Assembly: GCA_031292655.1 (NCBI GenBank) | Contig: JARLGO010000404.1 | Location: 1 to 50,463 of the forward strand | Reading direction: 5' to 3' | Length of the DNA: 50,463 bases | DNA from: Geothrix sp. | GTDB taxonomy: Bacteria > Acidobacteriota > Holophagae > Holophagales > Holophagaceae | Shown: piece after piece, positions 1-50,463 of the stretch | How positions within the stretch are numbered: the first letter of the stretch is position 1 | How the letters are laid out: every line of letters starts with the position of its first letter | The notes under the pieces: model-generated | Seen by the model: only the letters and a program-made list of their open reading frames with translations | The model's database searches: none | Told to the model about the DNA's origin: nothing | Made by a program: the position numbers and the translations under genes

Positions 1-983
1 CGGCCCAGGTCGCGCAGGATCTGGCCCTTGCGCCACCAGGCGCCGGGGTAGCCCGAGGACCCGCCCTCCAGGGGCTCGCGCAGCACCTGCTCCAGGGCGG
101 CCAGGCCCTCGGGGCGGTGCAGGCCGCTGGCGGCGGCCACCTTGCCCTGTTGCAAGCGCAGCAGGCTGGGGGCGTCCACCTGGCCCAGCTGCTCCTGGAG
201 GACCTTCCAGGCGGTCTCGGGCTGGCCCGCGTGCAGGTAGGCGTCGCTGACGGCGACCACGCCCTGGGCCCGGGTGCGCACCCCCGGCAGCAGGCGCGCC
301 GCTTCGGCCAGCAGGCGGGCGTTCTTCCCGGCCTCGCCCAGGGCCTTCTTGGCGGGCCGGCGATCCAGGGCGTCCAGCCACTGGCCCACCACTTCGGGGT
401 CCCGGGGGGCCTGGGCCAGGGCGCGGCCGAAATAGGGCTCGGCCTCGCGCCACTGGCCCTCCTCCACCAGGATCAGGGCGTGCAGCAGGTCCCCCCGGGC
501 CGGCGCCAGGGCCCGCAGGCGGTCGGCGCATTGGAGGGCCTGGCGGGTGGACCCCCCCAGCAGGCCCGGCAGCATCTCGTAGGCCAGGCCCAGGCTCTCC
601 CAGGCCGAGGCCAGGGTGGGATCGGCCTCCGTGGCCCCGCGCAGGTCGTCCAGGGCCCCGAGGGACCCGCGCAGGCTGCCGAGGTCGCGCTGCCGGATGG
701 CCTCGCCCGCCCGCGCCAGGCCCCGCGCCAGCAGGGCGTCCGCGAGCCCGGGCCTCAGGTTCAGGGCCCGGTCCGCCGCGGCATGGGCCTCGGCAAAGCG
801 CAGGAGGCTGGACAGGGCCTGGGATTTCGCGGCCCAGGCCAGGGCATCGTTCGGATCCTGGCGGAGCCGCTGCTCGGCTTCCGCCTGCACCTTGAGGTAG
901 TGTCCCGCCGCCAGGTCGGCCCGGAAAGCCGGGGCCTGGGCGGGGGCGGAGGCGAGGATGGCGGCCGGGGCGAGAAGGAGCAC
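1..983 (-). CDS. TPR-repeat protein, 3' end outside window
   Basis: Reverse-strand reading from a GTG at 983 gives a continuous protein (VLLLAPAAILASAPAQAPAFRADLAAGHYLKVQAEAEQRLRQDPNDALAWAAKSQALSSLLRFAEAHAAADRALNLRPG...) with TPR-like helices; open at the window edge. The listed + strand ORF 117..1109 is its antisense shadow. Confidence 0.7.
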   Translation of the reverse strand, partial: MLLLAPAAILASAPAQAPAFRADLAAGHYLKVQAEAEQRLRQDPNDALAWAAKSQALSSLLRFAEAHAAADRALNLRPGLADALLARGLARAGEAIRQRDLGSLRGSLGALDDLRGATEADPTLASAWESLGLAYEMLPGLLGGSTRQALQCADRLRALAPARGDLLHALILVEEGQWREAEPYFGRALAQAPRDPEVVGQWLDALDRRPAKKALGEAGKNARLLAEAARLLPGVRTRAQGVVAVSDAYLHAGQPETAWKVLQEQLGQVDAPSLLRLQQGKVAAASGLHRPEGLAALEQVLREPLEGGSSGYPGAWWRKGQILRDLG

Positions 984-1143
984 GGGACCTCAGGGGACGA
1001 CTTCCCAGACAGGATGACCAGGATTGAAGGGCGGAATCGCACTGGATTTGCCGAGGCCCGGATCCTGACCTCGGGTATAGCGCATCCATGGGGTTCTACG
1101 CTATCCTAAGTGCTTGTTTGGACACGACTCTGGAGGAGCTCGC

Positions 1144-1923
1144 ATGGGGACCAAGGGCGGATTGCTGGAGGGCAAGCGGGGCCTGATCATCGGCGTGGCC
1201 AACAAGCGGTCCATCGCCTGGGGCATCGCCCAGAGGGCTTCGGAAGCCGGCGCCCAACTCTGCCTGACCTACCAGAACGAGCGCCTGGGGGAAAATGTCC
1301 AGGCGCTGGCGGCGGAGCTGAAGGATCCCCTGGTGCTGCCCCTGGACGTGGGCAGCGACAGCCAGATCGTCATGACCTTTGATGAGATCCGGAAGACCTG
1401 GGGGAAGCTCGACTTCGTGGTGCACGCCGTGGCCTACGCCCCCCGGCAGGCCCTGGAGGGCCGCTTCGTGGAGACCAGCCGCGAGGACTTCCGCGTGGCC
1501 CATGACATCAGCGCCTACTCGCTGGCGGCCGTCAGCCAGGCGGCCCAGGCCCTCATGCCCGAGGGCGGGTCCATCGTGACCCTCAGCTACCTGGGGGCCG
1601 AGCGGGTGGTGCCCGGCTACAACGTGATGGGGGTGGCCAAGGCCGCCCTGGAGGCCAGCGTGCGCTACCTGGCCGCGGACCTGGGCCCCCAGGGCATCCG
1701 GGTGAACGCCATCTCCGCCGGGCCCATCAAGACCCTGGCCGCCTCGGCCATTCCGGGCATCGGGTCCAAGCTCAAGCAGCACCGGGCCCACACGCCCCTG
1801 CAGAAGGACACCGATCAGCTGGAAGTGGGGGACGCCGGCGTCTTCCTGCTCAGCGACATGGGCCGCGGGGTCACCGGCCAGGTGCTCTATGTGGACGGCG
1901 GCTTCAGCATCATGGCGGGCTGA
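1144..1923 (+). CDS. fabI: Enoyl-[acyl-carrier-protein] reductase (NADH), FabI
   Basis: KRGLIIGVANKRSIAWGIAQ...LTYQNERLGENV...YNVMGVAKAALEASVRYLAADLGPQGIRVNAISAGPIKTLAASAI; classic FabI. ATG at 1144 follows GGAG. Confidence 0.95.
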   Translation: MGTKGGLLEGKRGLIIGVANKRSIAWGIAQRASEAGAQLCLTYQNERLGENVQALAAELKDPLVLPLDVGSDSQIVMTFDEIRKTWGKLDFVVHAVAYAPRQALEGRFVETSREDFRVAHDISAYSLAAVSQAAQALMPEGGSIVTLSYLGAERVVPGYNVMGVAKAALEASVRYLAADLGPQGIRVNAISAGPIKTLAASAIPGIGSKLKQHRAHTPLQKDTDQLEVGDAGVFLLSDMGRGVTGQVLYVDGGFSIMAG

Positions 1924-2695
1924 GCAGGGCCTGGGCCCGCCGGGCCGCCTCCTCGCGCTGGGCCTGGGTCAGCTTGGTCTCGGCCAGCTGGATCAGCAGG
2001 GACTGGAAGCCCCACAGGCCCCCTTTTTCCGCGACCTTCATCCAGGCCAGACCCTCCACCGGGTCCTTGGGGACCCCTTTGCCCGTGACGAGCATGCCCC
2101 CGTAGGTGAGGCAGTCCTGGGGGTTCCGGCGGCTCAGTCCCGGCTGGAGCGCCGCGATGGCCTTCAGGTACCAGGCAAGGGCCTGCCCGTCCTCCCGGGA
2201 TCGGCAGAGATCCCCGGCGAGCACCATGGCTTCCGCGTCCCCCTGCCGGGCGGAGGCTTCCGCCCAGCGCCGGGCCTCATCGAAGTTCCTGGGGATGCCG
2301 CGCCCCAGGGCCAGGGATCGGGCCAGCTGAAGCTGGGCGGGGGCGTCTCCGCGTTCCGCGGCCCGCCGGAACCAAGCCGTGGCCCGCCTGGGGTCGGCCT
2401 TCAGGAAGCCTTCGCCCCGGAGCCTCAGGTATCCCATCGCCCTCAGGTCCGGCGGATGCCCGACGGCCACGCCCGCGAGGCCCCGGAGCACGCGCCGGGA
2501 CTGCCAGCCCGCGGACACCAGGAAGGCCAGGGGGAAGAGCAGGGCGAGGGCCTTCAGGAACCGGAGGAGGGCCACGCGGCTGGAGCCCCCGCCCCGGTGC
2601 AGGTGAAGCGCCCAGGCGGCCCCGCCGAGCAGGGTCGCGGCGATGGCCCAGACGAGGGGGAGCAGGGCCTCATAGGCCAGAAAGGTCCAGTTCAT
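1910..2695 (-). CDS. Sel1-repeat membrane-anchored protein
   Basis: N-terminal hydrophobic segments, then Sel1-like repeats (DPRRATAWFRRAAERGDAPAQLQLARSLALGRGIPRNFDEARRWAEASARQGDAEAM). 3' end overlaps the fabI 3' end convergently. Confidence 0.75.
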   Translation of the reverse strand: MNWTFLAYEALLPLVWAIAATLLGGAAWALHLHRGGGSSRVALLRFLKALALLFPLAFLVSAGWQSRRVLRGLAGVAVGHPPDLRAMGYLRLRGEGFLKADPRRATAWFRRAAERGDAPAQLQLARSLALGRGIPRNFDEARRWAEASARQGDAEAMVLAGDLCRSREDGQALAWYLKAIAALQPGLSRRNPQDCLTYGGMLVTGKGVPKDPVEGLAWMKVAEKGGLWGFQSLLIQLAETKLTQAQREEAARRAQALLSPP

Positions 2696-2696
2696 G

Positions 2697-3167
2697 TCAG
2701 GCCATCAGGCTCGCCAGGGTGTCCAGTACCTCCTGGACATGCCCTTTCACCTGGACCTTGGGCCAGACGTGGCGGATGAGGCCCTTGGGATCGATGAGGA
2801 AGGTGCTGCGGAGGATGCCTTCCACCTCCTTGCCGTACATGACCTTCTTCCCGAAGGCCCCCAGGGGCTTCAGCAGGGCGCATTCGGGATCCGAAAGCAG
2901 GCGGAAGGGGAGGCCCTGCTTGGCGATGAAATTCTGGTGGCTCTTCAGGCTGTCGCGGCTGAGGCCGTAGACCCGGGCGCCGAGGGACTGCACCCGGGCC
3001 AGGTTGTCCCGGAAGTCGCAGGCCTCGGTGGTGCAGCCGGGAGTGCTGTCCTTGGGATAGGCGTACAGCACGGTCCAATGGCCCTGGAAGTCCCGGGCCG
3101 TGACCGGGGCGCCCTGGTCATCCAGAAGGGTGAAGGCCGGGAGGGGGTTTCCAACGAGTCGGTTCAT
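2697..3167 (-). CDS. bcp: Peroxiredoxin, Bcp/PrxQ family
   Basis: YPKDSTPGCTTEACDFRDN catalytic motif; AhpC/TSA fold length (156 aa). Confidence 0.9.
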   Translation of the reverse strand: MNRLVGNPLPAFTLLDDQGAPVTARDFQGHWTVLYAYPKDSTPGCTTEACDFRDNLARVQSLGARVYGLSRDSLKSHQNFIAKQGLPFRLLSDPECALLKPLGAFGKKVMYGKEVEGILRSTFLIDPKGLIRHVWPKVQVKGHVQEVLDTLASLMA

Positions 3168-3241
3168 GCGGCAAGGGTAGCGCAGAGCCTGTGACCGGGG
3201 ACATGGCCGGATCCAGACAGAATGGAGCGGCGAGGTCCCCC

Positions 3242-4495
3242 ATGAACCTGACCGAGTATCTATCCGCCGAATGGAGACCCGCCCTGGGCTGCACGGAGCC
3301 CGCGGCCGTGGCCTATGCCGCCTGCCTGGCGGCGGGGCAGGGCCGGGGCGAGCCCCGCATGGCGAGGCTGATTCTCGATGCCCGCACCTACAAGAACTGC
3401 CATGCGGTGGGCATCCCCAACAGCGGGCACAGGACCGGCGTCCTCTGGGCCCTGGCGCTGGGGGCGGTCCTGCCGGACCCGGCCCTGGGCCTGCAGATCT
3501 TCGAATCCATCACACACGAGGCCCTGGCGCGGGCCGGCCGGCTGCTGGAGCGGGGCGCCGTGCATGTGGACGTGGATCCGGCCCGGACGGAGCTCTTCGT
3601 GGACTGCATCGTGGCTTGCGAAGGGGGCGTGGGCCGGGCGGTGCTGGAGCAGGAGCACACGCGGCTGGTCCGGCTGGAGGCGGACGGGGTCCCCGTGGCG
3701 CTGCCCGGCCGGGAGGTCGGATCCCAGGAGGCCGGGCGGGTCCGGGAGCAGGTGGGGAACCTGCCCCTGGCGGAGCTGGTGGCCCTGGCCGGCACCCTCA
3801 CGGAGGCGGACCGCGCCCGCCTCCGGGAAGGGATGGCCCTGAACCTGGCCATGGCCGAGCGCTGCGTGGGCCACCTGCCCGGCGGGTTCGTGCCGGGGCC
3901 CGGGGCCGATCCCTGGCTGCGCATTCCCCGGCTGGTGAGCGCGGGGGTGCTGGGGCGGATGTCGGGCGAGCCGCTCACGGTGATGTCCCTGGCGGGTTCG
4001 GGCAACAAGGGCATCACCGTGTCTGTGGCCCTGGGCCTCTGGGGTCGCCAGGCCGGGTATTCGGAAGCCCGCATCGAGGAGGCCCTGGCCCTGGCCTGCC
4101 TGCTCACCACCGCCACCACCCAGAAGCTGGGCACGCTGTCCGCGGTCTGCGGGGCCTCCAACGCCGCGGGCATCGGCATCGCGGTGGGCCTGGTCCACCT
4201 CGGCGGCGGGGGCCCGGCCCAGATGGACCTGGCCATCCACAACATGGTGGGCAACCTGGCGGGGCTCATCTGCGACGGCGCCAAGATCGGCTGCGCCATG
4301 AAGGCGATGACCGGCGTGGAGGCCGCCTTCCGGGCCGCCACCCTGGCCCTGGCGGGCTTCGGCATTCCCCCGACCGACGGCATCGTGGGCGCGGATGGCC
4401 TCGCCTCCCTCGTCAACCTGGGCCGCCTGGCCCAAGTCGGCATGGCCGGCGCCGACACGGAGATCCTCGACATCATGCAGGCCAAGCTGGGCTAG
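3242..4495 (+). CDS. L-cysteine desulfidase / serine dehydratase alpha-like family (UPF0597, CyuA/YhaM)
   Basis: MNLTEYLSAEWRPALGCTEPAAVAYAACLA...NCHAVGIPNSGHRTG...AGSGNKGITVSV...CLLTTATTQKLGTLSAVCGA...HNMVGNLAGLICDGAKIGCAMKA. Confidence 0.85.
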   Translation: MNLTEYLSAEWRPALGCTEPAAVAYAACLAAGQGRGEPRMARLILDARTYKNCHAVGIPNSGHRTGVLWALALGAVLPDPALGLQIFESITHEALARAGRLLERGAVHVDVDPARTELFVDCIVACEGGVGRAVLEQEHTRLVRLEADGVPVALPGREVGSQEAGRVREQVGNLPLAELVALAGTLTEADRARLREGMALNLAMAERCVGHLPGGFVPGPGADPWLRIPRLVSAGVLGRMSGEPLTVMSLAGSGNKGITVSVALGLWGRQAGYSEARIEEALALACLLTTATTQKLGTLSAVCGASNAAGIGIAVGLVHLGGGGPAQMDLAIHNMVGNLAGLICDGAKIGCAMKAMTGVEAAFRAATLALAGFGIPPTDGIVGADGLASLVNLGRLAQVGMAGADTEILDIMQAKLG

Positions 4496-4504
4496 GCCTG
4501 AGCT

Positions 4505-5209
4505 TCAGGGCGCCGGCCGCGGCACCGACGTCCAGGCCAGCAGGAGCACGGTCCCCAGGGCGGCCCAGCCCAGGGGTGAGGGATCGGAACCGAGGTGCGG
4601 CAGCTCCTCCGCCAGCAGGCGGCCCAGGCTGTCGTGGCCGGGGCCGGGGCCGAGCCCCAGGGTCGACAGGGTGGCCTCGCCCCAGAGGGCCGACAGCCAG
4701 GCGCTGGGGAACAGCCCGGCGGCCTGCCGCCAGCCCCAGGGCGCCCAGCGCCGGAGGAGGGAGGGCCAGGGGGCTCCCAGGGTGCGTTCGGCGGCCCAGG
4801 CGGGGGAGTGCCGGAAGCGGTCGATCCTGGCCCGCAGGGCAGGTTCCAGGTGGGGGGCGATCAGGCCCCCCAGCAACAGGCCGAGGGGGAGGGCCGCCAG
4901 CCCGCCGAGGGCCGCGGCCAGGGGCAGGAGGAAGAGCAGGGGCGGCAGGCTGCGCAGGGCCGATCCCAGGCCCAGGAAGCGCCGGCCCCGCCAGGCGAGC
5001 AGGAGCCCCAGGCCCAGGGCGAGCAGGGCGCAGGTGCTGGCGAAACCCAGGCTGCGGGCCGCGGCAAAAGCCAGGCGGAGGAGGGCGTCCCGCCCCAGGT
5101 CGTCCGTGCCGAGCGGATGCCGAGGAGTGGCGGCCAGCCCGCCGCGGAAGGGATCCAGGGCCAGCTCCGGGAGCAGGAGGGCCCCGAGGCAGGCCAGGCG
5201 CCACCTCAC
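4505..5209 (-). CDS. ABC transporter permease, DppC/OppC-like, shortened
   Basis: HPLGTDDLGRDALLRL and GEATLSTLGLGPGP (EAA-type) motifs; about 234 aa from GTG at 5209. Confidence 0.7.
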   Translation of the reverse strand: MRWRLACLGALLLPELALDPFRGGLAATPRHPLGTDDLGRDALLRLAFAAARSLGFASTCALLALGLGLLLAWRGRRFLGLGSALRSLPPLLFLLPLAAALGGLAALPLGLLLGGLIAPHLEPALRARIDRFRHSPAWAAERTLGAPWPSLLRRWAPWGWRQAAGLFPSAWLSALWGEATLSTLGLGPGPGHDSLGRLLAEELPHLGSDPSPLGWAALGTVLLLAWTSVPRPAP

Positions 5210-5859
5210 GCCGCCTCCCCCTCCCAGGACTGGGACAGGGCCCAGAGCAGGGCCAGGGCGAGGACCCACAGGCTCAGGCCCATCCGGTCCCGGACCACCA
5301 CCCGGCTCATCCAGTCGGTGCCGAGGCCCGGCACGCCGAGCACCCGCTCCAGGACCAGGGTGGCCGTGAGCCAGACCGGGAGGCGGGCCGCGATCCAGCG
5401 TCTCCACAGGCGCCTCAGCACCCGCCCTCGCACCCGGCTCACGGCGGACCGGCCCCAGGCCCGGGGGAAGGGCCGTTCTCCGGGCAGGGCCTGGGCCAGC
5501 CACCGGGCCTCTCCCGGCAGGGCCGCCGCCAGGAAGGCCAGCAGCCAGCCCCCGCTTCCCGGGGGCCCCCAGGCTGCGGGCCAGAGTGCCAGGAGGAGTC
5601 CGGCCCAGAGCAGGTCCGGCGGGGCCTCCAGCAGGGCCAGGGAGCGCCGGCGGGCCAGGTCGGGACCGCCCCCCCAGGCGAGGAGGGGTGCCAGCCCGGC
5701 CAGGGCGGCCAGGGCGAGGAGCGTCGGCCCGAGAAAGGCCCAGGGGAAGACGGGGGGCTGGGCCCCCTTCCAGGGGGCGCCCGGCAGGCTCAGGGCCAGG
5801 ACCAGGCCCGCGGCCCAGACCCCCAGTCCCAGGGCCGTCCCGCTCCTCACAGGCGCCAT
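5206..5859 (-). CDS. ABC transporter permease, DppB/OppB-like, shortened
   Basis: C-terminal LVLERVLGVPGLGTDWMSRVVVRDR resembles the DppB E..F..PGLG..l..ai..RD motif; overlaps neighbours on both sides in one operon. Confidence 0.6.
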   Translation of the reverse strand: MAPVRSGTALGLGVWAAGLVLALSLPGAPWKGAQPPVFPWAFLGPTLLALAALAGLAPLLAWGGGPDLARRRSLALLEAPPDLLWAGLLLALWPAAWGPPGSGGWLLAFLAAALPGEARWLAQALPGERPFPRAWGRSAVSRVRGRVLRRLWRRWIAARLPVWLTATLVLERVLGVPGLGTDWMSRVVVRDRMGLSLWVLALALLWALSQSWEGEAA

Positions 5860-7241
5860 CGCCAGCCGGCGGCCCCCGGCGTGTGCAGGTACAGGCCCAT
5901 GGGGCTGGGTTCCACCTCCAGGCGCTTGTCCACCCAGATGACACTTTGGAAATCCAGCAGGGGCAGGGCGGCGGGGGCCTGGGCCCAGAGGGCCTGGAGG
6001 TCGCTCCAGGCGGGATCGCCGGGTTGCCGGATCCGGGCGAGGAGCTCCGCCAGCCGGGGGTGTCTCCAGCCGGTGAAGTTCATGGGGCCGTTCGGTTCCA
6101 GGTATTCCAGCACGGCCCAGGGGTGGGGCTCGAAGACCACCATGGAACAGGCCAGCTGGAAGTCGCCGTTCTGGAGGCGCTCCGTCAGTAGGCCCTGCTC
6201 CAGGGGGGTGATCTGAAGCTCGATGCCATCCCGGCGGGCGCGTTCCCGCAGGGCCAGGAGCAGTTTTTCCACGGAGGCCTCCCCGGCCCCGTAGAGCAGC
6301 CGGAGGGTTCCGCCGCCCTGGGGAGGGGTCGGGCCCTGGGCGATGGGCCGGGGCTGGAACCCGAGGGTCTCCGGCCACAGGCCCCGGCTGGGGCGGGCAT
6401 TCTGGCCCAGGAGATGGGACGGGAAGGCGTCCTTCCGCCAGCGTTCCATCTGCCGGAGGGGATCGGCGCCGAGGCGGCTCCAGACCACCAGCTGGGCGTG
6501 CATGGGCTGGGTGAGGAGCCGGTGGGTGGGCGGGGTCCCGGTCTGGCGCCGGGTGGCGGGCGCCCCGATGCTCAGCCAGCCCTTTTCCAGGGCGGTCATG
6601 ACCCCGGCGGGGTCCGGGAGGAGACGGAACCGGATGCCGTCGACGCGAGGCTTCAGGAAGTGGTCGCGGCGCGTGAAGATCCACGCGCCGGATGCCTTGC
6701 GGAAGGCGAAGGGGCCGGATCCGCCCTCGGGGTGGCCCACCTGGGCGATGGGCACCCGGGCCAGCTCCAGCAGCAGCCGCCCTTGGGGCCGCGGCGAGCG
6801 GATCCAGGGGCTCCCCTGGTTGCTGCCCACCGTGGCGCCTTCGAGAATGGCCCGCTTGGTGGGGCTGGCGCCGGGATCCTGGAGCAGCTGCTGGACCGTC
6901 CAGACCACGTCTTCGGCCCGGACGGGGCGGCCGTCCGGATAGCGGGCATCGGGACGGAGGTGGAAATGGATCGTCCCGTCCTGCTGGACCTGCCAGCGGT
7001 CGGCCAGCCGGGGCACCAGGCGGCCGTCGGCGGAGATGCCCACCAGCGCGTCCCCCGCGAGGGACTGGAGGATCCACTGCTCGTAGCCGTCGCCCCGGAT
7101 GAAGTCCAGGGGACCGGGATCCTGGGCCAGGGATTCCTCCACCATCTGGCCGGCCAGGGGAGGGTGGACCAGGAAGGCTGCAGAGACCAGGAAGAGGGCC
7201 ACCAGCAGGGTACGCATAGAAGATCCGGAGATTGTCTTCAT
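5847..7241 (-). CDS. ABC transporter substrate-binding protein, family 5 (peptide/nickel type)
   Basis: GDALVGISADGRLVPRLADRWQVQQDGTIHFHLRPDARYPDGRPVRAEDVVWTVQQLL is the SBP_bac_5 signature. Confidence 0.88.
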   Translation of the reverse strand: MKTISGSSMRTLLVALFLVSAAFLVHPPLAGQMVEESLAQDPGPLDFIRGDGYEQWILQSLAGDALVGISADGRLVPRLADRWQVQQDGTIHFHLRPDARYPDGRPVRAEDVVWTVQQLLQDPGASPTKRAILEGATVGSNQGSPWIRSPRPQGRLLLELARVPIAQVGHPEGGSGPFAFRKASGAWIFTRRDHFLKPRVDGIRFRLLPDPAGVMTALEKGWLSIGAPATRRQTGTPPTHRLLTQPMHAQLVVWSRLGADPLRQMERWRKDAFPSHLLGQNARPSRGLWPETLGFQPRPIAQGPTPPQGGGTLRLLYGAGEASVEKLLLALRERARRDGIELQITPLEQGLLTERLQNGDFQLACSMVVFEPHPWAVLEYLEPNGPMNFTGWRHPRLAELLARIRQPGDPAWSDLQALWAQAPAALPLLDFQSVIWVDKRLEVEPSPMGLYLHTPGAAGWRWRL

Positions 7242-7370
7242 AATGCACCGGTTTGTTCCTAGGTGGAAGAGGCCGCGGGCCGGTTTCCGTGAAAAAGGCC
7301 CGCCGCGAGTCCCGCCGCACGGGGGCGAATCGGTGTTGCTACTCTGATCCAGGAATACCAGGAGGCCCGG

Positions 7371-9125
7371 TTGGCGGATCTTTCAAGCTCGAAGCTGTGG
7401 TGGTGGTGGCCGCTCATGGCCCGCCACCGGCGCACCCTCTACTGGGGCCTGGCGGCCACGGTCTGGTGCAGCGTGGCCGCTTCGGTGGTGCCCTACTGGT
7501 CCGGCCGGGCCGTGCACGCCCTGGAGCACCAGGACTGGCACGGCTCGCGGGTCTTCCTGGCCTGGATGTTGGCCTTCACGGGGGTGGCGGGGGTTGGCCG
7601 CTACCTCATGCGCAACACCCTCATCGGCCTCAGCCGGGATGTGGAGCGGGAACAGCGGGAGTCCCTCTACGGTTTCCTGCTGGCGCGGCCCTTCGCGTTC
7701 TATGAGCGGCAGCGGGTGGGGGACCTCATGTCGCGGGTCGGCGACGACGTGGGTACCGTGCGCATGGCCACGGGGCCGGGCCTCATGAGCTTCCTGCAGG
7801 CGCTCTCCATCCTGCCGGTGACGCTCGGCTTCATGTTTCACACAAGCTGGCGGCTCACCCTGGCGGTCATGCTGCCCTTTTCCTTCCTGGTCCTGGGCTT
7901 TTACGTCATCGGGAAGTGGAGCCACCAGGTGCAGCAGAAGCTGCAGCTGGTCTTTTCCGCCCTCTCGACTTACAGCCACGAGACCATCAGCGGCGAGCGG
8001 GTGGTGCAGGCCTTCGGATTGGAGGGCGCCCGGGTGGCCCAGTTCGGCGCCCTCAGCCGCCGACACGCCATGCTCAGCATGAAGCAGTCGGTGCTCTTCA
8101 GCGCTTACGCGCCGCTGTCGGCCTTCATCGGCGGCGTGTCGGCCCTGGTGCTGGTGGCCTATGGGGGGGGCCTGGTGGTCCGGGGCGCCCTGGACTTGGG
8201 CGACTTGGTGGCCTTCACCGGCTTCCTGGCCCTCTTGAGCTGGCCCATGATGAGCTTGGGTTGGGCGGCGAACCTGTTCCAGCGGGGGAAGGCCGGGCAG
8301 GATCGCTTGAACGAGCTGCTGCACAGTCCCGAGCGGCCGCTGCCGCCCGCGGAGGCCATCGGGCTGCCGGAAGTCCCGGCGGCGCTCCGGCTGGAGGGCG
8401 TCCTCCACCGCTTCGACACCGGGCGCGGCCTGGGGCCCCTGGATCTGGATCTGGCCCCCGGCGACAGTCTGGCCGTGGTGGGCGGCATCGGCTCGGGGAA
8501 GACGCTCCTGCTGCAGGTGCTGGCGGGCCTGCGCGAACCCCAGGAGGGCCGGGTGCTGCTGGACCACGAGCCCCTGTCGGAGGCGTCCATCCGCCGCCAC
8601 TGGGCGGGGCTCGGCTGGGTGCCCCAGGAGGCCTTCCTCTTCTCGGACACGCTGCGGGTGAACCTGGCCATGGGGCGGCCCGATGCCACCGAAGCGGAGG
8701 TCCTGGAGATCGCCCGGGTGGTGACCCTGGATGAGCTGATCCGCCGGCTGCCGGAGGGGTTGGACACGGTGGTGGGGGAGCGGGGCGTGGCCCTCAGCGG
8801 CGGGGAGCGGCAGCGCACCGCCCTGGCCCGGGCCCTGCTGCGCCGGCCGCGCCTGCTGCTGCTGGATGACGCGCTGTCGGCCGTGGATGCGGAGACCGAA
8901 AGCCGCATCCTGGAGAACCTGCGGGCCTTCCTGGGCACCTCGACCCTGGTCCTGGCCACCCATCGGGTCTTCGTGGCGGAGACCTGCGCCCGGGTGCTCG
9001 TGCTCAAGGAGGGCGGAGCCGTGCAGCTGGGCCCGCCGGAGGCGCTGGCCGACCAGCCGGGGCCCTTCGCCCGCCTGAAGCGGCTGCAGAGCCTGGAGCG
9101 GGAGCTGGTCAGGGGAGGGCGATGA
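7371..9125 (+). CDS. ABC exporter (TMD-NBD fusion, YheI/BmrC-like)
   Basis: TMD, then Walker A VGGIGSGKT, signature LSGGERQR, Walker B LLLLDDALSAVD, H-loop LATHRV. TTG start. Confidence 0.9.
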   Translation: MADLSSSKLWWWWPLMARHRRTLYWGLAATVWCSVAASVVPYWSGRAVHALEHQDWHGSRVFLAWMLAFTGVAGVGRYLMRNTLIGLSRDVEREQRESLYGFLLARPFAFYERQRVGDLMSRVGDDVGTVRMATGPGLMSFLQALSILPVTLGFMFHTSWRLTLAVMLPFSFLVLGFYVIGKWSHQVQQKLQLVFSALSTYSHETISGERVVQAFGLEGARVAQFGALSRRHAMLSMKQSVLFSAYAPLSAFIGGVSALVLVAYGGGLVVRGALDLGDLVAFTGFLALLSWPMMSLGWAANLFQRGKAGQDRLNELLHSPERPLPPAEAIGLPEVPAALRLEGVLHRFDTGRGLGPLDLDLAPGDSLAVVGGIGSGKTLLLQVLAGLREPQEGRVLLDHEPLSEASIRRHWAGLGWVPQEAFLFSDTLRVNLAMGRPDATEAEVLEIARVVTLDELIRRLPEGLDTVVGERGVALSGGERQRTALARALLRRPRLLLLDDALSAVDAETESRILENLRAFLGTSTLVLATHRVFVAETCARVLVLKEGGAVQLGPPEALADQPGPFARLKRLQSLERELVRGGR

Positions 9126-11023
9126 GGGCCCTGTCCCTGGACCGCCAGGTGGTGGTGCGGGCCCTGGCCCTGGCCCTGTCGGCCTGGGTGGCCTTCACCA
9201 TCGCGGCGCTCCAGCACATCCACAACCCCTACTGGGCGGCCATGCCCGTCTGGGTGGTGGCCCAGGCCTCCCGGGGCGTGGTGCTGGAGCGGGCCCTGTT
9301 CCGGGTGCTGGGGACCCTGCTGGGGGCCCTGGCCGGATTCGCCATCCTCCAGGTGCCGGCGTCTCCCTACGCGCAGTTCGCCCTGCTGGGCCTGTGGATG
9401 GCCGTCAACGGGGGCCTGACCCATGTCCTGCGCGGCGTCCACGGCTACGGGGCCCTGCTGGCGGGCGTCACGGCGGCCATCGTCGTCATCCCGGCCGTGC
9501 TGGCCCCCGGGGCCTCGCTGAGCCTCGCCACGGCGCGGGTGGAGTGCACCCTCATCGGGGTGGTGGTGGCCACGGTGATCATCGGGCTGGCGACTCCCCG
9601 GTCGCCCAGCCAGGCCTTCTTCGCCCAGATGCGGCGCCTGGCCGCGGACGCGGTGGCCTGCGCCGCGCAGATGCCACGCCGGGGGGCCGCCGCGCTCGAG
9701 GCCGAGGAGCGCCGGATCCTCGGCGAGATCAGCGAGGTCGAGGCCTCCTCCCGGCTGATCCTGGCCGGCTCCTTCGAGGGCTACCGCCGCCTGCACGACG
9801 TGGATTCCCTGGTGGTGGGCTCGCTGGCCATCATGAGCGCCTCCGCGGCCCTCTGGCCGGAGGCGTCCTCCCTGAGCCCGTCGGACGGGGAGTGGGCCCT
9901 CCAGCTGGACCGGGTGGCGGAGCTGCTCCGGCAGGAGGCCGCACCACGGCTGCCCGGGTCCCCTTCCGCCCCGGCCGGGGACCCGCCGGGGACCGAGCGC
10001 CTGAGGGGGGCCCTGGACCGCATCCTGGCGGCCAGCGCGGCCCTGGAACGGCCCCTCCAGGCCGCGACGCTCCGCCCCTTCCGCCGCCGCCTGGCGGTCC
10101 TCGCGCCCCACCGGGAGTGGTCCCAGGCCGGACGCACGGCCCTGGCCGCGGGCACGGCCACCTTCCTGGCCGCGGCCCTGGCCCATGCCACGGGTTCGCC
10201 CCTGGTCGTCCAGGCCGCGGTGGGGGTGAGCATCTTTTCGCTGGTGCTGGGCTCCCTGGCCCTGCCTCAGCAGATCGCCCCCAAGCTGCTGACCGGGGTG
10301 GTGGGCGGCGCCCTCCTGGCCGTGTTCTACCGGCTCGCGGTGCAGCCCGCCCTCGGGTCGACCGTGGGGCTCCTGCTGTCGATGGTGCCCTTCCTGCTGC
10401 TGGGGGGCCTCCTGCGGGCCCATCCCCGCACGGCCATCGCCGGCGTGGATACCAACATGTGCTTCCTGCTGGCCAGCCAGGCGGGCACCACGGCGGTGGC
10501 CAGCCCCGGGGACGTGATCGGAGGGGCGGCCGCGCTGGCGGCGGCGGCGGGCCTGGTGGCGGGCAACTACATCCTGATGCCCCGAAGCTCGGTCAGGCAG
10601 GCCGAAGAGGCCGTGGACCTGATCCGCCGGGACCTGCTTCGCATGGTGGAGTCCGACCCCGGCGCCGTCGAGGATTGGCGCGCGCGGGGGTCCAGGCAGA
10701 TCCTCCGGCTGTCCCTGCACCTGGGGCGCTCCAAGGACCTGGGGGAGCGCTGGCCCAAGGGGATGCTGGCGGTGCTGAGCCTGGGCCAGGCCATCGAACA
10801 GCTGCACGAGCTCCCGTCCCCCGAGGGGGGGGCGGGGAAGGCCGAAGCCCTCCGCACCCTCCAGCACCTGGCGGAGGACCCGCTGCGGACGGCGGTGGCC
10901 CTCCGGAGCCTGGCCGGGCCCCAGGCCGGGGAAGCCCTGGGCCGGGTGCTTCTCGACCTGGCCCAGAGCCTGGAGGCCTCGACGGACCTGCTGGCCTTCG
11001 GCCGGCCTGGGCCAGAGGCCTGA
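9122..11023 (+). CDS. FUSC-family inner membrane protein
   Basis: Two hydrophobic blocks with FUSC-type YWAAMPVWVVAQASRGVVLERALFRVLGTLLGALAG; ATGA overlap with upstream ABC exporter. Confidence 0.8.
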   Translation: MRALSLDRQVVVRALALALSAWVAFTIAALQHIHNPYWAAMPVWVVAQASRGVVLERALFRVLGTLLGALAGFAILQVPASPYAQFALLGLWMAVNGGLTHVLRGVHGYGALLAGVTAAIVVIPAVLAPGASLSLATARVECTLIGVVVATVIIGLATPRSPSQAFFAQMRRLAADAVACAAQMPRRGAAALEAEERRILGEISEVEASSRLILAGSFEGYRRLHDVDSLVVGSLAIMSASAALWPEASSLSPSDGEWALQLDRVAELLRQEAAPRLPGSPSAPAGDPPGTERLRGALDRILAASAALERPLQAATLRPFRRRLAVLAPHREWSQAGRTALAAGTATFLAAALAHATGSPLVVQAAVGVSIFSLVLGSLALPQQIAPKLLTGVVGGALLAVFYRLAVQPALGSTVGLLLSMVPFLLLGGLLRAHPRTAIAGVDTNMCFLLASQAGTTAVASPGDVIGGAAALAAAAGLVAGNYILMPRSSVRQAEEAVDLIRRDLLRMVESDPGAVEDWRARGSRQILRLSLHLGRSKDLGERWPKGMLAVLSLGQAIEQLHELPSPEGGAGKAEALRTLQHLAEDPLRTAVALRSLAGPQAGEALGRVLLDLAQSLEASTDLLAFGRPGPEA

Positions 11024-11046
11024 TCAGGACCCTTCGCGGGTGCGGG

Positions 11047-12678
11047 TCAACTCCCCTCGCGGAACGTCACCTTGTTGATCTCCGCGAAGGTGGTGATCCC
11101 CGACCGCACCTTCTCGATGGCGCTCTCGCGGAGGAACTGCATGCCCCCCCGGCGGGCGGCGGCCTTCACCTCGCGTACGGGGGCCCGCTGGACGAGCAGT
11201 TCCCGGATCTCGTCGTTGAGGCCCATGAACTCGATGATGGCCTGCCGGCCCCGGAAGCCGGTGCCGTGGCAGTCCACGCAGCCCACGCGGTCGAAGAGGG
11301 TGGCGCTGCGCAGCCAGGCCTCGTCCACGCCGTTCTCCTCCAGCTCCTGGGGCGAAGGCGGCGGGGCAGGGCGCTTGCACTTGGGGCAGAGCACCCGGAC
11401 GAGGCGCTGGGCGAGGATGCAGTTGAGGGAGGAGACGAAGTTGTGGACTTCGACACCCATGTGCTGGAAGCGGCCCAGCACGTCCAGCACGTTGTTCGCG
11501 TGGACCGTGGTGAAGACGAGGTGGCCGGTGAGGGCCGACTGGATGGCGATTTGCGCCGTTTCGGGGTCGCGGATCTCGCCCACCAGGATCTTGTCGGGAT
11601 CGTGGCGGAGGATGGACCGCAGGCCCAGTGCGAAGGTGAGGCCCTTCTTCTCGTTCACGGGGATCTGGGTGACGCCTTCGAGCTGGTACTCGACGGGGTC
11701 CTCGATGGTGATGATCTTGTCCTCGGGGGCCTTGATCTCGCTGAGTACGGCGTAGAGGGTGGTGGTCTTGCCCGAGCCCGTGGGTCCCGTCACGAGGAAC
11801 ATGCCGTAGGGCTCACGGGCGAAGCGGCGCAGGCGCTTCAGCTCATGGTCGGAAAATCCCAGGATCTCCAGCGTCAGGGTCTGGAACTCCTCGGTGAGGT
11901 TCTCCTTGTCGAGGATGCGGATGACCGCGTCCTCGCCATGGATGGTGGGCATGATGCTGACGCGGAAGTCGATGGCCCGGCCCCGCACCTTGAGCTTGAA
12001 GCGGCCGTCCTGGGGTTTCCGCTTCTCGGCGATGTCCAGCTCGGACATGACCTTGATGCGGCTGATGATGGGCGAGGCGAAGCGCCGGTCGATGGGCTCG
12101 GCGGCGGGGTAGAGGCTGCCGTCGATGCGGTACTTAATCTGGAAACCCGTGGCCGTGGTCTCCAGGTGGATGTCCGAGGCCCGCCGCTGCAAGGCGTTGA
12201 AGATGGTGGTGTCCACCAGGCGGACGATGGGGGCCTCGTCCTTGTCCGTGAGGCGCTCCAGGTCCAGGACCTCGTCATCCCAGTCCTCCTCGTGCATCAC
12301 CTGGACCTTGAGGGCCTCGCCGGCCTCGTCCATGACCTTCTGGCCGCTCTCGGATTTCTTGAGCACCTCCTGGATCTGGGCCAGGGGGGCCCCGGCGAAG
12401 CGCAGGGGTCGTTTTAATCTCAGCCGCAGCATGTCCTGGGTGGGGATATCCAGGGGATCGGCCATGGCCAACCACAGGATCCCCTCCCGCTCCTGGACGG
12501 GCACGAAATGATGTTTGAACATCAGATCCAGGGGCAGGGCCTGAAAGAGGCCGAAATCCACCGGCTCGCGGGTGAGATCGAGGGTGGGATACAGCTCGCG
12601 GGCCGACCGGAAGTCGTTTAGATTGCGCTCGGTAGGCTCGGCCGCCTCCGCGGGAACCGGGGTTTTGGGTGTCGACAT
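11047..12678 (-). CDS. Type II secretion / type IV pilus assembly ATPase (GspE/PilB family)
   Basis: GPTGSGKTTTLYAVL, ITIEDPVEYQLEGVTQIPVN, LRSILRHDPDKILVGEIRDPETAQIAIQSALTGHLVFTTVHAN, Zn motif CPKC..CVDC. Confidence 0.93.
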   Translation of the reverse strand: MSTPKTPVPAEAAEPTERNLNDFRSARELYPTLDLTREPVDFGLFQALPLDLMFKHHFVPVQEREGILWLAMADPLDIPTQDMLRLRLKRPLRFAGAPLAQIQEVLKKSESGQKVMDEAGEALKVQVMHEEDWDDEVLDLERLTDKDEAPIVRLVDTTIFNALQRRASDIHLETTATGFQIKYRIDGSLYPAAEPIDRRFASPIISRIKVMSELDIAEKRKPQDGRFKLKVRGRAIDFRVSIMPTIHGEDAVIRILDKENLTEEFQTLTLEILGFSDHELKRLRRFAREPYGMFLVTGPTGSGKTTTLYAVLSEIKAPEDKIITIEDPVEYQLEGVTQIPVNEKKGLTFALGLRSILRHDPDKILVGEIRDPETAQIAIQSALTGHLVFTTVHANNVLDVLGRFQHMGVEVHNFVSSLNCILAQRLVRVLCPKCKRPAPPPSPQELEENGVDEAWLRSATLFDRVGCVDCHGTGFRGRQAIIEFMGLNDEIRELLVQRAPVREVKAAARRGGMQFLRESAIEKVRSGITTFAEINKVTFREGS

Positions 12679-12764
12679 GGATGCATCCTACCGGAAGGAG
12701 GCGGCACCCGGATGGCCGTATTCGGGCAAGGGTCACAACCGACCGTGCGGTCATGTCTGAAACA

Positions 12765-12794
12765 TTGACCCCACCGCGGCCGGCAGACCACAAT
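12765..12794 (+). promoter_or_regulatory. Candidate sigma-70 promoter of the nuo operon
   Basis: TTGACC - 18 nt - CACAAT immediately upstream of the nuoA RBS (GGAGG) and ATG 12815; sequence inspection only. Confidence 0.35.
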
Positions 12795-12814
12795 CAGAAG
12801 GTTCGGGAGGACCC

Positions 12815-13168
12815 ATGCGTGGGTATGCACCAATTCTGCTTCTGGTTCTCATCGCCACGGTCCTGCCGCCCCTGGTCTGGACCCTGTCCAAGCTGCTGAG
12901 ACCCACGTTCGCCAGCGCCAATAAGTACTCGGCCTACGAGTGCGGCATCACCGCCCCCACCGAAGCCCGGGAGAAGTTCAGCGTCCGCTACTACCTGGTG
13001 GCCGTGATGTTCCTCGTGTTCGATGTCGAGACCGTCTTCCTCATGCCCTGGGCGATCCAGATGAAGGAACTGGCGGTGTTCGGCCTCATCGAGATGGGCA
13101 TGTTCCTCTTCCTGCTGCTGTTCGGCTACGGCTACATCTGGACCAAGGGAGCCCTGACATGGGAGTAA
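12815..13168 (+). CDS. nuoA: NADH-quinone oxidoreductase subunit A
   Basis: [44 protein letters not shown]. Confidence 0.95.
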
Positions 13169-13668
13169 ATCAGCCGACCGCCCTGGAGCATGTGCTCATC
13201 ACCACCAAGGTAGAGAAGGTCATCAACTGGGCCCGGGCTTCCAGCGTGTGGCCCATGACCTTCGGCCTGGCCTGCTGCGCCATCGAGATGATGGCCGCGG
13301 GCGCCAGCAAGTTCGATTTCGACCGCTTCGGCGCGGGCATCTTCCGCGCCACGCCGCGCCAGAGCGACCTGATGATCGTGGCCGGCACCGTCACCTACAA
13401 GATGGCCCCCGTGATCAAGAAGCTCTATGACCAGATGCCCGAGCCCAAGTGGGTGATCGCCATGGGTTCCTGCGCCACCGCCGGCGGCCCCTTCGATTCC
13501 TACCACACCATCCAGGGCGTGGATAAGGTCATCCCGGTGGACGTCTTCATCCCGGGCTGTCCGCCCCGGCCGGAAGCGCTCATCTACGGGTTCCTGAGGC
13601 TGCAGGACAAGATCATGACCAGCAGCATCGCTGACCGGTACAAGGAAATCTTCGAGGAGGTCGGCTGA
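13159..13668 (+). CDS. nuoB: NADH-quinone oxidoreductase subunit B
   Basis: [35 protein letters not shown] cluster N2 ligands; overlaps nuoA end. Confidence 0.96.
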
Positions 13669-14546
13669 TGACGGAACCGATCGATCCCCAGGCCCCGGGG
13701 GCGCCCGAGGCTCCAGCGGGGCCCTACGTCTACGACTACATGGCGGCGCCGAACCGGCAGGTCGTCCTGCCGAAGACCGTGCCCCTGCCCAGCCTGCGCA
13801 CCTACCAGGCCGAGGTGGCCGCGGCCGCGGCCGCGGACGAGGCCAAGTGGCAGAAGCAGCTGGCCGATTTCGAGGTGGCCAAGGCCAAGGCCGAAGCCGA
13901 GGGCAAGGATGCGCCCAAGGCCCCGGTGCGCGCCGTGCCCCGCAAGGATGACAACGATCTGAAGACGCCCTGGCCCACCGAGGCCCAGGACCCGGACCTG
14001 CTGAAGCTGCGGGAACTGCTGGGCGACCGGGTCGAGGAGGCCTTTGAACAGGCGGGCGAACTCGTCTGCCAGGTGAAGAAGGAAGCCATCCTCGAGGCGC
14101 TCCGGGCCTGCCGGGACGAGGCCGCCCTCAAGTACGAGATGCTGGCCGACCAGTCCGCCACCCACTATCCGGCGGCCAAGGATTTCGCGTTCTCGGTGGT
14201 CTACCACCTGACCAGCATCAGCCGCCGCAAGCGCCTCCGCCTGCGGATCCTGGTGCCGGAGGGCTTCATTCCCGAGAGCGCCTGCCCCCTCTATCCCAGC
14301 GCCAACTGGATGGAGCGCGAGATCTACGACATGCTCGGCATCCGGTTCGCGAACCATCCCGACATGACCCGCATCCTCTGCCCGGAGGACTGGGAGGGCT
14401 ACCCCCTCCGCAAGGAGTACCCGACCGTGGGGCTGGGCCAGCGCGACATCGACTTCCGGGACGATCGCGGCGGCGTGCTCAATCGCCTCGCGATGGAGAA
14501 GGCCGGCCAGATGGGCATCAACCTGAAGCAACCCAAGGCGGACTAG
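13668..14546 (+). CDS. nuoC: NADH-quinone oxidoreductase subunit C with ~107-aa N-terminal extension
   Basis: C-terminal WMEREIYDMLGIRFANHPDMTRILCPEDWEGYPLRKEYPT is canonical NuoC. Confidence 0.95.
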   Translation: MTEPIDPQAPGAPEAPAGPYVYDYMAAPNRQVVLPKTVPLPSLRTYQAEVAAAAAADEAKWQKQLADFEVAKAKAEAEGKDAPKAPVRAVPRKDDNDLKTPWPTEAQDPDLLKLRELLGDRVEEAFEQAGELVCQVKKEAILEALRACRDEAALKYEMLADQSATHYPAAKDFAFSVVYHLTSISRRKRLRLRILVPEGFIPESACPLYPSANWMEREIYDMLGIRFANHPDMTRILCPEDWEGYPLRKEYPTVGLGQRDIDFRDDRGGVLNRLAMEKAGQMGINLKQPKAD

Positions 14547-14555
14547 GAGTGGACG

Positions 14556-15656
14556 GTGTTTAAGAACGAGGAAATGGAGATCAACCTCGGGCCGCAGCAC
14601 CCCTCCACCCACGGTGTGCTCCGGGTGAAGCTGCGCCTCGACGGTGAGACCGTCACCAAGTGCACGCCGGTCATCGGCTATCTGCACCGCGGGGTCGAGA
14701 AGATCTGCGAGAACCAGACCTACTTCCAGGGGCAGGTGTGGACGGACCGCATGGACTATGTGGCCTCCATCAGCAACAATCTGGGCTGGGCCGAGGGCGT
14801 GGAGAAGCTGTTCGGCATCGAGGTGCCGCGGCGGGCCAAGTACATCCGCACCATGCTCACCGAGCAGAACCGCCTCGCCTCCCACCTGCTGTGGCTGGCG
14901 ACCCACGCCCTGGACATCGGGGCCATGACGGTCTTCCTCTACGCCTTCCGGGAACGCGAGTACCTGCTCGACCTCTTCGAGGCCTTCTGCGGCGCGCGCC
15001 TGACCACCACGGCCTTCCGCATCGGCGGCCTGCGGGAGGACCTGCCCCCGGGCTTCATCAAGAGCGCCCAGGCCTTCCAGGACCGTTTCCTGGCCTGCAT
15101 CGATGAATACGAGGACCTCCTCACCGAGAATCGGATCTGGAAGAAGCGCACGGTCGGGGTGGCCAAGCTCAATGCGGAGGACTGCATCGCCCTGGGCGTG
15201 ACGGGCCCCGTGCTGCGCGCGGCGGGCGTGCCCTACGACATCCGCAAGGCCTTCCCCAACGCGGCCTACGCGGAAATGGACTTCGAGATCCCCACCCGCC
15301 CCGAGGCGGACACCTACGCCCGGTACCTGGTGCGCCTGGCCGAGATGCGGCAGAGCCACCGCATCATCCAGCAGTGCATCGACGGCCTGCCCGAAGGCCC
15401 CGTGATGGCCAAGATCCCCAAGATCCTCCGGTCGGAGGTGAACGAGGTCTACCATCCCATCGAGGCCCCCAAGGGCGAGCTGGGCTACTACTTCGTAGGC
15501 GAGAAGGGCGGCACCATGCCCTATCGCATGCATGTCCGGGCCCCGAGTTTCGTGAACCTGCAGGCCCTCTCCAAGATGACCGAAGGCCGACTCCTGGCCG
15601 ACGTGATCGCCGCCATCGGCACCCTCGACGTGGTGCTGGGCGAGATTGACCGCTGA
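14556..15656 (+). CDS. nuoD: NADH-quinone oxidoreductase subunit D
   Basis: [60 protein letters not shown] start. Confidence 0.96.
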
Positions 15657-15667
15657 GGACGACACCG

Positions 15668-16837
15668 ATGCCGATCCAAGCCATTCCGATGACGCTTACC
15701 CAGACCCTGGTCATGGGCCTGCTCCAGATCGTGGTCGTGTTGATCGCGGTCTTCCTTATCGTGCCCCTGCTGACCTTCGCCGAACGCAAGGTGATCGGCT
15801 ACATCCAGGTCCGCCTGGGCGCCACCCGCCTCGCCGGCGGCCACGTGGGGATCACCGGGCCCATGAACCGGATCATGTGGAGCATGGGCAAGGTGCCCGT
15901 GCTCTCCATCCTCCGCGGCCTGCCCATCATCATCGCCGATGCCCTCAAGCTCATCACCAAGGAGGACATCATCCCGGCCAAGGCGGATCGCGGCGTGTTC
16001 ACGTTGGCCCCCATCATTTCCGTGATGGCCGCCTTCGGCGTCTTCGCCGCCGTCGCCTACTATCCCGGCGTGATGTTCATCCTGCCCAAGGGCTTTCCCA
16101 TCATCGGCGGCCTGCCCTTCCAGGGCTTCATCACCGACGTCAACGTGGGCCTGCTCTTCATCCTCGGCCTGGCCTCCGTCGGGGTGTACGGCATCGTCCT
16201 GGGCGCCTGGGCCTCGAACTCGAAGTACCCCCTCCTCGGCGGCCTGCGCTCCGCCGCCCAGATCGTCAGCTACGAAGTGCCGCTGACCCTGAGCCTGCTG
16301 GTGCCCGTGCTGCTGGCCGGGAGCCTCAACTTCAAGGACATGTCCGTCCTGCTGGCCACGGGCAAGGGCCTCCACCCCCTGGCCATCATCCCCCTGTTCA
16401 TCGGCTTCTTCGTCTACCTGACCTGCGGCTTCGCGGAAACCAATCGCGTCCCCTTCGACCTCCCGGAGGCGGAAACCGAGCTGGTGGCGGGCTTCCATAC
16501 CGAGTACTCGGGCATGAAGTTCGGATTCTTCTACCTGGCCGAATACGCCAACATGATCGTCGTTTCGGCCCTCGCCACGGCCTTCTTCCTGGGCGGGCAC
16601 TACCTGCTACCCTTCGGCCTCCAGCGGTTCATCCCCGAGACGGTGCCCTTCCTCGGCCAGCCCAGCTTCATCTTCTTCCTGGGCAAGGTCTCGTTCATCC
16701 TGTTCGTCTTCCTGTGGGTCCGCGCCACGCTGCCGCGCTACCGGTACGACCAGCTCATGGACGTGGCCTGGAAGTACCTGCTCCCGCTGACCCTGGTGAA
16801 CCTGTTCATCGCGGCCCTCATCCGCTTCGCGTTCTGA
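15668..16837 (+). CDS. nuoH: NADH-quinone oxidoreductase subunit H
   Basis: ERKVIGYIQVRLG, CGFAETNRVPFDLPEAETELVAGFHTEYSGMKFGFFYLAEY. Confidence 0.97.
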   Translation: MPIQAIPMTLTQTLVMGLLQIVVVLIAVFLIVPLLTFAERKVIGYIQVRLGATRLAGGHVGITGPMNRIMWSMGKVPVLSILRGLPIIIADALKLITKEDIIPAKADRGVFTLAPIISVMAAFGVFAAVAYYPGVMFILPKGFPIIGGLPFQGFITDVNVGLLFILGLASVGVYGIVLGAWASNSKYPLLGGLRSAAQIVSYEVPLTLSLLVPVLLAGSLNFKDMSVLLATGKGLHPLAIIPLFIGFFVYLTCGFAETNRVPFDLPEAETELVAGFHTEYSGMKFGFFYLAEYANMIVVSALATAFFLGGHYLLPFGLQRFIPETVPFLGQPSFIFFLGKVSFILFVFLWVRATLPRYRYDQLMDVAWKYLLPLTLVNLFIAALIRFAF

Positions 16838-16847
16838 GGGAGGACCC

Positions 16848-17357
16848 ATGAGCTTTCTGAGAACCCTCATCCCCTTCGACATCGCCGGTGGCATGTCCCT
16901 CACGGGCCGCTACTTCGGCAAGGTGTTCTTCTCCGCGAACCGGAAGAAGGTGCGCACCCAGATCAAGCACTTCACGCAGGAATACCCCGAGGTCAAGGTG
17001 CGCCTGCAGCCCCGGTTCCGCGGCCGGCTCACCCTGCTGAAGGACGAGCAGGGCGAGATCAAGTGCGTCTGCTGCCTGGCCTGCGAGAAGATCTGCCCCA
17101 CCCAGGTCATCACGATCGAGAAGGGCAAGAAGGAGGGGCGCAAGATGCCCTTCCCGGTGCGCTACGACTTCGAGATGGAGCGTTGCATCTTCTGCGAGTT
17201 CTGCGTGGAGAGCTGCGGCTTCGACTCCATCATCCTGAACCACCAGTTCGAGCTGGCCGCCTACAACCGGGAGGACTTCTCCATCGGGATGGAGGGTCTG
17301 GGCCAGAACATGTTCGAGCCCTCGCCCGTGGGCAGGCAGAGCGTGGCTGAGGACTGA
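16848..17357 (+). CDS. nuoI: NADH-quinone oxidoreductase subunit I
   Basis: Two 4Fe-4S motifs CVCCLACEKICP and CIFCEFCVESCG. Confidence 0.94.
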   Translation: MSFLRTLIPFDIAGGMSLTGRYFGKVFFSANRKKVRTQIKHFTQEYPEVKVRLQPRFRGRLTLLKDEQGEIKCVCCLACEKICPTQVITIEKGKKEGRKMPFPVRYDFEMERCIFCEFCVESCGFDSIILNHQFELAAYNREDFSIGMEGLGQNMFEPSPVGRQSVAED

Positions 17358-17390
17358 ACCCATCGCGACGCGCATTTCCGAGGATGCCCC

Positions 17391-17942
17391 ATGGAACATC
17401 AACTTGAAACGATCGGCCGGAACATGTTCGCCATCTTTGGCGTCATGGCCCTGTGTGGCGCGGGGTTCATGGTGGCCTCGAAGAGCGCCGTCCACAGCGT
17501 GCTCGGCTTCCTCTTCGCCATGCTGTGCGTCGCCGGCTGCTTTCTCTCCCTGGACGCCGAGTTCCTGGGCATGGCCCAGATCCTGGTCTATGCCGGTGGC
17601 ATCGTGGTGCTCTTCCTCTTCGTGGTCATGCTCGTGGAACTGAGCAAGTTCAAGGAGAGGGGGGTCTTCCAGCTCCAGACCCGGTCCGCGGTCATCGCCG
17701 TCATCATCGGCGCCGCCGCCTTCCTCGTGGCCTTCCGGAAGCTGCTGTTCGGGGCGGCCTCCCCGGAGGCGCTGGTGCTGCGACCCGACCTGGCCCAGGG
17801 ACTGGCCGTGGCCCAGCAGAACGCTCAGGCCGTGAGCCGGGGCCTCTTCTCGGACTACCTCCTTCCCTTCGAGATCCTCAGCGTGATCCTCCTGGTGGCC
17901 CTGGTGGGCGCGGTGGTCCTGGCAAAGACGGAGCGGGTGTGA
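17391..17942 (+). CDS. nuoJ: NADH-quinone oxidoreductase subunit J
   Basis: FLGMAQILVYAGGIVVLFLFVVMLVEL. Confidence 0.93.
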   Translation: MEHQLETIGRNMFAIFGVMALCGAGFMVASKSAVHSVLGFLFAMLCVAGCFLSLDAEFLGMAQILVYAGGIVVLFLFVVMLVELSKFKERGVFQLQTRSAVIAVIIGAAAFLVAFRKLLFGAASPEALVLRPDLAQGLAVAQQNAQAVSRGLFSDYLLPFEILSVILLVALVGAVVLAKTERV

Positions 17943-18244
17943 TGGTCAACCTCAACACGGTCCTACTCATCTCTTCGCTCCTGTTCGCCATCGGGATCGC
18001 CGGCGTGCTGGTCCGCCGCAACGCCCTGGTGATCCTCATGAGCATCGAGCTCATGCTCAACGCCGCCAACCTGAACTTCATCGCCTTCGCCCGCCACAGC
18101 GGTTCCGTCTCCGGCCAGGCCTTCGCCCTCCTGGTGATGGGCTTCGCCGCCGCCGAGGTGGCGGTGGGCCTCGCCCTGGTGGTGGCGCTCTACCGCAAGC
18201 GCGACACCGTCCAGGTGGACGACATCAACCTGCTGAAGGGATGA
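17942..18244 (+). CDS. nuoK: NADH-quinone oxidoreductase subunit K
   Basis: LVRRNALVILMSIELMLNAANLNFIAFAR...AAAEVAVGLALVVALYR; starts within the nuoJ stop. Confidence 0.95.
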   Translation: MVNLNTVLLISSLLFAIGIAGVLVRRNALVILMSIELMLNAANLNFIAFARHSGSVSGQAFALLVMGFAAAEVAVGLALVVALYRKRDTVQVDDINLLKG

Positions 18245-20538
18245 CGACGACCATGGAGCACGCAATGACCGCCGCTTCACAGCCCGCCAGCTACCTCTGG
18301 CTGATCCCCTTCCTGCCCCTCTTCGGCTTCCTGATCAATGGCCTCACGGGCCGGAAACTGAAGAGCAATGCCGTGGTGGATACCATCGCCCTGGGCACCA
18401 TGGCCGTGTCCTTCCTCCTCACCCTGTGGTATTTCACGCAGCTCGTCGGTCTGCCCGCCGAGGGCCGGTCCATCCACCAGAGCCTCTGGACCTGGTTCGA
18501 TATCGGCGGCGCTCGCGTGCTGGGCGGCCTCACCACCTACAAGATCGAGTGGGCCTACAAGTTTGACGTGCTCAGTGCCTGCATGGCGCTGCTCGTGACG
18601 GGCGTGGGCTTCCTCATCCACCTGTTCAGCACCGGCTACATGGCGGAAGAGCGCAATGACGGCCGCTACTACCGGTTCATGGCCTACCTGAACCTCTTCG
18701 TGTTCAGCATGCTGAACCTGGTGCTGGGCGCCAACATCCTGATGATGTTCCTGGGCTGGGAGGGCGTCGGTCTCTGCTCCTACCTGCTCATCGGCTTCTA
18801 CTTCGAGAAGGATTTCGCCGCCGCCGCCGGCAAGAAGGCCTTTGTCACCAACCGCATCGGCGACTTCGGCTTCATGATCGGCTTCTTCCTGATCTTCCAG
18901 ATCTTTGGGAGCCTCGACTACGACACCCTGATGGGCTCCGTGCGCGAGATCGCGAACCTGCCGGCCATCACGCTGTATGGCCACACGGCCAGCCCCACCT
19001 GGTGGTTCAACCTCGTCGGCTGCTGCCTCTTCGTGGGCGCCATGGGCAAGTCCGCACAGATCCCCCTGTATGTCTGGCTGCCGGACGCCATGGCGGGACC
19101 GACCCCCGTGTCCGCGCTGATCCACGCCGCCACCATGGTGACCAGCGGCCTCTACATGATCACCCGGATGAACTTCATCTACGTGAATGCCCCCGTGGCC
19201 CTGGCCGTGGTGCTCGCCTTCGGCTCCCTCACCGCCTTCGTGGCCGCCACCATGGGCCTCGCCCAGTACGACATCAAGAAGGTGCTGGCCTACTCCACCG
19301 TGTCCCAGCTGGGCTTCATGTTCATGGGCCTGGGGGCCGGAGCCTTCAGCGCCGGCATGTTCCACGTCTTCACCCACGCCGCCTTCAAAGCGAGCCTCTT
19401 CCTCGGTTCCGGGTCCGTCATCGCCGCCTGCCACCACGAGCAGGACATGCGCAACATGGGGGGCCTGAAGAAGCTCATGCCCATCACCGCCATGAGCATG
19501 ATCCTGGCGACCTTCGCCATCGCCGGCATCTTCCCCTTCTCCGGCTTCTTCTCGAAGGACGAGATCCTCTGGAAGGTCTTCGAGGGCTGGTACCAGCACG
19601 GCCACTACACGGGCCCCACGCTGAACCTGGTGGCCTGGATCCTGGGCATGCTGGGTGCCTTCTGCACGGCCTTCTACATGACCCGCCTCATCGCCATGAC
19701 CTTCTACGGCGAATACCGGGGGGGAGGGCATGATCCCCACGGACTGTCCGTGCCCTCCGAGGCCCACGGACATGACGATCACGGGCATGACGCCCATGGA
19801 CATGACGACCATGGACACGCCCCCGCGGATGCGCATGCTCACGCTGCCCACGCTCCTGAAGGCCATGGGCACGGCCCCACGGAAGTCTCCTGGCGCATGT
19901 GGCTGCCGGTGAGCATCCTGGCCGGCCTGGCGGTGGTGCTGGGCTTCCTGAACTACCCCGAGAGCCTTCACCGGATCCTGCCCATCGTGCCGGCGGAGCT
20001 CTTCAGCAAGTGGATTGAGCCGCTGCTCTACCAGGTGGCGCCCGCGCACCACGGCGAGCACGTGCCCCCCGCCATCGAGTACGGCCTCATGGCCTGGGCC
20101 ACCCTGGTCTGGGCCCCCGGGGCCATGCTGCTGGCCTGGTGGATCTACAAGGTGGATCCCAGCTGGAGCCGCGCCAAGGCCTTCGTGACCCGCTTCCCGG
20201 ACCTGTTCCGCTGGGTGAACGCCAAGTACTACGTGGACGAGTTCTACGACGCGGCGATCATCGAACCCATCAAGCGCTTCTCCGGCCAGCTCTGGAGCTT
20301 CGACACCTGGGTGGTGGATGGCATGGTGAATGGCGCCGCCCGCTTCACCCTCCTCTGGGCCACCCTCATGAACTGGGCGGATGAGTACCTGGTGGACGGG
20401 GCGGTCGACCTCGTCGAGTACTTCGTGCAGGAGACCAGCGGGGTATTCCGCGGCCTGCAGAGTGGCCGGGTGCAGAACTACGCCTTCGTGATGTTCATCG
20501 GCTTCCTCGTCTTCGCCTTCTGGAAATTCCTCGTCTAG
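18241..20538 (+). CDS. nuoL: NADH-quinone oxidoreductase subunit L with His-rich insertion
   Basis: GVGLCSYLLIGFYFE, KSAQIPLYVWLPDAMAGPTPVSALIHAATMVTSG, C-terminal amphipathic/TM region. Confidence 0.96.
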   Translation: MTTTMEHAMTAASQPASYLWLIPFLPLFGFLINGLTGRKLKSNAVVDTIALGTMAVSFLLTLWYFTQLVGLPAEGRSIHQSLWTWFDIGGARVLGGLTTYKIEWAYKFDVLSACMALLVTGVGFLIHLFSTGYMAEERNDGRYYRFMAYLNLFVFSMLNLVLGANILMMFLGWEGVGLCSYLLIGFYFEKDFAAAAGKKAFVTNRIGDFGFMIGFFLIFQIFGSLDYDTLMGSVREIANLPAITLYGHTASPTWWFNLVGCCLFVGAMGKSAQIPLYVWLPDAMAGPTPVSALIHAATMVTSGLYMITRMNFIYVNAPVALAVVLAFGSLTAFVAATMGLAQYDIKKVLAYSTVSQLGFMFMGLGAGAFSAGMFHVFTHAAFKASLFLGSGSVIAACHHEQDMRNMGGLKKLMPITAMSMILATFAIAGIFPFSGFFSKDEILWKVFEGWYQHGHYTGPTLNLVAWILGMLGAFCTAFYMTRLIAMTFYGEYRGGGHDPHGLSVPSEAHGHDDHGHDAHGHDDHGHAPADAHAHAAHAPEGHGHGPTEVSWRMWLPVSILAGLAVVLGFLNYPESLHRILPIVPAELFSKWIEPLLYQVAPAHHGEHVPPAIEYGLMAWATLVWAPGAMLLAWWIYKVDPSWSRAKAFVTRFPDLFRWVNAKYYVDEFYDAAIIEPIKRFSGQLWSFDTWVVDGMVNGAARFTLLWATLMNWADEYLVDGAVDLVEYFVQETSGVFRGLQSGRVQNYAFVMFIGFLVFAFWKFLV

Positions 20539-20560
20539 TCCTTCCCTGGTTGGAGTCCCC

Positions 20561-22258
20561 ATGTTCACCGCAAACACGACACTGATGCTGGTGGCGACCT
20601 TCCTGCCCCTCCTGGGCGCGCTGGTCCTCCTCCTTGTGCCCAAGGACCAGCGCCGGATCTTCGAGATCGGGTCCCTCCTGGTGATGATCGCCAGCCTGCT
20701 GCTGAGCCTGCCCTTCTGGTTCGGCTACGACCGGGCCAGCGACGCGGTGCAGTGGTTCCAGGCCTGGAACTGGATCCCCTCCCTGGGCGTGAAGTTCGCC
20801 GTGGGCATGGACGGCATCAGCCTCCTGCTCTGGCTGCTGACCACCTTCATCGGCCCCATCGCCATCGCCTGCTCGTTCGGCTCCATCAACGAACGCCAGA
20901 AGGAGTACTACATCTGGATGCTGGTGCTCCAGACCGCCATGCTGGGCGTCTTCATCACCCAGGACATGTTCCTCTTCTACCTGTTCTGGGAAGTGATGCT
21001 GGTGCCGATGTACTTCCTCATCGCCATCTGGGGCGGCCCGCAGAAGCTCTACGCCGCCATCAAGCTCTTCCTCTACACCCTGGCGGGCTCCGTGCTGATG
21101 CTGGTGGCGCTCCTGGCCATCTACTTCCTGCAGCACAAGACCACGGGCACCTACGACTTCTCCCTGGCCAGCTTCCAGGCCATGGCTCCCGTGATCGCCC
21201 AGCAGAGCAAGACTTACCAGCACCTGATGGCCCTGGCCTTCTTCATCGGCTTCGCCATCAAGGTCCCGATGTTCCCCTTCCACACCTGGCTGCCGGACGC
21301 CCACGTCCAGGCCCCCACGGCCGGTTCCGTGATCCTGGCGGCCATCCTCCTGAAGATGGGCACCTACGGCTTCGTCCGGTTCCTCCTGCCCATCCTGCCC
21401 ACCGCCACCAAGGACCTGATGCCCTGGTTCATTGCCCTGTCCCTCATCGGCATCATCTACGGGGCCCTGGTGGCCATGATCCAGAAGGACATGAAGAAGC
21501 TGGTGGCCTACTCCTCCGTGAGCCACCTGGGCCTCTGCATGCTGGGCCTCTTCGCCCTGAATCCCTACGGCATCAAGGGCGGCCTCTTCCAGATGCTCAA
21601 CCACGGCATCAGCACCAGCGGGCTCTTCCTCGCGGTGGGCATCGTCTACGAGCGCCGGCACACGCGCATGATCGCGGATTTCGGGGGACTGTCCAAGTCC
21701 ATGCCGGTCTACGCCACCATCTTCATGATCATGACCATGAGCAGCATCGGCCTGCCGCTGCTGAACGGCTTCATCGGCGAGGGCGTCATCCTCATGGGCT
21801 CCTTCCAGGCCTTCCCCTGGGCCGCCGTGGTCGCCACGCTGGGCATCATCCTGGGCGCCGCCTACATGCTCTGGATGTTCCAGCGCGTGATGTTCGGACC
21901 CATCAGCGCGGTCAACGAGAAGATGGAGGACCTGAACATGCGGGAGATCCTCTACTTCGCCCCGCTGGTGGCGGCCGCCTTCTGGATCGGCCTCTATCCG
22001 AAGCCCATCATGGACGTGATGGACGCGCCGGTCCGCAAGCTGGTCGAGCAGGTCACCCCCGGCTACTACGCGGCCGAGGCGCTGGCCGCCAAGCAGGCCG
22101 TGGCCGCGAAACTGGGCATGCAGGGCATGGCCGCTCCGCACCACGCCGGCGCGGCCTCCGAGGGCCCCAGCGGCGAGCAGGAGCACCCTGCCGGCCCCTC
22201 GACCCACGGCGAGGCTCCCGCCACCCATGAAGCTCCTGCCCAGGGCGGAGGCAACTGA
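20561..22258 (+). CDS. nuoM: NADH-quinone oxidoreductase subunit M
   Basis: FWEVMLVPMYFLIAIWG, KVPMFPFHTWLPDAHVQAPTAGSVILAAILLKMGTYG. Confidence 0.96.
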   Translation: MFTANTTLMLVATFLPLLGALVLLLVPKDQRRIFEIGSLLVMIASLLLSLPFWFGYDRASDAVQWFQAWNWIPSLGVKFAVGMDGISLLLWLLTTFIGPIAIACSFGSINERQKEYYIWMLVLQTAMLGVFITQDMFLFYLFWEVMLVPMYFLIAIWGGPQKLYAAIKLFLYTLAGSVLMLVALLAIYFLQHKTTGTYDFSLASFQAMAPVIAQQSKTYQHLMALAFFIGFAIKVPMFPFHTWLPDAHVQAPTAGSVILAAILLKMGTYGFVRFLLPILPTATKDLMPWFIALSLIGIIYGALVAMIQKDMKKLVAYSSVSHLGLCMLGLFALNPYGIKGGLFQMLNHGISTSGLFLAVGIVYERRHTRMIADFGGLSKSMPVYATIFMIMTMSSIGLPLLNGFIGEGVILMGSFQAFPWAAVVATLGIILGAAYMLWMFQRVMFGPISAVNEKMEDLNMREILYFAPLVAAAFWIGLYPKPIMDVMDAPVRKLVEQVTPGYYAAEALAAKQAVAAKLGMQGMAAPHHAGAASEGPSGEQEHPAGPSTHGEAPATHEAPAQGGGN

Positions 22259-23721
22259 TGACCGGCTTCGCTCAGGGGCTTCTGGGCGCGCTCCTCCGGG
22301 ACACGCACCTGGTCACGCCCCAACTCTTCCTCATCACCGTGGCCACGCTCATGCTCTGGCCCGGGGACCTCTTCTTCAGCCGGAACGAGAAGCACAAGTG
22401 GGCGCCCATCACCCTGGTGATCCTGGCGGTCACGGCGATGCTGGTGGCCCGGACCGCCGACGGCGAGGGGTTCGCGCGCATGTTCCGCATGGACGGCCTC
22501 ACCCGGGGCTTCGAGATGCTGTGCGTCATCGCCACCGCCGGCACCGTGCTCCTGAGTATGCGGCTGCTGGACAGCCTCAAGCAGCAGACGGTGGAGTACT
22601 ACGCCCTGCTCCTGTTCTCCCTGTCCGGCATGCTCTTCCTCTGCGGGGCCTCGGACCTGATCTCGGTCTACTTCAGCATCGAGCTCATGGCCATCTGCAT
22701 CTACATCCTGGTGGCCTACCTGCGGGACCGCGCCACCAGCGTGGAAGCGGGCATGAAGTACTTCCTGCTGGGAGCCTTCTCCAGCGGCATCCTCGTCTAT
22801 GGCATCAGCCTGCTCTATGGGGCCGCCGGCGGCGTCACCACCAACCTGGCGGACCTGAACCAGGCCCTGGCCCTCACGCCCGTCACCAGCAACCTGCTGG
22901 TCTACACGGGCGTCCTGATGGTGCTGGTGGGCATGGCCTTCAAGGTGGCGGCGGTGCCCTTCCACATGTGGGCGCCGGACGCCTACGAAGGGGCTCCCAC
23001 CCCCATCACCGCCTTCATGGCCACCGCCCCCAAGGCGGCCGCCTTGGCGGCCTTCCTGCGGGTGTTCGGGGCCGGGTTCCACGGCGTGTCCAGCGACTGG
23101 GTGCTGCCCCTCAGCTACATCGCCGGGGCCAGCATGATCCTGGGCAACGTGGCCGCGGTGCGGCAGGAGAGCATGAAGCGCCTGCTGGCCTATTCCAGCA
23201 TCGCCCACGTGGGCTACATGCTCCTGGGCGTGCTCTCGGGGGATCCGAAGGCCGGGGCCCAGGCCGTCTGGCTCTACATGCTCATCTACATCGTGATGAA
23301 CACCGGGGCCTTTGCCGTGGTGATCTACCTCCAGGGCAAGGGCGAGGGCGAGCGCATCGAGGACTTCAAGGGACTGGGCCGCAAGCACCCGGTACTGGCT
23401 TTCGCCATGATGGTCTTCCTGCTCAGCCTGGCGGGGATTCCGCCCCTGGTGGGTTTCTTCGGGAAGTTCTACCTCTTCAAGCTGGCCATCGAGCAGGGCT
23501 TCGTGACCCTCACGGTCCTCGCGCTGTTGACCAGCGCCGTGAGCGCCTACTACTACCTGGGCGTGGTGAAGGAGATGTACTTCAAGGAGCCCGAGGGCGA
23601 GGCCATCCCCATGGGGGCGGCCCAGGTCTTCGTCGTGACCCTGGCCTGCGCCCTGGTCCTGGTGGGCACGGCCTTCGGCCCCTGGCTGCTGGACTGGGCC
23701 GGCAAGATTTTCTGGGTTTAA
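22258..23721 (+). CDS. nuoN: NADH-quinone oxidoreductase subunit N
   Basis: KVAAVPFHMWAPDAYEGAPTPITAFMATAPKAAALAAFLR; start overlaps the nuoM stop (TGATG). Confidence 0.96.
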   Translation: MTGFAQGLLGALLRDTHLVTPQLFLITVATLMLWPGDLFFSRNEKHKWAPITLVILAVTAMLVARTADGEGFARMFRMDGLTRGFEMLCVIATAGTVLLSMRLLDSLKQQTVEYYALLLFSLSGMLFLCGASDLISVYFSIELMAICIYILVAYLRDRATSVEAGMKYFLLGAFSSGILVYGISLLYGAAGGVTTNLADLNQALALTPVTSNLLVYTGVLMVLVGMAFKVAAVPFHMWAPDAYEGAPTPITAFMATAPKAAALAAFLRVFGAGFHGVSSDWVLPLSYIAGASMILGNVAAVRQESMKRLLAYSSIAHVGYMLLGVLSGDPKAGAQAVWLYMLIYIVMNTGAFAVVIYLQGKGEGERIEDFKGLGRKHPVLAFAMMVFLLSLAGIPPLVGFFGKFYLFKLAIEQGFVTLTVLALLTSAVSAYYYLGVVKEMYFKEPEGEAIPMGAAQVFVVTLACALVLVGTAFGPWLLDWAGKIFWV

Positions 23722-23727
23722 TGTCCT

Positions 23728-23803
23728 CCGGGGGTTCTCCTTTCGACGCATGCGTCGCAAGGATCTAGGGTCTCGCTTCGCTCCGCTGCGCGAACACCCC
23801 CGG
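23728..23803. repeat. Nested palindromic intergenic element
   Basis: Outer arms CCGGGGGTTC (23728-23737) / GAACACCCCCGG (23792-23803); inner perfect 14-bp palindrome CGACGCATGCGTCG (23744-23757). Confidence 0.6.
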
Positions 23804-23811
23804 ACCCCCAC

Positions 23812-23846
23812 GCATGAGCCCGGCGAAGCCGGGTTCATGCTTTTCT
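23812..23846 (+). terminator. Intrinsic terminator-like hairpin between nuoN and the atp genes
   Basis: GCATGAGCCCGG-CGAAG-CCGGGTTCATGC (12-bp stem, one G-U) followed by TTTTCT. Confidence 0.6.
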
Positions 23847-23930
23847 GCATTTAGGGATTCATCCCCCGACTTGCCCAGGGCTTACACTCATCGGCGCGGG
23901 GCGACCCGCGCCTTTCTCATTGGGGTGCGC

Positions 23931-24212
23931 GTGATCTTCAAGAAACCCGAGAAGGCTGATCCGGGCGAACGGGCCCTCTGGGGCGATCTCCTGTCCCTGG
24001 GCTTCAGTTTCCCGATCTGCATCGCCCTGGGCTTCTTCCTCGGCCGCTGGGCCGGGGGCTGGTTCGGGCATCCCGCCCTGGGCCAATGGGTGGGGCTGGT
24101 CTGGGGCATCGCGGCGGCCTTCTGGGAGCTCTACAAGGTCAACCGGCGCCTGGCCCGGCGGGACGAGGCGGAGCTGAAGCGCCTCCAGGAAGGCAAGGAC
24201 CCCCGTGAGTGA
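23931..24212 (+). CDS. AtpZ/AtpQ-like small membrane protein (FO-associated)
   Basis: GTG start; LSLGFSFPICIALGFFLGRWAGGWFGHPALGQWVGLVWGIAAAFWELYKVNRRLAR resembles AtpZ/AtpI family; lies directly upstream of the FO genes. Confidence 0.65.
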   Translation: MIFKKPEKADPGERALWGDLLSLGFSFPICIALGFFLGRWAGGWFGHPALGQWVGLVWGIAAAFWELYKVNRRLARRDEAELKRLQEGKDPRE

Positions 24213-24606
24213 GGGCGGCGACCAGGGCGAGCACCACCTGCGGCGGGTCACCCGGGCCATGCTCCTGCTGGGCCTCCTGGGGGCGGTCCTCTGGGGCCTC
24301 CTGCGGTCCGGGACCGCCGCCCTGGTCTTCGGGGTGGGGGCTCTGACCAGCCTCGCCTTTTGGATCCTCCACCAGGTCCTGACCTCCCGAATGCTGACCC
24401 CATCCCGGCGCTGGCGGTGGGTCTACGCGGTCCTGTCCCTGGGGAAACTGGCATTGATCGCGCTGGTGCTGCGTGGGATGATGGACAGATACCCGGCGGA
24501 AGCCCTGCCGCTGGCCACGGGAGTGCTCCTCTTTGTGGCTGGCATCCTCTTGGAAGCGCTGCGCCTGGCCTTCCGGAACCCCGACGCCCCCCCACCGCCC
24601 GATTGA
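24205..24606 (+). CDS. ATP synthase subunit I-like membrane protein
   Basis: Four hydrophobic segments, position immediately upstream of atpB; overlaps the previous gene. Confidence 0.55.
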   Translation: MSEGGDQGEHHLRRVTRAMLLLGLLGAVLWGLLRSGTAALVFGVGALTSLAFWILHQVLTSRMLTPSRRWRWVYAVLSLGKLALIALVLRGMMDRYPAEALPLATGVLLFVAGILLEALRLAFRNPDAPPPPD

Positions 24607-24618
24607 GGTTTGACCGAG

Positions 24619-25350
24619 ATGGAACACCACGCTTCGTTGCTCGCTCAGTGGCTCACCCATGTGCTGCATCTGGCCCAGCATTCCTGGCCGGGATTCGCCC
24701 ACGGGGCGCACCTGTCCATCCTCGAGCGCTACGACCACCTGCTGAACGCGGCCCTGGCGGCCCTCACGACCATGGCCATCACGACCCTGGTGCGGAAGAA
24801 CCTGGCCCGCATCCCCGGCCCCCTGCAGCAGGTGTTCGAGGGGGTGGTCGGGGGCCTCAAGGACATGATCAACGAGAACATCGCCCATCACGGCGAGAAG
24901 TACCTGCCCTTCGTCGGGACCATCACCCTGTTCGTCTTCTTCAACAACCTGTTCGGCCTGATCCCGGCCCTCAGCCCCGGCACCAGCAACTGGAACGTGA
25001 CCCTGGGCGCGGCCCTGGTGGTGTTCGGCTACTACAACTTCCACGGCATGAAGGAGCAGGGCTTCGTGAAGTACTGGGCCCACTTCGCGGGCCCGATCTG
25101 GTGGCTGGCCCCCCTCATGTTCCCCCTGGAGATCCTCGGCCTGCTGAGCCGCATCCTCAGCCACTCCCTGCGTCTCTTTGGCAACATCGCCGGCGAGCAC
25201 CTGGTGGCGGGAATCTTCTTCGGGCTCATGCCGCTGCTCCTGCCGCTCCCCATGATGTTCCTGGGGCTCTTCTTCGGCCTGATCCAGACCTTCGTGTTCA
25301 CCATGCTCACCACCATCTACCTCAGCGGCGCGGTTTCACACGAGCATTGA
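24619..25350 (+). CDS. atpB: F-type ATP synthase subunit a
   Basis: [47 protein letters not shown] (essential Arg), [24 protein letters not shown] 24619 preferred over TTG 24610. Confidence 0.95.
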
Positions 25351-25355
25351 GCCTC

Positions 25356-25378
25356 CGGAAATCGCGGCGCGATTTCCG
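25356..25378 (+). promoter_or_regulatory. Perfect hairpin in the atpB-atpE intergenic region
   Basis: CGGAAATCGC-GGC-GCGATTTCCG, 10-bp perfect stem, no U-run after it. Confidence 0.6.
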
Positions 25379-25444
25379 CTAGAAAAACCATTTAACCGTC
25401 CTTGGGATTCCGAACCCCGGGGACATCTCACCCGGAGTACCACC

Positions 25445-25744
25445 ATGAAGAAGTTCCTCACCACCGCCTTCCTCTTCACCCTGGCCGTCGCCGCCTTCGC
25501 CCAGGGCGCTCCCGCTGCCGCCGCCAAGGGCCTCTTCGAGGGCCAGTTCACGGCCCACATCGCCCTCGCCATCGCCGCCGCCGGTTGCGGTCTGGCCCAG
25601 GGCAAGGCCGTGGCCGCCGCCGTGGAGGGCGTCGCCCGCAATCCCCAGGCCGCCGGCAACATCCGCACCACCATGATCATCGGCCTGGCCCTCATCGAGG
25701 CCCTCGTGATCTACGTGCTCGTGGCCGCCTTCGCCATCAAGTAG
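25445..25744 (+). CDS. atpE: F-type ATP synthase subunit c with signal-peptide-like N-terminus
   Basis: [62 protein letters not shown]; conserved RNP loop and TM2 Glu; N-term [21 protein letters not shown]. Confidence 0.95.
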
Positions 25745-25761
25745 GCCCATCGAGTTCCGCG

Positions 25762-25795
25762 CGGGGCGTCCAGGATCTGGGCGCCCCGTTTCTTT
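25762..25795 (+). terminator. Intrinsic terminator downstream of atpE
   Basis: CGGGGCGTCCAG-GAT-CTGGGCGCCCCG stem with one wobble, followed by TTTCTTT. Confidence 0.8.
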
Positions 25796-25830
25796 ATGAA
25801 CCTTCCGGCAAACCGATACATATTGGAATC

Positions 25831-27000
25831 ATGACTCCCCACTCCATGTTTCCCATGCCCCCCGAAGTCACGCAGGTCATCCTGGGCGGGGGCTCGCCCA
25901 TCGACCTGGACTCCCTGCGGATCCATTCCCCCGGGGAGGCCTGGAACTTCGCCCTCAACTACGGCTACGACATGGGCGTCCCCGTCCAGCGGACCGCCGT
26001 GATGCGGGTCTACGAGGATGCGGTGGACTTCCTGGAGGCGGTGGTGCTGGAGGGCACCAGCCTCCATGTCCCCCTGGAAGTGCGCGATCTCCAGGACCCC
26101 CTCGACCTCCTGGTCTGGGCCTCGGATCGTCCCCGGGACAACCGGGCCCGCTGGTCCTGCGCGGTCCTGCGGGTCATGCACACCCTCTTCCACGTGGATC
26201 ACAACGTGAACCTCCGCTTCCTGCCGGAGATCCAGCGGCAGGTCTTCAGCCGCTACGACCAGTACCTGGTCTGCGAGGAGGATCGCTGGTGCCTCCGCGG
26301 GGCCTACGAGGTGCCCCTGGTGGCCGTGGAACGGAAGGAGAACAAGGATCGCGTGTCCATGCTCCTGAAGATGCTCCACAAGCCCGAGAACGTGGCCGAG
26401 ACCATCTATGACCAGATCGGCATCCGCTTCGTGGCCGAGGACCAGCTCGGGGTGCTCATGGTCATCCGGTTCCTCCTGGACCACCACATCCTGATGCCGA
26501 CCCACATCAAGCCGAGCCGCAGCCGGAACCTGATGATCGACATGGAGGCCCTGGCGGCCTGGAGCGAGTCCATGCCCCCCTATTTCCGGATCCAGGACCT
26601 GGGGCCGGAAGAAAGGAGGGCGCTGAGCGGGACCCTGGCCCTCAAGTCCCCCTCCAAGGATCAGAACCCGTTCTCCAGCAAGGATTACTCTGCCATCCAG
26701 TTCACGGCCCGCACCCTGGTTCGGCTTCCGAGTCCGGCCACCCGGGCCCTAGAAACCCTTCAGGAACGGCTGCAGACTATGGGAGACTCCGAGTTGTCGG
26801 ATCTGGTCCGCATTCCGGAGTTGATCCAGGACCAGGAGGAGTTTACTTTCTTCTTCGCACACGAAGTCCAAGTGATGGAACAATCGGGGTTTCAAAGCTC
26901 ACGATCAGGTCCGGCATCCCACTCAGAATACAAGCAGCGCCAGCGGGATGCCGCCCGGCGGAGAGTGCTTCAGGGAATCCTTCAGGAGGAAGCATGTTGA
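25831..27000 (+). CDS. TIGR04552-like family protein of unknown function with RelA/SpoT-synthetase-like segment
   Basis: VILGGGSPIDLDSL..., PLDLLVWASD...ARWSCAVLRVMHTLFHVDH, VERKENKDRVSMLLKMLHKPENVAETIYDQIGIRFV. Family name is from memory and was not searched. Confidence 0.6.
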   Translation: MTPHSMFPMPPEVTQVILGGGSPIDLDSLRIHSPGEAWNFALNYGYDMGVPVQRTAVMRVYEDAVDFLEAVVLEGTSLHVPLEVRDLQDPLDLLVWASDRPRDNRARWSCAVLRVMHTLFHVDHNVNLRFLPEIQRQVFSRYDQYLVCEEDRWCLRGAYEVPLVAVERKENKDRVSMLLKMLHKPENVAETIYDQIGIRFVAEDQLGVLMVIRFLLDHHILMPTHIKPSRSRNLMIDMEALAAWSESMPPYFRIQDLGPEERRALSGTLALKSPSKDQNPFSSKDYSAIQFTARTLVRLPSPATRALETLQERLQTMGDSELSDLVRIPELIQDQEEFTFFFAHEVQVMEQSGFQSSRSGPASHSEYKQRQRDAARRRVLQGILQEEAC

Positions 27001-27332
27001 ACATCCAGACCCGCCAGTCAGGCAGCGCCTCGGTGGTGTCCATCCAGGGCAAGGTCAATTTCGAGGTGACCGCACAGCTGCGGGACGTGATCCGCGAGAC
27101 CGTGGCCACCGCCCAGCCGAAACTCCTCGCCATCAACCTGGAGGGCGTGAGCTTCATCGATTCCTCGGGGCTGGGCCTTCTGGTCGCCGCCCGCAACAGC
27201 GTGGACAAGTCCGGCGGGAAGCTGCACCTGTGCTGCCTGCCCGCGACCGTGAAGAAGTCCTTCGACCAGACCAACCTCACCAACTACTTCTCCATCTTCG
27301 CCACGGAGCAGGACGCTCTCCGCGGCGCCTGA
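26994..27332 (+). CDS. STAS-domain anti-sigma factor antagonist (RsbV/SpoIIAA-like)
   Basis: SVVSIQGKVNFEVTAQLRDVI...LLAINLEGVSFIDSSGLGLLVAARN; overlaps upstream gene by 7 bp. Confidence 0.9.
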   Translation: MLNIQTRQSGSASVVSIQGKVNFEVTAQLRDVIRETVATAQPKLLAINLEGVSFIDSSGLGLLVAARNSVDKSGGKLHLCCLPATVKKSFDQTNLTNYFSIFATEQDALRGA

Positions 27333-27348
27333 CGGGTCAGCGCGGCGC

Positions 27349-28515
27349 ATGGCCAGGGGCACCGTCCTGGTGGTGGACGATGAAGCGCCCATCCGGGACA
27401 TTCTCAGTTTCTACCTCAAGCGGGCGGGTTACCAGGTCCTGACGGCCGGGGATGGTCTCGAGGCCCTCGGGGAGATGGGCCGCTCCCGGCCCGATCTCAT
27501 CATCTCAGACCTGCGCATGCCCGGGATGACGGGCGACGAGCTGTGCAAGCGCGTCAAGAGCGAGCCCGCCACCCGCGACATCTACTTCATCATCCTGTCC
27601 ACCCTGGATGGAACGGCCTCGCGCATCGGCGGCCTGTCCCTCGGCGCGGACGACATGATTCCCAAGCCCTTCCATGCGCAGGAAGTGCTGGCCAAGGTGG
27701 ACTCGACCTTCCGGCTCATCGGGATGCAAAATGAGATCAAGCGCCAGAATCGGGAGCTGATCACCTTCCAGCGGAAGGTGCAGGAGGAGATGGAGCTGGC
27801 GGCGGCCCTCCAGATGGGACTGCTGCCCAAGCTCCCCGGGAAGGCCCCGGGCTCCCGCTACACCCACCGGTACCTTCCGGCCGCGGGCATCGGCGGGGAC
27901 ATCTACTCGATCCTGCCGCTGCCCGACGGCTGCACGGCCATGATGATCGCGGATGTGAGCGGCCATGGCGTCACCGCGGCCCTCATCTCGGCCATGGTGA
28001 AGACCTCCTTCGAGAACCAGGTCCGGCTCGGCGGCGAACCCCTCGCATGGGCCTACGGCATGAACGAGGACCTCTGCCGATCCACCCTGCCCGAGCAGTT
28101 CGCCACGGCCTGGCTGGGCCATCTGGATCCTGCCTCCAACTGCCTGCGGTACGTGGTGGCGGGCCATTGCGCCCCGCTGCGGATCGTGGGAGGCACCCGG
28201 GGAGGGCTGCAGCGCTCCGAGGTGCTCCGCGGCAAGGGTTTCATGCTGGGACTGGACGAGCAGCTCCCCTTTGTGGCCCACGAGGCAGAGTTCCTGCCGG
28301 AGGATCGCCTGGTCCTGTACACGGATGGCTTGGTGGAAGTGGAACGCGAGGACCGCGGCATGCTGGAGGAGGCCGGCCTGCGGCGAATCTGCGCCGAGCT
28401 GCCCGTGGGCGCCGAGGAGGCGGCCGACGCGGTCATCTCCCAGGCCCGGACCTACAACCACCCGGCCCCCTTCGTGGACGATGTGACCCTGGTGATCCTC
28501 GACCGGCAGGCCTAG
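27349..28515 (+). CDS. Response regulator with PP2C (SpoIIE/RsbU-type) phosphatase output domain
   Basis: REC: VLVVDDEAPIRD...LIISDLRMPGMTG...GADDMIPKPF; PP2C: GIGGDIYSILPLPDGCTAMMIADVSGHGVTAALISAMVK...DRLVLYTDGLVEVE. Confidence 0.93.
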   Translation: MARGTVLVVDDEAPIRDILSFYLKRAGYQVLTAGDGLEALGEMGRSRPDLIISDLRMPGMTGDELCKRVKSEPATRDIYFIILSTLDGTASRIGGLSLGADDMIPKPFHAQEVLAKVDSTFRLIGMQNEIKRQNRELITFQRKVQEEMELAAALQMGLLPKLPGKAPGSRYTHRYLPAAGIGGDIYSILPLPDGCTAMMIADVSGHGVTAALISAMVKTSFENQVRLGGEPLAWAYGMNEDLCRSTLPEQFATAWLGHLDPASNCLRYVVAGHCAPLRIVGGTRGGLQRSEVLRGKGFMLGLDEQLPFVAHEAEFLPEDRLVLYTDGLVEVEREDRGMLEEAGLRRICAELPVGAEEAADAVISQARTYNHPAPFVDDVTLVILDRQA

Positions 28516-29447
28516 AGTTCCGCCAGGGTCGCGGCGATGCCGGCCTCCAGCTCGGTGAACGGCGCCCCGTAGCCCGCCGCGCGCAGGCTGCGGACGTCGG
28601 CCTGGGTGAAGCTCTGGTACTTGCCGCGCAGCTCGTCGGGGAAGGGAATGTAGTCGATGCGGCCCCCTCCGAGGTGGGCGATGAGGGCCTTCGCGATGTC
28701 GTTGAAGCTGCGGGCCCGGCCCGTCCCCGCGTTCAGGATGCCCTTGGCCATGGCTCCGCCGCCGAAGTGGAGGTTGATGGACACGACATCGCCCACGTAG
28801 ATGAAGTCCCGCTGCTGTTCGCCATCTCCGAACCCGTCGGTGCCGCGGAAGAGCCTGCACGCGCCCCCCTCCTTCAGCTGGCGCAGCAGCCGGTGCAGCA
28901 CGGACATCATGCGGCCCTTGTGGTGCTCCCGGGGGCCGAAGACGTTGAAGTAGCGCAGCCCCACCACGGGGCTCTGGATGGCGGGCAGGAGGCTGCGCAC
29001 GTGCTGGTCGAAGGCCAGCTTGGAGTAGCCGTAGACATTCAGCGGCTTCTCATTGCCGGGCACCGCTTCGAAGGAGGCGCTGGTTCCGTAGGTGGCGGCG
29101 CTGCTGGCGTAGATCAGGGGCGCCTTCCGCGCGAGGCACCAGTGGAGGAGGGCCTTCGAATCCCCGTAGTTGTTCTCCATCATGTAGCGCCCATCGGATT
29201 CCATGGTGTCGGAGCAGGCGCCATTGTGGAACACGGCCTCGGGGCGCAGATCCAGCGTTCCGGCATCGAGCCGGGCCCGGAATTCCCGCTTGTCCAGGTA
29301 GTCCGAGATGATGAGGTCGGCCAGGTTCCGGGCTTTCTCCGAGCGGGTGAGGTTGTCCACCACCAGGATGTCCGTGTGGCCCTGCCGGTTCAGCTCCCGC
29401 ACCAGGTTGCTGCCCACGAATCCCGCTCCACCGGTGACGATGAACAT
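28512..29447 (-). CDS. hldD: ADP-L-glycero-D-manno-heptose 6-epimerase
   Basis: MFIVTGGAGFVGSNLVRELN..., NGACSDTMESDGRYMMENNY, YASSAATYG, YNVFGPREHHKGRMMSV-type motif (RYFNVFGPREHHKGRMMSVLHR). Confidence 0.93.
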   Translation of the reverse strand: MFIVTGGAGFVGSNLVRELNRQGHTDILVVDNLTRSEKARNLADLIISDYLDKREFRARLDAGTLDLRPEAVFHNGACSDTMESDGRYMMENNYGDSKALLHWCLARKAPLIYASSAATYGTSASFEAVPGNEKPLNVYGYSKLAFDQHVRSLLPAIQSPVVGLRYFNVFGPREHHKGRMMSVLHRLLRQLKEGGACRLFRGTDGFGDGEQQRDFIYVGDVVSINLHFGGGAMAKGILNAGTGRARSFNDIAKALIAHLGGGRIDYIPFPDELRGKYQSFTQADVRSLRAAGYGAPFTELEAGIAATLAEL

Positions 29448-29496
29448 GTCCCACTCCTCGTACCAGAATACCGGCCGCATGCAGCCTGAACAGCAT

Positions 29497-30447
29497 TCAA
29501 CCGATGACGTCTTCGGCCTCGAGGGGGGATATCCGCCGCAGCAGCCTGGGGCCGAGCTCGGCGACGAGGTTGGCGGCCAGGATGAGCCCGCCGCCCGCCA
29601 GCTGGACCGGACTGAGGTGCTCCCGGATGCCCGGGACCCAGCCGCTGATGGCCAGGGCCGCGGTCCAGACCGGTTCGGAGCTGAAGATGATGGCACTTTC
29701 CGTGGCGCCCAGCCGGGCCTGGAAGGTGCTTTGGACGTAGAAGGCCAGCGTGGTGGCCAGCAGGCCCATGAAGAGCAGGGCCACCCAGGTGCCGCCACGG
29801 GCGAGGGCCGGGCCCGCACCCTGGAAGCCGAAGGGGGCCGGCAGAGCCAGCGTGATCACCAGGGAGATGGCCCCCGTGACCGCCACCTGCATGAAGGCCA
29901 GCACCCAGCCCGAGGAGCGGCGCGAGAAATGCGAGGTCATGACGATGTGGAAGCCGCAGAGCACGGCGGCCAGGAGGGTCTCCGTGTCGCCGCGGTTCCA
30001 GCCGCCCCAGGCCGAGCCGGATTCGCGCACCAGGAGGGCCAGGCCCAGCAGGGCCACCGTGGCCCCGAGGCCGTGGGAGAGCCGCAGGCGGTCGCCCACC
30101 AGGAGGGCCACCATGGGCGTGAAGATCACGTAGAGCCCCGTGATGAATCCGGACTTCGACGTGGTGGTGAAGCGCAGCCCATCGGTCTGGAGCCAGAAGA
30201 GCGTGGCCAGGACGAGCCCCAGCCAGAGGCCGTCCAGGGCGTCCCGCCGGCGGACCTTCACTCCCAGGAGCACCAGCATCAGGCCCAGTCCGGCGGTTCC
30301 GATGGCGAACCGGATGCTCAGCAGCGCGCCCACGGAGAGGCCGGCATTGATGCAGTACTTGGTGGCCGGGAACCCCCCGGCCCAGACGAAGGCGATGGCG
30401 GCCAGGGCGAGGACGGCGGTCAGATGGGAAGCGCGGGATGCCGGCAT
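29497..30447 (-). CDS. EamA/DMT-family transporter
   Basis: About 10 TM segments, duplicated EamA repeats (FVWAGGFPATKYCINAGLS..., LGATESAIIFSSEPVWTAALAISGW). Confidence 0.85.
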   Translation of the reverse strand: MPASRASHLTAVLALAAIAFVWAGGFPATKYCINAGLSVGALLSIRFAIGTAGLGLMLVLLGVKVRRRDALDGLWLGLVLATLFWLQTDGLRFTTTSKSGFITGLYVIFTPMVALLVGDRLRLSHGLGATVALLGLALLVRESGSAWGGWNRGDTETLLAAVLCGFHIVMTSHFSRRSSGWVLAFMQVAVTGAISLVITLALPAPFGFQGAGPALARGGTWVALLFMGLLATTLAFYVQSTFQARLGATESAIIFSSEPVWTAALAISGWVPGIREHLSPVQLAGGGLILAANLVAELGPRLLRRISPLEAEDVIG

Positions 30448-30512
30448 CCCCCCAGGCTATCGTCCGGAGAGGGATGATTCGGGAAGAATTCCGTCCGGGG
30501 TGGGGATCGCCC

Positions 30513-31475
30513 TCATTTCAGCAGGGTCACCACGCGAACCGTCAACTCCGGCTGGTCGGGATCGTCCGTGCTGAGGGCGAGCACTTCGGATGCGTGTCCG
30601 GCCTTCACCGTGGCCGGCAGGATGATCGTCAGTTCCACGGTGGAGGCCTTCTGGTTCAGGCCCTCGACCCGGAGGCCCGGGATGGAGGGGCGGACTTTCG
30701 TGACGCGGAAGGGCCGGCCGTCGACCTGCTTGAGGGTCAGCTTCTGGCGCAGCTCCTTGCCCGCCGCGTCCTGGAACACCAGCTCCACGGGGCTGGCCTG
30801 GATGACGGGCTTGAGGTCCCACTGGATGTTCAAGGGGAGCTGGCTCGTTCGGGGATTGGTGAAGCGCACGGTGGCGGTCTCCACTCCCCGCAGCTGGCCG
30901 GCCGGGACCTTGCGGCCATCGAAAGCCACCTCCAGCACGAGGTCCTTGCCCTCGGGCCGGTAGGCGAAGGTGAGGAAGGGGGCGCCCGGTGCCTTCACGT
31001 CCACGATCTGAACGGCCTCCCCGTTCCCGCTGGCGTAGCGGACCTGGCTGCGAGTGGTGAGGGACTTCGGGGCCTGGTGGAAGTACACGGATTCCACCGA
31101 GGGCATGATCTCCTGGACCACCTCCGCCTCGAGGCTGAGGGTGATGGCAGGGGTCTTGGGGTCGTTGGACACCACTTCGATGGACTTTCGCACCAGGCCC
31201 TTCACCCCCCTGGGATCGAAGGTGGCCTCGATCTCCGTGGACTCCCCGGGCGCCAGGGACCACTTCCCCAGCACGGTGTACGTGCATCCGCAGCTGGGCC
31301 GCACCTGCGTGATGTTCAGGTAGGCGTTGCCCGTGTTGGTCACCCGGTACTTGGCCGATACCTTGCGGTCCGGCGTGATCCGTCCGAAATCGTGGTGCAC
31401 CTGGTCGAAGGAGATGGCCGGGGCCTGGGCCATGAGGGTCGCGGCGGCGCAGGCGAGGATGAGACGGCGGAACAT
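30513..31475 (-). CDS. DUF1573 secreted protein
   Basis: HHDFGRITPDRKVSAKYRVTNTGNAYLNITQVRPSCGCTYTV...SNDPKTP; signal peptide. Confidence 0.85.
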   Translation of the reverse strand: MFRRLILACAAATLMAQAPAISFDQVHHDFGRITPDRKVSAKYRVTNTGNAYLNITQVRPSCGCTYTVLGKWSLAPGESTEIEATFDPRGVKGLVRKSIEVVSNDPKTPAITLSLEAEVVQEIMPSVESVYFHQAPKSLTTRSQVRYASGNGEAVQIVDVKAPGAPFLTFAYRPEGKDLVLEVAFDGRKVPAGQLRGVETATVRFTNPRTSQLPLNIQWDLKPVIQASPVELVFQDAAGKELRQKLTLKQVDGRPFRVTKVRPSIPGLRVEGLNQKASTVELTIILPATVKAGHASEVLALSTDDPDQPELTVRVVTLLK

Positions 31476-31508
31476 GCAGACCTCTCGGGGCAGTGGAGCC
31501 CCCTGATT

Positions 31509-32468
31509 CTATACGGAGATGAGGCCCCTCAGCTCAGTCCAGACCCGGTCGGGGCCGATCCCCACCAGGCAGGGGTGTCCGGGCGTGAAACAATCCGGCT
31601 TGAAGCAGGGGGCGCAGGGGACGCCTTCTTTCCGGAGCCCGCGGCTGCGGGGCCCCCAGGGCGTGGAGCCCCCGGGATCCGTGGCGCCGTAGAGGGCCAG
31701 GGCGGGCGCGCCGCAGGCCGCCGCCAGGTGGCTCAGGCCCGAATCGTTGCCCAGCACCGCCGCCGCCCCGCGCATCCAGGCCGCGGCTTCCTTCAGGGTG
31801 GTCCTGCCGCAGAGGTCGATGCCCTCGGCCCCGGCCACCGCGGCGCAGGTCGGGGCCTCCTCCGGCGTGCCCAGGACGGCCACGGCAAACCCCTCGGCTC
31901 GCGCCCGGAGCAGCAGGGCCCGGTAGTGGTCCGCGGGCCAGGCCTTGGAGGGCCAGGTGGAGCCGGGCATGAGGCAGAGGTATCTCGTCGCCGGCCTATC
32001 GATGGAAATGCCCGGATCGAAGTCCGCGTAGGGCATGGGCGGCAGGTCCGGCCAGCGCCGGGCCAGCACGGCATGGTAGCGGAGGAGGAAGGGGCCCTCC
32101 GCATTCCAGAAGGGGCCGCTGTGGGTGTTGAAGGGGCCTGCGAGGCTCTCGTCCACGCCGATGCGCTCGGGCACCCGGGCCAGCCAGGCGGCCAGGGCGG
32201 GGCGCAGGGATTTCGGGAAGTGGATGCTCCGCGCCGCCTGGTAGCGCCGCAGGATGCGAGCCATGGCAAAGGGGCCGGGTTTGCCCTCGTCGGGCAGGGC
32301 GGCGTCGCAAAACCAGGTGCCCTCCACCAGGCCCACGGTGAGCTTCGGTCCCCACACCACGAGGGGCCCCACGCCGATCTCCCGCAGCAGGCGCAGCACC
32401 GGCAGCTGCATGGCGGCGTCGCCCACGAAGCGCGGGAAGCGCACCCAGGTGGCGTGGCTTGGGATCAC
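31509..32468 (-). CDS. Glycosyltransferase family 9 (heptosyltransferase-like)
   Basis: VRFPRFVGDAAMQLPVLRLLRE..., LMPGSTWPSKAWPADHYRALLLRA, LGNDSGLSHLAAACGAPALALYGATDP. GTG start overlapping upstream stop. Confidence 0.88.
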   Translation of the reverse strand: MIPSHATWVRFPRFVGDAAMQLPVLRLLREIGVGPLVVWGPKLTVGLVEGTWFCDAALPDEGKPGPFAMARILRRYQAARSIHFPKSLRPALAAWLARVPERIGVDESLAGPFNTHSGPFWNAEGPFLLRYHAVLARRWPDLPPMPYADFDPGISIDRPATRYLCLMPGSTWPSKAWPADHYRALLLRARAEGFAVAVLGTPEEAPTCAAVAGAEGIDLCGRTTLKEAAAWMRGAAAVLGNDSGLSHLAAACGAPALALYGATDPGGSTPWGPRSRGLRKEGVPCAPCFKPDCFTPGHPCLVGIGPDRVWTELRGLISV

Positions 32469-33583
32469 AGCCAAGGCGCCACCGCCTCGCGGAACCTGGC
32501 CGCGGCGTCGTAGTCCCGGGTCAGGGAGGTGCCGAAGGCATGGGCCTTCGCGCGCTGGGCCTCCCACGCCTCGGCACCGGCCAGCAGGGGGGCGAGCCGG
32601 GCCGCCGCGGCCGCCAGCAGGGGCTCCGGCACGGGGCCTCGATCATCCGGCTTCCGCAGGAGGAAGCCGCCCTCGCCATCCTGCAGCACGGTGCCGATGC
32701 CGCCCACCGTCGGGGCCAGCACCGGCACGCCGCGCTCGAGGGCCTCGATGAGGGCGATGGGGAAGAAACCCTCGTTTCGGCTGGTCATGACATAGAGGTC
32801 GAGGGCGGTGAAGGCGGGGGTCAGATCCTTCAGCGGGCCCGTGCGGGTGCAGTGGTCCACCATGTGCTCGCCTTCGAGCGCAGCCCGGATCTCCTGGGCG
32901 TAGCCGGGGTCCTCGCGGCCCGCCAGGAGCAGGTGGATCGGCGTGGCGAGTTGTTTGTTGAGCCGGGCCGCGAACCGGATCACATCGCTGGTCGCCTTCC
33001 GGGCATCCATCTGCCCCGCGTATCCCACCACCACCCCATCTTCTGGCACGCCCAGCGCACGCCGCGCGGCGCGCCGAGCGTCGGCATCCACCAGGGCCAC
33101 TTCGACCCTGGGATAAAGGGGGTGGATGATGCTGCAGGGTGCCTGACCGAGGTGGGTTCGCACGGCAGCCGTGAAATCGTAGGTGCAGATCCAGCGGTCC
33201 ACGAGGTTCCGGACCCCCCGGTACTTGCGCAGGTGGCGCTCGTAGTGTTCGTGGAGGGTGAGGACACAGGGGATCCGGAGGCCGCAGCGGGCCAGCCAGG
33301 GCAGGGCGCGCTGGACGCCCTTGTGGTTGCAGAGCACCAGCAGGTCGGGCCGGGTCCGCCACAGCCACCGGAAGGCGCCAACCGCCCCGGGCAGGTGGAG
33401 CACCTCGGCCACGTTGGGATTGCGCTCGCGCAGCTCCGCCTCGATGTCGCGTTTCTCCGGCTCCTTGCGAAACAGCACCGAGACCCTCACGGGCAGATCG
33501 GCCAGGGCCGCCACCTGTTCCAGCAGGACCCGCTCGCCCCCCCCGAAGGACAGCTTCCGATGGGCGAACACCACATGCTTCAC
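32465..33583 (-). CDS. Glycosyltransferase family 4
   Basis: KHVVFAHRKLSFGGGERVLLEQVAAL..., GVVVGYAGQMDARKATSDVI..., MTSRNEGFFPIALIEALERGVPVLAPTVGG. Confidence 0.88.
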   Translation of the reverse strand: MKHVVFAHRKLSFGGGERVLLEQVAALADLPVRVSVLFRKEPEKRDIEAELRERNPNVAEVLHLPGAVGAFRWLWRTRPDLLVLCNHKGVQRALPWLARCGLRIPCVLTLHEHYERHLRKYRGVRNLVDRWICTYDFTAAVRTHLGQAPCSIIHPLYPRVEVALVDADARRAARRALGVPEDGVVVGYAGQMDARKATSDVIRFAARLNKQLATPIHLLLAGREDPGYAQEIRAALEGEHMVDHCTRTGPLKDLTPAFTALDLYVMTSRNEGFFPIALIEALERGVPVLAPTVGGIGTVLQDGEGGFLLRKPDDRGPVPEPLLAAAAARLAPLLAGAEAWEAQRAKAHAFGTSLTRDYDAAARFREAVAPWL

Positions 33584-33650
33584 GAGACTCCAGGCAGGAA
33601 CGGGTTCAGGATAGGATGACTGACCTAACGCGTCATGTTCCCAGGTTGCC

Positions 33651-35102
33651 ATGTCCCTTGCCACGACCCAACGGATCCTGCTGGTGGAGGATGAACCCGG
33701 CCTCCGGGAGGTCCTGACCCTGGCCCTGGAGGGGGCGGGCTTCCGGTGCGAGGCGGTGTCGGGCATCGAGGAGGGGCAGCGGGCCCTGCGGGAGACCACC
33801 TTCGACGGGGTGCTCTCGGACCTGAAGCTCAAGGACGGCTCGGGCATCGAGCTGCTCTCCTGGATGAAGGAGCAGGGCCTGGAGACGCCGGTGGTCATCA
33901 TGACCGCCTATGCCACCACGGAAACCACGGTCCAGGCCCTGAACCAGGGGGCCGTGGACTTCATCACCAAGCCCTTCAAGCACGAGGACCTCATCGCCTC
34001 GCTCAAGGGCCTGCTGGCCGCCGCGGAACCCGAATCGGAGCCGCCCTCCGACTTGGGCGAGCTGGTCGGCGTGGGCCCCATCATGCGCAAGATCAACGCC
34101 CTCATCGGCAAGGTCTCGCGCGCCGACACCACGGTCCTGCTGACGGGCGAGAGCGGCACGGGCAAGGAGGTGGTGGCCCGGCTCATCCACCGCTATTCGG
34201 AGCGGGCCAAGGGGCCCTTCGTGGCCGTGAACTGCGGGGCCCTCCCCGAGGCGCTCCTGGAGAGCGAGCTGTTCGGGTTCGAAAAGGGGGCCTTCACGGG
34301 GGCCGGGGCCATGAAGCGGGGCCTCTTCGAGGAGGCGGGCGGGGGCATCCTCTTCCTGGACGAGATCGGCGAGATGCCCCTGTCCCTGCAGGTGAAGCTG
34401 CTGCGGGTGCTCCAGGAGCGGCGGTTCCGCCGGCTCGGGGCCACGGAGGAGCGGGCCGTGGATGTCCGCATCATCGCCGCCACCAACCGCGACCTCCGGG
34501 TCCGGGCCGGCTCCGGCGCCTTCCGCGAGGACCTCTACTACCGCCTGAACATCCTCCAGATCGAAATGCCGCCGCTCCGGGAGCGGCCCGAGGACCTGCC
34601 GGTGCTGGCCGAGCACTTCATCCGCCGCTCCTGCCTGAAGCTGGGCAAACCGCCCATGCAGCTGCACACCGAGACCATGGCGCAGCTGCTCGGCTACCGG
34701 TTCCCCGGCAACGTCCGCGAGCTGGAGAACCTCATGGAGCGCTGCGTGGCCCTCAATCCGGGGGGGCCCATCACGCCGGAGCTGCTGCCGGAAGGGTTTG
34801 GGCAGTCCGGCCAGGCGGAGGCGGAGCGTCCTGCGCCCCTGGTCATCCCCGCCGAGGGCTTCGATCTCGAGGCCTGGATCCAGGCCCTGAAGGGCCACTT
34901 CCTCCGCCGGGCCCTGGACGAGGTCGGGGGCGTCAAGACCAAGGCCGGCCGGCGGCTGGGCATGAGCTTCCGGGCCTACCGCTACTGGCTGGCGGAACTC
35001 GGCGGACTGGAGGCCCTTCCGAAGGATTTCCCCTGGCCCGCGGATTTCCCCCCGCCCGCCGTGGAAGATTCCGGGGGAACCGAAGGCCCCAAGGAGGCAT
35101 GA
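33651..35102 (+). CDS. Sigma-54-dependent response regulator (NtrC/PilR family)
   Basis: REC domain, GESGTGKEVVARLIH, ELFGFEKGAFTGA, GGGILFLDEIGEMPLSLQVKLLRVLQE, PilR-like C-terminal HTH (KTKAGRRLGMSFRAYRYWLAELG). Confidence 0.92.
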   Translation: MSLATTQRILLVEDEPGLREVLTLALEGAGFRCEAVSGIEEGQRALRETTFDGVLSDLKLKDGSGIELLSWMKEQGLETPVVIMTAYATTETTVQALNQGAVDFITKPFKHEDLIASLKGLLAAAEPESEPPSDLGELVGVGPIMRKINALIGKVSRADTTVLLTGESGTGKEVVARLIHRYSERAKGPFVAVNCGALPEALLESELFGFEKGAFTGAGAMKRGLFEEAGGGILFLDEIGEMPLSLQVKLLRVLQERRFRRLGATEERAVDVRIIAATNRDLRVRAGSGAFREDLYYRLNILQIEMPPLRERPEDLPVLAEHFIRRSCLKLGKPPMQLHTETMAQLLGYRFPGNVRELENLMERCVALNPGGPITPELLPEGFGQSGQAEAERPAPLVIPAEGFDLEAWIQALKGHFLRRALDEVGGVKTKAGRRLGMSFRAYRYWLAELGGLEALPKDFPWPADFPPPAVEDSGGTEGPKEA

Positions 35103-35191
35103 TGCCCATGAATGCTTGCTTTTTCAGCCTTTCCTGGCACACTGGAACGCTCGGATGCGACCCATCCGGCCCCCCACCCCGGACCCGACCC

Positions 35192-35710
35192 ATGACCCCC
35201 AGCGCCCCCCGCCGCAAGACCCTCCGCAAGAGCCGCGGCTTCTCCCTCCTGGAACTGCTGGTGGCGATGATGATCATCGCCGTGCTGGGCACCCTGGGGT
35301 TCTCCCAGTACCGGAAGCACTCCGCCCAGGCCCGCTACCTCAAGGCCCAGGACGACCTCAAGATCGTGGCCGAGGGCCTCGACCAGTACTTCCTCAAGCA
35401 CGGCTATTTCCCGGATTTCGGCAGCTTTGAATCCATGGTGGATGGCAACTCCGCCCTGGTGAAGGAAAGCCTCATCAAGGTGGGCATGTCCGCCCAGGAC
35501 CCCTTCGGCCAGCCCTACGAGGGCAAGTCCTCGCGGGCCTCCGCCACCTACGAGTTGAAGTGTGCCGGGGATCCCGCCAATCCGGAGGACTCCGGCCCCA
35601 TCCTGCGCACGCCGGGCCAGGTGACCAGCACCTCGCCCGTGAGCTCGCCCCAGAGCGGCGCGGGACCGAGCACCGGCACCCCCGCCGCCGAGGCCGGAGC
35701 CAAGAAGTGA
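35192..35710 (+). CDS. Prepilin-type N-terminal cleavage/methylation protein (GspG/pilin-like)
   Basis: RGFSLLELLVAMMIIAVLGTLGFSQYRKH; Ser/Thr/Pro/Gly-rich C-terminus. Confidence 0.88.
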   Translation: MTPSAPRRKTLRKSRGFSLLELLVAMMIIAVLGTLGFSQYRKHSAQARYLKAQDDLKIVAEGLDQYFLKHGYFPDFGSFESMVDGNSALVKESLIKVGMSAQDPFGQPYEGKSSRASATYELKCAGDPANPEDSGPILRTPGQVTSTSPVSSPQSGAGPSTGTPAAEAGAKK

Positions 35711-36240
35711 TCAATCCCTACAAACTGCCCCCGGAGGGCCTTCGCCTGAACGGCACCATCGAGCGCCTGGCGCTGGAAGGGGACGTGTTCCTGCACGACC
35801 TGACCTGGTCCCTGTTCGCCCTGGCCTCGGACGGCGATGTGTTCCTGGAGGTCAAGGGCCACGCCGTGTGGCAGGGGAGCTGCAGCCGCTGCCTGGCCCC
35901 CCTGGAGCGGCCCCTCACGGTCGAGAGCCAGTTCCTCGGCAGCAGGGATGCGGATCTGGTGGGCCGCGGCTCGCACACCCTGGGTTCCCAGGATCTGGAT
36001 GTGGTGTTCCTGCCCGAGGACAACCTGGACGAGGAAGAGCTGGTGCGGGAGCAGTTCGAGCTCCAGGCCCCCATGCACCCCCTCTGCGTCGAGGACTGCA
36101 AGGGGCTCTGTCCCCACTGCGGCAAGAACTGGAACAAGGGCTCCTGCCACTGCCCGCCCGAGGTGGACCTGGTCCCCTCGGCCCTGAACAAGGCCCTGGC
36201 GAAGGCCCTGGCGGGAATCAAGCTGGACCCGGAATCCTGA
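35707..36240 (+). CDS. YceD/DUF177 family protein
   Basis: CSRCLAPLERPLTVE...CVEDCKGLCPHCGKNWNKGSCHC; immediately upstream of rpmF. Confidence 0.9.
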   Translation: MINPYKLPPEGLRLNGTIERLALEGDVFLHDLTWSLFALASDGDVFLEVKGHAVWQGSCSRCLAPLERPLTVESQFLGSRDADLVGRGSHTLGSQDLDVVFLPEDNLDEEELVREQFELQAPMHPLCVEDCKGLCPHCGKNWNKGSCHCPPEVDLVPSALNKALAKALAGIKLDPES

Positions 36241-36284
36241 ACCCCTTAACCTGGAACTTTGTGTTCTCTCCCTAGGAGCAAGCC

Positions 36285-36470
36285 ATGCCGAATCCCAAGC
36301 GCCGCCATTCCAAGGCCCGCCGCGACCGCCGGCGCACCCATGACGCGCTGGAGGTCATGAGCGCCAGCACCTGCCCAAACTGCCAGACCCCCAAGCTGCC
36401 GCACCGCGTCTGCCCCAGCTGCGGTTTCTACCGCGGCAAGCTGGCCGTCCGCGTTTCCGCGACCGCCTAG
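36285..36470 (+). CDS. rpmF: 50S ribosomal protein L32
   Basis: MPNPKRRHSKARRDRRRTHDAL...CPNCQTPKLPHRVCPSCGFYRGK. Confidence 0.97.
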   Translation: MPNPKRRHSKARRDRRRTHDALEVMSASTCPNCQTPKLPHRVCPSCGFYRGKLAVRVSATA

Positions 36471-36481
36471 AGTCTTCGCGG

Positions 36482-37510
36482 GTGGACATCCACCATCGCA
36501 TCGCGCTGGATGCCATGGGGGGCGACCACGCTCCCCAGGCCACGCTGCAGGGCGCCCGGGAGGCCCTCGAGGCCTGGCCCGGGCTCTTCCTGTTCCTCGT
36601 CGGGGACGAGGCCGTGCTCCGGCCCGAGCTCGCCCGGCACGGATTCACGCCGGCCCTGACGGCCCGGATCGAGGTGGTCCACGCCCCCCAGACCGTCGTC
36701 ATGGAGGACAAGGCCACCTGCATCCTGAAGGAGAAGAAGGACAGCTCCATCCGGGTGGCCGCCCAGCTCGTGCGCGAGGGGCGGGCCCACGGGATGGTCT
36801 CCATGGGGCACACGGGCGCCGCCATGGTGGCTTCCAGCCTCGTCATCGGAAAGCTCGAGGGGGTGGACCGGCCAGCCCTGGCCAGCGTCCTGCCCAACAT
36901 GAAAGGCTCCCCCACGGTCCTGCTGGACGTGGGGGCCAACGTGGGCTCCCGGGCCGAGCACATCGCCCAGTTCGCGGTGATGGGGTCGGTGTACGCCGAG
37001 GAGGTCCTCGGCGTGGAGCGGCCCCGGGTGGGCATCCTCAGCGTCGGTGAGGAGGACGGCAAGGGCACGGACGTCACCAAGGACGCCTCTGCCATGCTGC
37101 GCGAGCTGGACATCCGCTTCGAAGGCAACGCCGAGGGCCGCGACATCTGGAACGGGAACTTCGATGTCATCGCCTGCGATGGGTTCGTGGGCAATGTGGT
37201 GCTGAAGTCCAGCGAGGCCCTGGCCGAGGGCATCATCGGCGGCCTCCGGGCCAGCTTCATGGAAAGCGCCCTCACGAAGTTCGCGGGCCTGCTGGCCAAG
37301 CCCGCGATGAAGCGGTTCATGAGCAAGCTCGATTACGCGGAATACGGCGGCGCCCCCCTGCTGGGCGTGAAGGGCGTGAGCATCATCGGCCATGGCCGCA
37401 GCGATGCCAAGGCCGTGCGCAACGCCATCCGGGCCGCCCGGAGGGCCGTGGAGCACCGCCTCCACGAACGCATCCAGGAGCGCGTGGCCCTGCTCCTTCC
37501 CCAGGATTGA
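36482..37510 (+). CDS. plsX: Phosphate acyltransferase PlsX
   Basis: IALDAMGGDHAPQATLQGA...MVSMGHTGAAMVAS...LLDVGANVGSRAEHIAQFAVMG. Confidence 0.95.
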   Translation: MDIHHRIALDAMGGDHAPQATLQGAREALEAWPGLFLFLVGDEAVLRPELARHGFTPALTARIEVVHAPQTVVMEDKATCILKEKKDSSIRVAAQLVREGRAHGMVSMGHTGAAMVASSLVIGKLEGVDRPALASVLPNMKGSPTVLLDVGANVGSRAEHIAQFAVMGSVYAEEVLGVERPRVGILSVGEEDGKGTDVTKDASAMLRELDIRFEGNAEGRDIWNGNFDVIACDGFVGNVVLKSSEALAEGIIGGLRASFMESALTKFAGLLAKPAMKRFMSKLDYAEYGGAPLLGVKGVSIIGHGRSDAKAVRNAIRAARRAVEHRLHERIQERVALLLPQD

Positions 37511-37517
37511 CAAGATC

Positions 37518-37643
37518 CACCACGGAGGCACGGAGAGCACGGAGCAAAAGAGAAGAGCCCACGGAGATATTGGTATGGTTCTGATCTGGCTTACTCAGTG
37601 ATCTCCTCCTGTTTTTCTCTGTGAGCTCCGTGTCTCCGTGGTG
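37518..37643. repeat. ~126-bp inverted-repeat element with CACGGAG-core arms
   Basis: Left arm CACCACGGAGGCACGGAG, right arm CTCCGTGTCTCCGTGGTG (17/18 complementary); lies between plsX and fabD. Confidence 0.75.
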
Positions 37644-37665
37644 AGTTTTTTGTTTCGAGGTTTCT

Positions 37666-38604
37666 ATGGGCAAGGTGGCGTGGCTGTTTCCGGGGCAGGG
37701 CTCCCAGGGGGTGGGCATGGGCGTGGCGCTGGCCGAGGCCGAGCCCGCGGCCCGCGCCGTGCTCCAGGAGGCCGATGGGGCCCTGGGGTTCCCCCTGTCG
37801 AAGCTGATGGCGGAGGGGCCCGAGGAGACCCTGCGGCTCACGGAGCACACCCAGCCCGCCATCCTCACCCACAGCCTCATGGCGGTCCGGGCCTGGGGCC
37901 AGCGCCTCCCGAAGCCCGACTTTGCCGCCGGGCACTCCCTGGGTGAGTACAGCGCCCTGGTGGCCCTGGGCGCCCTCCGGTTCGAAGATGCGGTGCGCAC
38001 GGTCCGCGAGCGGGGCCGTGCCATGCAGGAGGCCGTGCCGGTGGGGGTGGGCGCCATGGCCGCCCTGCTGAACATGAGCCTGGCGGACGTGGAGGCCAGC
38101 TGCGCCGAGGCGGCCCGGTCGACGGGCAAGATCGTGGTTCCCGCCAACTTCAACGGGCCCGGCCAGATCGTCATCGCCGGCCATGCGGAAGCCGTGGAGG
38201 CGGCGCTGGAGGCCGCCAAGGCCCGGGGCGGACGCAAGATGATGAAATTGCCCGTGAGCGCGCCCTTCCACTCCCCCCTCATGGAACCCGCCCAGGCCCG
38301 CATGGAGCCCATCCTCCGCGGGTTGGCCTTCCAGGCGCCCATCTGCCCCCTGGTGAACAACGTGGATGCGGCCGCCGTGTCCGACCCCGCCGCCCTGCGG
38401 GAGGGCCTGGTGCGCCAGATTCCGGGCGCCGTGCGGTGGCAGGCGACCCTGGAACTGCTGCTGGACCAGGGGGTCACCACCTTCCTGGAGCTCGGCCCGG
38501 GCAAGGTGCTGGCAGGGCTGGTGAAGCGCCAGGCCAAGGACCGGGGCGTGGACGTCTCGGCCTTCAGCTTGGGCGCCCCCGAAGACCTGGCCCAGCTGGG
38601 CTGA
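37666..38604 (+). CDS. fabD: Malonyl-CoA:ACP transacylase
   Basis: AWLFPGQGSQGVGMG, FAAGHSLGEYSALVALGAL, MQEAVPVGVGAMAALL, VSAPFHSPLM. Confidence 0.95.
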   Translation: MGKVAWLFPGQGSQGVGMGVALAEAEPAARAVLQEADGALGFPLSKLMAEGPEETLRLTEHTQPAILTHSLMAVRAWGQRLPKPDFAAGHSLGEYSALVALGALRFEDAVRTVRERGRAMQEAVPVGVGAMAALLNMSLADVEASCAEAARSTGKIVVPANFNGPGQIVIAGHAEAVEAALEAAKARGGRKMMKLPVSAPFHSPLMEPAQARMEPILRGLAFQAPICPLVNNVDAAAVSDPAALREGLVRQIPGAVRWQATLELLLDQGVTTFLELGPGKVLAGLVKRQAKDRGVDVSAFSLGAPEDLAQLG

Positions 38605-38765
38605 CACCCGGCTGGCAGTCGTTTCCAGGGAAGGTGTGATGAAAAGCAATGGCCTTTGGGTCTAGGGTAATGGGAACGCCACGACTACGTTTTTCGTGTG
38701 TGGGGTGACGGGCCGAGAACAGCTGGTCAGGCCCTCCCCAATCACAACCCTTCCCGGAGGTGCCC

Positions 38766-40556
38766 ATGCGCAAGGATCTTGTCTTCGGAATGGCCGGATC
38801 GGGAGGCGATGGCATCGTTTCTGCCGGCGATTCCCTCCTTCAGGCCGCCGCGGCCGAGGGCTATCACGGCGTGATGACCAAGAGCTTCGGATCGCAGATC
38901 CGCGGCGGCGAGTCTTCCTGCCGGGTGCGCATCAGCACCACGCCCGTCCTCAACCCCGGTGGCAACCTCGATGTGGCCGTGGCCCTGAACTGGGATGACT
39001 TCCTCAAGTTCGGCGCGGAACTCCCGGTGAGCGGCACGACGGTGGTGATCTATGAGGCCGCCACGAACATCCCGGAGGATCAGATCCCCCTGGTAGGGGT
39101 GACGCCCCTGCAGGTGATCGCCGTGCCCATCGCCGCCATGGCCAAGGAGACCGCAGGCACCGAGCGCGCCAAGAACACCGTGGTGCTGGGCCTCATCGCC
39201 GGCTGGTTCGGCATCGGCGCCGTGGCCGTCATGAAGGGCATCCGGAAGAAGCTGGCCAAGAAGGGCGAGGAACTGGTCGAAGCCAACCAGCGCGCCTTCG
39301 ATGCCGGCCGCGCCTTCGCCATGTCCCACCCGCTCAAAGTCAGCATGAACATCGAGGCCTCCGACACCAAGGGCCAGGTGAAGCTCATCACGGACGGCAA
39401 CGACATGAGTGCCGCGGCGGCCATCTTCGCGGGCTGCCAGTTCTTCGGCGGCTACCCCATCACGCCCTCCACCGAAGTCATGCAGTTCTTCACGGACCAG
39501 GTCTGGAAGTACGGCGGCGCCGTGCTGCAGGCCGAGGACGAGATCGCGGGCATCGGGGCCGCCGTGGGCGCCTCCTTCGCCGGCAAGAAGTCCATGACCG
39601 CCACCAGCGGCCCGGGCCTCTCGCTCAAGTCCGAGATGATGGGGCTGGCCACCATCGCCGAGCTGCCCCTCGTGATCATCGACGTGCAGCGGGGCGGTCC
39701 CTCCACGGGCCTGCCCACCAAGACCGAGCAGTCCGACCTCTTCGCCGCGGCCTTCTCGGCCCATGGCGACGTGATCCGCCCGGTGCTGGCCCCCACCTCC
39801 GTGGCCGACACGTTCCGCATCACCATCGAGGCCTTCAACATCGCCGAGTACTACCAGACGCCGGTGATCGTCCTGTCCGACCAGGAAATCGCCTCCCGCA
39901 AAGAGACCCTCGATCCCATCGACACCAGCCAGTTCAAGATCATCGACCGCCTCCGTCCCTCCGGGTCCGAGCTGCAGGGCTACACCCGCTTCAAGCAGAC
40001 CGAGAACCACATCAGCCCCATCAGCCACCCGGGCATGCTGGGCGGCACCTACCTGGCCTCCGGTATCGAGCATGTGGAATCCGGGGCGCCGACCAACAGC
40101 GGCTCCGTCCACCAGCGCATGAACGACAAGCGCACCAAGAAGTTCGACCCCCTGAAGGACCGCAAGGACCTCTTTGAGGTCACCGGCAATCCGGATGCTC
40201 CGCTGGCCATGGTGGCCTGGGGCAGCGTGGCCGGCGTCTGCCGTGAGGCCCTCGCCATGGCCCAGGCCGAGGGGATGAACGTGAAGCTGCTGGTGCCCTA
40301 CCTGCTCTATCCGGTGGCCGAGGGGGTCTACAACGACTTCTTCGCCTCGGTCCAGAAGGGCCTGATCATCGATCAGACCCACCTGGCGCAGACCTTCAAG
40401 CTGCTGCGGATGTACATCGATCTGCCGAAGGGCGTCCAGCCCCTGTCCCGCAGCGGTGCGAATCCCTTCCTGCCCGGCGATATCGTCGCGGCCCTCCACC
40501 ATCTCCTCTCGGAGCTGCAGCGCAGCCACGAGGGCGAACTTCAGCCCCAGGAGTGA
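38766..40556 (+). CDS. korA: 2-oxoacid (2-oxoglutarate):ferredoxin oxidoreductase, fused gamma-alpha subunit
   Basis: GSGGDGIVSAGDSLLQAAA, GYPITPSTEVMQFF, QAEDEIAGIGAAVGASFAGKKSMTATSGPGLSLKSEMMGLA, RGGPSTGLPTKTEQSDL. Confidence 0.9.
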   Translation: MRKDLVFGMAGSGGDGIVSAGDSLLQAAAAEGYHGVMTKSFGSQIRGGESSCRVRISTTPVLNPGGNLDVAVALNWDDFLKFGAELPVSGTTVVIYEAATNIPEDQIPLVGVTPLQVIAVPIAAMAKETAGTERAKNTVVLGLIAGWFGIGAVAVMKGIRKKLAKKGEELVEANQRAFDAGRAFAMSHPLKVSMNIEASDTKGQVKLITDGNDMSAAAAIFAGCQFFGGYPITPSTEVMQFFTDQVWKYGGAVLQAEDEIAGIGAAVGASFAGKKSMTATSGPGLSLKSEMMGLATIAELPLVIIDVQRGGPSTGLPTKTEQSDLFAAAFSAHGDVIRPVLAPTSVADTFRITIEAFNIAEYYQTPVIVLSDQEIASRKETLDPIDTSQFKIIDRLRPSGSELQGYTRFKQTENHISPISHPGMLGGTYLASGIEHVESGAPTNSGSVHQRMNDKRTKKFDPLKDRKDLFEVTGNPDAPLAMVAWGSVAGVCREALAMAQAEGMNVKLLVPYLLYPVAEGVYNDFFASVQKGLIIDQTHLAQTFKLLRMYIDLPKGVQPLSRSGANPFLPGDIVAALHHLLSELQRSHEGELQPQE

Positions 40557-40564
40557 GGTCGACC

Positions 40565-41446
40565 ATGAGCGCAACCGGCACCTGCGAATTCCAGCCCAAG
40601 GACTACAAGAGCGACCTCAAGCCCATCTGGTGTCCCGGATGCGGTGACTATTCCGTGGTCCAGGGCATCTACCGCGCCCTGGCCGCCATCGGCCGGCCGC
40701 CCCATGAGATCGCCTTCGTCTCGGGCATCGGCTGCTCCAGCCGCATCCCCGGCTACACCACCGCCTACGGCTTCAACACGGTCCACGGCCGGGCCCTGCC
40801 CATCGCCCAGGGCATCAAGCTGGCCAATCCGGACCTCCTGGTGCTGGCGGCGGGCGGCGACGGCGACGGCTTCTCCATCGGCGGCGGGCACATCGCCCAC
40901 CTGATCCGCCGCAACATGGACATCACCTATATCGTGATGGACAACCAGATCTACGGCCTCACCAAGGGCCAGCTCTCGCCCACCTCCCAGAAGGGCCGCG
41001 TCACCTGCACGTCGCGCTACGGCAGCCTGGAGAACCCGGTCAATCCCCTGCTCTACGTGCTGGCCTACGGCGCCGGCTTCGTGGCCCAGGCCTCGCCCAC
41101 GGACCTCGTGGGCATGGCGGCCACCATCGAGGAGGCCATCCGCTACCCCGGCTTCGCCTTCGTGAATGTCCAGTCCCCCTGTGTCACCTATGGTGAGGAG
41201 GCCCAGCAGATCAAGGGCCTCAAGGCCATCAGTGAATCGCTGGTCGCCATGGGCCACAACCCGGCCGATCGTCTTGCCGCCATGGATCTCGCCCAGCAGT
41301 ACGGGGAGAAGATGCACCTGGGCGTGTTCTACCGCAACCCCGAGCCGCCGCCGACCTACGGCGACCTGGTCAAGGAGCGGCAGGCCCTGCTGTCCAAGGA
41401 TGCCCTGCCCAAGGAGCGCATCCTGGACCTCTTCATCAAGAAGTAA
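40565..41446 (+). CDS. korB: 2-oxoacid (2-oxoglutarate):ferredoxin oxidoreductase, beta subunit
   Basis: IWCPGCGDYSVVQGIYRAL, VSGIGCSSRIPGYTTAYGFNTVHGRALPIAQGIKLANPDL, GGDGDGFSIGGGH, YGLTKGQLSPTS. Confidence 0.92.
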   Translation: MSATGTCEFQPKDYKSDLKPIWCPGCGDYSVVQGIYRALAAIGRPPHEIAFVSGIGCSSRIPGYTTAYGFNTVHGRALPIAQGIKLANPDLLVLAAGGDGDGFSIGGGHIAHLIRRNMDITYIVMDNQIYGLTKGQLSPTSQKGRVTCTSRYGSLENPVNPLLYVLAYGAGFVAQASPTDLVGMAATIEEAIRYPGFAFVNVQSPCVTYGEEAQQIKGLKAISESLVAMGHNPADRLAAMDLAQQYGEKMHLGVFYRNPEPPPTYGDLVKERQALLSKDALPKERILDLFIKK

Positions 41447-41456
41447 GGGAGGTCCC

Positions 41457-41981
41457 ATGGCCATTCAAGGCATCGATTTCGCCAACCTGTCCCTGAAGGA
41501 CGCCCTCGACCTGGCCATCCTGGTCGAAGACGAGGCCCAGGAGCGCTACGAGGAATTCGCCGCGCAGATGGACCAGCACCGGACGCCGGAAGCGGCCAAA
41601 TTCTTCCGCTACATGGTCGAGAACGAAGCCAAGCACGGCCGGGAGCTGCTGGCCCGCCGGGTGCGGCTGTTCGGGGACGCCCCCCGATCCGTGACCCGGG
41701 CCATGATCTTCGACATCGAGGCGCCGGACTATGATGCCGCCCGCGCCTTCATGACGCCGCGCAAGGCCATGAAGGCCGCCCTGGCTTCCGAGGTGAAGGC
41801 CCACGACTTCTTCGTGTCGGCCCTGCCCGCGCTGAAGGATGCCGAAGTGAAGGCCCTGTTCGAGGAACTGCGGGACGAAGAGGTCGAGCACCAGGACCTG
41901 GTCAAGAAGGAACTGGCCAAGCTTCCCCCCGACAGCGGCCTGTCCGACGAGGACTTCGTGGACGAGCCGGCGGCCCAGTAG
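41457..41981 (+). CDS. Ferritin-like diiron protein (rubrerythrin family without rubredoxin domain)
   Basis: Repeated E...ExxH helices: VEDEAQERYEEFA, VENEAKHGRELL, SEVKAHDFFVSAL, LRDEEVEHQDLV. Confidence 0.8.
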   Translation: MAIQGIDFANLSLKDALDLAILVEDEAQERYEEFAAQMDQHRTPEAAKFFRYMVENEAKHGRELLARRVRLFGDAPRSVTRAMIFDIEAPDYDAARAFMTPRKAMKAALASEVKAHDFFVSALPALKDAEVKALFEELRDEEVEHQDLVKKELAKLPPDSGLSDEDFVDEPAAQ

Positions 41982-41990
41982 GCCCGTCCG

Positions 41991-42644
41991 CTAGTCCGCC
42001 TTCGCACCCCACCAGAGCTCCCGCAGCACCAGGGCGACCAGGGTCGCCAGGGTCGCTGCGAGGAGCGCGGAGGCCGTCCAGGCCGTCCATGGGGCCTCCG
42101 GACGGCCCTGGTGCAGCCACCACCGGATTACATCGAACAACACCGCCCCCAGGCAGGCGCCCCCCAGCATCCGGCGGTGGGCCCAGGCCGTGCGCCGCAG
42201 GTAGCCGAAGCCCGCCACCAGGAAGACGAGGGGGAACAGGGCCAGGTGCAGGGCCCCGTCCCCGATCATGGCGTAGAAGCCATCGGAACCCCCATCCACG
42301 GCGAGGGGGCGGAGGTCCTCGAAGCCGGCGAGCCGGGGGAACTGGCCGCCCGGGCCATGGCAGCGGGCGCAGTTGCCAGCCACGATGGGCGCCACCGACC
42401 GGAAGCCCTCCTGGGTGGCCCCGCCCTGTACCCAGGCCTCGAAGGCCTGGACCTCGGCCGGACTCACATTGGGGGCCATGGCGCCGTCCAGCACGGCCAG
42501 GAGGCGGGGCCGGGCGGCCGGGGCCGGGCCCCGGCGATCCCGGCGGAGGCCGAAGGCCAGGCCCCCGGCGAGGAAGGCCCCCAGGCCCAGGAGGACGAGG
42601 GTGGCAAAGACGCGCTCAGAAAGGGGCTGGTTCCGCAGGCTCAT
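41991..42644 (-). CDS. Membrane protein with a single c-type heme motif
   Basis: VAGNCARCHGPGGQFPRLAGFEDLRPL (CxxCH) between an N-terminal TM and several C-terminal TMs. Confidence 0.75.
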   Translation of the reverse strand: MSLRNQPLSERVFATLVLLGLGAFLAGGLAFGLRRDRRGPAPAARPRLLAVLDGAMAPNVSPAEVQAFEAWVQGGATQEGFRSVAPIVAGNCARCHGPGGQFPRLAGFEDLRPLAVDGGSDGFYAMIGDGALHLALFPLVFLVAGFGYLRRTAWAHRRMLGGACLGAVLFDVIRWWLHQGRPEAPWTAWTASALLAATLATLVALVLRELWWGAKAD

Positions 42645-42663
42645 GGTCCATGGTACCCAGGCT

Positions 42664-44229
42664 TCAATCGATGGCCACCGGGCCCTGGGCCCGGCTCCGC
42701 CGCATGAGGAAGAGCAGGGGGAAGAGGGCGAAGCAGAGCATGCCCATGAACCAGAAGGTGTCCGCGAAGGCCATCATGCTCGACTGCCGGATCACGGTGC
42801 CGTAGGCGACCCCCTGGGCCACATGGGCGGCGTCGGCCGGAGAGAGCCCCCCCCGCAGCACGCCGAGCTGGGCAGCCCGGTCCACGAAGCCCTGATAGGC
42901 GGGGGCTCCCGGGGACAGGCCGCCGATGAGGTTGGCCTGATGGACCTGGGAGCGGCGGGCGAGCATGGTGGTGGCCAGGGCGATGCCCGTGCTGCCGCCG
43001 ATGTTGCGCACGAGGTTCATGAGGCCCGCGGCATAGGCCGTCTTCTCGTGCGGAATGTGCTGGAAGGCCGAGACGTTGATGGGAATGAAGAGGAAGGCGA
43101 AGCCGAGGCTCTGCACCACGCGCGACATCATGGCCGTCTGGAAGTCCACCTGCAGGTTGAAGCCGGACATCTGGATGAGGCCCAGGCCGCAGGTGAAGAA
43201 CCCAATGCCGATGAGCCAGCGGGTATCCACCTTCTTCAGCAGCATGGCCACGATGGGCATCATCACCATCACGGCCAGGCCGCCGGGGCTCAGCACCCAG
43301 CCGCTGAGCAGGGCCGTGTAGCCCAGCATGGTCTGGAGGAAGATGGGCAGGAGCGCCAGGCTGCCGTAGAGCACGAAGCCGAGGACGAAGAGCATCAGGA
43401 TGGAGACGGCGAAGGTGCGGTCCTTCAGCAGCCGCAGGTCCACGATGGGGCGCTCCTTCCGCAGCTCGTGGTAGACCGCGTAGACCAGGGCCACCACGGC
43501 GGCGATGGCGAAGAAGATGATGAAGTTGGAACCGAACCAGTCCTTGCGCTGGCCTTCGTCCAGCACGATCTCCAGGGAGGCCAGCCCCAGGGTGATGACG
43601 CCGATGCCCAGGTAGTCGAAGCGGGCGCCCTCCTTGAGGGAGATGCGGTGGAAGTAGGGCGGGTCCTGCACCAGGGCACTGGTGAGGGCGATGGACAGGA
43701 AGCCCACGGGGATGTTGATGAGGAAGATCCAGTGCCAGCTGAAGTTGTCCGTGATCCAGCCGCCCAGCACGGGGCCGATGATGGGCGCCAGCACCACGCC
43801 CATGCCGTAGACGGCCATGGCCGCGCCGCGCTTCTCGTGGGGGAAGGTCTCCACCAGGATGGCCTGGGAGATGGGCTGGAGGCCGCCGCCGCCGAGGCCC
43901 TGGAGCACCCGGAAGAAGATGAGCCAGCCCAAGGACGGCGCGATGCCGCAGAGCAGCGAGGCCACCGTGAAGATGCCCACGCAGGTGAGGTAGAAGCGCT
44001 TGCGGCCCATGAGGCTGGCGAAGTAGCCGCCCAGGGGCAGCACCACGGCATTGGCCACCAGGTACGAGGTCAGCACCCAGGTGGTCTCCTCCACCGTCGC
44101 CGACAGGTTGCCTGCGATATGGGGCAGGGCCACGTTGGCCACGCTGGTGTCCAGGACCTCCATGAAGGTCGCGATCATCACCGTGAGGGCGATGATCCAG
44201 GGGTTGATGTGCCGATGGGATGAAGTCAC
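42664..44229 (-). CDS. DHA2-family MFS multidrug transporter (EmrB/QacA type)
   Basis: TFMEVLDTSVANVALPHIAGNLSATVEETTWVLTSYLVANAVVLPLGGYFASLMGRKRFY; 14-TM hydropathy. Confidence 0.92.
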   Translation of the reverse strand: MTSSHRHINPWIIALTVMIATFMEVLDTSVANVALPHIAGNLSATVEETTWVLTSYLVANAVVLPLGGYFASLMGRKRFYLTCVGIFTVASLLCGIAPSLGWLIFFRVLQGLGGGGLQPISQAILVETFPHEKRGAAMAVYGMGVVLAPIIGPVLGGWITDNFSWHWIFLINIPVGFLSIALTSALVQDPPYFHRISLKEGARFDYLGIGVITLGLASLEIVLDEGQRKDWFGSNFIIFFAIAAVVALVYAVYHELRKERPIVDLRLLKDRTFAVSILMLFVLGFVLYGSLALLPIFLQTMLGYTALLSGWVLSPGGLAVMVMMPIVAMLLKKVDTRWLIGIGFFTCGLGLIQMSGFNLQVDFQTAMMSRVVQSLGFAFLFIPINVSAFQHIPHEKTAYAAGLMNLVRNIGGSTGIALATTMLARRSQVHQANLIGGLSPGAPAYQGFVDRAAQLGVLRGGLSPADAAHVAQGVAYGTVIRQSSMMAFADTFWFMGMLCFALFPLLFLMRRSRAQGPVAID

Positions 44230-44245
44230 TGGGCGGATCCCGGTC

Positions 44246-45373
44246 TCACTGGACGAGAACCGTGGCTTCGACGTTCATACCGGGCCGGAGGACCACCTTC
44301 TTCGCCTCCTCTTCGTCGATGCGGATCTTCACGGGGATGCGCTGGACGACCTTCACGAAGTTGCCCACGGCGTTCTCGGGGGGCAGCAGGCTCATGCGGG
44401 ATCCCGTGGAGCCGGCGATGGAATCCACGTGGCCCTTCAGCACGACGCCATTCATGTCCACCTTGATCTCCGCCTCCTGGCCGGGTTTCATGCGGGCGAG
44501 CTGGGTCTCCTTGAAGTTGGCCGTGACCCAGCTCTCATGCAGCGGGATCAGCGTGAGGAGCCCCTGGCCCGGCTGGATGGTCTGGCCCGCCTCGACGAGC
44601 TTGCGGGTCACGACGCCGTCCACGGGCGCGAGGATCTTGGTGTAGCCCAGCTGGAGTTCGTAGCCCTCCTGAGTGGCGCGGGCCTGGTCCACCTGGGCCT
44701 GGGCCGAGGCCAGCCGGGCCTCGGCGGCGCCCACGGCCACCTTGCGGATGTCGGCTTCCTGCTGCAGGGAGCTCAGGCGCTGCTTGGCCTCCCGCCATTC
44801 CCCGTCGGCGACCTCGGCCTGGGTCTTGTAGCCATCGAACTGCTGGGCGGAGATCTCCTCCCGCTCGGCCAGGGGCTTCATGCGCTGGAGGTCCGTCAGC
44901 GCCTTGTCCAGGCTCGCCTTCTTGGCGTCGAGCCGGGCCTTGGCGGTGTCCAGATCCGAGCTGCGGGCCTGCTGGAAGGCCACCAGGGCCCTCTCGAGAT
45001 CGGCCCTGGCGCCCTCGACCTGGGCGCGGGCCTGGGCCTGGGCCCCTTTCGCCTGGTCGAGCCGCGCCTGGATGTCGCGGGGGTCCACCAGGATGAGGGG
45101 GTCCCCGGCCTTCACGGCTTGGTTGTCCTCCACCACCACCTTGTCGACGGTGCCGTAGACCCGGCAGGAGACGGGCACGAGGTGGCCGTCCACCTGGGCG
45201 TCGTCGGTGCTCACGCGGTTGCGGGAGTAGAACCACATCCCGGCGGCGATGAGCAGGACGATGGGGGTGCCGATCTTCAGGGCGAGCATGGCCCGCGATC
45301 CGTTGGCTTCGGGCGCCCCGGAGGAGGAGGGGGCCGGCGGGTTGGAAGCGTCTTCAGTCATCGGGGTCTCCAT
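44246..45373 (-). CDS. HlyD/EmrA-family membrane fusion protein
   Basis: RVSTDDAQVDGHLVPVSCRVYGTVDKVVVEDNQAVKAGDPLILVDP...YTKILAPVDGVVTRKLVEAGQTIQPGQ. Confidence 0.93.
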   Translation of the reverse strand: METPMTEDASNPPAPSSSGAPEANGSRAMLALKIGTPIVLLIAAGMWFYSRNRVSTDDAQVDGHLVPVSCRVYGTVDKVVVEDNQAVKAGDPLILVDPRDIQARLDQAKGAQAQARAQVEGARADLERALVAFQQARSSDLDTAKARLDAKKASLDKALTDLQRMKPLAEREEISAQQFDGYKTQAEVADGEWREAKQRLSSLQQEADIRKVAVGAAEARLASAQAQVDQARATQEGYELQLGYTKILAPVDGVVTRKLVEAGQTIQPGQGLLTLIPLHESWVTANFKETQLARMKPGQEAEIKVDMNGVVLKGHVDSIAGSTGSRMSLLPPENAVGNFVKVVQRIPVKIRIDEEEAKKVVLRPGMNVEATVLVQ

Positions 45374-46767
45374 CAGCGGGCAAAGAAGGACTCAAGCTGC
45401 CCCGTCGCCCGGGCCAGGTCCGCGCGGGACTGGTTCAGGCGGTAGAGGGCGCTGATCTGGTTGTCGTTGGCCCGGGCCAGTTCGTCCTGGGCGTTGATCA
45501 GTTCGATGTTGTTGCTCACGCCCGCCTCGAAGCGGTGCTGGGACTGCGTGAGGGCCTCCGTCGAGAGGGCCACGGCGAGGTTCGAGACCTCCACCTCGTG
45601 GGCGGCGGCGTCCAGCTCCGCCTGGGCTACCTGGATCTCGTAGCCGACCTGGGCGCGGACGTCCCGCCGGGCCTCCTGCACCCGGCTCTCCTCGGACTTG
45701 GCGCGGGCCACCTGGGAGGACACGAGCCCGCCCGTGAAGAGCGGCACCCGCAGGCCGAGGGCGATCTGGTACGTGTTGATCCCGGGCATGGACTGGAGCG
45801 CGGTGGAACCGTAGTTGCCCGAGGCGACGAGGGTGGGCAGGCGCCGGCCCTGGGCGGCTTCGCGCAGGTTCTCGGCGGCCTTCTCCCGGGCATCCAGCTC
45901 GGCGAGCTCGGGGCGCTGGGCGAGCCCGGACTGGTAGGCGTCCTGGAAGGTGCCCACCGGGAGCGCGGGGGCCGCGAGGCTGTCCGTCAGCGTGATGCCC
46001 GTGCCGGGCTTCAGGTCCAGCAGGCGGCCCAGGCCCGCGAGGGCCGTGATCTGCTGGGTCTGGGCCTGAATGAGCCGCTGGCGCTCGGTCTGGAGCTGGA
46101 GCTGGGAGCGTAAGGTGTCGAGCTTGGTGCCCACCCCCTGCTTCTGCTGGTTCTCCGCCAGCTTCGCCAGGGCCTCGGCCAGCGCCACCCGCGATTCGCC
46201 GGCCTTGACCGAGGCGATGGCGCGGAGGGCGTGGAAGTACTGCCCCACCACCAGGGCCGTGATCTCCTCGCGCACGGCCCGCCCTTGCGCGCGGGCCGAG
46301 TCTTCGGCGTGCTGGGAGGCGCGCCACTTCTTCCAGAGGCTCAGGTCGAACAGGGACACCTGGGCCTCGAGACCCACCGTGCTCCAGTTGTAGGGCCCCA
46401 CCACCCCCGGGAAGCCGGCCACCGGCATGCCGAACTGGGCGTCCAGGTTGTACTTGTTGCGCTGGCCATAGGCCTGGGCCGCCACTGTGGGCATGAGGGC
46501 CGAGGCCGCGGCCCGGCGGTCCTCCCCGCTCTCGGCGATGGTCAGCAGGGACTGGTGCACCCGGGGGTTCTCGCTCAGGGCCGTGCGGACCGCCTGCGCC
46601 AGCGTGAGCTGGACGGTCCCCGATGGGCTTGGGATGGACGCGGCGGCGGGTGCCTGGGCCCAGGCCGCCGTGGCCCCCAGGAGGGCGAGGCAGATCAAGG
46701 GGGCCCGGCCGGGAACGCGGTTGGCACCGGGTGCCCGAGGGGGGAAGCGGAACATGAAATCCTCCAT
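45373..46767 (-). CDS. TolC-family outer membrane efflux protein
   Basis: Signal peptide; LTLAQAVRTALSENPRVHQSLLTI... and duplicated helical repeats; RFEAGVSNNIELINAQDELARA. Confidence 0.9.
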   Translation of the reverse strand: MEDFMFRFPPRAPGANRVPGRAPLICLALLGATAAWAQAPAAASIPSPSGTVQLTLAQAVRTALSENPRVHQSLLTIAESGEDRRAAASALMPTVAAQAYGQRNKYNLDAQFGMPVAGFPGVVGPYNWSTVGLEAQVSLFDLSLWKKWRASQHAEDSARAQGRAVREEITALVVGQYFHALRAIASVKAGESRVALAEALAKLAENQQKQGVGTKLDTLRSQLQLQTERQRLIQAQTQQITALAGLGRLLDLKPGTGITLTDSLAAPALPVGTFQDAYQSGLAQRPELAELDAREKAAENLREAAQGRRLPTLVASGNYGSTALQSMPGINTYQIALGLRVPLFTGGLVSSQVARAKSEESRVQEARRDVRAQVGYEIQVAQAELDAAAHEVEVSNLAVALSTEALTQSQHRFEAGVSNNIELINAQDELARANDNQISALYRLNQSRADLARATGQLESFFAR

Positions 46768-46793
46768 CCGTCTTGAAGCAGCTTCGGGTCGAA

Positions 46794-47327
46794 TCATAGG
46801 GCCGCTCCGGGATGCATCGATCGGTGGGCGGGACCGGCGGGCGCCTTCGCGAGTTCGAGTTCCTCGCTGTTGGTGCGCATGCGGTTCAGGAAGCCCTTGA
46901 GCTGGTCCAGTTCCGCCCGCGTGAAGCCCCTGAGGTGCTCGTTCAGCACCTTGATGGCCACGGGCGGCATGAGGGGGTACAGGTCCCGGCCCGCCTCGGT
47001 GAGCTCCAGGCGCATGACCCGCCGGTCCCTGTCGCTCCTGGCGCGGTGGATGAGCCCCTTCTCCTCCAGCCGGTCCAGCATGCGGGTCATCGAGCCGGTG
47101 TCGTAGCGGCTGAAGCGGCACAGTTCGGCGGCCGTGGAGCCGCAGCCGTTGGCGATGCGCATGAGGATCACCCACTGGGCTCCGGTGATGCCCATGCCGG
47201 TCATTTCCTCGTCGAAGGCGGCCAGCAGCCGCCCCGATACATCGGAGATGAGACGGCCGAGGCTCTCCTCCGGGTTGTAGTTCTCGGGGGTGTAGAGCGG
47301 CTCGGCCCCCCTCGAATCGGTGCTCAT
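46794..47327 (-). CDS. MarR-family transcriptional regulator
   Basis: GITGAQWVILMRIANGCGSTAAELCRFSRYDTGSMTRMLDRLEEKGLIHRARSDRDRRVMRLELTEAG. Confidence 0.93.
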   Translation of the reverse strand: MSTDSRGAEPLYTPENYNPEESLGRLISDVSGRLLAAFDEEMTGMGITGAQWVILMRIANGCGSTAAELCRFSRYDTGSMTRMLDRLEEKGLIHRARSDRDRRVMRLELTEAGRDLYPLMPPVAIKVLNEHLRGFTRAELDQLKGFLNRMRTNSEELELAKAPAGPAHRSMHPGAAL

Positions 47328-47341
47328 GACGCGGACCTCAC

Positions 47342-47374
47342 ATTTAATGCCTAAGCAATCACTGTCAAGGCAGT
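47342..47374 (-). promoter_or_regulatory. marR promoter with embedded MarR-type operator
   Basis: Reverse strand: TTGACA (-35), spacer containing TTGCTTAGGCAT, then TTAAAT (-10-like); second dyad ACTG-N6-CAGT at 47361-47374. Confidence 0.55.
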
Positions 47375-47440
47375 AATGTATGTGATGGCCCCTGGTATGT
47401 CAATGGCCGAATCCCATTCCTTTCGCCCCATGATTGCCAG

Positions 47441-48430
47441 ATGAGGCCCCTTCCGATGCTGCTCCCCCTGATCCTCCTTCCCGCCTGCGTCCAGGCCCAG
47501 ACCCCGGCCCCGGATCGGGAGGTCGGCTTTCCGGGCTTCAACGCCTTCCCGCTGAGGGGTTCCGTGAAGGCCGGCGGCGCCCACCCCTTTTTCGCCGTGC
47601 TGGTGGGGGATGCGGGGCCCATGGACCGGGACTGGTCCAGTCCCCTCCTTCCCGCACCCAGCCATGGGGGACGGGATCTCGCCGGCTGGCTGCAGGCCCA
47701 GGGGATCGGCTCCCTGCGCTACGACAAGCGGTTCATCGGGTCGAAGGATCCGAAGCTCGACATCTCGCTGGATGCGCAGGTGGGGGACATCGGGGCGGCC
47801 ATGAGCGCCGCCCGCTTCCTGCCAGAGGCGAAGGGGAAGAAGCTCCTGCTCATCGGCCACGGCGAGGGGGCCCTGCTGTCGCTGCTGGCGGCCGGGGACG
47901 CCGATGCGGCGCTGCTGCTGGCCATGCCGGGCCTCAGCATGGGGAAGCTCATCCTGGCCCAGGTGAGGGGTCAGCTGGAGAGGGCGAAGGCGCCGGTGGA
48001 GGCCTCGGCCTTGAATCTCGCCTACCTCGACTCGGTCCTGAAGGCCATCCGCACGAACCAGGACCTGCCCCCGGCTCCGGCGGGCGTGGCGCCGGGCCTC
48101 GTAGCGCTGGCGCGGGGCCTGGCCCGCCCGGAGAGCCGCGGCTTCGTGCGGGACCTCCTCGACCTGGATCCCTGGGGCGCGGCCCAGCGCCTGCCCGTGC
48201 CCTGCGCCATGGTGTGGGGCGACCGCGACCTCCAGGCCTGGAGGCCCGAGGCCCTGCCCGCCGAGTTCAAGGGGACGGTGATTCAGATCCCCGAGGCCAA
48301 CCACCTCTTCAAGCGCGAGACCCGCGACCGATCCGGCCTCTCCAACGCCAGCGCCATGAGCGCCTACGGCGACGATACGCCCATGGCGGATCTGTCGCCC
48401 CTGGTCCCCTGGCTCCAGGCCCTGAAATAG
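47441..48430 (+). CDS. Secreted alpha/beta-hydrolase-like protein
   Basis: Signal peptide; LRYDKRFIGSKDP...KKLLLIGHGEGALLSLLAA...VPCAMVWGDRDLQ...EANHLFK; nucleophile elbow is GHGEG. Confidence 0.75.
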   Translation: MRPLPMLLPLILLPACVQAQTPAPDREVGFPGFNAFPLRGSVKAGGAHPFFAVLVGDAGPMDRDWSSPLLPAPSHGGRDLAGWLQAQGIGSLRYDKRFIGSKDPKLDISLDAQVGDIGAAMSAARFLPEAKGKKLLLIGHGEGALLSLLAAGDADAALLLAMPGLSMGKLILAQVRGQLERAKAPVEASALNLAYLDSVLKAIRTNQDLPPAPAGVAPGLVALARGLARPESRGFVRDLLDLDPWGAAQRLPVPCAMVWGDRDLQAWRPEALPAEFKGTVIQIPEANHLFKRETRDRSGLSNASAMSAYGDDTPMADLSPLVPWLQALK

Positions 48431-48871
48431 CTACTTGGCTCCGGCGGGAACGGGGATGAAGAGGGTGTGGATGCCGCCATGGGTGGAGGCCATGCCCGAC
48501 AGGGTGAGGGTCTGGGCCATGCGCTCGCTGAGGTACTTGGCCAGGCTGGCCTTGCCATCCCTGCGCGGGTGATGGGGTTCGGGCATGAGGACGTAGAGGG
48601 TGCCATCGGCCGTGAGGAGGCCCGCCGGGGACCCCGTGGCCACGCACATGGCGCCGCAGGCCTTATGCCCCTCGCCCCGCTTGCCCAGCTGGGTGTAGCA
48701 GGAGACGTCCACCACTTCGCCGGTGACGGTGAGGGGCCTGGCCTCCGCGAGCACCTTCTTGTTCGCGTCGGTGGAAGCGGCCTCGAAGGTGGTGGCGGAC
48801 CAGCCCGGCGTCGGGGCTGGGGCCTGGGGCTCCGGAGACTGCAGCAGGAAGAGACAGGCGAGGAACAGCAT
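48431..48871 (-). CDS. Small secreted protein of unknown function, Cys-containing
   Basis: Signal peptide; VTGEVVDVSCYTQLGKRGEGHKACGAMCVATGSPAGLLTADGTLYVLMPEPHH. Confidence 0.65.
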   Translation of the reverse strand: MLFLACLFLLQSPEPQAPAPTPGWSATTFEAASTDANKKVLAEARPLTVTGEVVDVSCYTQLGKRGEGHKACGAMCVATGSPAGLLTADGTLYVLMPEPHHPRRDGKASLAKYLSERMAQTLTLSGMASTHGGIHTLFIPVPAGAK

Positions 48872-48985
48872 GATCCCTCCTTGGGGAAGGGCACCATGGT
48901 ACGTCCATCCCGGCCCTGGACAAGGCCCCCGGGCTGGGCTCCACCCTCCTTGCTATCCTGTCCATCCACACTCTCTGGAGGTTCC

Positions 48986-49732
48986 ATGTTCCGCTTGGAC
49001 GGCAAGGTCGCTCTCGTCACCGGTGCCAGCCAGGGCATCGGCGAAGCCATCGCGAAGCAGCTCGCCGCCCAAGGAGCGACCGTGGTGTGCGCCGCCCGCA
49101 CCCTGAGGAAGCTCCAGGAAGTGGCGGACGCCATTGCCGCCGAGGGCGGCAAGGCGGACGTGCTGGAGGTGGACCTGTCGGATGGCGCTTCCGTGCGGGC
49201 CGCGGTGGCCACGACCCTGGAGCGCCACGGGGCCATCCACATCTTGGTGAACAATGCCGGCATCACCCGCGACAAGCTGCTCATCCAGATGAAGGAGGAA
49301 GACTGGGACGCGGTGATCGACACCAACCTCAAGGGCGCGTGGACGGCCATCCAGGCGGTCATCAAACCCATGATGAAGCAGCGCTGGGGCCGCATCATCA
49401 ACATCGCCTCCGTGGTGGGCCAGATGGGCAATCCGGGCCAGGCCAATTACGTGGCCGCCAAGGCCGGCCTCATCGGCCTCACCAAATCGGTGGCGCGGGA
49501 ACTGGCCAGCCGCAATGTCACGGCCAACGCGGTGACGCCGGGCTACATCGAGACCGCCATGACGGCGGGCCTTCCCGAGAATGTGAAGGCTGAGTTCACC
49601 AACCAGATCCCCCTGGGCCGCATGGGCACGGCGGCCGACATCGCGTCGGCGGTCGTCTTCCTGGCCAGCGACGAGGCGGGCTACGTCACGGGCCAGGTGC
49701 TCAGCGTGAACGGCGGACTGCTCATGGCCTAG
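48986..49732 (+). CDS. fabG: 3-oxoacyl-[acyl-carrier-protein] reductase
   Basis: KVALVTGASQGIGEAIAKQLA, LVNNAGITRDKLLIQMKEEDWD, NIASVVGQMGNPGQANYVAAKAGLIGLTKSVARELASRNVTANAVTPGYIETAMT. Confidence 0.94.
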   Translation: MFRLDGKVALVTGASQGIGEAIAKQLAAQGATVVCAARTLRKLQEVADAIAAEGGKADVLEVDLSDGASVRAAVATTLERHGAIHILVNNAGITRDKLLIQMKEEDWDAVIDTNLKGAWTAIQAVIKPMMKQRWGRIINIASVVGQMGNPGQANYVAAKAGLIGLTKSVARELASRNVTANAVTPGYIETAMTAGLPENVKAEFTNQIPLGRMGTAADIASAVVFLASDEAGYVTGQVLSVNGGLLMA

Positions 49733-49741
49733 GGGCCCGCC

Positions 49742-50463
49742 ATGCTCCGTTCCGCGCAGGATCTGATCCGCCGTGGCTGGGCCGCCTACCGCTTCCGCCG
49801 CCACTGGCCCTGGGTGCTGCTCGCCATCGGCCTGCCGCTCTCGCTGCCGCCGGTGGACTCCGGCTGCGCGACCGCGCTGGCCTGGGTCGGGGGGCTGGTC
49901 CTGCTCCTCAGGGCGCTGCGCTGGATCTGGGACAAGCTCCTGTTCCGGGTGTCCCGGCGGCTCTGGGTGATCCTCGCGCTGATGTCCGTGCTGCCCGTGG
50001 CGGCCCTGGCCCTCATGCTCACGGCCCTGAGCTGGCTGGGACTGGGGGCCCAGGTGAGCCGATCCACGCAGCAGACCCTGGCGGCCTGGGAAGAGGCCCT
50101 GAAGGCCGCCAACACGGAAGCCTCCGACACCGCCGCGCTGCAGGTCCTCCGCACCTATGGCAGGGCCTGGGTCCAGCATGTCCGCGCGCTGCCCTCGGGC
50201 ATTCCGGACACGTTCCTGGGCATGGTCTGGTCCGAGGGTCAGGAGGGAGGACCCGAGGCGTCGCGGAAGAACACCTACCTGCGGGCCGTGCGGAAGGAAC
50301 CGGGCGGCTACCGGCTCCTTTCGCTGGATATGGGCGTCCTCGGGGACCGGGCCCAGGCGCTGGCCGGCGGGCAGGAGGTGTTTCGCCTGAGCCTCCGGAA
50401 GGATGAGGGGGAGGGCCGGGGCAAGACGAGGATCAAGATCCGCGAGAGGGACCGGGAGACGGA
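49742..50463 (+). CDS. Membrane protein, 3' end outside window
   Basis: Open frame from ATG 49742: MLRSAQDLIRRGWAAYRFRRHWPWVLLAIGLPLSLPPVD...RLWVILALMSVLPVAALALMLTALSWLGLG followed by a presumed extracytoplasmic region; no stop before the window end. Confidence 0.6.
   Translation, partial: MLRSAQDLIRRGWAAYRFRRHWPWVLLAIGLPLSLPPVDSGCATALAWVGGLVLLLRALRWIWDKLLFRVSRRLWVILALMSVLPVAALALMLTALSWLGLGAQVSRSTQQTLAAWEEALKAANTEASDTAALQVLRTYGRAWVQHVRALPSGIPDTFLGMVWSEGQEGGPEASRKNTYLRAVRKEPGGYRLLSLDMGVLGDRAQALAGGQEVFRLSLRKDEGEGRGKTRIKIRERDRET

Follow-up and report, generated by a model that had tools for sequence, protein, structure and literature searches.

A predicted divergent RelA/SpoT-type synthetase encoded together with a STAS and REC-PP2C partner-switch pair in Holophagales

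We analysed a 50,463-nt stretch of DNA from Geothrix sp. (contig JARLGO010000404.1 of assembly GCA_031292655.1), referred to as the window, in which three genes follow atpE on the forward strand. As contig 88, the window belongs to a draft genome of 3.3 Mb with 5.7% contamination; sequence comparison places its close relatives among Geothrix and further members of the Holophagaceae. The locus comprises the following features:

25445..25744, + strand: atpE (ATP synthase subunit c), an open reading frame and the upstream neighbour outside the three-gene module
25761..25796, + strand: intrinsic terminator 3′ of atpE, with a 13-bp stem and a T-rich tail, which sets the three genes apart from the atp operon
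25831..27000, + strand: gene 1, encoding a TIGR04562/TIGR04552 family protein of 389 aa (family profiles, PDB profile search, AlphaFold2 model), with a predicted N-terminal helical domain (about residues 1–145) and a predicted divergent RelA/SpoT synthetase (SYNTH) domain (about residues 146–380)
26344..26427, + strand: putative donor-site segment of gene 1, K172..S176..K180..D194..G197..R199, from alignment to 1vj7 (RelSeq K243, S247, K251, D264, R269)
26863..26865, + strand: predicted catalytic Glu of gene 1, E345 (RelSeq E323, RelP E174), in FFxxEVQ, with a GxASHxxYK motif downstream
26984..27000, + strand: Shine-Dalgarno sequence AGGAGG and 7-nt stop/start overlap ATGTTGA between gene 1 and the STAS gene
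26994..27332, + strand: STAS-only anti-sigma-factor-antagonist-like protein, 112 aa (Pfam, TIGR00377), containing FIDSSGLG with Ser57/Ser58
27349..28515, + strand: REC-PP2C (RsbU/SpoIIE-type) phosphatase, 388 aa (Pfam), ending in no C-terminal HATPase domain

The arrangement described by the first-pass annotation, three same-strand genes after the atpE terminator with a 7-bp overlap at the first junction and a 16-nt gap between the STAS stop and the REC-PP2C start at the second, agrees to the base with the coordinates of the open reading frames; only the length of the gene 1 product, given there as 390 aa, is corrected by our count of 389 codons plus stop. The STAS start codon (26994–26996) lies inside gene 1, whose TGA occupies 26998–27000, so that both are read jointly as ATGTTGA, and AGGAGG (26984–26989) is placed shortly 5′ of the STAS start. 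The identities proposed for the second and third proteins also hold: the STAS gene product scores 80 bits against Pfam STAS and also matches TIGR00377, and the third protein scores 86 bits against Response_reg and 142 bits against SpoIIE/PP2C.

The terminator-like hairpin after atpE spans 25761–25789 and is followed by the T tail. This single terminator hit in the window is no more than shuffled sequence gives (1.0 ± 1.0); a GC-rich stem and T-run 3′ of atpE recur, with stem bases changed, in nearly all Holophagaceae loci. Since this hairpin is found again with different stem sequences, gene 1, the STAS gene and the REC-PP2C gene probably make up a unit of their own, and we consider it very likely that they share one transcript. 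A sigma-70 promoter scan found none. A CCGATA-like motif (GCCGATA), resembling the −10 element of sigma-28 promoters, is present about 20 nt 5′ of gene 1 (about 25800–25830) in most Geothrix loci (L029–L082), and FliA-type matches were detected in all seven Holophagaceae genomes tested, above the cut-off in six and with a partial best match in the window genome. We do not claim a sigma-28 promoter before gene 1, because no convincing −35 element was detected and the motif is not found in deeper relatives.

Over its full length the gene 1 product matches TIGR04562 with 416 bits (cut-off 140) and TIGR04552 with 390 bits (cut-off 125), two profiles of an uncharacterised NCBIfam family to which no function is assigned there. 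Against Pfam RelA_SpoT (PF04607), the window protein scores 13.6 bits (E = 0.083), below the gathering cut-off of 27, and a phmmer search of the PDB with this single protein gave no related match. Taken at that score, the likeness could be a chance sub-threshold match in a protein unrelated to alarmone enzymes, a reading that we regard as extremely improbable, since orthologues exceed the Pfam cut-off across the full domain and alarmone synthetases lead both the PDB profile search and the fold search while the controls are negative. Several Bdellovibrionota members of the family reach the PF04607 cut-off, with 27.0 to 34.1 bits, and one of them aligns to model positions 3–112 of 113. Searching the PDB with the family profile placed the small alarmone synthetase RelQ/YwaC at the top (E = 1e-3), followed by matches that include RelSeq, mycobacterial Rel and RelA; the alarmone synthetases were matched as two collinear pieces. 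Profile–profile comparison to long RSHs returned the identical two pieces with values of 1.4e-5 and 1e-4, where the controls (STAS, PP2C and reversed profiles) gave 0.1 to 0.5.

An AlphaFold2 model of the gene 1 protein built from 38 diverse sequences reached a pLDDT of 84.6 and a pTM of 0.77; it supersedes, together with the fold search based on it, an earlier and poor model from 11 close sequences (pLDDT 63.5). All 50 of the 50 best PDB matches of the model are alarmone synthetases or their relatives, with probabilities up to 1.00 and E values of about 1e-3. The similarity in fold is local, because TM-scores do not exceed 0.51 and rmsd values are large (12 to 18 Å), and the extra N-terminal domain and an insertion probably explain why the match is only local. 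By predicted fold and sequence profiles, the RelA/SpoT likeness is real and spans the whole synthetase domain; the RelA/SpoT-like segment that the first-pass annotation had put forward conditionally is thus genuine. Gene 1 thus encodes a predicted distant cousin of the (p)ppGpp-making enzymes, and we file it in the SYNTH superfamily and not as a (p)ppGpp synthetase.

A single paper naming the TIGR04562/TIGR04552 family was found (PMC9888234). There, the TIGR04552 gene DOE51_RS08710 is reported to have lost one base, a deletion that reached high frequency in one evolved Bdellovibrio population (its Table 1), and six of six evolved populations are reported to survive starvation better. Since all six improved and the deletion is listed for one, we draw no link between the two. 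Neither Bdellovibrio nor Geothrix is mentioned in the main text of Atkinson 2011 (PMC3153485).

Active-site residues were mapped by alignment to 1vj7 and their roles taken from PMC7983052. K172, S176, K180, D194, R199, Q290, E345, Q347, Y367 and K368 are invariant in 130 sequences from two phyla, and Y286 is nearly so (48/50 in Bdellovibrionota). By this mapping, D194 and E345 would be the two metal-binding and catalytic carboxylates (RelSeq D264 and E323; RelP D107 and E174), K172 and K180, eight residues apart, the putative phosphate-binding lysine pair, and R199 one of the two predicted adenine-stacking arginines (RelSeq R269). Y286, placed from motif order, may be the tyrosine that stacks on the acceptor base (RelSeq Y308). 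The position of the second adenine-stacking arginine (RelSeq R241) is variable in the family (E170 in the window protein), with an invariant lysine, K169, one residue away; the G-loop His is replaced by Gln, and the acceptor loop is rebuilt, extra residues being inserted between the Arg-rich strand and the NPxS..Y motif. The site thus appears to have kept its donor half while its acceptor half was rebuilt, from which we infer that the enzyme is probably active and that its acceptor may not be GDP or GTP. That the gene 1 product is catalytically active is, judged from these residues, a likely proposition.

The same substitutions (the missing R241 equivalent, the lost G-loop His, the rebuilt acceptor loop) could instead mark a catalytically degenerate SYNTH domain serving as a sensor of ATP or ppGpp that feeds energy status to the STAS switch, the more so as at least one full-length Rel is encoded in the genome anyway. 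Invariance of the catalytic Asp, the catalytic Glu and both lysines in 130 sequences of two phyla is unexpected for a pseudo-enzyme, and many genomes with the gene 1 family are altogether devoid of STAS; we therefore judge the sensor unlikely. With a full-length Rel present, gene 1 is not the sole alarmone enzyme of the genome. A second RelA_SpoT protein is found in the window genome on a 6-kb contig (L164, G000:C509), with 40% identity to the reference SYNTH domain used, and may be foreign given the 5.7% contamination of the draft. One Geothrix strain carries an additional canonical small alarmone synthetase, RelP/RelQ-like (L160, G027:C1:309000-310800), and a 1.2-Mb genome of the same family (G182), by its look a reduced one, has no RelA_SpoT, TIGR04562 or STAS match.

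Compared with RelP/RelQ and the SYNTH domain of Rel, gene 1 shares the predicted fold, the catalytic Asp and Glu, the lysine pair, one adenine-stacking Arg, the acceptor-site Tyr and the ExQ and H..YK motifs. It differs in its extra N-terminal helical domain, the insertion, the absence of an R241 equivalent and the change of the G-loop His to Gln.

The two downstream proteins have the features of a partner-switch pair, a STAS protein with a phosphorylatable-type Ser and a PP2C domain with metal ligands. Ser57 and Ser58 are invariant in the Holophagales set, in which mean column conservation of the STAS protein is 95%, as are D54 and K106 of the REC domain and D184, D202, D326 and D377/D378 of the PP2C domain. 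Among the proteins encoded around this locus in Holophagales, the STAS protein is also the most strongly conserved, with 74–100% identity to the window copy, exceeding AtpB in nearly every locus; such conservation suggests that it may have several binding partners.

The pair shares with RsbV/RsbU partner switching the DSSGLG serines, the PP2C metal ligands and the REC input; in contrast to that system, the unit has no adjacent RsbW kinase or sigma factor. Neither is encoded within the three genes, and no HATPase_c_2 or FliA/WhiG match lies on the window contig among the matches listed for the window genome, in line with the absence recorded in the first-pass annotation. This absence means little, because RsbW-like and REC-HATPase (HATPase_c_2) proteins are encoded elsewhere in the window genome; proteins of these two types, encoded at other sites of Holophagaceae genomes, are candidates for the missing kinase. 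In two of the loci fetched (L187:2270-3178 and L189:2024-2938), a REC-HATPase_c_2 protein adjoins thioredoxin and ribB-like genes, an arrangement conserved in Holophagaceae, and both proteins are among the best matches in these loci to the operon kinase of the sister family described below.

The neighbourhood was then compared across genomes. Within the phylum sample, the gene 1 family is confined to the window's own family, where 25 of 27 genomes contain it; two weak matches elsewhere proved to come from ordinary Rel proteins, in their synthetase domains. Genome contigs were also scanned separately; this second scan, which shares some genomes with these 27, so that the two counts are not independent, yielded 55 Holophagales loci (L029–L083) and one partial locus (L104), and the order gene 1–STAS–REC-PP2C is present in all 56. 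Nearly all loci whose contig reaches far enough have atpE upstream of gene 1. Of the 54 loci in which it could be measured, 50 retain the exact 7-nt overlap, including loci with gene 1 identity as low as 54%, and gene 1 is probably translationally coupled to the STAS gene in Holophagales. Within Geothrix, synteny taken by itself carries little weight, since the neighbouring genes (NuoN, AtpB/E, HldD, DMT) are likewise well preserved; in deeper relatives HldD and other genes are lost from the neighbourhood and the trio stays.

Two cases show the switch genes at this site without gene 1. The complete Holophagaceae genome G097 lacks gene 1 and reads NuoN–atpB–atpE–STAS–REC-PP2C, with HldD farther along; a transposase-like open reading frame lies between HldD and the PP2C gene (L178, G097:C1:4483000-4493000). 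In a tree of STAS and PP2C proteins, the termite-gut Holophagales that carry gene 1 fall outside G097 and its relatives, so that loss of gene 1 in G097 is the likeliest course. In the sister family, the operon consists of an RsbW-like kinase, STAS and REC-PP2C (L179:1044-3128, L180:1208-3283), the core of a partner switch, and the kinase occupies the position that gene 1 holds in the window.

The converse situation is found in Bdellovibrionota. In the Bdellovibrionota-type phylum of genome G298, 46 of 58 genomes contain the gene 1 family, essentially as a single copy, and its neighbours are thioredoxin-like, beta-propeller, cytochrome c maturation, aminotransferase and Lol/Bam-like genes. No STAS gene was found near the homologues in the loci tested. 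A SpoIIE gene beside one homologue (L101) is on the opposite strand and is the sole adjacent case in 21 loci; we treated it as chance. In 17 of 26 Bdellovibrionota genomes with the gene 1 family no STAS domain was detected anywhere at E ≤ 1e-5, and in those that have one, it lies on another contig or tens of kilobases from the gene 1 homologue. Because each persists without the other (in G097 and in these 17 genomes), neither the enzyme nor STAS-PP2C needs the other in general; and because the family exists elsewhere without the switch, the coupling of the two is a lineage-specific, local arrangement and not a general module. The first-pass annotation had proposed gene 1 as an additional input or effector of the switch. 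This proposal is partly supported: gene 1 is linked to STAS and REC-PP2C in 56 of 56 Holophagales loci, whereas a role as a general input or effector is not supported, given the Bdellovibrionota homologues and the persistence of STAS-PP2C without gene 1 in G097 and the sister family.

The genomic distribution bears on two further explanations. The combination of a SYNTH-only enzyme with an overlapping small gene recalls toxic small alarmone synthetases (toxSAS), the STAS gene then being the antitoxin. We rejected this pairing and hold it to be highly improbable: STAS is absent from 17/26 Bdellovibrionota genomes and adjacent to the homologue in none tested; the family is single-copy and widespread there; G097 retains STAS without the enzyme; the STAS protein carries the conserved DSSGLG phospho-site and comes with a phosphatase partner; and PADLOC gives no match. 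The products may, on the other hand, be operon mates only, an active SYNTH synthetase sharing promoter and translational coupling with STAS-PP2C for use under common conditions and without physical or regulatory contact. This explanation fits the Bdellovibrionota, where the enzyme has no STAS/PP2C neighbours, as well as G097, which keeps STAS-PP2C at this site but not the enzyme, and the sister family, in which a kinase stands in its place. Against it, the exact overlap in 50/54 loci points to selection for a fixed ratio, as is often seen for interacting products. We regard operon membership without contact as quite conceivable, if somewhat short of probable.

A precedent for contact comes from Pseudomonas, where the STAS protein HsbA, itself controlled by a REC-PP2C phosphatase, has the diguanylate cyclase HsbD as a binding partner (PMC6482189). 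HsbR-HsbA-HsbD and CrsR-CrsA (Pseudomonas, Shewanella) share with the window pair the combination of REC-PP2C and a STAS protein. In HsbR and CrsR there is a third domain, of kinase/anti-sigma type, whereas the window protein ends after PP2C; it is not a REC-PP2C-HATPase three-domain protein, and an HsbR/CrsR-type regulator was ruled out. HsbD, moreover, is a diguanylate cyclase and gene 1 a predicted SYNTH enzyme. By analogy to HsbA-HsbD, a direct link between the enzyme and STAS is possible, one that neither enzyme nor switch would require in other lineages. A regulatory contact between the two at this locus remains a tentative suggestion, and we consider it improbable that the Holophagales STAS switch directly controls, or obeys, a SYNTH enzyme making a pyrophosphorylated nucleotide other than (p)ppGpp. 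If it did, a phosphatase cascade would set a nucleotide second messenger, and a sigma factor would not be the sole output.

The explanation that we favour overall, with a fair degree of confidence, is that in Holophagales a divergent SYNTH pyrophosphotransferase is expressed along with a partner switch and may share its regulation. Transcription of the three genes would form a unit of its own after the atp terminator, with gene 1 translated in a fixed ratio with STAS and the REC-PP2C phosphatase following. The gene 1 product, with its additional helical domain at the N-terminus and its acceptor-loop insertion, would transfer pyrophosphate from ATP to an acceptor that need not be GDP or GTP. 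A histidine kinase would phosphorylate REC, upon which the PP2C domain would dephosphorylate the STAS serine, counteracted by a kinase of RsbW-like or REC-HATPase type whose gene lies at another site of the genome. The state of STAS would set the output of the switch, and alarmone synthesis, co-expressed with it, may be tuned by STAS binding.

The uncharacterised TIGR04562/TIGR04552 family is thus likely to consist of alarmone-type enzymes with a changed acceptor site. It is widely distributed, as a single copy, in Bdellovibrionota, to which the predatory Bdellovibrio belongs, and is present in nearly all sampled genomes of Geothrix and other Holophagaceae. This identification makes a direct assay of the pyrophosphorylated nucleotide possible, and at the Holophagales locus the possible wiring of a partner switch to a second-messenger enzyme can be put to the test.
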